Below are positions 1-64,000 of a stretch of 64,000 nucleotides of DNA, piece after piece. Where the stretch lies: positions 505,501 to 569,500 of the forward strand of contig CAMXCT020002669.1 in the NCBI GenBank assembly GCA_947184155.2, written 5' to 3'. The notes under the pieces were generated by a model. It made no database searches. It was not told the DNA's origin and saw only the letters and a program-made list of their open reading frames with translations. The translations under genes and the position numbers were made by a program. How positions within the stretch are numbered: position 1 is the stretch's first letter; each line of letters begins with the position of its first letter. The stretch is from Cladocopium goreaui. Its lineage: Eukaryota > Sar > Dinophyceae > Suessiales > Symbiodiniaceae.

Positions 1-340
1 CTGGGTTGCTGAAACTTGCCGAAGGAGCCTGAGGCACATTGCTAGATCCTGCGGCAAAACTCATCATTGGGCTCGTCGCTCCAATCAAAGGTGTAGGCAC
101 TGATATCGAACCAGGCATCATTCCAACACATCCAGCGCTATTGCTTTGAGGTCCTTGTTGGTGTTCTCCTCCAAGCACGCTGGATGGTGAGCTCACACTA
201 CCGGGACGGTAGTTATTCCATGCGGGCGATGGAGATGGATAAAAAGAGCTGGGTCTGGTCGATGCCATTCTCATAGATGCGTCGCCAGACCGAGCAGCTT
301 GATTCCAAGGATCGCCATGAGGGTCCTGCATTGGATCCAT
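1..340 (-). CDS. N-terminus of a probable LTR-retrotransposon polyprotein (partial, runs off left edge)
   Basis: Reading the minus strand from an ATG at 340, the frame is open for 113 codons to the window edge. It begins MDPMQDPHGDPWNQAARSGD and continues as a Ser/Pro/Gly/Met-rich, disordered stretch. The start lies about 45 bases downstream of a primer-binding-site-like sequence ending in TGG (350-385), which is the expected spacing for the Gag-Pol ORF of an LTR retrotransposon. From memory, DPW-rich disordered N-termini occur on Copia-type polyproteins of dinoflagellates, but no Gag zinc knuckle, protease, integrase or RT is inside the window, so the class is inferred. It could also be the first exon of an unrelated low-complexity protein. 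What supports the mobile-element reading is the PBS context and the uninterrupted frame in a window where host exons are short. Confidence 0.5.
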   Translation of the reverse strand, partial: MDPMQDPHGDPWNQAARSGDASMRMASTRPSSFYPSPSPAWNNYRPGSVSSPSSVLGGEHQQGPQSNSAGCVGMMPGSISVPTPLIGATSPMMSFAAGSSNVPQAPSASFSNP

Positions 341-349
341 GGTAGTCCC

Positions 350-385
350 GGTAGGGAGCCCGGATTGAACCGGGCTCCGCTACCA
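350..385 (-). other. Primer-binding-site-like hairpin upstream of the polyprotein start
   Basis: On the minus strand the segment starts TGGTAGCGGAGCCCGG and folds back on itself: GGTAG and GGAGCCCGG pair with CCGGGCTCC and CTACC around a TTCAAT loop, with one bulged C. Its complement ends in CCA with a tRNA-like 3' end (GGCTCCGCTACCA), as expected of a tRNA primer site. The upstream LTR would then end near 387 (minus-strand ...GCTACA) and extend rightwards. Its far end cannot be set because no second LTR copy is in the window. Distinguishing a PBS from a plain hairpin needs the matching tRNA. Confidence 0.45.
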
Positions 386-400
386 CTGTAGCACAAAATG

Positions 401-3400
401 GATGAAATGCGGAGTGGATGGATACGGTTAGAACATGGCAAACACCGCACGAAGCGCGGTCACAGCACAGGCTATCCTGTTTTTACTTGTGCCCAAGACG
501 TCTATCGGAGCAAGGACTGTACATGTCACCTGGCAGCTGCATGGAAAGGACGTGACACTGGAATGTGTTTCTCAATACAAATCCCCATTTGTTCAGATCT
601 ATCGACTCATGTGCCTCGAAGACAGGTCCCAGTCGCTCGTCGTCGGCATAGGCCTCGCATCCGGACCCGGTAAACATCAATGAATCATAATATCATAATG
701 AATCTATGGATCTATAGTGGATCTATAACGGATCTGCAATGGATCTATAGTGGATCTATTCATAATCCAGGGGTCTATCATCGTCCACTACTCGAGATGT
801 GCCGAGGCTCCAAACACGCAGGATTCTCACCTGACCTACACAGTTGTCCGGTGTGATGTTGCCCAATGCCTCACGGGACAGACATAGATTGGGCGACCAT
901 GGGGCGATCTCCCCAGGATTTCGATGAGAATTGCAGTGATGTTTCCTTTTTTGAAAATGAGTAGGGATCATGTAGGATCAAGGCTTTCACCGTTGAACTT
1001 TTGCGAGTTCTTTGGAATTTGATCTCTCATTCCAAGGAAGGCCCTGATGCAAACCGCAAGCTGATTAAAATACTGAAGAAGTGGCTTTGTCCTCACGCGA
1101 TATAATCTAGTACCTCCATGTAGCTCCCATGAATCACCACCACCATCATCATACCCTGTGTTTCCATGTCCAGCTCCAACAACCGGCAAGTTGCCACTGG
1201 GGAAGCATATTCCACCAAGCCCGGGATGTCATACTTATGGCCAAGCACGATCTCAGGGCGGGTAAAATGCTGCAACTACTGTGGGCAATGGCTATGGGTT
1301 GGTTCTCCAAAAAATGCTGGACCTCCTAAAGGCTATTAAAGGCTACACCGCCGCAAAAAATCAAACATGCCAACAACCACATGACACCATGTGAGCGGAT
1401 TTTGTTGGAGTTCTGAGGTCATTGAAATTCGGAGACACAAGCTGTCAAACTGAAGATACACAGTATCTTTCCTGATTCCATGAAACTATATCAATTATCT
1501 TTGCGACAGAAAGGTCCTCCAACATAATTAGAATTCCTCTTGACTCCGTAAGTCCTTCTCAATACGCCTAAATTCGTAGTCCTTTCAAAATTCAAAACCA
1601 CAGAAATAGTTCTTTCAAAATTCAAAAACCACAGAAATATATCAAACAATAAAGCACATCCATTGCATTCTCTCCTGGAAGTCTTGGTCCGGAGGGGTGC
1701 CTAGCTTGGGGTCCTCACAGCAACTATCGAAACCAAGTGCCAAGCCATGCCACAACTGGCCCTCTCCGCGACACAGCCTGACCACGACTGACCACGACTG
1801 GCCAGACAATGCAGTCGGGGATTGGATGATGTTGTGTCTTTCAATTAAACAAATAATTATATAACTGGGAATTAGATTTAAATAGTAGAATTAGTCACTT
1901 GTATACATTGGAAAATACCTTTCACGCACTTTTCCAAGGAATGTGTGTTCATATGGCAGTTCCGAGTTTTTTTTGTATCCTTCCTATAGATGAGACTTCA
2001 ATCTTGCCATTTTAAGCCACTGAAAATTCAGCAACGTCGAAAAACCAGCCTGTATAGATGTATTCCAGCATGTGCTGCACGGACTCGGTCGTTGGAAGTT
2101 GGAGGTGGCGGACACTCGATGGGATGGACAAGTAACAAAAAAACCAACAATCCAACATGGCAATGGGAAATCCACCATTTATAGAAGACATATGAAGTTA
2201 TTATCCAAAAATATGTCCCGTTTCATTAAAAGATCCGTTTGTGGGGATTTGTCCATGTGTATCCATGTGTTAAATGACCGGAGGGCAATTCTGTCCTTTT
2301 TTTTTCAAAGCCACCCAAGAGGCATTCTGCTCGTTTTCATCTAGGAGCCTCCTCGTCAGCATCAGAGATCAGAATCTCGCGAGCCTTCACAGTGCACCGA
2401 CCCAATATTGGCACATATTGGCACCCTCACTATGCAAATAGATGATATCATCAGCAAGTGAATCTTGAGAATGGATAATATTGACCTAATGACATCATCA
2501 TCATCATCATCATCATCATCGTCATCTATTGATGACAATGGTCCAGCAGGAGAAAAATAAGATTGGAATCCACCTGCTGTTTCTTCTGAAGATAGTGGAA
2601 GCTATCTATATGCTATCTATCTAGGCTGTTTCCTGAAACAAACTGAAACACATCGGCATTGATGGTCCATTTGCTATGCGAACTGATGGGACGTGGCAGC
2701 ATGCAGGAGCTTAGTGCTGAAAAATGGGCTTCCAGTTAGGAAGACCCATACATATACAGTACTAGTATACAGTATATATATATTATATATATAATTATAT
2801 ATATGTATGTATGTATGTGTGATTATGACATATGCAGATAATAATATATACGGTACGGCATAATATATTCCGCACATACATATATATATATATATGACGT
2901 GCTCATACGTATTCAACTATTCTACAACTGGGATGAACTGGGTTCAAAGTTATAATTACCATGGTGATTCATGGTTATAAAATGTATGAACATGTTATAA
3001 ACCACAAAAATCCCAGTGGTCGCACCTGACTTTCCTTCATATCTGAGTCCAACATCGCTGCAAAGACTTCCGAGGCGGCTGCCAGCACTGCCTACAGCAG
3101 CAAAAGATGGTGTATGATGGCAAATATAAATCCATATAATATATAATATTATACAATAATATATATATATATACTTATTTATCTTAACTTAACATTACTT
3201 AACTAATCTAACATGTATACTTAGCGATTCTTTGTTTGTCTATCTTTTTCGGGTTTCGAGATAGCTTCGGGCCGTGCAAAAACGTAACGGAATGATGCAT
3301 GGTGAGTAAATCGGTAAATCCGCACGCGAAACTTGCAGTCTGTCGTATCAGATTATCAGTACGACGGGCAGTGTTCTGCTATGATTTTACAATACGCTCT

Positions 3401-6400
3401 AAGCACAGATTTCAATAGATTTCATGTTATCCTTTCACTCAGATCGCATTGAACTCCTTACAAATGCAATCAATGAATATCAATGACCATTTCTTGATCT
3501 CTTTCAGGTTGTCAGAATCCGTGCTGCACAGCATCAGACAATGCTGCATTCAACACAAAGCAGCCACTGTCCATCATGCCAAGAAGACAGGATAAGATAC
3601 TGATCATACTGTCAACAATTCTTAAGCCAACATTTGTGCAACGAGGTGAACAACATTGCAATTCTTCTAGCCTGCCACTTTACCTCCATCGCACTAACAT
3701 TTCGCCATCGGCTTGGCCCCAGACCCTGTGAACGGGAAAGCGAGTCTCACCACAAATCACCTGTGGCAGAAAGCAGGGAATCTTCGGTTGTGGATCAAAA
3801 GCCTGGTGCCCTACCATAAAATAGCTCATTAGTATAGCTGGTTATTCCCACAATCATATGGCATCATATGGCAATAGGTTTTGACCCATCCCTATTTACT
3901 GAGCATCAGCCATGGCCTCAACGTCGGTGAATCTTCGATCGCCCCAGATCTGCCGGGTGATCTTTTGTGGATAACCCACCTGCAACAAGTTGACCACACA
4001 CGGCTACATCGAACAGTGGGAACGTGGGGATAAGGGATAATCATGATTAATGGATAATCAGCATTTACGGTCGTAACATGTCATTTTTTCAGTTCTGGCT
4101 TGAGGTCCACGGCTGGTGATTGGTAGGAATTGAAAATTGAAACTATTCAATTTTGAGCTTGTTGGTTGAGCCGTTGCAAGTGGACAAGTTCGGGGAATGG
4201 ATTTCACCCAAGTTAACGGTGCCAGCATTTGGGTTTGGAAGATTGGGCACCCTCAACTGCCTCAACTCCACTGGTTTATCATCATTTGCCCCATTAAGAT
4301 AGGCATTTGAGGGTATACCAATGTATACATATTACCGTATTTTCACATACACCCAATTTGGGCGTTGCATTGCGCAACTCGTCACAACACGACCTGTGTT
4401 TGCATCTGCTTCAAAAAACCAGGCACTTGAATCCAGAACAGCCAAGTACCAAACGTTGTGAGCAGGCTCCGTCTTTTGAAGTTTGATGACAAACCTGCAG
4501 CTCAGCGGCAATCACGCACCAAAAAGAGCAGTGTTTGGCAGTACATCTGCACTTCTCAGCCACATGGTTTCATCTCATGTCGTGCACTTGTTCCTCATGT
4601 TCCTGTTCAAAGTTGATTGCCGTTTGTTTTGATGGAATTCTCCTGAAGCGCTGATCGGTTGATCCAGGATTTTTTTCGGGCAGGAGTGACCGCAGCTGGC
4701 TCTTCAGAATCTGAGAAGAAGGCGCGTAATGATGGAGCGTATGTGGATATAAATGATTATAAATGATTCTAAATGCATCAAATCCTCCGACAAAGACACC
4801 CAACTCTTCAGCTTCTCAACTCATCTGCTTCCCTGTTGCCTAACAGCTTGAACGACCAGGTGGTTCTCATCTCCATGATTGCTCTGGAACCTGGACACAA
4901 AGTCCGAATGTGTACTGCTTGAAGCTGGAGCTAAGGACAGAATTGTGCAATCAATTCGGATGGTATTTTCAGAGTATGGACTATGACTAAGATATGGATG
5001 AATACGCTTAATGTTCTGGTGATAATTATACTCATCTCAAATATGGATGAATATGGCCAAAACACGTTGGACATGAAGATGTAAAATCACCACGAAAATT
5101 CCCTTTTGCTGTGCGTGTCGTGGTCGACTGATTCACTATGGAACCATGGGCAGTTGTGATAAACGCTAAGGACGTGCGTTCAGATCCAGTCCCAATCTTC
5201 CTATGGCTTACATTACAATAATCCCTAATAAACCAATTCGGATAGTTCCCTATGGTATATAACTATAATCAAAAGAGGCATCACAACTTCATGGCTCAAT
5301 CGGCAAGCAACGTCAGTCTCCATAAAGTACTCCGGATGGACATGGTCATCTTGTGAACCTGAAAAACAGCCGGCCACCTACTGGTTACAACAGCAACTGC
5401 TAGAGCTATGTACAGTTCAATGGAGCGGATTGCGAATGCCGCAATGCTAAAAACATTGAATGAAAAGAAGGATCTCTATGGATCTGCCTTCCTTCAGTTG
5501 TGGGTCATCACCTTTTTTGTGTATATGTTCATGTGTTCCAAATGTCAAAAAAAACTAGATGAATGCCAATTATGTGGCCTGCCAATCGGGTTTCTTCGCT
5601 GCATTCCAAGTGGACAGCTTTTGCCAGGCACCATTCACCTGTTCGGCACGGAATATGGAGAACCCCGGAGGTCTTGAAATGTCCGAAACGTCTCGTCCAT
5701 CATTGGCGAACTTCATGGCGAATATGACTATATCTGCTGAAGGGGCGACAACTCAGAGAATCCACAACTCTCAAGGCAAAGCCTGGAAATTCTAGAACTG
5801 TCTATTTCTCAACAAGTCATCAGAGACTCCTCAGAAAAATGCAGACTGCCACACTAATCTACATTGGAGGAATTGGGATAATACCAGTCTCAAAAGCCTT
5901 GATTTTAGAAAGGTTTTATATCCTGCAACAACTTTGGCGTCATGTCTGAGGTCTGCCCCCCCTGCCTTTGCTTCCAAGGAGAGTCCTTGGATCTTCGAGC
6001 AGCCCATGCCGATCTTGTCAGGGCACATACGACATAAGATGATGTAGTTGTACTGCTAGGAATCAATCACTACCTAAGATTATCTGCATATTTCACCAAG
6101 AATCAATGGTTCCAGCTGACGACAACTGCTTGGCGAATGCTTGAACTGCCCAAAAGATACAGTATCAATTCCAGAAACAAGATGAAACAAGAGCCAGTCT
6201 CAGTCAATCTTGGAAATCAACACATGTTCCCGATCCCAAATCTACATTCTTTTAAGATAAACTACTACAGTATTTTGTGAATGTGAAAATACATAAACAA
6301 TCATAAACACAAACTGCCAAACTTCTCCAAACAAAACATGGCACTTCCAAAACCAGTTGCAATTTGTTATCATTCTACTAGTTGATGGTTTCAACCAATC

Positions 6401-6526
6401 CCAAAACATACTTGTCACTTAGCTGGGTACCGTCATGCTTGTTATGTTTGTTTTAGGGATGGAAAAATAAAGCATACCAACCAATTCATTGGTTTATACA
6501 ATCAGTCTATCAATCATTTATCATTT
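401..6526. other. No supported gene; AT-rich spacer or intron DNA
   Basis: Only short frames occur here and none shows a recognisable domain. Visible content: GGATCTATA-type short direct repeats at about 700-765, a (CAT)n tract at about 2493-2526, TA-rich dinucleotide tracts at about 2765-2900 and 3130-3175, and ordinary unique sequence elsewhere. A 73-codon minus frame at 968-1189 and a 65-codon one at 5831-6028 have protein-like composition but no splice-site or domain support. Confidence 0.5.
2493..2526. repeat. (CAT)n microsatellite
   Basis: About eleven CAT units, ending in one CGT-type variant. Confidence 0.85.
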
Positions 6527-6624
6527 CTGGTTGGTGGTTTTAACCATCTTGAAAAATATTAGTCAATGGGAAGGATGACAACCCATATATTATGGAACAA
6601 AAAATGTTCCAAACCACCAACCAG
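6527..6624. mobile_element. MITE-like palindromic element, family B copy 1
   Basis: A 98-bp segment starts CTGGTTGGTGGTTT and ends AAACCACCAACCAG, a perfect 14-bp terminal inverted repeat. The interior is shared with the copy at 21886-21989, including the ATATTAGTCAATGGGAAGGA segment and the CCCATATATTATGGA segment. ATTT occurs directly on both sides, but a longer target duplication is not visible here. It has no coding capacity. A shorter relative of the right half is at about 54160-54222. Confidence 0.7.
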
Positions 6625-7180
6625 ATTTGTTTGGAAGTCCATAAAAATCATTCCAATCCATCCAGTTCCAGGTCCGGTGAGGTATTACCTTCATAAATTT
6701 CCACCAAAGGACGTTGCACGCCCATGCCGTCGCCTCTGTCCTGAAACCAATGCACATTTCTGGCGGTTTGGAACCCCTGAAAGGACCATGTCAGTCATTG
6801 GAAAATCATTGGGGGAAATCATCCCAAATATGATATATATATATACATATATATTATATATATATATATTATATATATATGGTTGAAAATAACACACCTA
6901 TTATCATATTCTTGACACAACCAACCAGAGAATACTTGAGATTGGCCAAAACATGAGCCTTGGCAAAGAAACCAAAGATGTGGGGACCCGTCCAATGTCG
7001 TCAGAGTCTTGACTGTTATCACCAGAGGGCACTAGGTGTTTGCCCACACTCTTTTCAACTAGACATCTCGGGAAACCCAACTGTCATTGTCTTTGAAGTC
7101 AAGGGGGAACTGAAACGTCCCTCACCCAGACAACTTCCCATCTCTGATCTGAACCCTTTTTTTGGGATGGCAACATTCAC

Positions 7181-7269
7181 TGGACTGGAGCAGCCGAAGA
7201 CATTCCGATCCTTCCACTCCACAGCGGCCAGCACATGGCCCTGCTCAAACTCAAACACGAAAGCCTGTG
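7181..7269 (-). CDS. Candidate exon of an unrecognised protein
   Basis: The minus strand reads (Q)AFVFEFEQGHVLAAVEWKD and continues to CSSP between an acceptor (CCGCAG at the right end) and a GTGAAT donor (left end). The composition is that of a folded protein and the frame stays open beyond both sites. No flanking exon could be joined with agreeing phase, so the gene it belongs to is unknown. It may belong to the same minus-strand transcription unit as the ubiquitin-like exons at 14859-19283, which is an inference from strand only. Confidence 0.3.
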
Positions 7270-8714
7270 CTGCGGACAGTCAAGGGAGTTCATCGAACCT
7301 GGGGCGTTTGTAAAAATGCAAGCGTTGAGTCCTGCGGTTCACCCTGGACTGTTCTCGCCAAACCCTAATGTGGCATCCTCATATATTCAATAGATTCAAT
7401 AGACCTTGGGGCCCCCAAAGCAGCTGGCCATACTAAATTCTGTAGTACCATCTCTGATCATTTTGAGTATTTTCCCATGCTTGGTTGTTCCCAGCGGATC
7501 TTTCCCCATTTTTTGCTGATTTTCTCAGTATCCAATTACTTGTAGTATATCACTGCTAATTCAACCAACAAATTCAATCTCCAACTTAGAAATAGAGAAG
7601 TCTAAAGCACTTGGGAAAATGGAAAAATCATGGGCTTGGCTGTTTGCCCCAAAATCGGACCCAAAATCCATTGGATATTCGAATGATTTTCCCTAATAGA
7701 CAGCTAGAGCTACCTGAGGTACACCCCATTTTCAGACACTATAGAATCACTTGTAGAAATCAGCAAAAAACATAGTAGAAAAAAAAGCAAACTAAATTTC
7801 ACAGTGAAAAAAAAAATAGAAACAAAAACTTACAGTAAAAAACCATGGTGGTACACCCCATGTTGCCCCGCCTGATCTCGAGTCTGTCCAGGCAAAGACG
7901 CCCAGTACTCGACAGACCTGGCGGTCTAACACAACGAAGACGGGACTGGTTTTAGATACTTTAATGATATGTTGATGTATCTTATAGTGGTATCGGTATT
8001 AGCCATTGTTAACCATTAATACTAAATAATTATAGATGTTTGAAATCAAAGTGACTATTCCTTTGTGGGATGGTGTTTCATGTTTTCCTTACATTGCATG
8101 TTCATTGCCTTTTTGAACAAAAACACCATCCCACATAATGCAGGCACAACATTCAACTGGACCGCTCACTCCCTATGAACTCTGCAGGCCGACCGTTGCG
8201 TTTCGTTGGGGAAGCCACTTGCGAATCTTCCGATGCACTTTCTCTTGATCGGATGAGGATTGTCTGTGTCCAACATTCTGATCATTCTGCCACGCCCAAG
8301 AATACATCCCTGAGTGCACGATCGCAACATGCGGGCCCCACCCCGTGTTGATGAGGTGCGCCGGTTCATGGTTCATGTAATGTCCTGGCAGAAGGTCGCC
8401 CCATATCAAGACCTTCTCTGAGGTACAGGAAAACACTGTGTTGCCATATCTGCTGTTGAAAGTTGGCACTGATCTTGGAATTCGTCACGACAACTTATAT
8501 CCACTTGCTATAAGGCCCTAAAAAATCAACCAAGAAAGTCCTGGGTGCATCGCAATCTTTACATTGGCAGCGACATAGTGATCGTCTCCGTAGTCGGACT
8601 GAGCGGATGCAGACTCAACGGGAACCTTTTCTGTTTGTCCTACCAGGTCCTACCAGAAACACCGTTGAAGTATGCCGAGTTTCGAATCACGGAGTTTGCC
8701 AGGAAAATCCACTA

Positions 8715-8816
8715 CCCTCCGGTAATTTAACATATAGCTATTGAAAATGGCCATTTATAGTGGATTTACCCATTGAAAATGGTGATTTTCCATAGTTATG
8801 TTAGTTTACCAGAGGG
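8715..8816. mobile_element. MITE-like foldback element, family A copy 1
   Basis: A 102-bp element begins CCCTCCGGTAATTTAACATA and ends TAGTTTACCAGAGGG, an imperfect inverted repeat over roughly 35 bp per arm, flanked by TA on both sides. Its interior (GAAAATGGCCAT ... ATGGTGATTTTC) is shared with the copy at 18966-19067. TA flanks fit Tc1/mariner-type or similar target choice. It has no coding capacity. Confidence 0.8.
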
Positions 8817-9212
8817 TAGTTTTCAGATGTTTTCAGTTTCCAAGGATCAGACTCATCCCTTCGACCATAGATTGAAGGACACCATGGAGCCGCCACTGTT
8901 AAACGTTCAAGTGGGCATAGGTCAAAAAGCTGTGACCCAACGACTTTACCAATGGCTATTTGTGGTGTCAAATATGTTCAAATGGCCAAATTGTATTTTT
9001 AGATTGATCATACACATTTAATTGCCACCCATCTTTCATGGGGATACAGGTCGTGGAAGATGTGTAGATCTACCCCACTCCCATCTCTTCTCACCCCATC
9101 TCGGTCTTGCACAGGGATGAGCCCTGAGGAAGTGTCTCGAGCGCTCCTCCGACCTGCAACAATGGATTCTGGGCTTTAGTGGGGGTGATCTTGGGGGCAC
9201 ATTCCCGAGATA

Positions 9213-9290
9213 CCCTCCGGGAAACTCACATAGCTAATGAAAATGGCCATGGATAGTTGATTTATGTTGATTTACCATGATTTACCAATG
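9213..9290. mobile_element. Truncated family A element (left half)
   Basis: Begins CCCTCCGGGAAACTCACATA after a TA and continues with the family interior GCTAATGAAAATGGCCATGG, but the right arm is not recognisable. A right half lacking an obvious left arm ends at 10151 (GTTAGTTTACAGGAGGG followed by TA). Confidence 0.55.
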
Positions 9291-11802
9291 TTTACTGATC
9301 TAACTCAAAGCATCCAAACTTCGTAAAAATCCAACTCCAATCCCGTTGCGATTCTCGGATCATTTCATATCAAGCTTGGAAACTCCAATGATCTAGAGTC
9401 TTGAGGGACAGCGTTAATGGAATTCCCAGTCAATTCGCAAACAAAAACTGGCCATTGGATACATTGGCCGTGGATGGTTTCGGAATTCTGACTCACTCAA
9501 ATCCGTTTTCGTTAGGGCCTTTAGGGAAACACACATTTATAACTAGCTACTTAAATGATATCTGCAGTTCTGTCTGGTGGTTTCTGGGCTACATAACTTC
9601 TGTACGTTGTGACAGTTGTGAGTTCAGATCATCTCCAGCGTGGTGGAACTTGTTACCAACAAGCGACACATCAGTGACCGACCCTCGTGCTTTCAACTAC
9701 TTGAGCTTCGACAAAAAAAGGTGTGCTCAGGACATCTCAGGACCATCTATAAATATCATAGGATTAGTTTTTGGTTTGTTGTGGATGATCAATAAATTAT
9801 ATTAGAGGATTATCATGGATTATCTATATATTATCATATTATATTCATATTATAAATATCATAGGATTATCTACCAATAGGTTTTCCCAGTTGTGGTTGA
9901 CCAACCACACCCCACTTCTCCAATTGTCAACCAGAAAGACATCGTTGGTCAAGTCCAGCCTGGTGACATTGCCATGCTCCGCCAATCCTCGCGGCTCAGA
10001 AAGGATTGATCTTGTCGGAACCTGCTCAGAAAGGATGGGCCTTCATGGCGATGGGGACTAACATCTGTAACACCCATTGATTCATATCATTTTCCGAGGG
10101 AAACCCAGGGAAACCATGGCTTTTCCACATCTATGTTAGTTTACAGGAGGGTAGATGTTACTTCCAGGGCCTTGGAGACATGTGGAAAACTATCTCTGGG
10201 GCAGATGACCCATTTATAGATGATTTAGCTATGAAACGTGGTGATTTTCCATGGCCATGTGAAACTACCAGAAGCTACGTACCAGGCAGACAGATCTGAA
10301 CATCAATGCAACAGGACAGGCAAAGCATTCAGCAAAAACACAACCAGACTTCTAGTCCGATTTGTCAGGGGCGCATGGTATGCAAATGACAGCATTCTTC
10401 AATGCTGACACAGATTTGGGTAGGGGTCCATAGTTAGCAATGGACACAGATTGTGTGGGTCACCTGGGGATTGAACAACCCATTATCATGAGCGAACCAT
10501 TGAAGCCATTCCCTATCAATGGAGGTTTTATTGGGAACATCTAATATATATATATATATATGTGTGTGTGTACACATATATAAAAATGATTACAAACTAG
10601 TATAAATGCATATATGGAGAATTGTCCATTGCCATGTTTGATTACCAGAGGTTATCCCCAATCAAGGAAACACCACGAAGAAAACGTGGTACAAACGACC
10701 AAGCAGAAATCAGTACACGAGCAGCACATCCAATTGCTACAGTATCACCCCTGGCTGAGTACACCCGGGTGGGGCTGAAAATGGGGTGTACCGGTGTACC
10801 CCATTCCATCCACTGGGTTTATCATCATTTGTTCTTCTCAAAAGGAACATGAATGAGATGAATTCGGGATATTAAAACATATTAAAACTCCCCCATTCTC
10901 AGGTCCACAGCCAAATATCCCCCGGTGTTAGCTCGATGAAAAACGAACCAAAGAGTTTTGGTGAAATCCCATGGACAATATCTCCATGTTGCAGTATTTC
11001 AAAACATTTACCAGCATAATCATTCATAATCAAGATACTTCCAATCGAAATTGAAGTATATTGGATGTTTTTCATATATTGGATTAGTATACATCCCCTT
11101 TTTTTCCTTTTTTCATACTTCCAATTCATTCATACTTCCAATCTTCATCAATCTTCCATATCTTTGATGAGATCTTCCGTGGCTTTTCGCTGGGATCCCA
11201 GCGGCCCCTCTCGCAGGATGGAGCGCCAATCAACATCCAACGGCTCCGGCGACTCCATCGCTCAGGATCTGCATGGGTCGAGGAGGATGCGATGGATGGA
11301 TGGAGGATGAGGTCAGGTATTCAGGTATTCAGGTATTCCATAAGGTAGTGAAGTTACTTATATAATGAAAAACTCATTGGGTGCCTCATAGTTTCTACTT
11401 GGGAAAGTAGAACGGTTCAAAGTTCCAAACATGTATTGAATGAACAAAACTAACTTAGAGTAACTAGAGTCTAATTTAACGTTCTCAGTGTGGTTGGAAA
11501 TTGACGTTGTCGCTGTTGCACTGGCAGCATGCTTTCTCTTAAACGACCATGACAATCATGACAAGTCCAGGCTTGATCCAGGAGCAGCGTCACAAAAAAA
11601 AGCAATGATCACTGATAAATCAAATAATACACAAATAGGTCCGTAATTAGTAATACTATACACACTTGCATGTGTGTATAAAAATGCGCGTGTATGAAGC
11701 CACGCACACTTATACCAGGATATCACACACACACATATGTATGTATGTATGTATACATATATATATATGATTATATATAAATAGATTTTATGTGAATGAA
11801 TA

Positions 11803-11868
11803 TCTACAAATATCTACATATATCTACATATATCTACATATATCTACAAATATCTACAAATATACATT
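11803..11868. repeat. Short tandem repeat, ATATCTACAT-type unit
   Basis: About six degenerate 10-12-bp units of ATATCTACAT(AT), directly before a CAT/CGT array. Confidence 0.7.
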
Positions 11869-11873
11869 TATAT

Positions 11874-12018
11874 ATCATCATCATCATCATCATCATCGTC
11901 ATCATCGTCATGATCGTCATGATCGTCATCATCATCATATCATCATCGTCATCGTCATCATCGTCATCATCGTCATGATCGCCATGATCGTCATCATCGT
12001 CATCATCGTCATCATCAA
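11874..12018. repeat. Interrupted (CAT/CGT/GAT) trinucleotide array
   Basis: About 48 trinucleotide units of CAT interspersed with CGT and GAT. The reverse strand is open as poly-Asp/Met and the forward strand as poly-His/Ile/Ser. These frames are repeat artefacts, not genes. Confidence 0.85.
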
Positions 12019-14858
12019 CGTATCTCGAGGCAACAGGCACGAGACCAATCTTAAATCCCTTCCAATCTCTGGAAATAACTATATATATATATACACATAT
12101 ATATATATATAATGAGATCCTGATCTTATCATCTGATTGGGTGGGACATCATTAGCCCAGGATCTCCTAAGGGACACACCGGGGCAGCTCTTTACCGAAG
12201 TGCTGGCGTTGTCAACATCAGCAATACCAAGATATGCCAAGTACCTGAGCTCCACTGTTTCGGTGTACCTGGAATGACGCATCATGAATCACTGAATCAT
12301 GTTTGAAACCATCCACCAATATCCACCAGTTATGTGGGCGGGAGCCAGGTCGATTCAACGCAAACCTCTTTAAGAGGTTGAGATTATGCAGCAGTCATTC
12401 TCACAGACTACAGTGGCTACAGGCTGTCCTCCGTCGTCTTTCACAGCACAAACGCAGTTGGCTTCTGTTTTAGCTTTGTCTGAAAATAGTGGGAACACCC
12501 CTAAAATCCATTGGTTTATTATCACTTTCTCCATACCAATTGCCACTTTGGGGATACACCCCATGTTGAGATACAGGCATTTACCAAATGCTGGTTGTTT
12601 TCTGGCTGGTTCAAATAAACCGAACCATCATCTATGACAGAGGTTGAACAGTGAGGTTGCTAGAACCCAGAAAACGTCTAAACACTATCCAATCAAGGTT
12701 TATCCATATTCATATTCTGATTCGCAGATCATCCCTCAATTTTGGCAATCGATCATTGCGAAAATACGGTGCCGGAGTCTCAGCAACGTCTGACGAATTG
12801 TTTAGCGAGGCGGACTGAGACCTGGAAGTGGTTGATAGTTTCAGCCCATCCCAAGAAAATTGACAAGACACGGGAGGTCAGTTGGAAGAAAAAATCCAAT
12901 TAGATCGAAAAAAGGGCTGAAAGAAGCAAGCTAAGAAATATAAACAATCAGTGAACATACAGACTCTTGTCCTGCATTGAGTCGCAGTGCTATTCCTTCC
13001 TCTGTGCATCAAGCACAAAGGAACACATTCATTTTTGAAGCCATCACCAACTTTACATGGGTCAACCTGCCCAAAAAATGGGATGATTGGCACCCTACTA
13101 CCTGTATCCCAGTAGGTTGGGCTTCCTAGATTTTGAATGATTTGACCTAGCTCCAACTGGGGTCGGATCCGCTTGCCGTTGCTCTTATTGTGCACAACTG
13201 TCTGGAGCTATACAACTTCGTTGTCAGCTCAGACAAACGTTGCAGGAGAGTCCACCATCAATCGCAGTGCTGACATGTGCTGACACCATTTATCTTGTCT
13301 CAAGAGGATGATGTGCAAAAATGGATCAATCTCAGGAAAACACAAGCACAGCAGTAAGTCGCATAGCATTCTCATGACTTATTCATTCATATGTGTCATC
13401 TATCCTGCGACCGAGAGTGAAATCTGGGAGCCATTTGATGCTAGTACCAGGTGCAGCTTGGGACTGCAACTCTTGCACTGTATGGCCATCTTGAAAGTCC
13501 ATGAAGTCTCCAAAATCCAACGTCTATCCTTGTCCCCCGCCCGAGTCAAACTTCCTTGATATAGCTTGATGTTTGGACATCTCGCCAACTTTTTGGTTTC
13601 GAGGGATTTCATGTTTAATCACTGCAACTGGTGCTTCCCATGCATTTTATATATTCCGTCACCGAATTCTCCAGCTCGATCTTATCATTGACCCCAAAGC
13701 AAGTCAGAGTATCCAGGACAAAGTGGTTTGCACTGGAAGCTATGCTGTTTCTTAATTTGCTTCGATATGCTTCGATCAATTTTGCCAGACCTGGCGCTGA
13801 TTGGAGTGAGTTGCTGGATTCAAGGGGTAAACTGATCCCAACTCAGCAACTTTGAACAGAAAGCTACTGTACGCAACCTGGAAAACTTCATTCTTGATTT
13901 TACCATATTTTACCATAGGGTTCAGAACAAGTCCAAAAAAGATGTTCCATCTGATTTTGCATCTGGCTCCTGCAGTGCAGCTAATGCTGGATCGGTTCTC
14001 CACTGAAACTGCATGTGACAACTTCCTCCACGACCCAAGATGGCCAGGCTTCGCAACCAAAAATGGTGACTTTTCATCATGTGAAAGAACTAACATAGAG
14101 GTTGAAAATCGCCATGTGCATCCATTTTCCATAATTGAAACAGGGAAATACCAACCACGTCCAGCTCGCACCTCAAGCAGGTCGTTGAAAACATCAGCAG
14201 CAAAGGCAGCAGTTTTCGCGACACCCATCCTGCTCTGAAGAAATCAGCACTGGTCAGTGGTTTTGTCAACAAAGCAACGCAAGTGCTGATATCACAAGTA
14301 ACTAGCATCGTTTTGAAATAAGATCCCACGAGTAGGACATATCCCTATTGGTCATATGAAGTCAATCCTACTGGTCTTGGAATATGATCCCAAAATATCG
14401 CAAGTAGGATTGACTTGATCTCTGCTAGACCTCTCTTGCTTGCAGGACTGGAAGTTGTTTTTTTTAGCCCCTCAAGACGCAAGATCACTGGTGTGGCAAC
14501 AACTTGTGTTCACTACTACTGTGTAGACATCATAGAAGTGTGCTGCATGAAAATTGTCAATCTATTCACACCCACATACATGCTAATTAGAATCTACCAT
14601 ATTTAATGCCAGTCCGTCCATTGCATCAGCAAAAACATCTCAACCAACTGTAGCACACAGCTCAGTATTCGGGCCTTGGCAGTGCGCCGAGCAAGATGAA
14701 TCGTGCACTCCTTAGCAACGCAAAAATATGAGTGTTGGCTTTGAGTCTTCTCAGATCTTCTCAGTGGCGTCAACGGACCCAAAAGTTGACATGAGGCCCT
14801 TTCCATCCCTTTCCTGCAGCTTGAGGCCTCATGGGCTCGGCGGCACTGGGAACCTCAC

Positions 14859-14944
14859 CTTCTTGATGCCATAGTGTTCCAAGGTCTGGCTATCTTGCAG
14901 GACCATTTTTCCATAGCTCAGCTGCTGCTCGTTGGGCAACATAC
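14859..14944 (-). CDS. Exon: C-terminal half of UBL-2
   Basis: Flanked by a GGCCAG acceptor and a GTGAGG donor. The frame gives GMLPNEQQLSYGKMVLQDSQ followed by TLEHYGIKK, matching the loop, beta-strands and 'D..TL..YGI' segment of ubiquitin-like folds. The first Gly codon is completed by the last base of the upstream exon at 15211. Confidence 0.65.
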
Positions 14945-17900
14945 CTGGCCAATTTAATGCAGAAGCTCCGCAAAATTCAAGGCCTGGCTGGCTAATATTA
15001 TCAGAGTCTGGAACGAGTATGGATCGACTTGTCCTACCAGAGTATATTATACGCAATATATATGGTACATAAGAAGACGTGACTTACATAGCCCATCAAT
15101 ACCCATCATATCCCCAACTCAACAGTTTGTCTGGAGTCAACTGCATGATTGACGCGGACAATGACCCTGCTGCTCAGAATCTCGCTTCTGTCTAGTTCAT
15201 CTCCGGGTGCCTGTTCTGTCTTGAATGGCAGTCTTCACGTCGGCCACAGTTCTGTCCGCACATGCACCGTCAACCCTGAAGGTATCTCCTGGCAGCCAAT
15301 TTGATGTGGAAGGAACACGGTAACACGCAATATGCCACAGAAGGTTCCAAAAAAAATAGCAATTATTACTTCGCGAAATCATTGAATATGTGACACTGCA
15401 AAGCAACTCTGTCTCTGCTTACGCTGTGTTGCAAAAACAATTTGGATAATGTCTCGGATTGATAAACCCTGGTTTTATTGCAGCACTTCCAGTAGGGGTT
15501 CTCCTCAAATAGTGACATAATTTGCTACCAAAATGGTACCGCTGCTCCTGCATCTGTTTCCACAATGAATTGCCCGCAACCCTTGAGCCGAAGAATCAAG
15601 GCCACCTGTTCGGGTCGTGGCTTTGGACCAGGGATGCCCACCACCAGCACTTAGGTATGCATCAAAGGTGGGTACCCTGATATCATATGCTGTGTCATCC
15701 TGTTCACTATAGTAAAATAGCCACACATTGGGGTAAGTATCCACCATTTCAGACCATACTATATACTGGTGGCATCATGCTCATTACCAAGTGCTACCCC
15801 CAAAAATCAAACATCTTGAAAGGGTCAATGGCACATCATATGCTGATGCGAACATGGCTTCTCTGTCTGACCAAGGTTGGGCCGCTGTCCCCCAACAATC
15901 CGATGCCTAAGCGAGATCGCCATTTGTATCGTTGACTAAATCAACCAGTCTTCTGGGCCAAGTCACTCGCATCATAAATGTTTGGATATCTCTTCTTGCC
16001 ACATCATATTTGGAAAAAACAACAACATAACCCAAGTGTTTATATCATATCATTTTATATCCCACTATGTGATTATAACTCTGTATATATAATGTATATA
16101 TCCCACTGGATGTCTCGAAGCAAACATATTTTTGCTGCCACGGCGCCATGTCCCCTGATTGCACACCCAGTTCCTGCAAGGTGCGGCCCTCCTCCAACGT
16201 AACTCCTGCGGGCGGTGGCTGACTTGGCTGACTCAATGACCTTAGACATGGTCCATGGTGGGTTTCCCAGCAATAATGGTGATTTTATGTGATTTTCTAT
16301 TGAATCTATTGGCTTCAATCAATAGAACTGTGGAAGATTGTGGAAGTAATGGAAAATAAAGGGAACACAGACCCAGATACCCAACATTACCCAACTTGAC
16401 CGTTGTGTGTGATTTTTTTTACCCCCAAATGGCCTTTTTTACGGAGAGCATGATCAAACAACCTAAAACAACATCAAACTTTGGGGTACCCTCATCCATT
16501 TTGGGGGATCCAATCCCCTGGTTAATCTTTGATCAAGTTTCCTCATCCCCGAACACATCTCAGTTTCATGATCCTTTCATGATCATTCCCCGAGTCTTTT
16601 ATTTATGTAAAGATAATCGTAAAGTAATTTGCAATCATTCCATTCCCCAAGTATACTGCTGGGTAGATGTCCATACTGGGTTTCCATTTATATCCATTTA
16701 TGGTATCATTTTCATTGAATTATGATCATTTCCAATCTGCCACTTTCATGCCAGTTTCATGACTAACTGACGCCGTCCTCTGCAAACGAAGAGCATCTGT
16801 TCTGCTGCAATGTCCACCTTCTGGGTCATGAAAGTCTTTATCTCCTCCACGGTGTCCTCACGGTGTCTCGTTGTGCCCACAACGTGTTGATCCAAAAAAT
16901 AGTGGCAGTCCAACAAAAGAGAGGATCAACATGATAGAACAATAATGTCCGAACAATATAGTGGTTATTTTCTATTTTTTTTGGTTTTACTTTATGTTAC
17001 TATACATGGAATCATAAATTATTATACCTATATATCTATATATATATATTACCTATATCATATATATATATATTTATACATATACTGGGTGGATTCCATA
17101 TACAACTGGATGATACTTTAAGCTCATGAACCGCTTGCTAACTGTGATGCACATACAACAACCTACGGACGTTGAGAATCCTCAAAGGGTGATGGCCAGC
17201 AAAACTGGTTGCAGGTGGTTAGGATCTGAACATGATCCAAGATGAAGAACCAGAATCACTGGAATTCTAGGAGTCCCATTACCAGGTGATCAATGGTGAT
17301 CATCCCCATTGAGCCTTAAAATATAACCCCAGGCTTAACCTGCCCATCAGAGTCAAGAGCGCTTCCGGATGCAGGCACTGCCCTGGGGCTGGTTTTGACA
17401 GATCTTTATCCCATCAAAATTGCGTGCAGTTGTGGTATACCCAATGGATTATCATCTGAATATTGTGGTATACCTAAAATATTACCAACACATTCTAACA
17501 TAATCATTCAAAATTGCCTGCAGTTGTTCATATTTGTCCTATGAATATTGCCACAAATTGCGGTTTTTGCCGCATTTTGTGCACAAAGCAGGTTGGAAGC
17601 GTTGGTTTGGGTATTGCTGGGTGATTGGCCTTTGCTCGGGCGGGGTCCGTGCTTGGACATCTACCAATGGCGGAACACACCGATTTTGCTGATGCTTGAT
17701 GTTGCTTGTAGTAATTCATTCTAGTAATACATAGATATAAATACTATAAATCTACCTAATACATAGTAATACATAGTATATAATACAGAACAATACATAG
17801 TAATACATAGTAGTACATAGTAATACATAGTAATACATAGTAATACATAGTAATACATAGTAATACATAGTAATACATAGTAATACATAGTAATACAAAC

Positions 17901-19283
17901 TAATACAAATGTAATACATATAGTAATACATGGTAATACATGGTAATACATGGTAATACATGGTAATACAGGGTAATACACGGGAATACACGGTAATACA
18001 CGGTAATATACGGTAATACACGGTATTACATGGTAATACATGGTAATACATAGTAATACATAGTAATACATAGTAATACATATTAGTAATACATAGTAAT
18101 ACATAGTAATAAATATTAGTAATACATAGTAATACATAGTAATACATAGTAATACATAGTAATATATAGTAATACATAGTAATACATAGTAATACATCAT
18201 GCTTGTGTCATCTTCTTGCCTGTAGGCACAACATGGCACAACATGGTGTCGTCGCCGCTCCCGCGGCATCCTGAGGCTGCAATCGGAGGTTCCACTTCCT
18301 GCTCCCAGCACCCATGATCTTCAGGTCCAATGCCATGACACGCACCAAATTCAGCGAAGAATCCTCAGATCTGGTTTCCACTTGGGATCATCAGGAGCAA
18401 CTGCCAGCATCACTTGCCAGCATCAATGCATTTGAACGAGGCTAAGGCTGTAACAATCTACATCAATCTACGAAGCATTTGCCTACCGACTTGGCAACGA
18501 GTGTCATGGCTAATGCCATAGTCCCGAAGTCTGCACGTGTTCTTCAATGTCCTCAGTGATAAATGAAGAGAACAAAAACGTTTGTGGGTGATTGATAGGT
18601 TGTTTTAAACACATCGCTGTTCTGACATTTTCTATTTTGCAATTGTTCATTAATGAAATAAAGTCCGATAGACTCACACTTGGCCATATCTTCGTAGGTT
18701 GTTTTACTCCAAAGTCAGTTTCAGATGGCAGTCCTGGCTTTGTCTGCAAATACCCAATGGATCCCAATGGCCTATGGTCTTCCCTATCCCTGCATAACAT
18801 GACCACTTTAAGGGGTATCCATGGTATCCCCATTTGTGGACGAAGCCATCTGAGAGCCAGTCAGTTCATTGAAGATCAGGAGTTGTTCCTCACGGCGTCC
18901 AGGGAGTCCAGGGGAGAGGTATCCGGATGCAAAACTCACGGAGGTTTCCATAGGGGATACCCCTACCCTCTGGTAATTTAACGTAGCTATTGAAAATGAC
19001 CATAGAAATAGTGGATTTGCCCATTAAAAATGGTGATTTTCAATAGCTATGTTAAATTACCAGAGGGTAATATGGAGGCTTTTTCTGATGGAAAATCCAC
19101 CCAACAAATTGATGATTTGATTTGGGAGTACCCCAAATGTTAGGAAACCTCCATCTCTGAACTCCCAAAGTGAAATACGGACGCGACTGTCCTGCACTGG
19201 GATCTGTTCCTTTTTCTGGATGTCACTCTTGAGGTCCGCCACAGTCTGCAAGGTTGTGGCCTGTGCGACTTGCACAGCTACAC
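14859..19283 (-). CDS. Multi-exon gene fragment encoding two ubiquitin-like domains
   Basis: Four minus-strand exons encode pieces of ubiquitin-like (UBL) folds. Exon 19283-19183 (VAVQVAQATTLQTVADLKSD...) is the first beta-strand/helix part of UBL-1. Exon ~16205-16147 (GVTLEEGRTLQELGVQSGD) is its C-terminal part. Exon 15275-15211 (VDGACADRTVADVKTAIQD...) starts UBL-2 and joins in phase to exon 14944-14859 (LPNEQQLSYGKMVLQDSQTL...EHYGIKK), completing it. The order helix - 'LP..QQLSYGKMVLQDSQTLEHYGI' is the classic UBL layout. The first and last exons have GT donors and AG acceptors; the intron between the UBL-2 exons starts with GC. No start or stop codon was found, so both ends are open. The rest of the protein, and thus its role (adaptor, ubiquitin-pathway or cytoskeletal), cannot be told. 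Confidence 0.55.
14945..15210 (-). other. GC-AG intron inside the UBL-2 domain
   Basis: The intron is defined by protein continuity: it must begin GCACCC and end CCAG for the two halves of UBL-2 to join in frame. GC donors are uncommon in most eukaryotes but reported as frequent in dinoflagellates. Confidence 0.5.
15211..15275 (-). CDS. Exon: N-terminal half of UBL-2
   Basis: Acceptor CTTCAG, then VDGACADRTVADVKTAIQDR. The only cut that joins in phase to the next exon (IQDRT-G-MLPNEQQL) is ACAG before GCACCC, which makes the 266-bp intron GC-AG. The 'TVADVKTAIQ' helix is typical of UBL domains. Confidence 0.6.
16147..16205 (-). CDS. Exon: C-terminal part of UBL-1
   Basis: After a CCGCAG acceptor the frame reads GVTLEEGRTLQELGVQSGDM, the 'G.TL.ELGVQ.GD' end of a ubiquitin-like fold. 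The donor is not certain; the left boundary is approximate. Confidence 0.5.
17757..18195. repeat. 10-bp tandem array (AGTAATACAT)n, about 44 units
   Basis: Nearly uninterrupted units of AGTAATACAT with blocks of variants (GGTAATACAT, GGTAATACAC) in the middle and an ATTAGT phase slip near 18085. Because 10 is not a multiple of 3, the minus strand is read as a 10-residue periodic peptide (MYYYVLLCIT). Two minus frames stay open over the array (17721-18311 and 17752-18177). I regard these as repeat artefacts rather than genes. The array lies in a presumed intron of the UBL gene. Confidence 0.9.
18966..19067. mobile_element. MITE-like foldback element, family A copy 2
   Basis: This 102-bp near-palindrome starts CCCTCTGGTAATTTAACGTA and ends TATGTTAAATTACCAGAGGG, with TA on both flanks. 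The arms pair over about 35 bp. It is the best preserved copy and lies about 115 bp downstream (in gene orientation) of the UBL-1 exon at 19183-19283. Confidence 0.85.
19183..19283 (-). CDS. Exon: N-terminal part of UBL-1
   Basis: Bounded by an acceptor CCTACAG and a donor GTCCGT. It encodes VAVQVAQATTLQTVADLKSD followed by IQKKEQIPVQDSR, i.e. first strand, 'T V..LK..I' helix and the 'IPVQ' turn of ubiquitin-like domains. Confidence 0.6.
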
Positions 19284-22200
19284 TGTAGGGGATACTGACC
19301 ACAATATGTGTCTCTCTCACAATATCCGGGGTACCCCATTTTGTGGCGATTTGCATTGGAAAAGTATGAATGATTAAGCTTCATTGGATTTAGGGGTTCG
19401 ACATTTTGAACACCCAACCCCGTATTGCCCCATGTCACACCATGGATATACACCCAGCATGGCACCTGCAAAATTAAGGCGCGACCGCAGAACAGCATCA
19501 CAGTGATACGTATCCTGGGTAGCTGCCGACATATCTGGCTGGAGCGCTCAGTTCATCTTAGTTCCTGTTTGGGACTTCGATATCTTGGATATCCCCAAAA
19601 AAACAAAAACATGACAAACACATCCACACATTTCCAAACATATTTCCACTGGAAACTCTCAGTTGATTCTACAGCTTCAGTTGGTACCGAAGCAACTGAT
19701 GCTTTCATCCGCCCTGCACTGCCCAAGATCAATCAGATAAGCATCTCTTCGTCCACCTCAACTGCCTCAATGGTCTTGATCGCAGGGTGCACCTACAGCT
19801 GAAGGTTGGGTCTGAAAAGTGAGGTATACTTAATTTCTGGGGATTTTTCTTGGGGAACATGTTCGAAAATAATGATAAACTACGATAACATATGATAAAC
19901 CGCGTTAGACCAGTGAATCTGATTGAATTGGTAGGTACTCTATGTTTAAACAATCCTAAATTCGCTCAAGTTGCGCTGAAGACTTCTTAGCCAGAAGGAG
20001 CTTTGTTTCTTGATGACCAGCTCAGTTGAGAAACCATGTTTACCATCTAAATACACAAACGCAAAGACGGAACTGGGATAAACTGAAATTGTCTGAAAAT
20101 GGGGTAATTGCATACAAAATAATACAATTGCACTGGGATACCATCATCTTTTCATATCTGTTCATATCGTTTCTCTATTTTGGTTTTGAATGTCATGGAA
20201 TAAGGGTAGCCATGTCAGTTAGACTGGTTAGTTAATCCGGATTCCCACAATGCCTAAGGGCTAATCCCCACTACGTAAAGATACGTAAAGAATAGTAGAA
20301 CCTTTAAACATCTTTAAACTAAATTATCCACCATCATTTCTCAACTATAGATAGAATGATAGACTCATAGACTATAATAGGCTATATCCTCACATATTTG
20401 ATGAGTTTTTGATTCTGAACTATTCTGAAAACAAACAAATACAAACAAACAAGCTAAATATCTAAATCCTGGTGAAATATCCCCAGCCGGCCTCGGGCAT
20501 CGGTGTGGTCGTGGTTCGAAGTTCCGCATCATTGGTTGTACCTGCCATGTGGTCCCAACTATACACGGGTGATAGCACACACCGTATGGTTCAAAAATGG
20601 CTGAAAGGCTGAGTAAACTTGGGAAACACATTGCAAAAATATGCAAACATCATAATTTTAAATATTTTACAACTTGGTGCAATCATCCCGAATTCGCTGT
20701 AGTTTACTTTATTGCCGTCGGCACGCTTCGGTACTGGGTTTTGCACGGTTTTCACATTCTGTCATTCCTTGCCAGAAGACTTTCAGAAATCTCGCCCCGC
20801 CTACAGTTGTGGTATCACCTTGGAAAGCAAGCATGTCCATGCATGTAAATGTGCCATCATGTGCCTAGATCAAATATGTACGTACGAGGAAAGAACATGA
20901 CTTGAGTACCAGGTATGGTAGAATGTTTTTTGGCAACCAAGGAAGACTAGTGGCACAATCTCCCGTAGGGAAAACACGTCTTCAGCGTTAAATCACTGTG
21001 TGTCTGCTGTCTGCTGTGAACTCACATGCTAAAAGGCAGCTTTGCTGAATACTGAATCCATCTCTTTCATTTCGTCAGGAGAATGTTGTGACATCACACA
21101 AGACCACTCATGTTTGTTGTTTCAGGGTCATTTCTACAAAATCAGAATACAATCGAGTCCTCTTTCACTCATACATTCTCATACTATCTCCATCTGAAAG
21201 GACTCCAAGTCACATGAACAAGAGCTCAGTGCAATCCAGCTCAGCATGGAAGACAAGGTCCACCTACTTTCCTCCATGGCGAGTTGAGCCTTTGATTTGC
21301 ACCCTGGATTCTGCCGATGAAAAAAAGCCGCCTGAAAGGAGCCCCAAAATGGCTGCGCAGTGTGTCTGCTGCACAAACTGGGGCACGGATGTTAGAAAGC
21401 CTAGGATATGAAGGGACATCTAGCCTATTAGTGGCCTGAATCTCAAGTGTCATGGGGATGGTCGTTGCCATGCTGCCCTGACCAGAAGGAGCTTCAGAGA
21501 AAACGCTGGCAGGTCTTGCTGCATTTTGTCATCGACCCTCTGATCAATGATGGAAAAGCAACACACACACCGCCCAGCATTTCAGTTTTGAAACCTGGTG
21601 GTGTAGCTTGCCCCATGTCCTATGCACAACTGTGAGACAGCCCTGGTAGGGCATTGCTTAAAACACTTTATTTGCTTTGGAAGCTGTCCCTTGCGAATCG
21701 GAGTGCACCAGTAATGCGCGTTGTTTGGGCGGATCCTTGCTATTGCCAAAGGATGTTGCCACAGCATCTGGATTCATAAGTCCCGGATTCTGAACTACGC
21801 CCGTGAAGTCTGATATATTGTTTAAATTTCTGCCAACAAGTCCCTCTTCCAAACCCCCTTTTTGGGAATCCAAGGATAAATGGAACTGGATGGTGGTTTT
21901 AACCATCTTGAACAATATTAGTCAATGGGAAGGACTATCCCATATATTATGGAAAAAAAAATGTTCCAAACCATCAAACCACCAACCAGATAAATGGAAA
22001 ATTGATACATTTCGGAGGGGTAATCATCCATTTTCCAGTCCGACTCGCGAGGACTAATCAAGCTCTGCCATGAGCTCAGTGCCAGCTTGAACCTTGGGGT
22101 TCAAGGGTGTCAGAGGTTGGGTTAACTACCCGCACTGGATATGCTTGAAATCTTATATGTATGTATGTATATATATATATATATGAGCGATTGTGAAAAC

Positions 22201-25200
22201 CCTAGGTTCACGGAAAGGACATTCACAAATTTGGGAAGGTCCCATCGCTTACCACACGTTTGTACAATAATGATATATGGTAAACTTGGGGGGTATCGCT
22301 TGCAGGAAACTGCTGTATTTATATATGATGAACTATGAATAATATGTGATATTTGGGTATCGCTAATGTGGATATTAGAGAAATATGATGACATAACCTT
22401 GAAAAGGGGTATCGCTAATTTGGGAAGGTCCCATCGCTTACCTCGTGTTTTTAACAATTTCCATCAATTTCCATAAGCCAATGTCCGTCGAATACATATT
22501 TAGTATTGTCGGGGTTTTTACTGTTGCTCATATATATATATATATATGTATTATATATATATATATATCTATTATCTATTATTGATTATTATTATTATGT
22601 GTTGTTTAAAGGGAGGAGAGAAAAGGAGTTGATTGTGTATTTCACACTTGACCATGCTTTGTTGAAAAGCCGAACACAGAAGTTGATTTCTTACTCCACA
22701 CACTCAGAATCAGTGGATGCAAATCTTAACTTCTAAAGCTAAAAATCGAATGAAGTTGTCAGATGTTGCTCACACCTTGGACTTCTCCAACCTTGCTAGG
22801 TCACAAGTCTGTCCAGCGACAGAAAGTCATGGTCCCTCCGGCTTCAAACCAAAGCAATCACTGCGAGATCAGGCTCCAGTACAGTCTAAACACATCAAAA
22901 TCATTCACACACGCACAGTGCTTGAATGTTTTGAGACCCAAAGAACTGATCCCGCAAATTCCCCAACTCTTCATCGAAAATAGATAGCACATGATAGCAC
23001 AATTTATTCAAATGATACTTTGCCAAACATTCTCTGCATGAGTCAGCATGAAGTCACTCAGATGTGGACGCCAATTTGTGGCTCGTCGTACTCTACGCAA
23101 AGGAGCCAAGACAGCCGGCGTAGTGGACCTAAGCTCAATGAGGGGACAGTCGACAAGAACAGTGCTAGTTGGTGGTTTCAACCCCTCAAAAATCTTCATC
23201 ATTGGGATCATCATTGAAAAAAAGAAAACACAATAAACAACATATTTAACAACAACAACGACAACATATATATATATATACACATACATATATATATAAT
23301 ATATAATATTATATAACCAAAACCTTAACACATCAATAATGCACATCAGGATATCACCAGCAATTATCGACCTCCAGGGAGGGTCGGGAGTGACGTCTCA
23401 AATGAACCTGCTTATCTCTGTGCCGATGCTTGCTTTGGGGGTCCTCAGGTTTGCAACAAAAACATGAAAAACACCACAATGACAGCTGATCAATCAAGGA
23501 TTGCAAAATCACATCTCGTGCTCCAACACCAAGAATGGTGATTTTCTTTGACATTTGGCTATCAAAATCCAGTAATTACGAGTACTAATAGTTACTATAG
23601 TGAACATCAACATATCTTTTGCGAATGGTCAACCCCTGTGAATACTGAGACTCCAACGGCTGAGATGATGACCTGCGAGTCCACTGGGACATACCACAAG
23701 CGGCAACCCACCGTGCTAAACGGGTATCTTGGTATCCTGTATCTTGGTATCTTGGTATGTTGGTATGTTGGTATCTTGGTATCTGCAAAAATGGCCACCC
23801 AAAAAATCCACCAGTCTGATGATTTTGCGATCTTAGCAAGGTAAATCATGGGGGACCAACATCATCGTTGCCAAAAAGAACGTGGACCCTGGTGCTTTCC
23901 TGGTCTCCCACGTTCTGCCAAGAGCCCCACGATCCCGTGAGCGCAGCCAAGGGGGGCATAAAAATTGGCCTCGGTGGGAATGGAGTCCCAATCCAAGTAT
24001 GTGTCAGTTTTGGTATAAGAAGATGCTGTTCTTGGAGTCAAGATGTGTCATACATATAGCATCATAAATGCATCATATAGCATCATCTAGCCAAATGTCC
24101 ATCTCCACAGCGAAGTCTCACACAAACAGTTCTTTGCTGAAGTCTCGCCCGTGCAAACTCTTGATTCATAGAAGTTGTGCTGCTCGGATAACCATACGAG
24201 TAGTCCTTTACTAGATTCATCGCATCCAAAAGAAACACATAGAAATACAAGGGTTGCAATCCTAACTGTGTAGCACGATCCTTAGTCGAAGTCTGGTTGC
24301 TGGTTTCAATCCGAGTGAAGATGCGGATTCTGTTTCAAAACAGCAACAAGTAATCCCTGCACTGGATTTTCCTGCGAAAACTGTGCGCTAGGCGCTCCTA
24401 CTAAAGTCTCTGCTCATTCGAGCCGCCAACTGTACAAGGATGTGGCACGACCCCTTCGGGTCGAGCGAATTCCATGGCCACTACGGAATGAGTACCCAGA
24501 ACTTTGGGTGTCACAAAACGAACAGCCGGAACAGCAAATTCCGGAAAATGCTGCTCCAAACTGTTCAGAAACATAGATTCAGAATGATTCTCATCTCCTT
24601 AAGAGATTTGCTGCGAGCGAGTCAAAATCGGAGGCGTGGCATAATGTTCAGATCTCAGAAGAGCACATTCTCAAATTTCACCTGTGGCTGGATAAAAATT
24701 GCTGCGATGCTAAGATCTTATAAGGTATAGTTTGTAGGCATCAAATCTGGCACTGAAAAAATCCACTATTGTAGACGATGTTTTTCCCCCAACGCTTGTA
24801 ATTTTCCAAGAGCAACATGGTAATGCGGCAAATCCAACGAGAACTCTTTGGTGGATCTGTCTCTAAATCCTTACCCCCAAACGGATACGTATCGGGCATG
24901 GTCTACTACATATCGGGCTTGCCACATTATCAGATTTTCTAGGCCCATCTCTGAAATACTATTTTGATGCATTCCCTCCTGATACACAATGTGACAATAT
25001 ATCATTTTTCATTAGGTACGCCCTATCACAACGGAAAATCAATTTGGGTACACCAAATAATTACTCCCACAGGGGTGCTGCTGAACAGCCTGGGGAGATA
25101 GAAAAAACACAGACCCAGTCTTTTCTAAATCATAAACCAATCCATAATGATAGTCATTCATGTCCCCTTCTTTCCCACCCATCTCTTCTCCTGATTTTGT

Positions 25201-25322
25201 TAAAAAAAAATCATCATCTCCCATCTTTTGCATATTTTTTGCTATATCTTTCCAAGATCCCCCCAAAAAACATCCAAAAACCAGCAACCATTCTGGAGGT
25301 GCACCTCCCATTGAGTTCCTGC
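19284..25322. other. No supported gene; one MITE-like element and TA tracts
   Basis: Contains the family B element at 21886-21989, TA-rich dinucleotide tracts at about 22163-22184, 22530-22570 and 23268-23310, and short unlinked frames. The minus frames at 21665-21790 and 23020-23165 have protein-like composition, but I see no domain or consistent splice sites. Confidence 0.4.
21886..21989. mobile_element. MITE-like element, family B copy 2, with 10-bp target duplication
   Basis: This 104-bp element starts CTGGATGGTGGTTT and ends AAACCACCAACCAG. ATAAATGGAA occurs directly before (21876-21885) and directly after (21990-21999), a perfect 10-bp target-site duplication. A 9-11-bp duplication is what Mutator-like (MULE) transposases make, so a MULE-mobilised MITE is the natural reading (inference). 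Confidence 0.75.
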
Positions 25323-25465
25323 CTTGATCTGCTTGCCATTCTGAAGGTGCACCAGGTACCGCCCAGCTGGCACATCTACCTCCATGACCTCGGCCCTAGA
25401 GCCATTGAGCTCGGCCTTGTTGAGGCCAGACAGCCGGACACAGGTCCTCAAGGTGCTACAGATCG
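25323..25465 (-). CDS. DnaJ gene: third repeat module
   Basis: ICSTLRTCVRLSGLNKAELN then GSRAEVMEVDVPAGRYLVHL and QNGKQIK. It has the same 'L.GL..AELNGSRA.V...... GRY.V.L' plan as the two modules upstream. The donor is either GCAGGA or lies further left, and the gene may continue below 25323. Confidence 0.55.
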
Positions 25466-28400
25466 CTGCTTTTTGGGGAAAACATGGGGAAAACATGGGG
25501 ATAATATGATCTAAATATATCTAAATATGGTCTTTTAATGATCTGGAATGAGGATACGATGTAAAATTAAAATGGTAATTTTGATCATCAGAATTGGGAA
25601 TATAATCGGCTGATATTGGGGATATATAGTGATGATATAAGATGATAGCGGGGAGTCAAACATGGTGACATATAACTATCAAGATACTTAGTAAGCAAGA
25701 AACATTATGGTCCATAGATTGCGCTTTGCTGAAAACATGGGTTGTAATGGGATTATATCATGGATATATATATATATATGGGAATTATATGGATATGAAT
25801 AAGGAAACCAACCACACTGAGGTTCCAATGGAGTGGTTTTGAGTTTTTTCAGCCCAAAGATAGGTGGTTCCTGCAGATTTCCCCCAAAAACAATGGGAGT
25901 TTTATCCCATCTACTCCAAGAGAGGTACAGTGGTACATGGACCAATCTTAGTAAGCTATTCATCTCAAGCAATTTGACCTCATTCTTTCTGAGTTGTCAA
26001 AATCCAGCGTAAAGTAGCGTCAGCGCACAAACATTGGGCAAACTCTGCCAAGAACAATTGGAAATCAAGCCTTACTGTTTGGGTCTGTCTCTTCAAAATT
26101 GTCCCCGTGCACAAGAACTGCTTATACCAGAAGCAAACTTGACAATAAGTTCACCATATTTCACCCATATTTCACCCATTTGTGGAAAATTTCAGGATTC
26201 CGTTTTCAAACCAGCGCAGCTGAGATTCCCAGTCTTCAGGATGCAGTTTCTTCCCTGCAAGCTCACCTCCAAAACTGAGGTTGGGGCGCTTCCAAGACCA
26301 TGTCCTCCCTGAACCAGCACGGAGTAGCGGCCTTTCTGTGCATCAAAGCCCACCTGGTTTCCATATGTCCATCATTGAATCATGAAAAAAAACATTAAAA
26401 ACCTAAGTCTTGCGGATTCACATGGGATCATCATCCGACAAAGGCACCTTTTTCTAACCATTAGTTAAGGCGGTGTAAGCATCAAACTATGGGAGAAACA
26501 AAAAACGTATGTGAAATGATCAGCGAGTCACAATTTGTCCAGTCTTGCCATTCAACTCCGGCCTGCTGGTCAAACCATGCACCTGGATCAAAGCTAAAAG
26601 GGCGAGCCGAAGATCAACGGAAGAAAACCACGCCTGGTTCAAAATGGGTGTCCAACAATAGGGATGCAAGATGATGCAAGGACTTAAATGAGTCATTCAT
26701 ATCGTTCCAGAAACATGAGACATGAAATAAACATGAATCAACCATCTTGAAACATTTGGGGTGTTCCCCACTGGATCCACATGGATCCACTTAGCGGCGA
26801 CGCCTTCACGCTGCACTGTTGGGTCAAATTTTCTGGACGCACATGGATCACTTGAGGCTCGTCCTCAAGGCGGACTTCGTAGCGGCTACGTTGGGCATCA
26901 AAGCCACTGACGTGACCTCGCTTGCCGTTGTGCTCCTGGAGCGCCCGAAGGGTCATCCAAGGGGCGAGGTCATGCAGCATCAAAATGCTATGACAATGAT
27001 AATGTATGATAATGTAATATCAATTTATGACGTTATCATTTTTAACATCTTTCTTGCGCAAAATACCACCAGCCACCACCTGCATGTCCGTCCTTGGCCT
27101 TGTTTAAGCTGTGAACGATCACCATCTCACCTGCTTTGATGATCCCACGGCCCTGACTTCGGCGAGAACTGTGGGAGGTGCCCATGCCTCCCATGCCTCC
27201 CATGCCATTCATGCCATTCATCCCGGGCATGCCGCCGAAGCCAAAGCCGTTGCCCATGCCGCCCATGCCACGCATGCCCCCACAGCCCCCAAGGCCCATG
27301 GACATGAAAATCTCAGAGAGGTCAATGCCATCCACATCCATACCTGGGAGCGTACGTCACACAAAATGCATGACCTTCATGAACTCGTGTATAATACATG
27401 AGTATACACGCTATATATAATCATAACTTATTACAATAACACATTATATAATATATGTATATATATATATTAATATATGATATATGATGTATATGCATGT
27501 ATATAATATATATATATATATAATATTATATAATTAATATATATTATATATATATATATTCATTTACCACAAGTCCATTCTTCCTGTGCAACCAAGCAGC
27601 CTTCACCAGGTCCGCCACTAAAAACCACGCGGGTGGTGCCCCCTCCTGGTTGACCACCAAACATCTTGAAGAACATCTCAGCCTGCAGGGGCCGCCCGTT
27701 CGAACTGGCGATCATCAACATGGGATGGAAGATGAAACATTTTTTAAACTTTAAGCCGACAGCCAGTTTGAATCAGTTTGAACACTTGATCCCATGACAG
27801 TGACCCAATTGTTTGTCAGCATTTTGTGGGTTCTAGAAAGAGTGGATCGCATTTTGTGGCCTTATCTTTCCGTCTACGCAGAATGGCCGCTGGAAAGAAG
27901 GGATACCCCCACCATTCATTGGGTGGAATGTTGTGGACCAAAGACATCAACAGCAGAAACGAACAATAGGCGCGATCTATCAAACAACAATGAGCAGTGA
28001 GCAAAGACACAAATCCTTGGAAAGACAATGAGAACTCCTTTAGGCCTTAATTAATCTGGATATATCTGGACTATGGACATGTTCACGGCCCCGAGAGACA
28101 GAAAGGCACCATTCATGGTTGATCTCAAATTCGCTTGGTTGATCTCAAATTCCCTTTAATGATTCAAGCCCAAAATTTGTTGCCGAATCTCCCAGAGTTA
28201 GTTGATTGACCCTCAGCGCTCACCAACTAACCATAGAAAATTCGAAATCATGGCCAATCTTAGATACCCTTCAAAAATGTTAGCTGGTTAGTACATGTTA
28301 TAGTACTATGATTGTGATGCGTTTCCCCAGAAATGAATCTCTCCCAGCCTGATCTGGAGACATGTTGGCGGCCCCGGGATTGCCGCCGCCTTGCAAGCCT

Positions 28401-29110
28401 TCCTCCGGAATGGAGCATTGCTTGAAAAAGAAAAACACAAATTGTAGAGACACAGAGACACCAACTTCTCAGTTGCTCATCCTGTAACCGACTTTCATGA
28501 ACCAAGATTTCGACCCTCTCAGCCCGTATTAGGTCCTTACCGAACTGGTCATAGTTGTTCCTCTTCTCGGGGTCAGTCAGGACTTCGTACGCTTCCGCGA
28601 TACATTTGAACTCTTCCTCCGCCTGCTGCTTCCTTCGAAAGGACCCAAATAATTCAAAAGACATGGAACCCAACACCAGTGAAGCTTCCAGGTGGCTTGG
28701 AAATTGATATCAACCAAAGGAGGATGGCATCTTCAAAGGATGTGGATCGTTCCGTCAGGGGCAGGGGGGAAAGCAACAAGCTAAGAACAAGATCAACAGC
28801 TTTCAACCGCTTCCTGTTAATGTTCTTGTCAGGGTGGTGCTTCTGAGCCAGCTTCCTGTAGGCCTGCACCGTCGTGTGACGCTTGAGAAGCTTGAGAAGC
28901 TTGAGAAGCTTGAGACATGAAGTATTTCTGCAGGCTTTAAGTGTGAAAATACATGAAACAATAAATGACAATACACAAGTAAAACCGTGTTGCCACTGAA
29001 CATAGCACGAAATAGGGGCATCGCGGCATCGCCTTCGTGATCTCCGACTCACTGGCATCACGAGCCACACCCAGGACTTCATAGTAGTCGTTGGATTTCA
29101 GATTGGCAGC
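25323..29110 (-). CDS. DnaJ (Hsp40)-type co-chaperone with Gly/Met-rich linker and GFDA-type repeats
   Basis: Reading right to left, exons 29110-29033, ~28863-28820 and 28626-28541 encode a J-domain: SNDYYEVLGVARDASESEI..., AYRKLAQKHHPDKN with the HPD motif that stimulates Hsp70 ATPase, and AEEEFKCIAEAYEVLTDPEK...YDQFG. Exon ~28420-28349 (EEGLQGGGNPGAANMSPDQ) and exon 27682-27607 (AEMFFKMFGGQPGGG...) form the Gly-rich linker. Exon 27343-27131 is Gly/Met-rich. Exons ~26935-26804, 26353-26267 and 25465-25323 then carry modules of the form L..L...NG.R..V.GFDA..GRY.V.L, which I know from dinoflagellate proteins but cannot name precisely. No CxxCxGxG zinc finger is seen, so it is not a type I DnaJ. 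The true start codon and the 3' end lie outside what I can join. Confidence 0.75.
26267..26353 (-). CDS. DnaJ gene: second GFDA-type module
   Basis: VGFDAQKGRYSVLVQGGHGL then GSAPTSVLE, between an ACCAG acceptor and a GTGAGC donor. It lacks the N-terminal 'L....NG' strand of the first module, which may lie on an unseen small exon. Confidence 0.55.
26804..26935 (-). CDS. DnaJ gene: first GFDA-type module
   Basis: EHNGKRGHVSGFDAQRSRYE followed by VRLEDEPQVIHVRPENLTQQ. This small beta-rich module (NG..G.V.GFD...RYEV.L...... .V.PENL) resembles KOW/SH3-like repeats often found after MYND or J-domains in algae. The donor appears to be GC (GCGTCG). Confidence 0.6.
27131..27343 (-). CDS. DnaJ exon 6: Gly/Met-rich segment
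   Basis: Begins (G)MDVDGIDLSEIFMSMGLGG, continues with about eight GGM/GMG repeats and ends SSRRSQGRGIIKA at a GTGAGA donor. Gly/Met-rich stretches of this kind are known from type II DnaJ proteins between J-domain and substrate-binding region. Both splice sites are canonical. Confidence 0.7.
27400..27560. repeat. TA-rich tract in DnaJ intron
   Basis: About 150 bp of degenerate (TA)n and ATATTATATAA units between exons 5 and 6. Confidence 0.75.
27607..27682 (-). CDS. DnaJ exon 5: Gly-rich linker
   Basis: AEMFFKMFGGQPGGGTTRVV FSGGP, between a CTGCAG acceptor and a GTGAAG donor. It joins in phase 0 to ...NMSPDQ upstream (GC donor GCTGGG) and in phase 1 to GMDVDG downstream. Confidence 0.65.
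28541..28626 (-). CDS. DnaJ exon 3: helix III/IV of the J-domain
   Basis: QAEEEFKCIAEAYEVLTDPE then KRNNYDQFG, ending at a GTAAGG donor. This matches the 'A...F..I..AYEVL.D..KR..YDQFG' consensus residue for residue. Confidence 0.8.
28820..28863 (-). CDS. DnaJ exon 2: HPD-containing segment
   Basis: After GGTGCAG the frame gives AYRKLAQKHHPDKNINR. HPD is the catalytic loop of J-domains. The donor at the left is not of GT type and its exact place is uncertain. Confidence 0.75.
29033..29110 (-). CDS. DnaJ exon 1: helix I/II of the J-domain
   Basis: Acceptor ATCTCAG, then AANLKSNDYYEVLGVARDAS and ESEITK. The next exon continues AYRKLAQ, which requires the intron to start GCGATG at 29032, a GC donor with agreeing phase 0. 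The frame stays open upstream to 29167 but without an ATG, so an upstream exon probably supplies the start. Confidence 0.75.
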
Positions 29111-30906
29111 CTGAGATTTTTGGGAAGGTGACCGGCTGCCCACTGATATCACCCCAAGTGAAAGCAAACTAAATCCAAGGATAAGCCAGTAGATGAGTAC
29201 AAATCAACTGATTGAGTACCCGAAATCATCTGAAACTTAATGCTAAAGCATACCAGAATCAGTGCTTTGGCTGAATATCAAGCACGGGATATGAAGCTTT
29301 CACCAGATCGAACACCTGTATATTATTAATTATTCCATGTATATACACGCCAATTATACATACTGATCATACTCTATCTGGATATTTTTGGACAAAACTA
29401 AAACATAATGATCGTACGTGCCGGGTCGTTGCTACCAAATTCATCCAAATTGCCACTTTTTCCAAAACTAATGTAACTTGTTTCACAGAGGACCCGATGG
29501 TTCGCACATATCTTAGCTGATACATAGGTAGCTTGGACATGGCTCAAGATTGGGCTCGCCATTGAGCCTGCCCCAGAAACAAATGGATTTGGTATTACCA
29601 TCTTCTCAGCTGAAATTTAGACCCTGAGAATAGCCCATTTCTACAGGAAGCTGTTGTCTTCCAGCCCGGATGGAGGGGGAATCATCCAATTTTTTGGGCC
29701 AACTGTTCAGCGACGTTCTGAGCCCCACTTCATGGGTTGATTCGTGTCAAATTGATCCAAATTGATTCAAATGACAGGAGCCATCGCAGCGACAAGATTG
29801 CACGAGAGCTGTGCGGAACTTAGATCGAGAGTCTTCTTTGACTTGAATTCTGAGCCAAAACAGTTATAGTCGTCAATGCAGTCAAAGCATCTATGTGGCT
29901 TTGTCCAAAGATAGGATACCCCCAAATCCAATTTATTACAGTAATATACAGTAATAATCCTTTGCAAGATATGATTCTTTTTGGTTTCTGCGATAACATC
30001 CAAAAACACATTGTTAACACATGTACTGTGCCAACTTTGTACTGTTGTTTTTTGTAACAGCCACCATCCTCTATGATTTCTTGACATCTTTTCACATGCT
30101 CAATTCTGGTCTGAACATGCCACCAAGTTAGAATTATCTTTATAAGGGTTAACGAAGGGCTTATCGATTAAGCACCAACATGCACCAACAATCAACATGT
30201 ATTCACCATCATTCACCATCTATTAGGGGCCGGGTCACTATGGCACTATGGGGTGGTTGAATCAGTTGAATCCCCATGATACCGACTTTCGCCGCCCCGA
30301 AACGCTCTGTTTTTATCGCGAAAGGCATCAGTGTTCATTGTCCTACCGTGGTGAGGCCATTACTTGTCGTGAAATCGACTGCCAGTACGATGTTGTACGC
30401 GTTGTGGCGTTGTGGCTGAAACCAAATCTAGCAAAACTCCAACCTCATAACATCTCATGACCTACCCAGGATTATTCTTTTATTATAATTCTTTCAATCA
30501 ACATCTGAGAATTCACTCAAAACAAACCCATTCCATTCTTGGTGGAGAAGAAGCTTCATGACCGGCTTCTAGTTGAGGATCATATCTGTTCCAAACAGAA
30601 CCCCAGTCCTCGATGTAAATGATCTTGCCGTTTTCAACCCGAACCGGAATGTGGCAATGGGGGCGAGCAGCCAGAGAGGATAACCTGAGGATTGCAAAAG
30701 AGATCTTGAGATTTTGTAAACAAACCTGAAGCCTCAAGCAGTCAAGCAGAAATCATCCTTCCACAAACACGAGTTTCTTCAGTTCTGTGACTGTGAAGGT
30801 GTTTTTTCGTCACATCGCAGTCTATCGCCTGAAACAAAAGGAACATTTGAGTCAAGCGAAAACACGAAGAAAGTAACAGCAATGTCTGAAAAAAATGCCT
30901 CTGCCA

Positions 30907-30972
30907 TCATCCAACAAGCAACTCCAGGTCTTCGCGCAGAGACTGTGATGCGTATGACCTCAAGGTCGGTGA
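30907..30972 (-). CDS. Possible last exon: DUF4116-type repeat ending in TGA
   Basis: After CTTTTCAG: SPTLRSYASQSLREDLELLV G then TGA. 'ASQSLREDLELLV' fits the repeat. Either the gene ends here or a GT donor a few bases earlier is used. Confidence 0.4.
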   Translation of the reverse strand, partial: SPTLRSYASQSLREDLELLVG

Positions 30973-33900
30973 CTGAAAAGGCAGCACGGATCTAGGCATG
31001 ACACCCCTGATTCCCGAGCAGGTCTTCCGGCGTTGGTCAGTATCAATCCTTAAACAAAAAAAACGGTGTGTGGAATATTGAAGCACTTTAACATACTTGC
31101 ACGCAGCTTTGCAGAGATACCTCTGGCACTCTGATGATGTTAAGACACGACTAAATCCTGGATTTCAACTGTCAAATGCCGTCAAACCTTCTCTTTGTCT
31201 CCACTGCTGACAAAGGCGCAGTGCATAGCCATGGCCCAGAACTGCCTTGCACCAGGCAATGTGAAATTTTGTCCAGACATGTCCAGACCTTCATTCCATA
31301 CACTGTCCACTCAACCGCAAAACCAATGACGGTGTTTTTTGTTTGCATCAATCACTAAAGCATAACCCATAGGATCCATGTATGCTATATATATGGTAAC
31401 ATTTACCATCAATATACCCCACATGTTAGCATATATTGTTTGACACCTTCATTCGCTCAATGTTGCTCGATTCTGCCTGGTATACGACATCGCGATCACT
31501 GCGAAGCTCCTGGCCGCTTTCGGCTGCAGGATGGTCCCCTTAAGTATGTCCAGGTCATAGGGGCGCTGCTGACTGGAGGTTATGGAGGTTTCCCAAAATA
31601 GGTGTACCCTAAATCATCCAAGTCATTGGACCATTTTACTATTGAAAACCATGATTTTGGGGTACACCCATTTGAAGAAAACCCCATATTATATCAATGT
31701 ATACACAATGAGATACAATGAGGATGTGCACGGACTTGCCAGCAGTTTCGCCAGCTCCGGCATTCTCTGGGTTTACACACTATATCGACTATATCTATCC
31801 AGCACCTCTCAAAAGGAGGCCTCGGAAGCGCAGCGCAGGAGAGTGCCATGGTAGCGCACTGCAGAGAGCATGACCTCCCCACACCCACTTTCTGCGAGAC
31901 CCTGCCTGGCACCTTGGGGATTTGTCTTAATGACCCAAATGTAGGGCAAGTATTCCAGCACCATGTTTTTTTTTGACAGAAAGAAACCACAGGAGATTCG
32001 TTGCCTAGCGTTTCAGCTTCTTGATGCTTTCCATTGCAGCGATCCCAACACCTTCATAGACCCCAACACCTTCAGAAGGACATGGGTCGAGATGTTGTAC
32101 CACGCAGCATTAATGGGTGGTTTCCATGTATAATAAAAAAAACCCAAAAAATACCTATGCTCAGCATTAATGAACACTTACAGTAACAGTTCATGCCCCC
32201 AGGTGGTTTCATCATGTTTCATCTACAGCAAATCCTGCAGGAGTCACCTCTCGATCAGATCGAAACTTTGGATCTGCCCATAGGATGGCGTTGCCGTTGG
32301 ATTTCACGGCCGCCAGAACGATGGAGCGATCTTTCCCTCAAGGACCATGGCGGCAATGTGCAATGACATCGTGTGTATCACACTGGAGAGATACGGTGGA
32401 TTTTACCATGCTGCGCAAATCAAAGCAGTTCTCCCACGTTTATTTCTGGGCACTGCGCATAATATATATAAACTATCGAATAATCACAAAAACACATCTG
32501 TGGGTTTGAAGGATCTTTGATTTTTGCACTAATTACCTATGTACTCGCCATCACTGAACATCTATGATTATGGAAACTACACCTTTACCAACATATATAC
32601 CAACATCATCTTAATTCCCAAATTCTACAACTCAGTTCTTTCGCCATGGATCTGAGGTTCACGGCCACATGCTTCAGGGTACAGCCATCGTAGGAAACAG
32701 CTGTCAGCGCAATGCGGGCATCCTCCCGCAAACTGTGATCGAACGCGGCATCTGAGATCACATAGCCTCCAGCCACGGCGACAAACACAATAAGGTACCC
32801 TCCGGTGTCATCAGCTCCACGGGTAGCTTGAAAACCCCCAAACTAAATGGGCAGTTAAACGGGAAATTCATCGGAAATTCATCGAACTAAATCGGAATTT
32901 TCCAGAGAGCAAGTGAAGTGATCCACCCCATCCAACTGGCTGTGGGGGGGATTTTGTTCGTTTTGTTCCACCGGAGAATTCTTGGAAAAGAGCAGCAACC
33001 TAACTTCCTCCATCTACTATACCACCCCATGATTAAAACATAATTGTTAATCAGTTTTCGTGGAAACAAATCGATGAACCCACATTTTTTCTCAGTCAAA
33101 CCATCATACTATATCAAGTTGGTTATATATTTCCATTACATACCCACTGTACCAGTATCCCCATGGAAATTGCCATATTTTGGGTGTAAATCTTGAATCA
33201 TCCCCCGACAACCAACCATCAGCCAACCATAATTTATCAACTATATGACTATATCACCATATTTTGAAGGTTACAGTAAACCTGGACAATTGTTGGTTCA
33301 TTCACATTATGATCTCTTTCAACTAGGGTTTTGGGAAAGTGCAAGAATCATATCGTTGCTTCTAGATTCCATATGATCCCCATCAAATCCCATCAAACAT
33401 GGATTAAAATTGATCAAAATGGTTGGTAAATCCTCATTCAAACCTATTTCCTGGGGAAATCTGGGTGCTGCACCGTTCTGCCGTACTGCCGCCATGGCCA
33501 CGTCCCAATCCCTTCGCAGTTCGCTGGCGGCATGGCGAAGGGCCAAACCGCACTGGCGAACCGCAGCGAGGACCACCTCCTGGGGACGGAGATGGGCGAG
33601 GAGATCGTGGGGAGACCATGGAAAATACCATGGGTATATAACTATATAACCCACAAATACCATTCTGCTGGGGATATAATAGGCAAAAATTGGGGATAGA
33701 CCGGAATCTCCCTGTTTACAGGTACAGTATCGCCCAGAGAGTTCGTCTATGGACTTAGGAAACCATGCCAAAATCCAATTACCAGCAGCAACTGGAATGA
33801 CCATCGAATTTGGAATTGTTTCATGTTGCACAAAACCCTTGTCCACGTTCGCTGGTTCACATTTCAGATGATGTCATTTCGGAAGGGAGAGGTTTCGGCA

Positions 33901-34494
33901 CACAGCATTGAAAACGCCCAAGTCTTGCACACCTTCATTGTTTGCAAAACACACACTATACATTAGGACGGGCCATTGTTTACATCACGGTGTCCTTGAC
34001 ACGTCTTGATTGAAAATCAATGTGTGTCCTTGTCGCTCTTCAAGGTTGCGGACGCATACGTCAAAGAAGAACCATTTTGACTGACCTGGGCGTGGCCACT
34101 GGCAGCTGAAATCACGTGCAACCACACGTCCAGCATATTTTACATCAAGTAGTGTTGCAAGAAAAACAAACTATAGGTCATCTGAGCTGTGAAGGAATTT
34201 AGCTGGAAATCATATTCAGTTTTTCTTTGTCCATGTTTTGTAGTGTTGCCCGCCCCCACACCCTAATATCAATAAGAATTCAAATCTTTGCAGTTATGTT
34301 GTCATCGACCGTGTCATCAACATCATCTGGTTTTGTGGTTCAACCCATCCCGGATATAAAATCAAATAGTCCATTCGAGTCCTAATCACGATCGGCTCAA
34401 AATAATGGTTGGCTAAAAATAATAATGATCCAAATCATGTTTGGCTCAAACAAAACAAACCCACATCATAATGATCATGATCATGATGAACATC

Positions 34495-34544
<50 letters not shown>

Positions 34545-37500
34545 CCATATCAAACATCAATCGTAAATAATGAAACACCACCCAACATCACCAAAAAAAT
34601 TCATCATCATCATCATCAGCGGTTATAATCGGCTTCACAATTTTAAGTGGTAACTGGAAACTAATCGCAACAATAAATGCATAAGTTTAATCATGAACCA
34701 TGTCAATCTTCATCTTTACAATCACCATAGTTCTCACATTGTTTGTGAACTATATAGATCCCATAACATATCCCATGACAAATCCCCAAGTTAAATCGTA
34801 GAAGTTACCCTTCCCCATGTTCGATGGGTCTAATGGTTTGCTCATAGGGGTTCCCGCAACGGATTATGAATGATTGTGATAACCCCAATGATCCCTGATG
34901 GGAATCATATTGAATTACCACAATCAATCATGGGAAATGTGCCCAATTAAATTCCACAACATATCCCCAATTTTCATGGCCACTGGAAAAATAAGTATTG
35001 ATAAATCTCCGGTTTGGCACAAGTTCCCTCAGCTTCGCAGCGTTTCATTATTCCATGATTATTTCCACCATTATATTCCATCTTTGTAACCCATCGTTCT
35101 CAGTATAGCACCATTCTTCTTAGCAAGAAAGTTCCTTCCAAATTTTCACATCCCCCAAGTTTCATCCAGGTTGTCAAATGTTCACTATGAAACATGGGAT
35201 ATCACCAATGAATTGTGCTTATTTATGGTTACCCTCCAGCAAAGTAACATAGCTACGGAAAATGGATCCTACATGCCCATTATTACTAGGTCAATCATCT
35301 ATTCTCGATCAATTTCTACAGCTACGTGAGCGTACTTGAGGGTACCCCCCCATGGTTCTGGGCTTATCATCATTGACCCACCTGAAAATACGATCAAATC
35401 AGGTGATTGAGGGATACTTCCCCAACCTAACCATGGTTTCCATGGTCATTTCCATGGTCATTTCCCCCGTTCCCCGCGTCGCGTCTCGGCACCGCCTGGA
35501 GCACCAGCTCCCGATCGCCTCTCAGTTCTTCAGAGGCGATCGCCAAGGCATCGCCGGCCTGGCACACCTGGGCTGGTGAAACAACGGTGACCCGGTGACC
35601 CGATGTGGAAAACGACCGTAGATGTGGGAAAATCATGGGGAGAGCCGAGGAAAATCGTCTACAAATGGTTGATGTTCCACATCTATGTTAGTTCACAGGA
35701 GCTATACCATGAAACATGGCGATTCTACCAGATTTCACTAAGAAAAATGAGAACTTCCACCAACAAGAATGATGGTTTTATATATTTTATGTGTTTTTTT
35801 TGGGATTTAATCGAATTTACCCATGAAACTTGGTGGGCAATGGCGATTGAACAGGCACAAAAGGTGACTTCACCAGCAAAATTTGGTGCTTGTTGATGAG
35901 CATGAACCTGCTCATCCTCATCAAAAAAACTGGCTAGGCACTGCTGTCATCACAAGCTCTCTGTCTGCTTGCACTGCTTCAGGGGCATAGAGAAGCTCCA
36001 TACCATCCTGCGACGCGGGGAGAAGAGTTTTTGGAATCATGGTACCCCAAATGATACTCAGATGCTCCAAGTTAGTGTTTCATATTGCAACAGGAGGTTT
36101 CAAATCCATGGGGGTACCCCTAAATCATCAAGTTTGATTTAGGATGTTCCATGAAATAAACCATCCAGCTATCGAGGATCCCCCATGGATTGGAAAGACC
36201 AGATCATCCCACCTTTCCCCAGTCACTCTGTGCACCTTCTCCAGCTGCCGCGACCACTGCAGTTTTTCCTCCTCGTCCAGTTGAGGGGCTAGGCGCAGCA
36301 AGCACAGCTCCACCGGCCGCGTTGGGCCGAGATCTTGTAGCTCCTCATCGCCCAATCTGTGAACCATGGCGGAACATGATGATTGTGGAACAATGATGGA
36401 ATTTCACCGGCGTTATGGTTGAAATAGGTTGAAATCAAGTTTTGGTAGACTTTATCCCCGCTGTCTTGGATGGGTCGGGAGGCTGACACATGAATCTTCT
36501 AGGTCCTAGGTGCTACATGCTTTGATAACTTGGTCGCAACCATGAATTGGACAGTCTTGCAAACGATGCAGGATTTACCTGTCACTTCTTCATTGATTGC
36601 CAACATGTCCCACAAAACAAAATGATCTGAGATGATTTGGGATGGTTCATCAGAGCTAGCAAGGAAATCCTGTAGGGAAGACCTGAAAGATGGTGGTTTT
36701 TTTACCAACAAGGAAAGAAACAATGGAATTCTGTTGGTTCCTTGATGGCCCCAGGACTCAGCATCATTGGCTCCTCTGAGCCATGGATGAGGCGCTGCTG
36801 GTTGCAGGGAACTCCCAGGGCATCGTCGATTTTCGACTTCAGCTCCTTGAGATGCCAGGATCGGGATGGATCCTGGAGATCGTCAAACTACTTAGAAAAA
36901 TATGGATGGTTCATGATGGTTCTTTATATGCCCAAAAATGGGGTGATATGCCAAAAAATGGATGGTTTTGAACCAACTACTGCAAAACCATAGGGGTAAT
37001 ATCATCAACAGAAATAGAGGTTTGAACAACCACCAAACTTGGATGGTTGAACTCGGTTGAAATAACTATCAATACCGCCATTTAAAAAACAGAAGTCATC
37101 TATCACTGGTTTAGATAGGGGTAATGGTAGTGTTATTCGAAGGAAGTTTAGAAGTCAAACTTCCGACAATATGGACAGATGGAAAAGCAGAGGTGGGAAG
37201 AGTCAGAGAAGAGACGAGAAGAAGAGAGAAGATCAGAGAAGAGAAAGAGTCAGAAGAACAAGATGCAGGTGCGGGAAAAGGTAGAAAAGTCGCCAAACAC
37301 CGTGTTTTTTTCAGTGATTTGTGGCTCCCGAGGGTTGAAAAGTAGGCTCGCTAAAGCGGCAGGTGCGGAGAGACCCGGGTAGATAGAGAAAAAGTTCAAG
37401 CACACACCAGTCCCGACTTTTGAGGGAAATCCTTGACTTGGGCGTCCTCTGAGGTGTCAAAAATGCCATGTGGCAAAACCCGGCTAACAACATCCCCCAA

Positions 37501-38388
37501 CTCACTGGCAAAGGCTATCAGCCACATGGGTTTTGGTTGGTGAGCATATTTTTTGGGATCCCACAACTTGTGGGTATCGCGTGTGGAAGTATTCGCAGTG
37601 TTGTATGGCACATTTGGCACAAAGTGCATTGGGCACAGAGTATGCCATGCTTTTGTTGCTGTTTGATACACCCTTTCCTGGATTGAAAAAGCGTTACAAC
37701 TGGTCTGGTGTGATAGTACTTCCAATTTGATTCTAGATGGTTTCAAGTTTCAAGCGTCAACAGTTTCACTGTGGTGAACCACGGGTGAAGGAGGCGCTAG
37801 TACAATTGAACTGTGGGGTAAAGACAGTGGTTCTTTCTCACCACCAACTACTATTGGCAAATGACTGTTCCAAGAATGAACAGGTTTACCCTGATAACAT
37901 GGTCACTAACAACTTTTACTTGCAACTATTACCCTTTGATTTAAGTAATGGTTCCTGGTAAATCAACATGATTTAGCAAATGATTTCTACATAGTCTACT
38001 TTGCTTAGCAATTGGTTTTACATATTCTACTTATCTAGAAAATTGTTTCTTGGATTTAGCAAGTTTCTAGTATTTAACAAATGGTTTCTAGTATTTAGAA
38101 AATGGTTTGTACCTGTGCAAGAAATAGTTTCTGGATTTTACAGAAATTGCAAATAAAGAAGCCAACGCACTTCACAATATATATTTAACATATATATATA
38201 TATTAGATATGTTGATTTATCCTTACCACCATTAACTAATAAGTATCTATACACAGAAATGTACTTTTCAATCTTTCTTGGGGTTGCAATAAAATAGTTT
38301 CCCATCCGACCTGCAATGTGGCATCAACTGGTAGCTGTACAGAACACAGCTCCCCAGCAAGGCCAACGATGCGGATCTGGTCGCTCAT
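30907..38388 (-). CDS. Ubiquitin-like domain + DUF4116-type repeat protein, multi-exon
   Basis: The gene begins with ATG at 38388: MSDQIRIVGLAGELCSVQLP..., a UBL first strand, joining in phase 0 to 36872 (SWHLKELKSKIDDALGVPCN...). Exon 36356-36236 (LGDEELQDLGPTRPVELCLL...) ends the UBL. Exons 36007-35942, 35567-~35510, 33579-~33500, 32751-~32640, 32336-32248, 31539-~31477 and 30972-~30910 then encode repeats of the DUF4116 type, each like 'DRELVLxAVxxxGxALxxAxxxLRxD'. The join of 36007-35942 to 35567 is in phase and completes one repeat exactly. Such UBL plus repeat proteins form large families in dinoflagellates; their function is unknown. The end at TGA 30907-30909 is tentative, and one or more exons between 33600 and 35500 seem to be missing from my reading. 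Confidence 0.65.
31366..31438. mobile_element. Truncated MITE-like element, family C, inverted relative to copy at 55591
   Basis: Starts CCCATAGGATCCATGTATG and continues with the reverse complement of the interior of the 55591-55682 hairpin, but the second terminal arm is missing. Confidence 0.6.
31477..31539 (-). CDS. Exon: DUF4116-type repeat (tentative)
   Basis: GDHPAAESGQELRSDRDVVY Q after CTTAAG. The 'AAES..LRSDRDVV' part matches the repeat; both boundaries are uncertain and the likely donor is GC. Confidence 0.4.
31600..31673. mobile_element. Small palindromic element with GTGTACCC ends
   Basis: Starts AGGTGTACCCTAAATCAT and ends ATGATTTTGGGGTACAC. These are imperfect inverted arms of about 20 bp around a 35-bp centre. 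Fragments with GGGGTACACC or GGGTACCCC occur elsewhere in the window (for example 10780, 36110, 58060). Confidence 0.45.
32248..32336 (-). CDS. Exon: DUF4116-type repeat
   Basis: KDRSIVLAAVKSNGNAILWA then DPKFRSDRE, between CTTGAG and a GTGACT donor. It matches the repeat family well. Confidence 0.6.
32640..32751 (-). CDS. Exon: DUF4116-type repeat
   Basis: DAAFDHSLREDARIALTAVS then YDGCTLKHVAVNLRSMAKEL, after a GATCTCAG acceptor. It keeps the repeat periodicity (LR.D..I...AV...G..L...A..LR). Confidence 0.55.
33500..33579 (-). CDS. Exon: DUF4116-type repeats
   Basis: EVVLAAVRQCGLALRHAASE then LRRDWDVAMAA, after GTCCCCAG and before GTACGG. This is the clearest copy of the repeat in the gene; the plus-strand frames over the same bases are shadows. 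Confidence 0.7.
34494..34543. repeat. (CAT)n microsatellite
   Basis: About sixteen CAT units with a second short CAT run at about 34600-34618. Confidence 0.85.
35232..35342. mobile_element. MITE-like foldback element, family A copy 3
   Basis: This 111-bp element starts CCCTCCAGCAAAGTAACATA and ends AGCGTACTTGAGGG, with TA on both sides. The arms are more diverged than in copies 1 and 2. It lies in an intron of the DUF4116-type gene. Confidence 0.65.
35510..35567 (-). CDS. Exon: DUF4116-type repeat
   Basis: VCQAGDALAIASEELRGDRE LVLQA after a CAGCCCAG acceptor; a GTGCCG donor follows. It matches the repeat consensus 'GxALxxASEELRxDREVVLxA' closely. Confidence 0.65.
35942..36007 (-). CDS. Exon: DUF4116-type repeat
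   Basis: DGMELLYAPEAVQADRELVM TA, between a GTCGCAG acceptor and a GTGCCT donor. It joins in phase 0 to VCQAGDALAIASEELRGD at 35567, giving a continuous repeat. Confidence 0.65.
36236..36356 (-). CDS. Exon: C-terminal part of UBL domain and linker
   Basis: LGDEELQDLGPTRPVELCLL then RLAPQLDEEEKLQWSRQLEK, ending at GTGCAC. The 'L.DLG......L.L.RL' ending is typical for UBLs that precede repeat domains; a charged helix follows. Confidence 0.6.
36738..36872 (-). CDS. Exon: helix and loop of UBL domain
   Basis: Acceptor TCTCCAG, DPSRSWHLKELKSKIDDALG then VPCNQQRLIHGSEEPMML. 'LK.KI....G.P..QQRLI' is the diagnostic ubiquitin-like helix and turn. The left boundary is approximate. Confidence 0.65.
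38311..38388 (-). CDS. First exon: start of UBL domain
   Basis: ATG at 38388, 26 codons MSDQIRIVGLAGELCSVQLP VDATLQ, then a GTCGGA donor. In-frame continuation in the 36872 exon supports the start. A 38-kb-side exon MDAMEIATAEAS (near 39140-39110, GTGAGA donor) could be an alternative upstream start. Confidence 0.6.
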
Positions 38389-41300
38389 GGCTTGGAAAAA
38401 AGCTGAGAAAATATTTTTAAAAATGAAAGTTATAGTTAAGTCAATAGGGTTTGTGTTGAGTTTATTGTGCTTCATATCAAAACTCCAAGGAAATTAGATC
38501 TTGATGTGTATCTCCAGAATATTGATGGCTAATGATTGTGAGTCGTTCAGCTTCAAAAATAGGGCGGTGAGTTGAACAAATATCTCTCAATATTATCTCA
38601 CGAAGCCAGATTTGCTCAGTGAAAACCGGCTGGAAGCGGCTGGTATGTTGCTCTTTCTCTGTCATGTTGCTTGAAAATTGCAGAGTTTACGCCTTTATGA
38701 CCTCCAACCCCTCAGCAAACGCAGCGACAGAGGAGTAGATAGACCTACTCGAACTTCATCAACTTAAGGCATTGTTTCATACTCAAAGCCGTTCACCGTT
38801 GTCAATCGTAGCTGGTCAATGTATACTACAGGACAAGTAACAGGCCTCACATGGCCCATTCAAATACGTGAGTCGATATAATTACGATATTTTGACCACC
38901 CAATCATGTTGGATTCACCATATTTCAAGGATTTTCAAGTAGCCTTATGTATCCTCATATGGGTTTTGGATGGGTTTTTGTGGGTCAATTGTGGTCAATT
39001 CATCCCTCCATATTTTGATCCAAAGCATCTCGGCACATCGCTCAGATTCTCCGGGTTTCCCCGACGTGCTCTGCGTCTTCATCAGCAAGCGTGGCGTGCC
39101 TGTCTCACCTGAGGCCTCAGCCGTGGCGATTTCCATCGCATCCATGCCAAATGTATGGGTCATTATGGAAATTAAAGGTCTATAGAGTCTATATGATCGA
39201 TCCAAATATCATTAATGACATCCAAGACAATGCAAGTCTATTGCTCTGAAAAATATTCCAACTTTTCCGATATTCCGAGCACCCAACCGGTGAAAAGCTG
39301 GGCCTGTTTGGTGACCATGGAGGAGCCTCAGATATGAAACACTCGGATGTGACGACTATCAGCAAGGCGATGCAGCGGCAAAAAAAGTCGATTTACGGAA
39401 GCAAAACCGAATATGCCGCAGCAAATTCATGACATGTTCTATACTGTTGTGATTGCAGCACTCTTCTCCCAATAATTAACAACTACAAGTCTACAAAAAA
39501 CTGGTCTGGTGATATGTTATGATATATTCAGAACATGCAACATATCAAATGCCATACCCTGGTGTGTTTCTTAAATCTGCTGGCACCCAAATCCTGCCAA
39601 CAAATCCAATCTGTTGCAAATCCATGCAAATCCACTATAAACTCACCATATGTGGGGCCCTCAAGGATTAACTAGGCAAGCTGCTTCTGCAGAGCTGGCT
39701 GCTAAGGGCCCAGAGTTCATGGGCTCAATGGTGAGAGCCTCAAAGGATTCAACATCATTTTGTAGAGCACCACAGTAATCGTGAGAGATGGTAAAAAAAA
39801 AATTGGCTTGTGAATCAATACAGTTTGCTTGTCGCAACCAGCTTTCCACAGTGGCAAACAACCGATGCGCGCTGTAGGATGCTGTAGGACTGAAAGCATG
39901 TGAACTTCACGACGCATAGCCGCACATCATCGTGGATACAAACACTTAAGACTACACAGCTCATTGCGTATATGAATGTATGCATGTCTCTAAATACAAG
40001 TGTCTTCCGTAGTCATATGTAATAGATATATTCGTGCTTGGCGCACATCTTCAGTAGCCCAACGGCTGTGGTTCTGTGATGGCTTGGTCTCCCACCTGCG
40101 TATCTGCATACTGAGTGCTCTCTGTGGCTTGCATTTGCCTGGCGAAGCGCGCCCAAATGGGCAAAATATCAATCAAGCCTATGAGACCTTCCAGCATGGT
40201 TCATAATCCGATACTGTATGTCGCCTCAAGAGCTATGTTCACGCATCTGCAATCAGTCATCATTCTGTTAAGCAAATCCACCAATGGTTTGTGATGGGCC
40301 ACAACCGCAGACCCCGGTGACACCGAAGATTAACCATGCCACGACAGGACTTTGCCGCAACCTTGGTCGTCGACTCCAGTCATGGGATCCAGGCATTTGG
40401 AATCGTCAAGCAGTAAATCGATATCTTTTTTGGGGATATATAGGTGTCTGAAAATGGGGTTTACCCCCATGTATGGAAAAATGTCAATGTCAAAATGACG
40501 TTTTAACATGTTTCAAACATGTTTAACCCATTTTAAACCACTGGATGGTCTGAGCTCAGAGCTCCATCGGCCAAAGCGGCTCTGGCCTCGTCAGTTTCGC
40601 ATCTCACGTCACTTGTTATTGGAGTATATCTAACTGCCGGAGTTATCCGTTGGTTTACCAATATGGATGGAGTATCCTGTTATTGTTTACCAATATAACT
40701 GCTGGAGTATATCTAACTGCTGGAGTAGTTAATATCTAACATGGTTTACCAATGAATCATATCCCATTATGGTTGGAGTATTCTGCCTGCTTGGCATCTT
40801 CTTCAGCCCGAGAAGCACGATCAAATGCCTGCGCTGTGCAAGGGCACTGGTAGCAGTCAGGAAAGGACATGGTTGGAAAGAAGTGGCCGTGGTGTCAATG
40901 TTGCCGGGACAAGTTCTTACACCAAAATCGACTAAAATAGAGGGATATACATTGTTCTGGAAACCAATTGCCAAACACGCATGGTCTACAAATGATCTCC
41001 AATGAAATAGTTGCAACATGTTGCAACTCACGTGCCAGCCTTTTTCAATTTCAAGAGCTCAATGTCCAAAACGCAACTGCAAAACGCACAAAAAACTAGA
41101 AGTCAAAATCGGCAGCACTTGGTTATTTTTCCCCTATCACCCCCATCCGATTCCCGTGGTCAGTAACTTTGATTGAATCCCTGAATACATCCAATAAACA
41201 TTGACAATAATAACATAATATGACAGAATGACCCCATGTTTGAGATCCAACCCCTCTCAGATGGGTTTATCCCATCAAATCCCATCCCCGTCCTCCGCAT

Positions 41301-41756
41301 TCTCAACCTTCAAAGACTCATTGGATGAACGTACCTCGGTCAGGGGGAGCCCGGGGATTTTTCGGCACTCATCGCGACCACCGAGGACCCCGGCAACTTG
41401 AACCTCCCGGAACAAGCTCGCCACCCTGGGCACAGCTGGAATGGACACATCTGAGACAAAAATTCAGTGACCCAATAGCACCTGGATAAGACACAAATTC
41501 AATTTGAATACACAAAATATATCTAAATATCACCTTCATCATGTGCTGGTGAGTTCTGTCAATCGCAAATTTAGTATGAAGGAAAATTAATGGAACATCT
41601 ATGAAGAATAAGGAAAAACGAACACACTGCACATCACGCTGGTGCACGGCACCATGGCAAAGAAAAATGATCGTGAGGTTGCAAACAGTGGAAAATGATC
41701 AGATCAAAGAGGCTGCACTGCACCGACAAAAAACGCAATAAGTCAGAATGGGTGTG
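38389..41756. other. No firmly supported gene between the DUF4116-type gene and the 6.5-kb element
   Basis: A possible minus-strand exon at about 41343-41448 reads VSIPAVPRVASLFREVQVAG and ends near a GTACG donor. Another at about 39110-39150 reads MDAMEIATAEAS before GTGAGA. Neither is tied to a gene. The rest is unique AT-moderate sequence. Confidence 0.35.
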
Positions 41757-42139
41757 TGTGTGTGTGAAATCCGCTATCACTCATGCGGACCTGAGTTTCT
41801 GTTAACAAGTTGATTCAAACAATCCATCAGATGCAGGGGCGTGCAGCACCTTTGGCATACTGCACGCAACGAAGCTATTGCCATTGGTGGGAAGGGGAGA
41901 CTGATCACCTCCCTGTACCTGCAGAAGTTGGTTTTGAACTGTTGAACAAGCTGTCCATTTTCATGCGTATATGTTGCTAATTTGAGATTATCTCAGAAAT
42001 CAGAGTTTCCCACTGCTTTCCCTACTCGACTGACCAGGATTTTGGACCTAGGAACCCTCAAGGCATGAACTACTTCATCACTATAAAGTTCCTCATTCGA
42101 GTAATGTTACTCAGTAACATGCTCCCATCAGCAGTGTGT
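41757..42139 (+). repeat. Left terminal direct repeat of the 6.5-kb element
   Basis: 383 bp, starting in a (TG)n run and ending CAGCAGTGTGT. I found no mismatch to the right copy. It contains CTATAAAG near its 3' end (42081-42088), a possible promoter element of a repeat-driven transcript, although TATA boxes are not the usual dinoflagellate promoter. Confidence 0.9.
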
Positions 42140-42483
42140 AACGGGCACAGTGTCACTGACTTGTGACTGCCGTCCGCGTGTTTGGTGACACGCGTTGAAT
42201 CGGTACCGGCCTTCCGGAAGAATAGTGGGGTACTGCAATACCTCGAAATCTGACGGGTATTAATTCCCGTGTGAATTGGCTTCAGGCCGAAATACATGAA
42301 TCAAATACAATGCAAGATTTCACAAGATTTGGAATACGTCACAAGACAGCAGCAAGCCGTATGGCTGGAATTCTGAAAGACAGACACGAATTTATTACAT
42401 TCTACACGTTCGGGCAACTCAGATCTGTTCTGTCATCATTTAGTTCTTTTGTTTTTCACCTTTCCTCTGTATCTGTTTGAGCC
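42140..42483 (+). promoter_or_regulatory. Structured 5' leader of the element
   Basis: Between the left repeat and ORF1 are several hairpins: CGCGTGT/ACACGCG (42175-42181 with 42088-type loop ending 42194), CCGG/CCGG around 42205-42218, ACGGG/CCCGT (42253-42257 with 42266-42270) and GGCTTCAGGCC-like (about 42279-42290). They could be packaging, translation or priming signals. I looked for a hammerhead core (CTGATGA ... GAAA) and did not find one. No TGG-type primer site follows the repeat. Confidence 0.4.
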
Positions 42484-44196
42484 ATGTCGAAATCTGATAT
42501 TCCAGCTGCAGTACCAAAGTCGCGATGTCCACCTAGTCCTACTCCTCCACCATCCTGGATCACACCTGTAAGTCGCCAAAGTCGTCCTACAGTTCTTGAA
42601 TTTACAGGACAATGCGGACAATATCGAATTGAAGGATCCAACATTCAAGAGACACGGGACTTACTCCAGACTGTTCTTCATACGGAGTCTCAACATGTTC
42701 AACATGTTCAACACATGCAGTTTCAACAAATGTTGACTTTGTCACAAAATATGATGTTCTCCAATGCTCTTGGCATTCAACCCAGCTCATTTCGTGCACC
42801 AATTGTTGATCGTGATGATCGAATGGACGGATCGAACGTAGTTTCTGGATTGGGCTCTCATTCTGCACTGCCCTCAGACACTGTGGAACGTCAGAACCGT
42901 AGCTCTCAAGTTGCACTGCCCTTAGTCACTGATGATCGTCAAAATCAGATCACATCAAATGACCGAGTGGATCGAGTACGTCCCACTGTTACAGCTGATT
43001 TACCAAGCGATGGAACGGTCCGGGTGCCTCTGACTTCTGAATCAGATCAACGGGATCGAGTTCGGGCATCAATGTTTATAGACCAGCCGTCAGTCTCAGT
43101 TGCTCCCATTCCACGTTGGGGATTGTTCGTACATTGTTTACATGACCATCATGGACACAAGAAGACCTTCACTAGTGATCGAAGACTACCCGGACCTAGA
43201 CCAAAGGTTACGACTCGCATTGGACGGCCTCCTTTGACTGTTGAAATTATTGAATTTTTACACCCTCAGAGTGATCAGATTTCTTTTTGGACGCTACCCA
43301 CCACTGCCACATTTTGCTGTGATTGTATTACTTTAGAACAACCTGAGAAATCACCTTGGTGGTTCCTATATCAGTGCATGGGCCGCATTCGTGAAGAACT
43401 CTATCAAGATCCTTACCGTATCAAGAATGCATATGAAACTGGTGCACTCACTTTGGCAGTTGACAAATGGACGCCATCTTTGACATATTTTCAGCAACAA
43501 TACTCTTTTCGAACTATTGACTCGATTGCGCTGTTAAAACAACAACTTATGACTGACCATATGCAGATCCTCAAAGATGAGTATTCCGCCAAGTTTGAAA
43601 AATTCTCTTTAATCATCCATTCCGCACTCGAAGTATTGATCTCTACTCTCCTTCTACATTCTGAAGTTTGGGCTTTCGTGGAGTGCATCGACTTACTCTT
43701 TGATCACCAGAATCAGTCTCTTGTGGCCATTGTCGCTCGCTTGGAACCAGTCGTTTTTACACAAGAACCAGAAATTCCTGCTGCAGAATACATATGTTAC
43801 GCACACAACACGAATCCACAATCTGCTGCAGACAGTTTGTTCCATGGGTATATCAGACCATCATCCACTGACCCACAAGACGAAACATGGATCCCGGCAT
43901 TGACCTTTTTCTGTCGTGGCGTTACTGTGGCAAGACCTGTTATGACCAGATCAGTGATGCTCACAACCTTGAGAAAGGCACAGAAATATTCCAATTTTAC
44001 CACTGATCGTCCTACATGTTTGCTCGGTATGTCTAAATCAAGACAACCACATGTGACCAACGTTCTCGGCGGTGTTATTGGAGAACATGCTTGTACACAC
44101 TATTTTGACCGTGTACATGGACGTGACAAACGTTGGGGTCTTCGTTCTCATTTGAGTCCGCTTAGCCATTTAGCTTGTATCATCCCATCATCATGA
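42484..44196 (+). CDS. Element ORF1, 570 aa, unknown function
   Basis: ATG in context GCCATGT; an in-frame TGA lies just upstream. Residues 1-215 are Pro/Ser/Arg/Asp-rich and probably disordered, with a VQHVQHMQFQQ stretch (about 77-87). Residues about 216-570 look folded, with aromatic and hydrophobic segments (RWGLFVHCLHDHHGH, YICYAHNTNPQSAADSLFHG, LTFFCRGVTVARPVMTRSVM). I recognise no catalytic motif with confidence. The segment 'AHNTNPQSAADSLFHGYIRP' superficially recalls ADP-ribosyltransferase-type 'HGT/aldsIl..GL' patterns, but this is too weak to use. It is the first of four collinear ORFs and is transcribed towards the SR-rich ORF2, from which a 384-bp non-coding gap separates it. It could be a structural, capsid-like or accessory protein. 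Confidence 0.7.
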   Translation: MSKSDIPAAVPKSRCPPSPTPPPSWITPVSRQSRPTVLEFTGQCGQYRIEGSNIQETRDLLQTVLHTESQHVQHVQHMQFQQMLTLSQNMMFSNALGIQPSSFRAPIVDRDDRMDGSNVVSGLGSHSALPSDTVERQNRSSQVALPLVTDDRQNQITSNDRVDRVRPTVTADLPSDGTVRVPLTSESDQRDRVRASMFIDQPSVSVAPIPRWGLFVHCLHDHHGHKKTFTSDRRLPGPRPKVTTRIGRPPLTVEIIEFLHPQSDQISFWTLPTTATFCCDCITLEQPEKSPWWFLYQCMGRIREELYQDPYRIKNAYETGALTLAVDKWTPSLTYFQQQYSFRTIDSIALLKQQLMTDHMQILKDEYSAKFEKFSLIIHSALEVLISTLLLHSEVWAFVECIDLLFDHQNQSLVAIVARLEPVVFTQEPEIPAAEYICYAHNTNPQSAADSLFHGYIRPSSTDPQDETWIPALTFFCRGVTVARPVMTRSVMLTTLRKAQKYSNFTTDRPTCLLGMSKSRQPHVTNVLGGVIGEHACTHYFDRVHGRDKRWGLRSHLSPLSHLACIIPSS

Positions 44197-44580
44197 TCAA
44201 TGATCATGGAAGTCACACAATTTTGTTGCGCTCCATAGATCAAAAGCTGCGCTCTGTTGTATCACTTTTTGAGCGGTTTCATTTATCAAGCCATCTCTTC
44301 ATGAGTCATTTCAGATTTCGTCCAAGTCACCTTTTTGTGAGTTACAGTCACATACGTTTGATGTTTTTCCTAGTGATGATTTCGAAATCAAGAGTATTTA
44401 CATTTTGTTAAGTCTAATTCAGCTGCTGTTTTTCTTGAGTACTACAATTTGACTTGCATCAAAATTGTCTGGTTCTGTTCAATTTTTTCATTACTGTTTT
44501 CCATGATTGGTATAATTCACAGTGGATCAAACCCGTCAGTAAGTCGTTCTTCAATCCGTTTGTGATCAGTATTTGGACAG

Positions 44581-45669
44581 ATGCAGTCTCAACGCCGAGA
44601 TTCTCGATCCAGATCTCGACATCGCAGTCGTGGACATCGTCGACACGAGTCTAAGGAATACCGTGATCGAAGACGACCGCTGTCCCGGACCCAAGACCTC
44701 AGTCGTGCACGATCACCAGACTTACCTGATTCGTGGCAATCCACACGAACCCATTATGACACAAAGACGGAGTATGGATTGACTTTTCCACGACATGTTG
44801 AGTCGACCAATTTTTCACGAAAGAACAATACAGCTGGCATTCCTATTTCTGATGTTAAGCTTGTCGACATTGTGTCCAACGGTCTTGAAAATTGGGCTTT
44901 GCGCCTTGTTGCCAATGGTAGGTATGTCGCATGTGAGATGTTTCGAAATCGCCTTGAAGCCACATTTTCTACCATGCTTTTTCGTGAACTCTACCGACAA
45001 AAAGACAATGTTGATTTTGCGAAGCTCATCCAGCATTTGTCTTCAGAACCAGGTGATTCTCAAGATTGGAAATCCAAGCTTTCAGGAATTGAGGCGTTGA
45101 TTCAACAGACTGTTGATTTGTTCAAGACTTTGGCACCCAAAGATTCCAATCAATCATTGTTAGAAGAACTGGAAAGAATGAAGAAAGAGAACGCAGCTCT
45201 TCGTGCCAACCAAAGTCAAGTTCCTACTCAGGAAGGATCACAGACTCAGAACACTGAGGAACCACCAGGCGGAACACTCCCATCCATGTTTCGTCAATCA
45301 GCAATAGAGGAACTCAGACGCCAAAAAAGTCAGTCGATGCCAAGTATGCCGGGAGCCCAAGATGACCGTTCTCCACTCTCACAATATCGACGTGGACAAA
45401 ACGCACCCATCTTAGGCACACACACACCCAAACATACCATGACTGAACTCGACAAGTGGATCAAGAACAATGTTCCTAAGACGGAACAAGTCAATGTTGA
45501 TGCCATGTTGAAGACCATTACTGACGAATACAATCAGTTTCCAGCCTCTGAAAGACCAAATTTAGAATCGATTCTTTCAGATTGGGGTCTCCCCAGTACA
45601 GTACTGGCCAAAACAAAGGCGGAATACAATTTGAAGGTTTTGGCCGCCGTTCAATTCCTTCGAAACTGA
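44581..45669 (+). CDS. Element ORF2, 362 aa, SR-rich and coiled-coil Gag-like protein
   Basis: Starts MQSQRRDSRSRSRHRSRGHR and remains Arg/Ser-rich to about residue 45, a typical RNA-binding or nuclear-targeting tail. Residues about 85-185 form a conserved-looking alpha-helical region (LVDIVSNGLENWALRLV...). Residues 190-213 (LLEELERMKKENAALRAN) read as a short coiled coil with heptad Leu/Ala. The C-terminus (LDKWIKNNVPKTEQVNVDAM... to the end) looks like a helical bundle. No zinc knuckle is present. Position before the RT ORF, basic RNA-binding tail and coiled coil are what Gag or ORF1 proteins of retroelements show, so a nucleoprotein role is inferred. The frame remains open for 106 codons after the TGA (45667-45669), to a TAG at 45985-45987. 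Confidence 0.7.
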   Translation: MQSQRRDSRSRSRHRSRGHRRHESKEYRDRRRPLSRTQDLSRARSPDLPDSWQSTRTHYDTKTEYGLTFPRHVESTNFSRKNNTAGIPISDVKLVDIVSNGLENWALRLVANGRYVACEMFRNRLEATFSTMLFRELYRQKDNVDFAKLIQHLSSEPGDSQDWKSKLSGIEALIQQTVDLFKTLAPKDSNQSLLEELERMKKENAALRANQSQVPTQEGSQTQNTEEPPGGTLPSMFRQSAIEELRRQKSQSMPSMPGAQDDRSPLSQYRRGQNAPILGTHTPKHTMTELDKWIKNNVPKTEQVNVDAMLKTITDEYNQFPASERPNLESILSDWGLPSTVLAKTKAEYNLKVLAAVQFLRN

Positions 45670-45987
45670 CATTTTGGATTACAAACCAGTGAAGTAAGTC
45701 CTCCATCATCATGGGGGCAGCCATTTCGCAAGTATTCCAAACATATGCATGGTGCAGAGACAACGAAGCTTGCCTCACATTTTCAGTCGCTGTGGTTTGC
45801 TAGCATCCAATTCATGATTTACACTTTGCAATTTTCTCCAGCTTTACCATGGCATGTACAGGAACGGATCATGTGGATACTTAGTGTTTGGACCATTTTT
45901 GCTTACATCATTCGACCTTTTTCAGCCAAAAATCGACGTCTTCTGACTATTTTGCGGCAGTGCGAACTTCCAGAAATTTTGTCATAG
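45670..45987 (+). CDS. In-frame open extension after the ORF2 stop (readthrough or separate small hydrophobic ORF)
   Basis: In the ORF2 frame the sequence continues HFGLQTSEVSPPSSWGQPFR with no stop until 45985. The part from the internal ATG at 45745 (MHGAETTKLASHFQ...) has a strongly hydrophobic centre (LWFASIQFMIYTLQFSP, IMWILSVWTIFAYII). It overlaps the open RT frame by 41 bases (45947-45987). Whether it is a readthrough domain, an independent 80-aa membrane-type protein or part of an intron cannot be decided by eye. A shorter frame MGAAISQVFQTYAW (ATG 45711), with a myristoylation-like start, also lies here. Confidence 0.4.
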   Translation, partial: HFGLQTSEVSPPSSWGQPFRKYSKHMHGAETTKLASHFQSLWFASIQFMIYTLQFSPALPWHVQERIMWILSVWTIFAYIIRPFSAKNRRLLTILRQCELPEILS

Positions 45988-46036
45988 ACATGGTGGAACA
46001 GGTCGAGCATCGTGTACTGTCGTTTACATTTTCGAA

Positions 46037-46975
46037 ATGCTCAGTTTTACATTGGCTCCACTGAACAAACCATGTTTTCGAGACGAAATCAAATGCTTTT
46101 TCCAAATTGATCATGGTGCTGACCTTCTCCTCTTTCAGACTGATATTGCTGGTTTCTACAACCAAGTTGAACATGACCGCATTCTCGGATCTATTGAATT
46201 CGCCATTCATCAATATTTTTTACAACATGGACAGACCTTCGATTCTGTACTTCAAGCACACGTATATCAACATGAACGCACCCTGCGAGTTTTTAGAGGT
46301 CAATGGCGACAACACACCAAGATGTATCGTGATATTCGCTTGGGCGACATTCTACCTATTTGTAGCTTTCTGTTGAATCACAGTTTTTTCACCGTCGGAA
46401 TGTCTACATTTTTACAAAAACGTGGTGCCAGCATGGGTAGTCAATGGGCACCTATTTTCTGTGCAGCTGTCGCACTCATGCGAGAACATACTTTTCTGTC
46501 CTGTTTTCGTCAATTTACCAATAATTCCACTTTTCATCATCGTTACGTTGACAATCGAGTGATGCTACTTCCTGTGGGACACTGGAACTCAGAAATGCAG
46601 TTATTTTGGAATCTTTCATTCTATTCACCTCCCATTCTACTTGAACAAGTTGAAGGATCTGAATTGTTAGGATACAACGCTGACGTGTTACAGCGTACAA
46701 CTACATATCTTCAACCTGTGGACAAAGCGTTTCGTTCAACAAGGAGTTCAAGTACGACTAAGGCACTCACGTCCGGAGCTCTGGCCAGAATTCGTCTCAT
46801 TTTGCAGAATACATGGCCCAGTTCTCTACAAATACCTCAAATTCAAGATTTTCTGTCCATTTGGTCTCGACGACAACGTGATGTATTGTCTTCTACTTTG
46901 AGAAGTCAGATTATCAAATTGGTACGCTCACGTCATCCACAACTTGATCCTGATTCTCTTTTTCACTTTGACTAG
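46037..46975 (+). CDS. Element ORF3, 312 aa, reverse-transcriptase-like protein with YVDN motif
   Basis: Residues 35-43 (TDIAGFYNQV, Asp36) fit RT motif A. Residues 130-139 (GASMGSQWAP) fit motif B, the 'GxxMGSxxAP' pattern. HHRYVDNR (Tyr170-Val171-Asp172-Asn173) fits motif C with the second catalytic Asp replaced by Asn. The 'AALMRE' helix after motif B and the C-terminal Arg-rich, helical 100 residues suit an RT palm and thumb. The open frame extends upstream of the ATG to 45947 (NFQKFCHRHGGTGRAS...), so the true N-terminus could be longer by recoding or splicing. The length is short compared with LTR or LINE RTs and there is no RNase H, integrase or GIY-YIG domain. The MGSxxAP and RYVDx pattern is closest to Penelope-like or related RTs in my memory; the exact clade is unresolved. 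Confidence 0.75.
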   Translation: MLSFTLAPLNKPCFRDEIKCFFQIDHGADLLLFQTDIAGFYNQVEHDRILGSIEFAIHQYFLQHGQTFDSVLQAHVYQHERTLRVFRGQWRQHTKMYRDIRLGDILPICSFLLNHSFFTVGMSTFLQKRGASMGSQWAPIFCAAVALMREHTFLSCFRQFTNNSTFHHRYVDNRVMLLPVGHWNSEMQLFWNLSFYSPPILLEQVEGSELLGYNADVLQRTTTYLQPVDKAFRSTRSSSTTKALTSGALARIRLILQNTWPSSLQIPQIQDFLSIWSRRQRDVLSSTLRSQIIKLVRSRHPQLDPDSLFHFD

Positions 46976-47314
46976 ATACCATGACAGGAAACGCAGACAA
47001 AACAGTTGCTGGATTTCGCATTGTCGTGTTTTGTCGTCATTCGCCATCACTTTCGTGAAGTCATTTGATGTTGGACATTTTCATCAATGGGCATTCTTTG
47101 ACGTTTTTCATCTGAAGTTCGATAACGTCACACTGTTTTCTTCTTTTTCATTTACCTTTTCAGTTATGTTCATGTTGTGTTTTTCTCAACTCAGTTGTTT
47201 TCATCATACTTTTGCCGATTGCGAATCTTGACTTTGACAGTTCGAATCACACGTTTTTGAATTTTGAAGAGTATATTTAAGCTCAAACTCAAACCAATCT
47301 ATCTCCTTCTTACG
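46976..47314 (+). other. Non-coding gap between RT ORF and ORF4
   Basis: 340 bp of T-rich sequence with short frames only; no hairpin or motif stands out. It could hold the 5' leader of ORF4. Confidence 0.4.
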
Positions 47315-47734
47315 ATGCCTTCGTTGCGTGAACTTAGCAATACTTTGGAACAGTGGTCCCTTCGGAAACGTCTCACCGATCGCTCCAGATCGCCAGTTCG
47401 GGAACCCTATATTTGTGATGGTCAGACACGTTCGAGTATCAAGAACGCTTCAGTTGAGTCTCGTTTCGAAAATGAAAGTGAACGATCCAGATCGCAAGTC
47501 CGGGAGCCCTATAGTTATGATGGTCAGACACGCTCGAGTATCAAGAACGTTTTGATCGAGCCACTTTCTGAAAATGCAAGTTCTACATCACATCGACGTC
47601 AAGATCGGTCTTTCACTGCAGCTGATGGTTCATCTGTTCAGTCCTCGTTCCCTTCAACCGATCGTTTTCAGAAGAGTCGCTCTCCAACGGGAACGCAGTC
47701 CGGACCCTTATTCTGTCCCAAGGAGACCATTTGA
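47315..47734 (+). CDS. Element ORF4, 139 aa, SR-rich protein with internal duplication
   Basis: ATG at 47315 (MPSLRELSNTLEQWSLRKRL). Residues 23-54 and 57-88 are two copies of a ~34-residue unit, RSRSxVREPYxxDGQTRSSI followed by KN.....E. The nucleotide copies are about 102 bp long (near 47381-47482 and 47483-47584). The remainder is Ser/Arg/Thr-rich. Arg-Ser dipeptides suggest an RNA-binding or splicing-factor-like, nuclear protein, echoing the SR tail of ORF2. The frame is open upstream of the ATG to 47264 without another ATG. Confidence 0.55.
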   Translation: MPSLRELSNTLEQWSLRKRLTDRSRSPVREPYICDGQTRSSIKNASVESRFENESERSRSQVREPYSYDGQTRSSIKNVLIEPLSENASSTSHRRQDRSFTAADGSSVQSSFPSTDRFQKSRSPTGTQSGPLFCPKETI

Positions 47735-47855
47735 TTTACAGTGAACCTTTCCCATATGTTGTACAAGAATTTCTAGGACATGTATATATTGCAAACTGAT
47801 ACTGCGATGAAAAACAGCGTTCACCAGCAGCTGCCTCCCCTGCCGGGGGGGCCAT

Positions 47856-48238
47856 TGTGTGTGTGAAATCCGCTATCACTCATGCGGACCTGAGTTTCTG
47901 TTAACAAGTTGATTCAAACAATCCATCAGATGCAGGGGCGTGCAGCACCTTTGGCATACTGCACGCAACGAAGCTATTGCCATTGGTGGGAAGGGGAGAC
48001 TGATCACCTCCCTGTACCTGCAGAAGTTGGTTTTGAACTGTTGAACAAGCTGTCCATTTTCATGCGTATATGTTGCTAATTTGAGATTATCTCAGAAATC
48101 AGAGTTTCCCACTGCTTTCCCTACTCGACTGACCAGGATTTTGGACCTAGGAACCCTCAAGGCATGAACTACTTCATCACTATAAAGTTCCTCATTCGAG
48201 TAATGTTACTCAGTAACATGCTCCCATCAGCAGTGTGT
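47856..48238 (+). repeat. Right terminal direct repeat of the 6.5-kb element
   Basis: Identical by eye to 41757-42139. A G-rich run (GCCGGGGGGGCC) lies just before it, at about 47842-47852, which could act as a polypurine-tract-like primer site but contains pyrimidines. A frame starting at its internal ATG (48164) runs out into flanking DNA and is not a gene. Confidence 0.9.
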
Positions 48239-48300
48239 GCCTGCTGTGTCTTTTTTTTCCCCACCTGCCAGGTGAGGGTTGTTAGATTTTATCAGAGTTG

Positions 48301-48365
48301 TTCTCCTCCTCCTCCTTCTTCTCCTTCTCCTCCTCCTCCACCGCCTCTGCCTTCACTTCCATCTC
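48301..48365. repeat. Pyrimidine-rich (TCC)n tract
   Basis: Degenerate TCC/TTC/CTC units beginning 60 bp beyond the right repeat of the element. Confidence 0.75.
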
Positions 48366-48439
48366 CACTTCCGCCTTGCCAACTCTTCGCCAAGCTCTTC
48401 GCCAACTTCCGCACGCAGTGGCCACTGCTGGACCTCAAC

Positions 48440-48615
48440 TGCAAGGGTCTGAGCGCACTGGGCACCGCTGGACCTCAACCTGGGACCTTCCGAGCTCAGT
48501 GAGCACGGCTGGACCTCAACCTGGGACCGTCCGAGCTCAGTGAGCACCGCTGGACTGCTGGACCTCAACCTGGGAGCCTCTGGGACCCTCCGAGCTCAGT
48601 GAGCACCGCTGGCCC
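48440..48615. repeat. Tandem repeat, CTGGACCTCAACCTGGGACC-type unit
   Basis: Four imperfect units of roughly 43-60 bp sharing CTGGACCTCAACCTGGGACC and TCCGAGCTCAGTGAGCACCG. Confidence 0.75.
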
Positions 48616-48624
48616 TCAACGGCC

Positions 48625-49295
48625 AGATAGAATGCCAAAAGATATGCCAGATAGAACGCCAGATAGAATGTCAGAAAGAATGCCAGAAGATATGCCAGAT
48701 AAAGTGCCGGAATGTTTGCCAGATAGAATGCCAGAAGATATGCCAGATAGAATGTCAGATAGAATGCCAGGAGATATGCCAGATAAAATGCCATGAGATA
48801 TGCCAGACAAAGTGACAGAATGTTTGCCAGATAGAACGCCAGAAGATTTGCCAGATAGAATGCCAGATAGAATGTCAGAAGATATGCCAGAAGATATGCC
48901 AGATAGAGTGCCAGAACATATGCCAGAAGATATGCCAGGTAGAATGCCAGAAATATGCCAGATAGAATGCCAGAAGATATGCCAATAAAATGCCAGAAGA
49001 TATGCCAGATAGAATGCCAGAATATGCAGATAGAATGCCAGAAGGTATGCCAGATAAAGTGCCAGAATGTTTGCCAGAACATATGCCAGAAGATTTGCCA
49101 GATAGAATGCCAGATAGAATGTCAGAAGATATGCCAGAAGATATGCCAGATAGTGTGCCAGAAGATATGCCAGAACATATTGCAGAAGATATGCCAGGTA
49201 GAATGCCAGAAGATATGCCAGATAGAATGCCAGAAGATATGCCAGATAAAATGCCAGAAGATATGTCAGATAGAATGCCAGAAGATTTGCCAGTA
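48625..49295. repeat. 12/24-bp minisatellite (GATATGCCAGAA / AGAATGCCAGAT), about 56 units
   Basis: Units of ATGCCAGATAGA and ATGCCAGAAGAT alternate for about 670 bp. Because the unit is a multiple of 3, long frames are open on both strands: plus M-P-D-R-M-P-E-D periodic, minus L-A-Y-L-L-A-F-Y-L and G-I-S-S-G-I-L-S periodic (minus frame of 227 codons at 48616-49299). I call these repeat artefacts rather than genes, although the minus frame mimics a membrane protein. Confidence 0.85.
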
Positions 49296-49466
49296 ACAAA
49301 ACGTATAGATGTCATGGTGGGGATAACTCGAAGTAAAGTAATTAACTTTTATTTGCATCTAGATATACATAATATACGCACAAGGTCTTTTGTCCTTCAA
49401 CCCTTATAGTAACGAACACACTGCCAAAGGAACTACTCCGTGTCTGGATTTTCCAGGCATGTCTTG

Positions 49467-49527
49467 TCAGCCGTCCATGATGCCAAGACGCTGGTCTTTG
49501 AGCCTCTCAATCCGGACCTCGTGGTGG
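49467..49527 (-). CDS. Possible terminal exon with stop
   Basis: After CTAG the frame reads HHEVRIERLKDQRLGIMDG and a TGA at 49467-49469. 'HEVRIERLKDQRLGI' recurs in my memory of dinoflagellate proteins only as a pattern of UBL-type beginnings, so identity is open. Confidence 0.35.
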
Positions 49528-52500
49528 CTAGCCACGGCCATGAAAAAAAAACGCGAGACAAACATGAATCGAAGAAAAGTGGAGGCACTGTGTGTCACTT
49601 CTTGCCAAGTCTTGCCAAAACTAGTTACTAGTCCTGGATTGTTCTTTAGATTTGTGGTTCGCAGGAATCACAGTGTTTGGCAACCATAGTGATTCCAAAA
49701 CTGAGTTTTCTTGGACTCCCCTTAGTAACCATCAATTCTGGTGTGATCTTGGTGAGGTCGCCAAGAGCATCCAAGAGCACTGAGCTTAGGGCTTCGTTGG
49801 TCGAATCGCGGTCCAGCATTGCTGCCTTAGCTGTGGGCCAAAACTGGCATAGCCTTGCAGCAAATTTTCTCAATTCCTCAAGAAAAACCATGCTGAAGCC
49901 CTGCAGTACAGTTTTGCCTTGTTCTGCTCGCGCTTCTTGCACGAAACAGGAGCACTGTGAGTGACACTTGCGGCTTGCGAAAGTCAGGATTAACCAAAAT
50001 GAAGAATCAGCAAACACCAAGTGATGCTTGTGAAGTCTGAAACATCCATTTCCAATTTGCAAATAACTACTTACTAAGTGGTCAGCTGCTCTCAGGACAA
50101 GCAGGTTTTTCCATGTATATATATATATAGATATATAGGTAAGATCCTACGTGGCCAGTGGCCCGCGAGTTTTCCCATCAGAGCCAGTCCAAGTCGGAAA
50201 GCTGCCTGACCTGTGATGGCTGCACATGTGCATCATTGAGGAGCTAAATCAGATTCAACCAGTCCGCCGTTAATGGATTTCTTGCTGTACCCTGAAACCC
50301 CTGAACCCCTAAATTCGCGTTTCCCCCTATTTTTCAGGAACTTTAGTATATCACCTGCACAGTGTCTCCAAACAAACAAATAAAGCTACTAAAATCTATA
50401 TTTTGTCATCCGTTTGAAGAAGCTGCACAGTTTTTGTTTTCCATGTCCATGGCTGCATGGCCAGTCGACGGGTCTACACTGGATACTATGCATCATTTCA
50501 CCCCTTTCTTATTTTCAGGCGTTGAAAGAAATCTAAATGGTAACTGTAAGTATTAGTCCCAGTCTTGTATTTGAAGCTTTGTACCATACTCAACATGGAT
50601 CTATCTATATGATAATATAATATAAATATAAATATATATATATATAAATCATATACACATATATATATACACACACATATTTTTTTCACTTACAACCATT
50701 TCATCAGCATAGTGCTGCCGAAATTACACCGCGCCTTCTCAGCATGCGAACCCTCCACAACCAAAGCGCCTTTTCTGCGGGAGACCTGCAGCCAGAGACA
50801 TGCCAGCCCCTTAGATCATCTTAGATCCAAAAGACACATATATAAATGTGTATATGCGTTTATCTGATCATAGGATACGTCGAAATCCGTTACTCATCAT
50901 TCTCAGTTCCCCAGCGATGGTTCCTGGTCCCCCCGTCACCCAGTTGGCACCCCGTCGGCACCTTCAAAGGCCCTGCGGCCCGCGGGGTATCCAGCTGCAT
51001 CATGGAGACGTGACGGAGGAACTGGCGGAGCGAAGATGACTCCAACGTGACGGGAAGAATACATTGGAATGCAAGCAAAACCACTGGGAATAAAATGGGA
51101 TACAATGGGATACAATGGGATATGTATATTATATACAATATTATGTATATATATATATATATGTACATATTATATTATTATATCATGGGATGGGATATCG
51201 TGGGACACCATGGGATATCATGGAATACAACAAGCATCTAATGGCATGTCATGGCATGTGATGGGATGTAGTGATACAGTGCGATATATGTATATATATA
51301 TATATAAGTATATATATAATATAAGTATATATATATATATATATGTGCCATTTATAGAATCAACAATACAATAATACAATATGGGTCTGGACACAAGAAT
51401 GAAGATTTACGCCCAATTTATGATTATTTAATCATGGAAAATGATGGTTTTGGGCACGCTATCTTGGAACTGGTCCATGTATTATTCATATATATATATA
51501 GATATAATAAGACAACTGCCATATCCTATCTTAAGAGTTGATCAACTTTTGAACATTCAGACCACTGTTGACATCCTGGCTTTTAGTGCCAACCTCCAAT
51601 CAACAAAGCCTGGAATACTTGCTGATCTTGCTGTTGACAGCATTCTACTCCTCAAAACTATATAGCCATTTCAGTGAATATGCTACAAACGTGTCCAAGT
51701 ATTTCCAAATACAAATCCGGAGCACCACATCAATCCTCCAACCCCCTCAACATAATCACTAATCACCTTCATTTTTTTGTCCAAAGCCCACGCGAAAATC
51801 TGTTCCATTCACGGGTCGACATACCAGACGCCAGACGCTTTGATGGCCTGGTGATGTTGCGCCACTGTGGCGCAGCATTTTCGTGGCGCAGCACAGCAAA
51901 AGGGCGGGGACTTCATCTACTCAACCATGAATTTATGGTCGCAGTGATGAAACATCTGCATCCAAGCTTGGATTGGTAGCAGAGTTGTAACGTGGTGAAT
52001 CCAATGTTATTGGGGATGGAACATCGAAGATATTTGAATCACCAAGCAGGTCTGCTATTTTCCTATCATGCCTGGTTTCAGGTTCATATCTTGGCTTCCT
52101 TATCCACTTTCAAACATGAATTCTTTCATCACTGTACTTTCTTCGGCAGGGCGGTCATGGCTCTTAAGGCCTCTTCTCTCTGTGCCTTGGTGCAGCCGGC
52201 GCTGGAAAAAACGCTGGGATCCAAATGGACCTCAATCCCTCCATCGGCCGGCAGAAAGATGGTCGGCCCCGCATTGGTGATGACCGATTGGCAGCGGCCA
52301 GAGCCAAAGTCCGGCAGGGCGCGTTTGGAGGAATTGTTGACAGCAAACCTCGGCTGGGCGATTTGGCTCAATTTTGCTGGGTGAAAGAAAACAACGTCAA
52401 AATCTTCCCAGTTGTTTGTAAATTGGTGGATTTAAAGAACGGGGACGATCGAAAAGAAAAGCACATAACGGTCTCTGCAAATCCAAGAACTTGAGGTCGA

Positions 52501-55500
52501 TGTTCTTCATCTTGTGGATCTTTCGCATGATATCATTCCTCAATGGAATTGACCAACTGGTGAAATTCACAACTTGGCCCATGTGGATCATTCATCTCCG
52601 ACCATAAGTCTCAATTGTTGGGACATTCCCAACTGTACAGTTGGTTACTATACATTCATTCTAGGCGCCTTAATCGCCAAATATTGCCAAGCATCACAGT
52701 CTCATTTCTCCACTTCCGCTCTTTTAGGCACGGTTCCAACATGTTTTACAGGAACTCCCTATATTGCAGGTCCTTCGCTACAATTCCCTGAAATCTTCTG
52801 TTAAATCACCCCCTAGTTCTCACTGGAAATCTCTAAATTTTGCTGGGAACCATAAACAACATGCTTCCTCTTTCCTGCACATCATCCGGACCCCAGACTA
52901 GTCCCTGTACTCGCATGGTGAACGACACCCCATTTTATCCTATTATCTGTTTCATTTTTTACACCATCTTACATCTCAATTCCAAATCCCTATGATCGAT
53001 TGCTAGTTAAATCCATATCTACTGCCAGTTGAAGCCCCATTTGATTGCTGGTTCAATCGTCACTTACAACACCCAAAGAATAAGATTGGTTGCCAGTGGT
53101 TACTCCCAAAACAGTGGGAATTTACTATTTCTGGCTAATTTCCAATTTATTGCTGGTGAATTTCCCAATATTTTAAGATGTTTATATAATGGTGTGTTGT
53201 TCAAATCTCCAAACTTTGAAGCGGGTGTATCTGAAAATATTGTTCCCCCAATTTCAATGTATATACTGTATTAACATATGTCATCAATTTCCCTATGTTT
53301 TCTGAAGGTTCTTTAACTTCTTTGGGGTATCCCTCATTTTTAAGACCCATTCCAACGGTCAACAGAAAACCAAGGTACTCCACTCCGCGGTGACAGGCTC
53401 CAGTGATGGTCCTCCACAGCTCCTTCTGCGACTCTAAGGAGCCTTCCTTCACAGATAGCGCTTGGTGCAGGTGGCTGGCCAAGCCTGGTAGATCCATACC
53501 TTGGCCACTTGGAGGTTGTTTTTGTTTGTGGTTTGCCAAAGTTTGCCAATGTGTTCCAGGCAAAGTTGTATCGTTGTAACAATGCAATGTTCACTCGCAA
53601 GTCACTTGGGTGGTACCTTTCCAAGGAAAATCACGAATTGAATTGGGTTTTCCAAGGCAAGAACTAGAGGAAACAACGATTTGCGTACTGTTTTTTTTAA
53701 CCTAAGAATGATGTAGCCTCTGTAACTTTTCCCTCAAACCAAGTTGGGTGAACAAAACAGATACTCCATGGATCAGGAACATCTAGCGAGTTTACAAACC
53801 CAAAATGCTACAAACTGACCATCCAAAGAGTTCAGTACAATCAGTACAGTAAAACCCATATGGTGCTACAAACTGACCATCCAAAGAGTTCAGTACAGTA
53901 TACTATCAGTATACACAAATATACACAAATTGAATCAGATTTCATCAGCTGAACCATGGATACCATGGGGAAATGCACAATAAAAAGACCCAAGTGACTC
54001 AAGACCTGCTGGGTCGGGATCGATATACTGGTGAAGGTCAGGCCGTTGCCCATGATCTGATTGGAAGGCCTGGGCTTCGGGGGTAGCAGGGGTAGCAGCA
54101 TCAACCAATGGGGTGTCTAAACATCTGAAAAATATTGAAAAATATGAAAGTCAGTTGGGATTATGATTTCCAATATATGGAAAAATAACAAATGTATAAA
54201 AATGTTCCAAACCACCAACCAGGAATAAAATGGGAGTGACCCCAGAAGTTGGAATGTGAGTATCCCCACCCTGCAGCCGTACCCACCAGCAATGTTCGCC
54301 GTGTAATGACTGGACCCCAACGAACTTGGACGACCCACTGTTACATGGCACCTGTCCAGCACCAAACAACGTCCAAAAGAAGCTGGCTTTGCGGCTCAAA
54401 AGCTTTTGTTGGCTGATGTTTTACCATGCTTGAATACTTTTGGGTCAGAAAGACTTAAACAAAATAGAATCAGGTTCAATTCAAGGATCAAGCTCAAAGC
54501 CTTTCGCGCGTCCAGAAGAAACATCATCTGAACATCTCCTGCGCTGTCCTTCTTCAACAAAGGCCGGAATGCGAGCAACATATGCGCACAAAGGGCTTCC
54601 TGGGTGGTCCTTGGCATTTGCTCTGAATGTTGCACGCTACCACAAGAGTGATGTCCTGTTGCATAAACCAACAGAGTTGCTGCCAGATATCATCGCACAT
54701 CGTCCGGATGCATCTTCAACACAGTCAGTTGTTTGGTCAGCGCATCTCAGCGCTATTGGTGGTTTCAGTCCATTCCACGCTTGAAACCACCAACCAGGTG
54801 AATATGTAACTTGGTTGCTTAGTCGATTGCATTTCCCCCTTTATTGAATCTTATACTACGGCATATCCTCACGTTTGTTCTTCGAAACATAAGAGCCATG
54901 GAAAATACCGCCATCCCATCCCGGTAGACTTATTGGTAAATTGGTATTATTATAATCACCCCACATAAACTACTCAGACTGCGTATGACTCTCTAAATCA
55001 ACCAATCAACGGAGGTGTGGATACTAGTAGCATCTAGTCGCGAAATGGCTCGGATGAAGTTTTTTTCCAGGACTGCCCTGCAGCTTAGGGTCACCCAGTT
55101 GTCCATATTCGCTGGCACCTCTTTAGGTGTTGCCTCCTCTTTCAGGCGAGCTAAGTCATCATCCGAGAAGAAGAGGCGGTGCCTCCCGGGCAGCAACGGG
55201 TGCCATTTTTTAGGCTGCTATGGACCAGCAGGGTCCACGAACGTGTCATCCACAGGGGACGAGAAAGTTCCCATCTTTGGGGTTTGGTGCGTGATCTGGT
55301 AAATGTTTTTTTTCCCAAATTTGATGGTTTAAAACTAACAGTCTCATTTAGCATATTTTACCAAGCAAAATGGCTATGTCATGGGTCGGTATACCCCATC
55401 TTCAGAGAAACCCGTCTGCATTTGTGGTCACACGAGCCTTGTAGGCTCCCTTAAGTCAGGCTTTTGGGCGCTCAGTGAATCCTACCATGAATTATTGAGA

Positions 55501-58500
55501 CTTCTCCCGTCCTGTTCTGTTGGGGAATGTTGGTGCGAAGTATCCCACTTACAGACTGCACAGCAAGTCATTAGTTGCTATTCCCACTATCCCATAGGAT
55601 CCATGTATGGTATATATGCTAACATTTTTGGGGTATATTGATGGTAAATGTTACCATATACAGCATACATGGATCCTATGGGTATTCCAACATATTACCA
55701 TTATTACCAACATTTAGTTGGCTTCACTGATTTTGTTTCCAAAAAACTGGAGACACACGGGCCTGGTGAGGGACCAACCACCATGCAGGAAAAAGGTATC
55801 CATGATGGCGCCCACCAGCGGGATGACAATGCGCTTCAGAACTTTGGAGAAAATGGAAGCCTTGGGGCTGACGCCATACTTCTTCATGGCCAGCTCCTGG
55901 AATTCGCCGTCACCTGCCATAGGTATCCATAGGTTATAAATGGTAAGATCTTATAGAAGTCATCCCAAAAATTGCAGTGGAACTGCCAAAACAGATCCAA
56001 ATTCGGAAAGGTCAAGATGAAATTCGACACTTGTCCTCAGTGCCGTCGGTTTGTTTCGTGTATTTTGCCGATTCTGTCCACCTGGGAGGAGCCTCTGCAT
56101 ATAATCTTGCTGGTAGGCAGGGGCTTTCACCGAGTCTCCCTTGGCCAAGCTGGCCCAAATACCAAGAAAAGTCCAGGCAGAACCCCCATCAAAGAGCATA
56201 TGCGATCGAGAGAACGCCAGCACCCCACCTTAAGACAGTTGCAAATCTGAAGGCAATGCTTGGGATACACGTATGCTTGGACATGTGGCTTACATTCCAT
56301 GGAAGTACTTGTTTGTTGGATATCAACTGTACATTTAGTATGTCTACAATCTACCCTCCAGTAAATTAACATAGACCCTGGCAGATAGGGGTTGGGTTAG
56401 TTTCCACTAAAAAATATGATATTTTATGTTATTTGCAGGGCCTACGTCAATTTACCAGAGGGTATGATTTAAAATTTAGTCATGTTTCATGAAGGTGGAT
56501 GAAAACTAATGCCAGGATTCAGCCAAGTCTCATAGAACTTTGAACATATCCGGCGACAGGAATACAAGCCCAAAAATGAAGCACCGTGCGGAATAATCAC
56601 TAAGCTTTCCTTTTCACAAGAATGCACCAAGTACATCCAAGTACAAGATAGTACAAGATAGTACAAGTACGTTGGATTTGGGATAGTCACTTCTAATTTT
56701 GCATTACAGCCCCATTTTTCCACATCTTCGGAAATCTCCAACAAGTACTGTTCCGCGACTCGGCTCAAAGATCTCAAAGGATGGATCCAAGAACTTGGAT
56801 GGTTCAACCATGGCAGGTTTAACACTTTAACACAAAATCCGGACAATGTGATAAGCCAGTAAAACATGACGAAATTTCTATGTGAATTTTGGTACCCCAT
56901 TTCCTATCTCTTGAACCATAGCCACTTCCATCCTTATAGATGGTCAGCTTGATGGCTGCCGCTGCGCAGAGTCCCTGGCGAACACTCCAGGGCCGATGGA
57001 AGGTCGCAAGGTCCAGAAGCCTCTTCTCCTGGTTCCACCCGGCGCAACCGTGTTGGTTGCACATGTTGCTTGGCAACGCCGAAACAGACGGATATGACAA
57101 TTGCAGTGACCCACACAAATTGTTGGATGTTCATCAACAACATTTTTTGGGTCGTCCATTTTTGAAACCTCTGCTTGATAAACCAACGATCGACTGGTTG
57201 AAGGTGAAACGAACCCCTCCCCAAAATATCAGTCTACACAGGCATTTGGCAAGCAAAATAATATTTGAACGTCACTGTATACCAACCAGGATAGTGATGG
57301 TCTGAGTTGTCTCGTCGTTCGTTGTTGTTGGTTGGCCATAACATTCCATAGTATCTTGATGGAATTCCCATTAAATATCATCACCGTGAGATAATGTGAG
57401 ATACCACGGGGGTACCAGTTCCAAAAACCGACCAGTGGGTCATGGTGAGGGAACAACACAGGTATCAATAATGACCGTTCTACTACTGGCAATCCTACAG
57501 ATTTCGTCCTCGATACGCACCGGTGCACTTTCTTCTGAGGATTTCACCACTGTGAAAGGCACACCTCCGGGGCTCAAGGAAGTGGCTCGAAACAGGCCTC
57601 GAAACAACTGAATACCAATATACCAATAGGTCATAAGAAGTCTAAGTATGGTCGCATTGAAGTCGCATTTGTGGCACACCAGTTAACAGTTATCAGCAGC
57701 TAGCTGGTGAAAGCACTCCAATAGTGACCACCTTGCATTGCATGTGCCTCAAACTCTTCATGTCTAGCCTGCTGGAGACATAAACTGACACAAGTCAAAG
57801 TACGCGTAGCTCCCAAAGGTACATCGTTGTTCTGAAAGTCTCGCTTAAACATCTTTGCAATTCTTCGCGCATAAACATAGAACTAAGATGAACTAAGACT
57901 CCTACACTTCAAATGGAGTCCGATCCGAAAACACCACCAAAACAGTAAGTCCATTCAACCAGCCAGGTCATAATTCACTAACTTGAAAGTTGGGCTATAT
58001 TGAATCACCATGGGTTTCAATACTAAGTCACGGTCTAATTTAATGATTCTAATGGCTTGGATGATTTGGGGTACTACTGGGGATCCCCCAGTTATCCCCA
58101 ACCATTAGGAAACCTCCGTCTTGGGAGAATTTCCCGTATACCACCATTCTGGGTCAATTTTCCCACAATTCACTGATCATTATCCATCATATCCAGTTCA
58201 TATCCCAATGGATATTTCCATGAGTTGTGTTCATTTCCCTTACAAACTAACCATCTAACACCACCATCGGATCCACCATCTAACCATCATGGACTAAACT
58301 GCCCCACCTGCGCCGTTCAGCTGGATGATCTCGCCGTCCTCCTTGTAGCGACCGGCCGCCTTGGGCACCAAATCCAGGGCTTTGGACCTCGATCGCCGGT
58401 GAAGCCAACGAATGGTGAAGCCATGGGGAAAATGATGGGAAGAATGATGGGACAATGATAGAACATCAGGAGAAATGATGGTATTTATGGGTGAATTCAT

Positions 58501-61123
58501 CAGATTAATCAGCAAAAATGATGGTTTTATGATATTTAACCGTCAAAAATGATGAACAAAGCTGGTTCAACCATCAAAAACGATGATTTATCACCAATTT
58601 TATGAGATATTGTCAAGGGGACATATTTCACGAAATGGATACTATGACATCGGGTGTGTCTGCAAATTGGGTACTCCACACAAATGACAGTTGCATAGGA
58701 AACATTATGACAAACAAGTGGATAAAATGGGTTACCCTATTTTCATAAAGTAATGCGTGTAGTTTCATAGCTTTCCGCATACTTTTTTGTTCCCATGCAA
58801 ATGGCAACTCAGCCCCAGATTATATATATATATACATAATATGGGTTTGTCCAAGACTTAGTACCCCTGTACATCTGGTTGAAAACCTGAAGCGTTGGGA
58901 TATCCAGGTATTCCTGTTTTTTGGACGACCCCTGGTGACAAGGTGAATCAGTTGAGTGAAGCAAAGACTGGAGGATGAGCTACTGAGTCTTATACACATA
59001 AGGACAAACTATATAGACTGATATAGACATAGATTGACAAGCAACATCATAACCTGATTTCCTTTGGACGTGTGATCCAACAATATCCAACACACAAACG
59101 AATCCACAACCAGCCTCTGCCTCCATGAATCAATTCCTTCCATTCCTCATCACCTTCCCACTGCGCCCCGGGACAAGGACTGCTTCAAGCGCTTCTCGTC
59201 ACATTTTGGCAGGCGCAAGGCGATAGCTGGATAGGTGGCAAAGCACAGGGGCATCATCCCGAACATCTGCTCTCCCTGCAATGAACGGCAACCGCATCCC
59301 CTGCTTGAATGGTGGGGGTCGTGATGTCTGCATGAGTCAGCATTTGGAAAACGTCAAAGCAATTGGGTTTGCTGAAAAAAACTGGATCCACTCCTTTTGG
59401 CGAAGGTTGACGCATAGCAATATCACTGAAATCCTCGATCCTTCTTGTTTTTTAACATCTGAGCTGTGGTTGGTTTTGTCAACTGCAAAACACAGAGAAT
59501 CCTGGATGATATCAGGCAGGAAGGTTACGAACCAGCTTCTAGGTAGCGTCTCTTTGCCAAAAAACACCTTGCGATACATTTGTCCACCGTGGGGTTGTAT
59601 GATGTCGTATGGATCTAAGACGAACAAACTAACAACTAAGTCTAACAAATACCGGTAGTCTGATGTAGTGTTCACGAAGACTATTTTTCGTCCACTGGCG
59701 AGGAACAACAACGCCTTTTTCAAGACTTGTTTCATCTTCCAAACCTACTTGGTGGCTGGCTTTGGATTAGAGTACTTGTAAGTACTTGCAAGTACTGTTA
59801 CAACCGGGTTATAAGCTATTGTAAATTCCGTAAGTCAGCTAAGTTTTTAAGTTTTTTTAGGGCACATACAAGCTACTTCTAGGAGTTGGTCACTTGTATG
59901 TTTTGTAACTATTTTTGTTAACTTTCTAGAACATATATAGTTTTCGAACTTATAACTAACTTAGCAAACTTAACTTTTTTGCATGTTCAAAAATTAGCAA
60001 TTTTGTTTTTCTTTTATGTTTCGTTATTTTTGATTATTTTGTTAACAGGATGTGTTTGGAACGCATGTGACAAAATCAGTTGGAAAGTTATTTCTTGGCA
60101 AAGAATTGCTTTGAAACACTGCGGCTCATTGGGGCGCAGGTGCCAAACATCTTTTCTTGCTGCTATGCTGGGTAGAAATTACAATTTTGAGTTCAGAGAA
60201 ACTGTGTCTGAAAAAAAAAACAGTTCAAAACTCACCCATGGAATGATGACAAATGCAAACATTTACTCAAAGGGAGGTTGAAAAAAGAGGGAACATGTAG
60301 AATGTGTAGGAATGTATCGGGATGTATCGGACAAAAAAATGGAGTTATACATGTATAACTCGAAAAACATGGAGTTATACATGTATAACTCGAAAAAAAA
60401 TGAATTCTACATTCCTATACATTCCTACACATTACATATTTTTCGCAGGTTTTGGGATGTGTGGTTTTAAAAGTTAATGTTTTTTTTGGGCTGCTCATTG
60501 AGCCGCCGTGCTAGCATGTTCCCCACGTATGGTTATACTACAACCGCAGCGGCTCATTGAGCCGCTTTTATATGCTTTTATACAAATTAGGATCAGGAAT
60601 AACTGTTCTGCAAGGTTGCCTTGCAGCATCATCAAATTCCTCTTTGCTGCGGCTCATGGAACCGCACACTAGCCAATTCAAGGTTTTATTAAAGAAACAT
60701 GAATATTGTGTTTTCGACACTGTTTCAAAAATCAGCTCAAAACATAATTCTTACTCAAACAACAAAAACTTAGAGAACTTATAAGTTTTGCAAGTTCAAC
60801 TTAGAGAATTTAGGTTTTAAATTAACAAATCATCTATTGCTAAGTTTTTCAAGTTAACTTATAAGTAGTGCAAGTGCTTAAAGTGCTACAACTTACTTAT
60901 AATTTTCCTACTCCAAACCCAGCCACCAAGTAGTACACTAACCCAAACACTGCCCTCCAAATATGGTTGGAAAAGGCTTTACACCCAACTGTCATTTCTC
61001 CACAACTGCAAAAACGGCCTTTGGCACAATCATCTCTGTGGGACCATCATACAGTTTCATGCTTGGTCTGATGACTTCAGTGGATGACCGGCTCTGGCCG
61101 AAGAGCCACTGAAAGCATCCCAT
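49467..61123 (-). CDS. Multi-exon gene(s) of unrecognised function starting MGCFQWLFG
   Basis: ATG at 61123 opens MGCFQWLFGQSRSSTEVIRP, a Gly2-Cys3 start typical for N-myristoylated/palmitoylated proteins. Exons 61123-61004, 59275-59154, 58387-58308 and 57549-57460 join in phase with GT-AG introns: ...PKAVFAV-GEQMFGMMPLCF..., ...RGAVGR-SKALDLVPKAAG..., ...EIIQLNGA-VVKSSEESAPVR. Further exons with good splice sites lie at 55913-55782, 55214-~55020, 53484-53357, 52353-52138, 49954-49730 and 49527-49467 (stop TGA 49467-49469). These may be the same gene or a second one, because phase could not be checked over the long introns. I recognise no domain. One exon (IVIPLVGAIMDTFFL) looks membrane-embedded. 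A glutathione-S-transferase- or PGES-like fold was considered but not supported. Confidence 0.45.
49730..49954 (-). CDS. Exon of unrecognised protein
   Basis: Acceptor TCACAG, CSCFVQEARAEQGKTVLQGF then SMVFLEELRKFAARLCQFWP and a helical tail, donor GTTACT. Long, clean, helical exon. Confidence 0.55.
52138..52353 (-). CDS. Exon of unrecognised protein
   Basis: Acceptor GCCCAG, PRFAVNNSSKRALPDFGSGR then CQSVITNAGPTIFLPADGGI and EVHLDPSVFSSAGCTKAQRE, donor GTACAG. All three minus frames are open over this stretch because it is GC-rich, but this one has the most protein-like composition. Confidence 0.45.
53357..53484 (-). CDS. Exon of unrecognised protein
   Basis: Acceptor CTACCAG, GLASHLHQALSVKEGSLESQ then KELWRTITGACHRGVEYLGF, ending before GTTGGA. 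Alpha-helical pattern with regular hydrophobic spacing. Confidence 0.5.
55020..55214 (-). CDS. Exon of unrecognised protein
   Basis: Acceptor ATAGCAG, PKKWHPLLPGRHRLFFSDDD then LARLKEEATPKEVPANMDNW and VTLSCRAVLEKNF. Strongly protein-like; the left boundary is uncertain. Confidence 0.5.
55591..55682. mobile_element. Hairpin MITE-like element, family C
   Basis: This 92-bp near-perfect hairpin starts CCCATAGGATCCATGTATG and ends CATACATGGATCCTATGGG, with TAT on both sides. The terminal 19 bp pair perfectly and the inner arms pair with a few mismatches. It lies between exons of the 49-61-kb gene. Confidence 0.75.
55782..55913 (-). CDS. Exon with a probable membrane segment
   Basis: Acceptor ATGGCAG, GDGEFQELAMKKYGVSPKAS then IFSKVLKRIVIPLVGAIMDT FFLH, donor GTGGTT. 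The IVIPLVGAIMDTFFL stretch could be a transmembrane helix. Confidence 0.5.
56354..56462. mobile_element. MITE-like foldback element, family A copy 4
   Basis: This 109-bp element starts CCCTCCAGTAAATTAACATA, ends GTCAATTTACCAGAGGG and has TA on both sides. The inner arms pair CATAGACCCTG with CAGGGCCTACG; the interior differs from copies 1 and 2, so only the ends are conserved. Confidence 0.75.
57460..57549 (-). CDS. Fourth exon
   Basis: Acceptor TTCACAG, VVKSSEESAPVRIEDEICRI then ASSRTVIIDT, donor GTGTTG. The next exon downstream is probably within 57070-56940 (NQEKRLLDLATFHRPWSVRQ or an overlapping frame), but its frame is ambiguous. Confidence 0.5.
58308..58387 (-). CDS. Third exon
   Basis: Acceptor ATCGAG, SKALDLVPKAAGRYKEDGEI then IQLNGA, donor GTGGGG. 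In phase with both neighbours. Confidence 0.5.
59154..59275 (-). CDS. Second exon
   Basis: Acceptor TTGCAG, GEQMFGMMPLCFATYPAIAL then RLPKCDEKRLKQSLSRGAVG and a split Arg codon, donor GTGATG. The joins on both sides keep the frame. Confidence 0.5.
59337..59735 (-). CDS. 132-codon open frame in the presumed first intron, unknown
   Basis: Begins MKQVLKKALLFLASGRKIVF and contains hydrophobic stretches (YRYLLDLVVSLFVLDPYD). It ends just before exon 2 of the MGCFQWLFG gene, and starts 10 bp from the left end of the TIR element at 59745. No domain is recognised. Length and composition are better than chance for this window, but splice sites and a homologue are lacking, so it may be an unrelated exon, a gene fragment or chance. 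Confidence 0.3.
   Translation of the reverse strand: MKQVLKKALLFLASGRKIVFVNTTSDYRYLLDLVVSLFVLDPYDIIQPHGGQMYRKVFFGKETLPRSWFVTFLPDIIQDSLCFAVDKTNHSSDVKKQEGSRISVILLCVNLRQKEWIQFFSANPIALTFSKC
59745..60933. mobile_element. 1.2-kb element with terminal inverted repeats and nested palindromes
   Basis: The left end CTACTTGGTGGCTGGCTTTG is matched in inverse by the right end (reverse complement CTACTTGGTGGCTGGGTTTG). Diverged inverted similarity continues inward for about 100 bp (AAGTACTTGCAAGTAC, TTATAAG). The centre has a second inverted pair of about 26 bp (60300-60325 with 60410-60435) enclosing two copies of the perfect palindrome GAGTTATACATGTATAACTC (60342-60361 and 60372-60391). AGCGGCTCATTGAGCCGCT-type palindromes occur near 60121, 60490, 60548 and 60649. 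A 100-codon plus frame (59979-60281) is the only sizeable ORF and shows no transposase motif. It is probably a non-autonomous DNA transposon. Confidence 0.7.
61004..61123 (-). CDS. First exon, possible N-myristoylated start
   Basis: ATG at 61123, MGCFQWLFGQSRSSTEVIRP then SMKLYDGPTEMIVPKAVFAV, ending before GTGGAG. The next exon joins in phase 0. The presence of MGC directly at the start is consistent with lipid anchoring. Confidence 0.5.
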
Positions 61124-61679
61124 GGTCCGCAGGAGTCAGTTAGCGCAGTTGGCGGCTTGGCAAAAACGCGCCAAGTGGTTACCCTTTTTTGAGCCGAATC
61201 TTGCCTGAAATTCCGGTGAATGAAACTAAACCAAAAGGGTCAGTTCCTATCATCTTCGACTCTCTCCCTGACAGTCTGAATATCTTGTTCAAACTTCTGT
61301 TTCCTAGCTGGGATGGATCAAAATCTTCCAACCCCCAAGCTGATGAACTTCTAGGGTCCACTGGAAATCGGCCGCCTCACCGGAAATCGGCCGCTTGGCT
61401 GCGCGGGATTCCTGGGGGCTGATGCCATGGAGCCCCGGCCATCTTTAGACGCCTTGCATCTTTTCAATAGCCTGTATATATTATAAAATCACACGCATTA
61501 AATTATCCCACCATTTATACCAATAGTGCCGCACAAAGCGGTGGCGGAAGTTTCAAAAATAGGAAACCTGTAGGAGAGGTTCGTTGTTGTGAATCACGGA
61601 TGGCAGAGCGAACCCGCTGATGGACCGAAAGGTGGTTGGAGTTGTGTTTTCTGGGGTGGTTGCCATGGTTGCAGTGGTC

Positions 61680-62771
61680 ACCTGACCACAACTGCTGGAT
61701 GTAGTGTGGTGTAGTTGTAGCTGTAGTGTAGTGTAGTGGAGTTGTAGCTGTGGTGTAATGTAATTAGTGTAGTGTGGCTGCAGTTGCAGCTGTGGTGTGG
61801 CGTAATTAGTGTAGTGTAGTGTGGGGTACTGTAATGCTGTGTACTGTAGTGTGGTATAGCGCCCTGTAGCCTAGCGTAGTGTAGTGTAGAGTATTGTAGT
61901 TGTAGTTGCAGTTATAGTTATATAGTTGTAGTTGTAGTGTAATTAGCGTAGTGTAATGCAGTGGTAGTTGTAGTTGTAGTTGCAAATGTAGTTGTAGCTG
62001 TAGCGTTATGTAATGTAATTAGTGTAGTGTAATGTTGTGCAATGTAGTGTAGTTGAGTTGCATTTGTAGTTGTAGTCGTAGTGTACTGCAGTGTCATTAG
62101 CGTAGTGTAGTTTAATGTAATGTAGTTGTAGTAGTAGTAGTAGTAGTACTAGTAGTACTAGTAGTACTAGTAGTACTAGTAGTACTAGTACTACTAGTAC
62201 TACTAGTACTACTAGTACTATAGTAGTCGTCGTCGTCGTCGTCGTCGTGGTAGTGGTAGTGGTAGTTATAGTGGTAGTGGTAGTGGTAGTGGTAGTGGTA
62301 GTGGTAGTGGTAGTAGTAGTAGTAGTAGTAGTAGTTTCAGCAGTAGCAGTAGCAGTAGCAGTAGCAGTAGCAGTAGTAGTAGCAGTAGTAGTAGTAGTAG
62401 TAGGAGTAGTAGTAGTAGTAGTAGTAGCAGTAGTAGTAGTAGTAGTAGTAGGAGTAGTAGTAGTAGCAGCAGCAGTAGTAGCAGCAGTAGTAGTTGCAGT
62501 TGTAGTCGTTAGTAGTTTGTGGATAGTGGTTAGTGGTTAGTCGTTAGTAGTTTGCAGTTAGTAGTTAGTAATTAGAAGTGAGTGGTGAATAGTGAGTAGT
62601 GAGAAGTGAGTAGTTAGTAGCAGTAGTAGCAGTAGTAGCAGTAGTAGCAGTAGTAGCAGTAGTAGTAGTAACAGTAGTAGCAGTAGTAGCAGCAGTAGTG
62701 GTTGTTGTAGTAGTTGTTGTAGCTGTAGTTGTAGTTGTAGTTGTAGGTGTTGCTGTTGCTGTTGCTCTTGT

Positions 62772-62809
<38 letters not shown>

Positions 62810-63420
62810 TTGCTGTTGTTGCTGTTGTTGTTGTTGTTCCATATGGTGTTCTTTATGTTGTTCTTTATGTTGTTCTATTTGTTGTTCTATGTGTTGTTCT
62901 ATATGTCGTTCTATATGTTGTTCTATTTGTTGTTCTATATGTTGTTCTATATGTTGTTCTATGTGTTGTTCTTTATGTTGTTCTATATGTTGTTCTACAT
63001 GTTGTTGTATGTTGTTGTATATGTAGTTGTACAGGTAGTTGTATATGTAGTTGTATATCTAGTTGTATACCTAGTCTAGTTGTATATGTAGTTGTATATA
63101 TAGCTGTACCTGTAGTTGTATATGTAGTTGTAGTTGTAGTTCTAGTAGTAGTAGTAGTAGTTGTTGTTGTTGTTGTAGTGTAATTAGTGTAATTAGTGTA
63201 ATTAGTGTAATTAGTGTAATTAGTGTAATTAGTGTAGTTAGTGTAATTAGTGTAATTAGTGTAATTAGTGTAATTGTAATTAGTGTAATTAGTGTAATGT
63301 AGTGTAATTAGATGTAGCTAGTGTAGTGTAGTGCAGTGCAGTGTAGTGATGTGTAGTGTAGTGTAGTGCAATTCGTGTAGTGTAATTCGTGTAGTGTAAT
63401 GTAGCGTAGTATATTTGCAT
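61680..63420. repeat. 1.7-kb compound microsatellite/minisatellite region
   Basis: In order: TGTAGTGTAGT-type (about 61690-62110), TAG/TAC palindromic blocks with ACTAGT (62125-62220), CGT then GTGGTA and TAG/CAG runs (62225-62510), CAGTAG and TTGTAG (62600-62750), TTGCTG (62750-62835), TTGTTCTATATG 12-mers (62842-63015), TTGTATATG-type (63020-63160), TGTAATTAG 9-mers (63176-63305) and GTAGTGTA again (63310-63410). It yields long Val, Gln or Leu frames on both strands that are artefacts. Confidence 0.85.
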
Positions 63421-63479
63421 TTGCATTTGTATATCTATCTATCTACCTATCTATCTACCTATCTGTCTGTCTGTCTAGC

Positions 63480-63690
63480 TGGAAGCATGAAAACGAAGCT
63501 ATTCTGCGAGACTTCCTCAGCTTTTGAACTTGACAACATCAAAAAGCAGCAATTCCGCGAGACTTCTTCAATTTTTGAACTTGACAGCGTCAAAAATGAA
63601 GCAATTCTGCGAGACTTCCTCAATTTTCGAAGTTGGCAGTTGGCAACATGAAAAACGAAGCAATTCTACGAGACTTCCTTCAATAATGGA
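63480..63690. repeat. About 60-bp tandem repeat, 3.5 units
   Basis: Units share GAAGCAATTCTGCGAGACTT, CCTCAATTTTTGAACTTGAC and CAACATCAAAAA. They are degenerate and not in register with an obvious gene. Confidence 0.7.
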
Positions 63691-63749
63691 AAGTTGAGTG
63701 AAGAGCTGACGGCCTCGTGCCATTGCGTTTTGCGATTTTTCCAGTCCAT

Positions 63750-64000
63750 GTCTCTAAAGTATTGCGCCTGCCACGAAAAAGTGATGCCAGGTCATACAAA
63801 CTGCTGCACCTGTCACACAAAAGTCATCTCCCCAAAACTTAGGATCTGATGCTCCAAATGCAACCCCTCTCAGGAAATCAGCGCCCTGACCTCCTAACAT
63901 CTCTGATGAACATGTCTCTTGTACTGCACCTGCCACGGAAAATGCATCTTTGCAGATCCTCTTCAAATGTCCCACGCCTGCTATCGTTTTTGGAAATGCT
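63750..64000 (-). other. Possible exon or repeat with VAGA/FRGRR-type periodicity
   Basis: One minus frame (63754-63975) repeats F(S/C/F)V(A/T)GA(V/A/I) about three times. A different minus frame contains IFRGRCST and LFRGRRNT. FRGRR-type repeats occur in dinoflagellate predicted proteins as I recall, but I cannot tell which frame is used or whether it is transcribed. Confidence 0.25.

Follow-up and report, generated by a model that had tools for sequence, protein, structure and literature searches.

The window, a stretch of 64,000 nucleotides from the genome of the dinoflagellate Cladocopium goreaui, contains a copy of a retroelement bounded by two direct repeats, with the following features:

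41757..42139, + strand: 5' terminal repeat (LTR or pseudo-LTR), 383 bp, beginning TGTGTGTGTG and ending CAGTGTGT
41833..41922, + strand: pseudoknot-type RNA motif in the 5' repeat (pattern match)
42484..44196, + strand: ORF1, 570 aa, conserved between families at 25–27% identity
44581..45669, + strand: ORF2, 362 aa, with an SR-rich start, a coiled-coil-like middle (by eye) and a Gag-like position
45667..45669, + strand: in-frame TGA (next base C) separating ORF2 from ORF3, a candidate readthrough stop
45670..46975, + strand: ORF3 remnant, prematurely stopped and missing 1491 bp internally (intact form about 931 codons: GIY-YIG, CxC, RT)
46037..46975, + strand: 312-aa RT-like frame, the RT part of the ORF3 remnant
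46083..46087, + strand: ORF3 deletion junction, 5-nt microhomology
47315..47734, + strand: ORF4, 139 aa from ATG, SR-rich, containing a 102-bp tandem duplication
47834..47851, + strand: hairpin CCTCCCC/GGGGGGG directly 5' of the 3' repeat (read by eye)
47856..48238, + strand: 3' terminal repeat, 383 bp, same sequence as the 5' repeat
47932..48021, + strand: the same RNA motif in the 3' repeat (pattern match)

The window copy and its relatives

The two terminal repeats are in direct orientation and identical at 383 of 383 positions, as an earlier note on this DNA had stated. The repeat sequence has 269 candidate places in the genome, and at all 40 of these that were scored the identity was 99–100%. 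Both repeats are clean in 17 of the 20 regions fetched from the C. goreaui genome; in these 17 copies they are regular and LTR-like, and no partial tandems or inverted repeats of them were seen in the fetched regions. The description in the note of a recent, repeat-bounded retroelement agrees with the identity of the repeats and with these 17 further two-repeat copies. The spacing of the repeats is 7526–7591 bp in the 17 copies as compared with 6099 bp in the window copy, which is without 1491 bp relative to all of them. The window copy is a deletion derivative of a longer element. Hairpins of differing sequence were seen by eye at the equivalent position before the 3' repeat in loci L030, L032 and L033.

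The 312-aa RT-like frame is the 3' remnant of an ORF3 of about 931 codons, which in the window copy also contains a premature stop; in 15 of the 17 copies ORF3 is open for at least 923 codons, the longest having 931. The earlier note had counted four ORFs as the cargo, and ORF1, ORF2, the RT-like frame and the SR-rich ORF4 do lie between the repeats, but the third is this remnant rather than a complete frame. Because the deletion and the premature stop hit ORF3, the missing endonuclease, which the note had read as a property of the element, is a trait of the damaged window copy and not of the family; a GIY-YIG signature stands close to the N terminus of the intact ORF3. A new class is not supported by the four-ORF cargo: ORF3 is truncated in this copy, and no ORF4 was recognised at the loci of other families.

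GIY-YIG signature and reverse transcriptase region of ORF3

ORF3 families related at 42–51% identity were found, and we count the comparison of ORF3 between loci L030 and L031 (dN 0.036, dS 0.26) as evidence for selection. The GIY-YIG signature, (V/I)Y-x9-FYIG(S/A)T-x6-R followed by (M/V)E...Q...NWP, is complete in all six aligned rows that reach the N terminus, which come from four lineages, and a CxC motif with invariant C399 and C401 lies between the endonuclease and RT parts in all seven ORF3 rows. In a predicted model of ORF3, residues 87–172 adopt the order beta-beta-alpha-alpha-beta-alpha, with block pLDDT values of 59–82 up to residue 170; the RT part of the model was unusable (mean pLDDT 44). 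Pfam matched the GIY-YIG family to one of six fragments (model positions 3–74 of 78, E 0.042, short of the cut-off) and to none of the full-length ORF3 rows, and a Pfam search with the full-length ORF3 of the window family gave no match at all. RVT_1 was listed weakly for all six RT regions, with E-values of 0.092 for the first and 2.2e-4 for the best, and the sole score shown was 12.9 bits as against a Pfam cut-off of 29.6. RT motif C reads YVDN in all seven aligned rows, Asn replacing the second acidic residue. Neither integrase, tyrosine recombinase, RNase H nor protease was matched by Pfam in ORF1–4, seven ORF3 rows and four ORF1 rows. PDB sequence searches gave no convincing match and NCBIfam and PHROGs no useful one, and no relatives were confirmed in viral and prokaryotic contigs. 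A GIY-YIG endonuclease probably makes the cut at the target site of the element.

ORF1, ORF2 and ORF4

Searches of Pfam and PDB sequences with ORF1 gave no convincing match. The pattern H..T...G.IRPSS...FYCRG can be seen in it by eye; a reading of ORF1 as an ADP-ribosyltransferase or a Tpt1-like RNA 2'-phosphotransferase is not claimed here, because the sequence searches were negative. ORF2 ends in a TGA that is in frame with ORF3, and this stop is present in 21 of 21 loci of the window family as well as in five of six loci from three other lineages; in L031 a CGA stands in its place, which results in a single ORF2-ORF3 frame of 1321 codons. A conserved ORF1 together with a Gag-like ORF2 one TGA away from ORF3 is unexpected for a Penelope-like element. 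The frame of ORF4 is open in 17 of 17 copies of the window family; inspection by eye 3' of ORF3 at four loci that belong to other families, of which two are partly masked there, revealed no counterpart, and ORF4 as a core part of the element is unsupported beyond the window family.

A covarying RNA motif in the repeats

The motif found in each repeat is about 90 nt long and consists of an outer stem GCAGG/CCTGC, a 7-bp stem X, a segment b in the X-loop that is complementary to a downstream segment b', an invariant CAACGAAG and a hairpin Y. Across sequence types, the 7 nt GCAGGGG are followed by an X stem of 7–8 bp with a loop of 11–14 nt and then by CAACGAAG. Both matches to the motif pattern in the window lie inside the repeats (none in 100 shuffles), and the genome contains 3861 matches as compared with none for the reversed pattern. 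Motif places are mostly paired on the same strand, about 1.1 kb or 5–17 kb apart, and for 79 of the first 97 another place lies on the same strand at no more than 20 kb, where about 0.033 would be expected. Stretches of about 12.5 kb bounded by the motif also occur in the genome, as do short elements that contain it in their repeats, and the two short-element loci that were read contain no ORF longer than 188 aa. In viral contigs, at least 120 stretches match a 16-base half-pattern of the motif in an uncontrolled count; we took them as chance for a pattern of this length and did not use them.

The two variable helices of the motif covary, across 17 and 19 sequence types. Stem X is 99.2% paired and has 50 doubly changed cells, a count that none of 500 shuffles reached (shuffled mean 12), while two of the five measures are less decisive (reached by 15 and 37 of 500 shuffles). 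In 18 of the 19 types b pairs best with its own b', a result that none of 20000 permutations reached; within the window family this pairing is weak, being reached by 1383 of 5000 shuffles and not significant alone. L031, which has an insert and in which no stem was found, was left out of the b/b' shuffle scoring. Rfam 15 gave no family at the gathering threshold in the window or in six relatives, and no hammerhead at E ≤10 in positions 41700–42500 or in L159, the one short-element locus scanned. Hammerhead, HDV, twister and pistol were rejected as the identity of the motif on a comparison of topologies, Rfam having no match above threshold. Pistol, with its hairpin-loop pseudoknot, is the nearest in topology, but it is without an outer stem, and the topology is not known to fit any ribozyme. 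The RNA motif, which the earlier note had not mentioned, is the most novel part of the element, and we propose that it is the cis-acting RNA of the element, that is, either a new self-cleaving ribozyme or a pseudoknot recognised by the RT.

Insertion sites

The left flank ends in TG in 18 of 18 copies and the right flank starts with G in 18 of 18 and with GT in 16 of 18, counts in which two flank pairs are not independent and some TG runs are short. Target-site duplications are indistinguishable from the surrounding TG repeats.

Discussion

Penelope-like elements with an N-terminal endonuclease have a CxC motif between endonuclease and RT, pseudo-LTRs and a bias for insertion into microsatellites, and in Penelope partial tandems or inverted repeats occur among the terminal repeats. 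Such N-terminal-endonuclease elements, Chlamys and Naiad, were reportedly described by Craig et al. in 2021. The window family resembles them in its N-terminal GIY-YIG, CxC linker, C-terminal RT and terminal direct repeats, and in its preference for microsatellites, here TG repeats; no hammerhead was found in it either. It differs in having two additional conserved ORFs with an in-frame TGA between ORF2 and ORF3, a YVDN motif C, the covarying RNA motif and regular LTR-like ends. A canonical Penelope-like element, with a single ORF, a C-terminal endonuclease and a hammerhead in its terminal repeats, is unlike the window family, which has ORF1–ORF3, an N-terminal endonuclease signature and, in the window and six relatives, no Rfam match at the gathering threshold. 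The Penelope-like affinity suggested in the earlier note fits the intact copies, with their N-terminal GIY-YIG signature, CxC, RT and TG at the ends. We consider it likely that the copy in the window belongs to a dinoflagellate family of Penelope-like retroelements, with a life cycle of the kind set out below, and that it was inserted recently and has lost part of its interior. Chlamys elements occur in a brown alga according to excerpts of PMC12477816, and a limited search of literature excerpts found no report of Chlamys/Naiad-type elements from dinoflagellates. If our reading holds, endonuclease-bearing Penelope-like elements extend to dinoflagellates, with a polyprotein-like organisation that is undescribed in the literature excerpts consulted.

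What we observed are the parts of the element and how they are conserved, the TG at its ends and the covarying helices; every step of this cycle is inferred. RNA would be made either over the full length of the element, with repeat sequence on each side, or as a circle of one repeat and the interior, and ORF1, ORF2 and, via occasional readthrough of the UGA, an ORF2-ORF3 fusion would be translated. In a second step the pseudoknot-type motif in the terminal repeat would serve as the site at which the ORF3 product binds the RNA. The motif may in addition be self-cutting, like the hammerheads in other Penelope-like elements and retrozymes. The endonuclease would then nick a TG/CA repeat, and the CA 3' end would pair with GUGUGU at the end of the repeat and prime reverse transcription, resulting in a copy of repeat, interior and repeat. 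Lastly, short elements that contain the motif in their repeats may be mobilised in trans.

At close to even chances, the motif may be a non-catalytic structure for recognition by the RT protein of the element or for packaging by ORF2, by analogy with the pseudoknotted RNA bound by R2. The full X and full b/b' helices, which are probably mutually exclusive, would suit a switch in such a structure, and a motif serving as a signal for trans-mobilisation would be expected in the repeats of short elements. Binding of a pseudoknotted element by the R2 protein is described in excerpts of PMC12222951. The invariant unpaired stretches shared across types, however, exceed the usual need of a protein site. 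Such stretches outside the helices, the rigid layout and the covarying helices speak for a self-cleaving ribozyme of unknown class, a reading that we find credible at somewhat less than even chances; it would stand at the hammerhead position of other Penelope-like elements and retrozymes and free unit-length RNA from longer transcripts, which would then be circularised or used directly. The presence of the motif in both repeats and in short elements, and the lack of an Rfam hammerhead at the gathering threshold, agree with it; its topology, which is not known from any ribozyme and has no Rfam match above threshold, does not, and in excerpts of PMC11167929 one animal element inserted in vitro without needing hammerhead cleavage. 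A bolder version, offered tentatively and with more doubt than confidence, is that the motif is a new self-cleaving ribozyme class, or else a pseudoknot like that of telomerase RNA, to be read by an RT related to telomerase. It would define a dinoflagellate retroelement superfamily whose motif copies run into the thousands and which comprises long autonomous families as well as short riders of the retrozyme kind; in this superfamily, a UG-repeat segment upstream of the pseudoknot and the UGA-readthrough GIY-YIG/RT polyprotein would jointly target microsatellites. Thousands of natural variants of this covariation-supported motif exist, the RNA family library has no match to it, and it would bear on the choice of template RNA by telomerase-related RTs.

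It is unlikely that the family is instead a divergent, ordinary LTR retrotransposon, tRNA-primed and with an integrase or tyrosine recombinase, the integrase being too diverged to see. It would be suited by the pair of clean terminal repeats, present in 17 of the 20 regions that were fetched, and by a Gag-like ORF2 ahead of a Pol-like ORF3, with an intervening stop as in some LTR elements, but the Pfam searches of ORF1–4 and of the ORF3 and ORF1 rows gave no integrase, RNase H or protease, and the GIY-YIG signature and the TG at the insertion ends argue against it. Copia, Gypsy and DIRS elements have an integrase or tyrosine recombinase together with RNase H, to which the window family has no Pfam match, and the view in the note that the content is not that of Copia, Gypsy, DIRS or LINE elements is upheld. 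For a local duplication of the repeats without connection to the ORFs, which the note had named as a refuting condition, no support was found, and it is refuted by the 17 other places at which the repeats pair around the same cargo.

The window family can be compared with three further systems, as described in excerpts of the papers cited. The Candida LTR element Tca2 (PMC2194720) also has a UGA separating Gag-like and Pol-like frames, but ORF3 of the window family has a GIY-YIG signature and no recognisable integrase. Retrozymes (PMC4918200, PMC7229834) are likewise short and non-autonomous and contain an RNA motif in their repeats; the short elements found here differ from them in that their motif is not a hammerhead by Rfam (L159 scanned). 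R2 non-LTR elements (PMC12222951) share the single-protein cut-and-prime logic proposed here, and their protein recognises a pseudoknotted RNA; they differ from the window family in the type of endonuclease, the terminal repeats and the target.

Results

The element at 41757-48238 of the window is laid out as follows.

41757-42139, forward strand of the window: first terminal repeat, 383 bp
42484-44196: ORF1, 570 aa
Then, in order: ORF2, 362 aa; a reverse transcriptase (RT)-like frame, 312 aa; small ORF4
47856-48238: second terminal repeat, identical to the first across 383 bp

As the earlier note had claimed, the two repeats align without a difference and all four frames lie between them. The copy in the window is damaged: compared with 17 other two-repeat copies, 1491 bp are missing inside ORF3, with a 5-nt microhomology at the junction, and the repeat-to-repeat distance is 6099 bp instead of 7526-7591 bp; a premature stop lies upstream of the deletion. 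Directly behind the element stand 41-bp repeats, followed by about 56 tandem units of 12 bp (24 bp) (48399-49341), in which repetitive frames are open on both strands, and at 61700-63325 there are about 1.6 kb of simple repeats of TGTAG/GTA type with strong GC skew. By eye, a short hairpin abuts the 3' repeat at 47834-47851 and, with a different sequence, takes the same place in the relatives L030, L032 and L033 (four lineages).

In the genome searched (1.17 Gb, 6202 contigs) the dinoflagellate spliced-leader 21-mer has 172 matches and its reversed control none, which identifies the host as a dinoflagellate. The 383-bp repeat has 269 candidate places, and the 40 scored are all 99-100% identical. 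Two repeats are present in 17 of 20 fetched regions and a single repeat in 3. Among the 17, ORF1 is open in 16, ORF2 in 13, ORF3 (at least 923 codons) in 15 and ORF4 in all 17, with ORF1-3 open together in 10. Since the repeats within a copy are 0-3 substitutions apart (gaps not counted), the family is young. Of the copy pairs L009/L011 and L017/L025, one has 500 bp of its 5' flank in common at 100% identity and the other 500 bp of its 3' flank at 99.8%, with the opposite flank differing within each; therefore the 17 copies are not all certainly independent insertions, and the shared single flanks would reflect either copies that recombined with each other or joins made in the assembly.

The left flank ends in TG in 18/18 copies, and the right flank begins with G in 18/18 and with GT in 16/18. 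Because the repeat has TGTGTGTGTG at its own start and GTGTGT at its end, target duplications cannot be delimited. These flanks and repeat ends would suit a mechanism in which the nicked CA strand primes on GUGUGU of the element RNA. In two copies (L014, L019) the 3' flank, by eye, passes into sequence that resembles the beginning of the short elements at L158 and L159, so that one element may sit nested at the TG end of another.

The earlier note had the element lacking an endonuclease, a claim that the intact copies of ORF3 contradict, as judged from sequence. Families related to the window's ORF3 at 42-51% identity exist in the same genome, and six such loci were fetched, representing three lineages (L029/L033, L030/L031 and L032/L034). 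In all six aligned rows that reach it, spanning four lineages with the window's included, the ORF3 N-terminus keeps (V/I)Y-x9-FYIG(S/A)T-x6-R, then (M/V)E...Q...NWP, a GIY-YIG signature with Tyr, Tyr-Ile-Gly, Arg, Glu and Asn in this order. The Pfam GIY-YIG model is matched by one of six N-terminal fragments, over nearly its whole length and below the cut-off (E 0.042), and by 0/7 full-length rows; intact ORF3 of the window's family has no Pfam match. An AlphaFold model of ORF3 is poor overall (mean pLDDT 44); its residues 87-172 form beta-beta-alpha-alpha-beta-alpha (with a block pLDDT of 59-82 as far as residue 170), the order of elements in GIY-YIG domains. Downstream follow a CxC motif (7/7 rows) and then the RT, for which Pfam lists RVT_1 in 6/6 RT regions (first E 0.092, 12.9 bits with a cut-off of 29.6; best E 2.2e-4) and in 3/7 full-length rows (best E 0.0021). 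RT motif C is YVDN instead of YxDD, invariant in 7/7 rows. Between L030 and L031 dN is 0.036 and dS 0.26, and therefore the ORF3 protein is under selection; pairs further apart are saturated.

ORF2 and ORF3 resemble a Gag and a Pol frame. In 21/21 loci of the window's family they share one frame, interrupted by a lone TGA with C as the next base; in the other lineages TGA stands at the border in five of six loci (next base C in four), and the sixth, L031, has CGA there, making a single frame of 1321 codons. In L030, 88 codons separate the ORF2 stop from the first Met, a stretch 91% identical to L031 (pS 0.143, pN 0.040). Readthrough of the TGA would be the simplest reading.

Alignment of the terminal repeats across lineages contains one conserved island, an RNA motif that runs from GCAGGGG through stem X (7-8 bp), loop b, stem X', CAACGAAG, b' (the complement of loop b) and an optional hairpin Y to GUACCUGC. 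It occurs exactly twice in the window, once in each repeat (0 in 100 shuffles), and its pattern has 3861 matches genome-wide, a few of them nested (3 among the 100 listed), against 0 for the reversed pattern; a looser pattern of the 3' half has 762 against 16 for its control. In 17 sequence types 99.2% of stem X cells are paired, compared with 24-41% in slid controls, and double changes occur at all 7 pairs. The 50 doubly changed cells (shuffled mean 12) were reached by 0/500 shuffles, and two weaker measures by 15/500 and 37/500. For b/b', 19 types have 19 distinct b sequences, the own b' is the best partner in 18, and the summed score was reached by 0/20000 permutations. In a shuffle test covering six families, with the seventh locus L031 unscored, at most 3/5000 shuffles reached the observed score in five; in the window's family, where the pairing consists of two short helices flanking a TT/TT loop, it is not significant (1383/5000). 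Of four types folded, two have X in their lowest-energy nested structure and two have b/b', and by helix geometry the full helices are probably mutually exclusive; therefore a switch or partial pseudoknot is likely. Against Rfam 15, the motif of the window, its relatives and L159 has no match above threshold; at chance level, one match (E 7.2) overlaps the window motif on the opposite strand and, in L159, one (E 0.17) overlaps the motif and another touches its edge.

Spacing was analysed for the first 100 listed motif places, a non-random set from low-numbered contigs, or 97 after dropping three nested duplicates. A same-strand neighbour lies within 20 kb of 79/97, against an expectation of about 0.033 per site. 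The 43 spacings comprise 19 of 0.9-1.5 kb, 19 of 5-20 kb, 3 of 1.5-5 kb and 2 below 0.9 kb. Of the 12/19 short spacings with sequence at both ends, 10 join one type; the two on contigs C30 and C47 join different types and are therefore not single elements. In the short class, as read at L158 and L159, the direct repeats measure about 290 bp, no ORF exceeds 188 aa and, by eye, the ends carry CA/TG runs. A further locus, L160, is a 9.3-kb stretch bounded by identical 252-bp repeats carrying the motif, its interior holding degraded pieces that by eye resemble ORF1, ORF2 and the YIGST stretch. Motif pairs thus bound long and short elements, and the motif marks the terminal repeats of a large superfamily. 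Six spacings of 12.5-12.6 kb (G000 contigs C47, C57, C89, C95, C98 and C100) may represent an additional class of larger elements bounded by the motif; on C47 this pair is enclosed by a more widely spaced pair of a different type, which looks like nesting.

Discussion

N-terminal-endonuclease Penelope-like elements, reportedly described by Craig and colleagues in 2021, have the same anatomy as this element. The suggestion of a Penelope-like lineage stands as regards anatomy; the canonical plan has a single ORF (PMC3846280), from which this element departs by its additional ones. Because of these extra ORFs, and because placement is by anatomy rather than by an RT tree, we call it Penelope-like and do not assert membership. 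A 2025 article (PMC12477816) gives such elements as previously unreported in telonemids, stramenopiles, alveolates and rhizarians, and among the open-licence papers listed in our searches there was neither a dinoflagellate report of them nor a description of the RNA motif. The presence of the motif in the repeats of long and short members is like that of hammerheads, which likewise occur in Penelope-like elements and retrozymes.

ORF1 of the other families is 25-27% identical to the window's, with a C-terminus rich in invariant residues; in the window this C-terminus bears an H..T...G.IRPSS...FYCRG pattern that, by eye, is reminiscent of ADP-ribosyltransferases.
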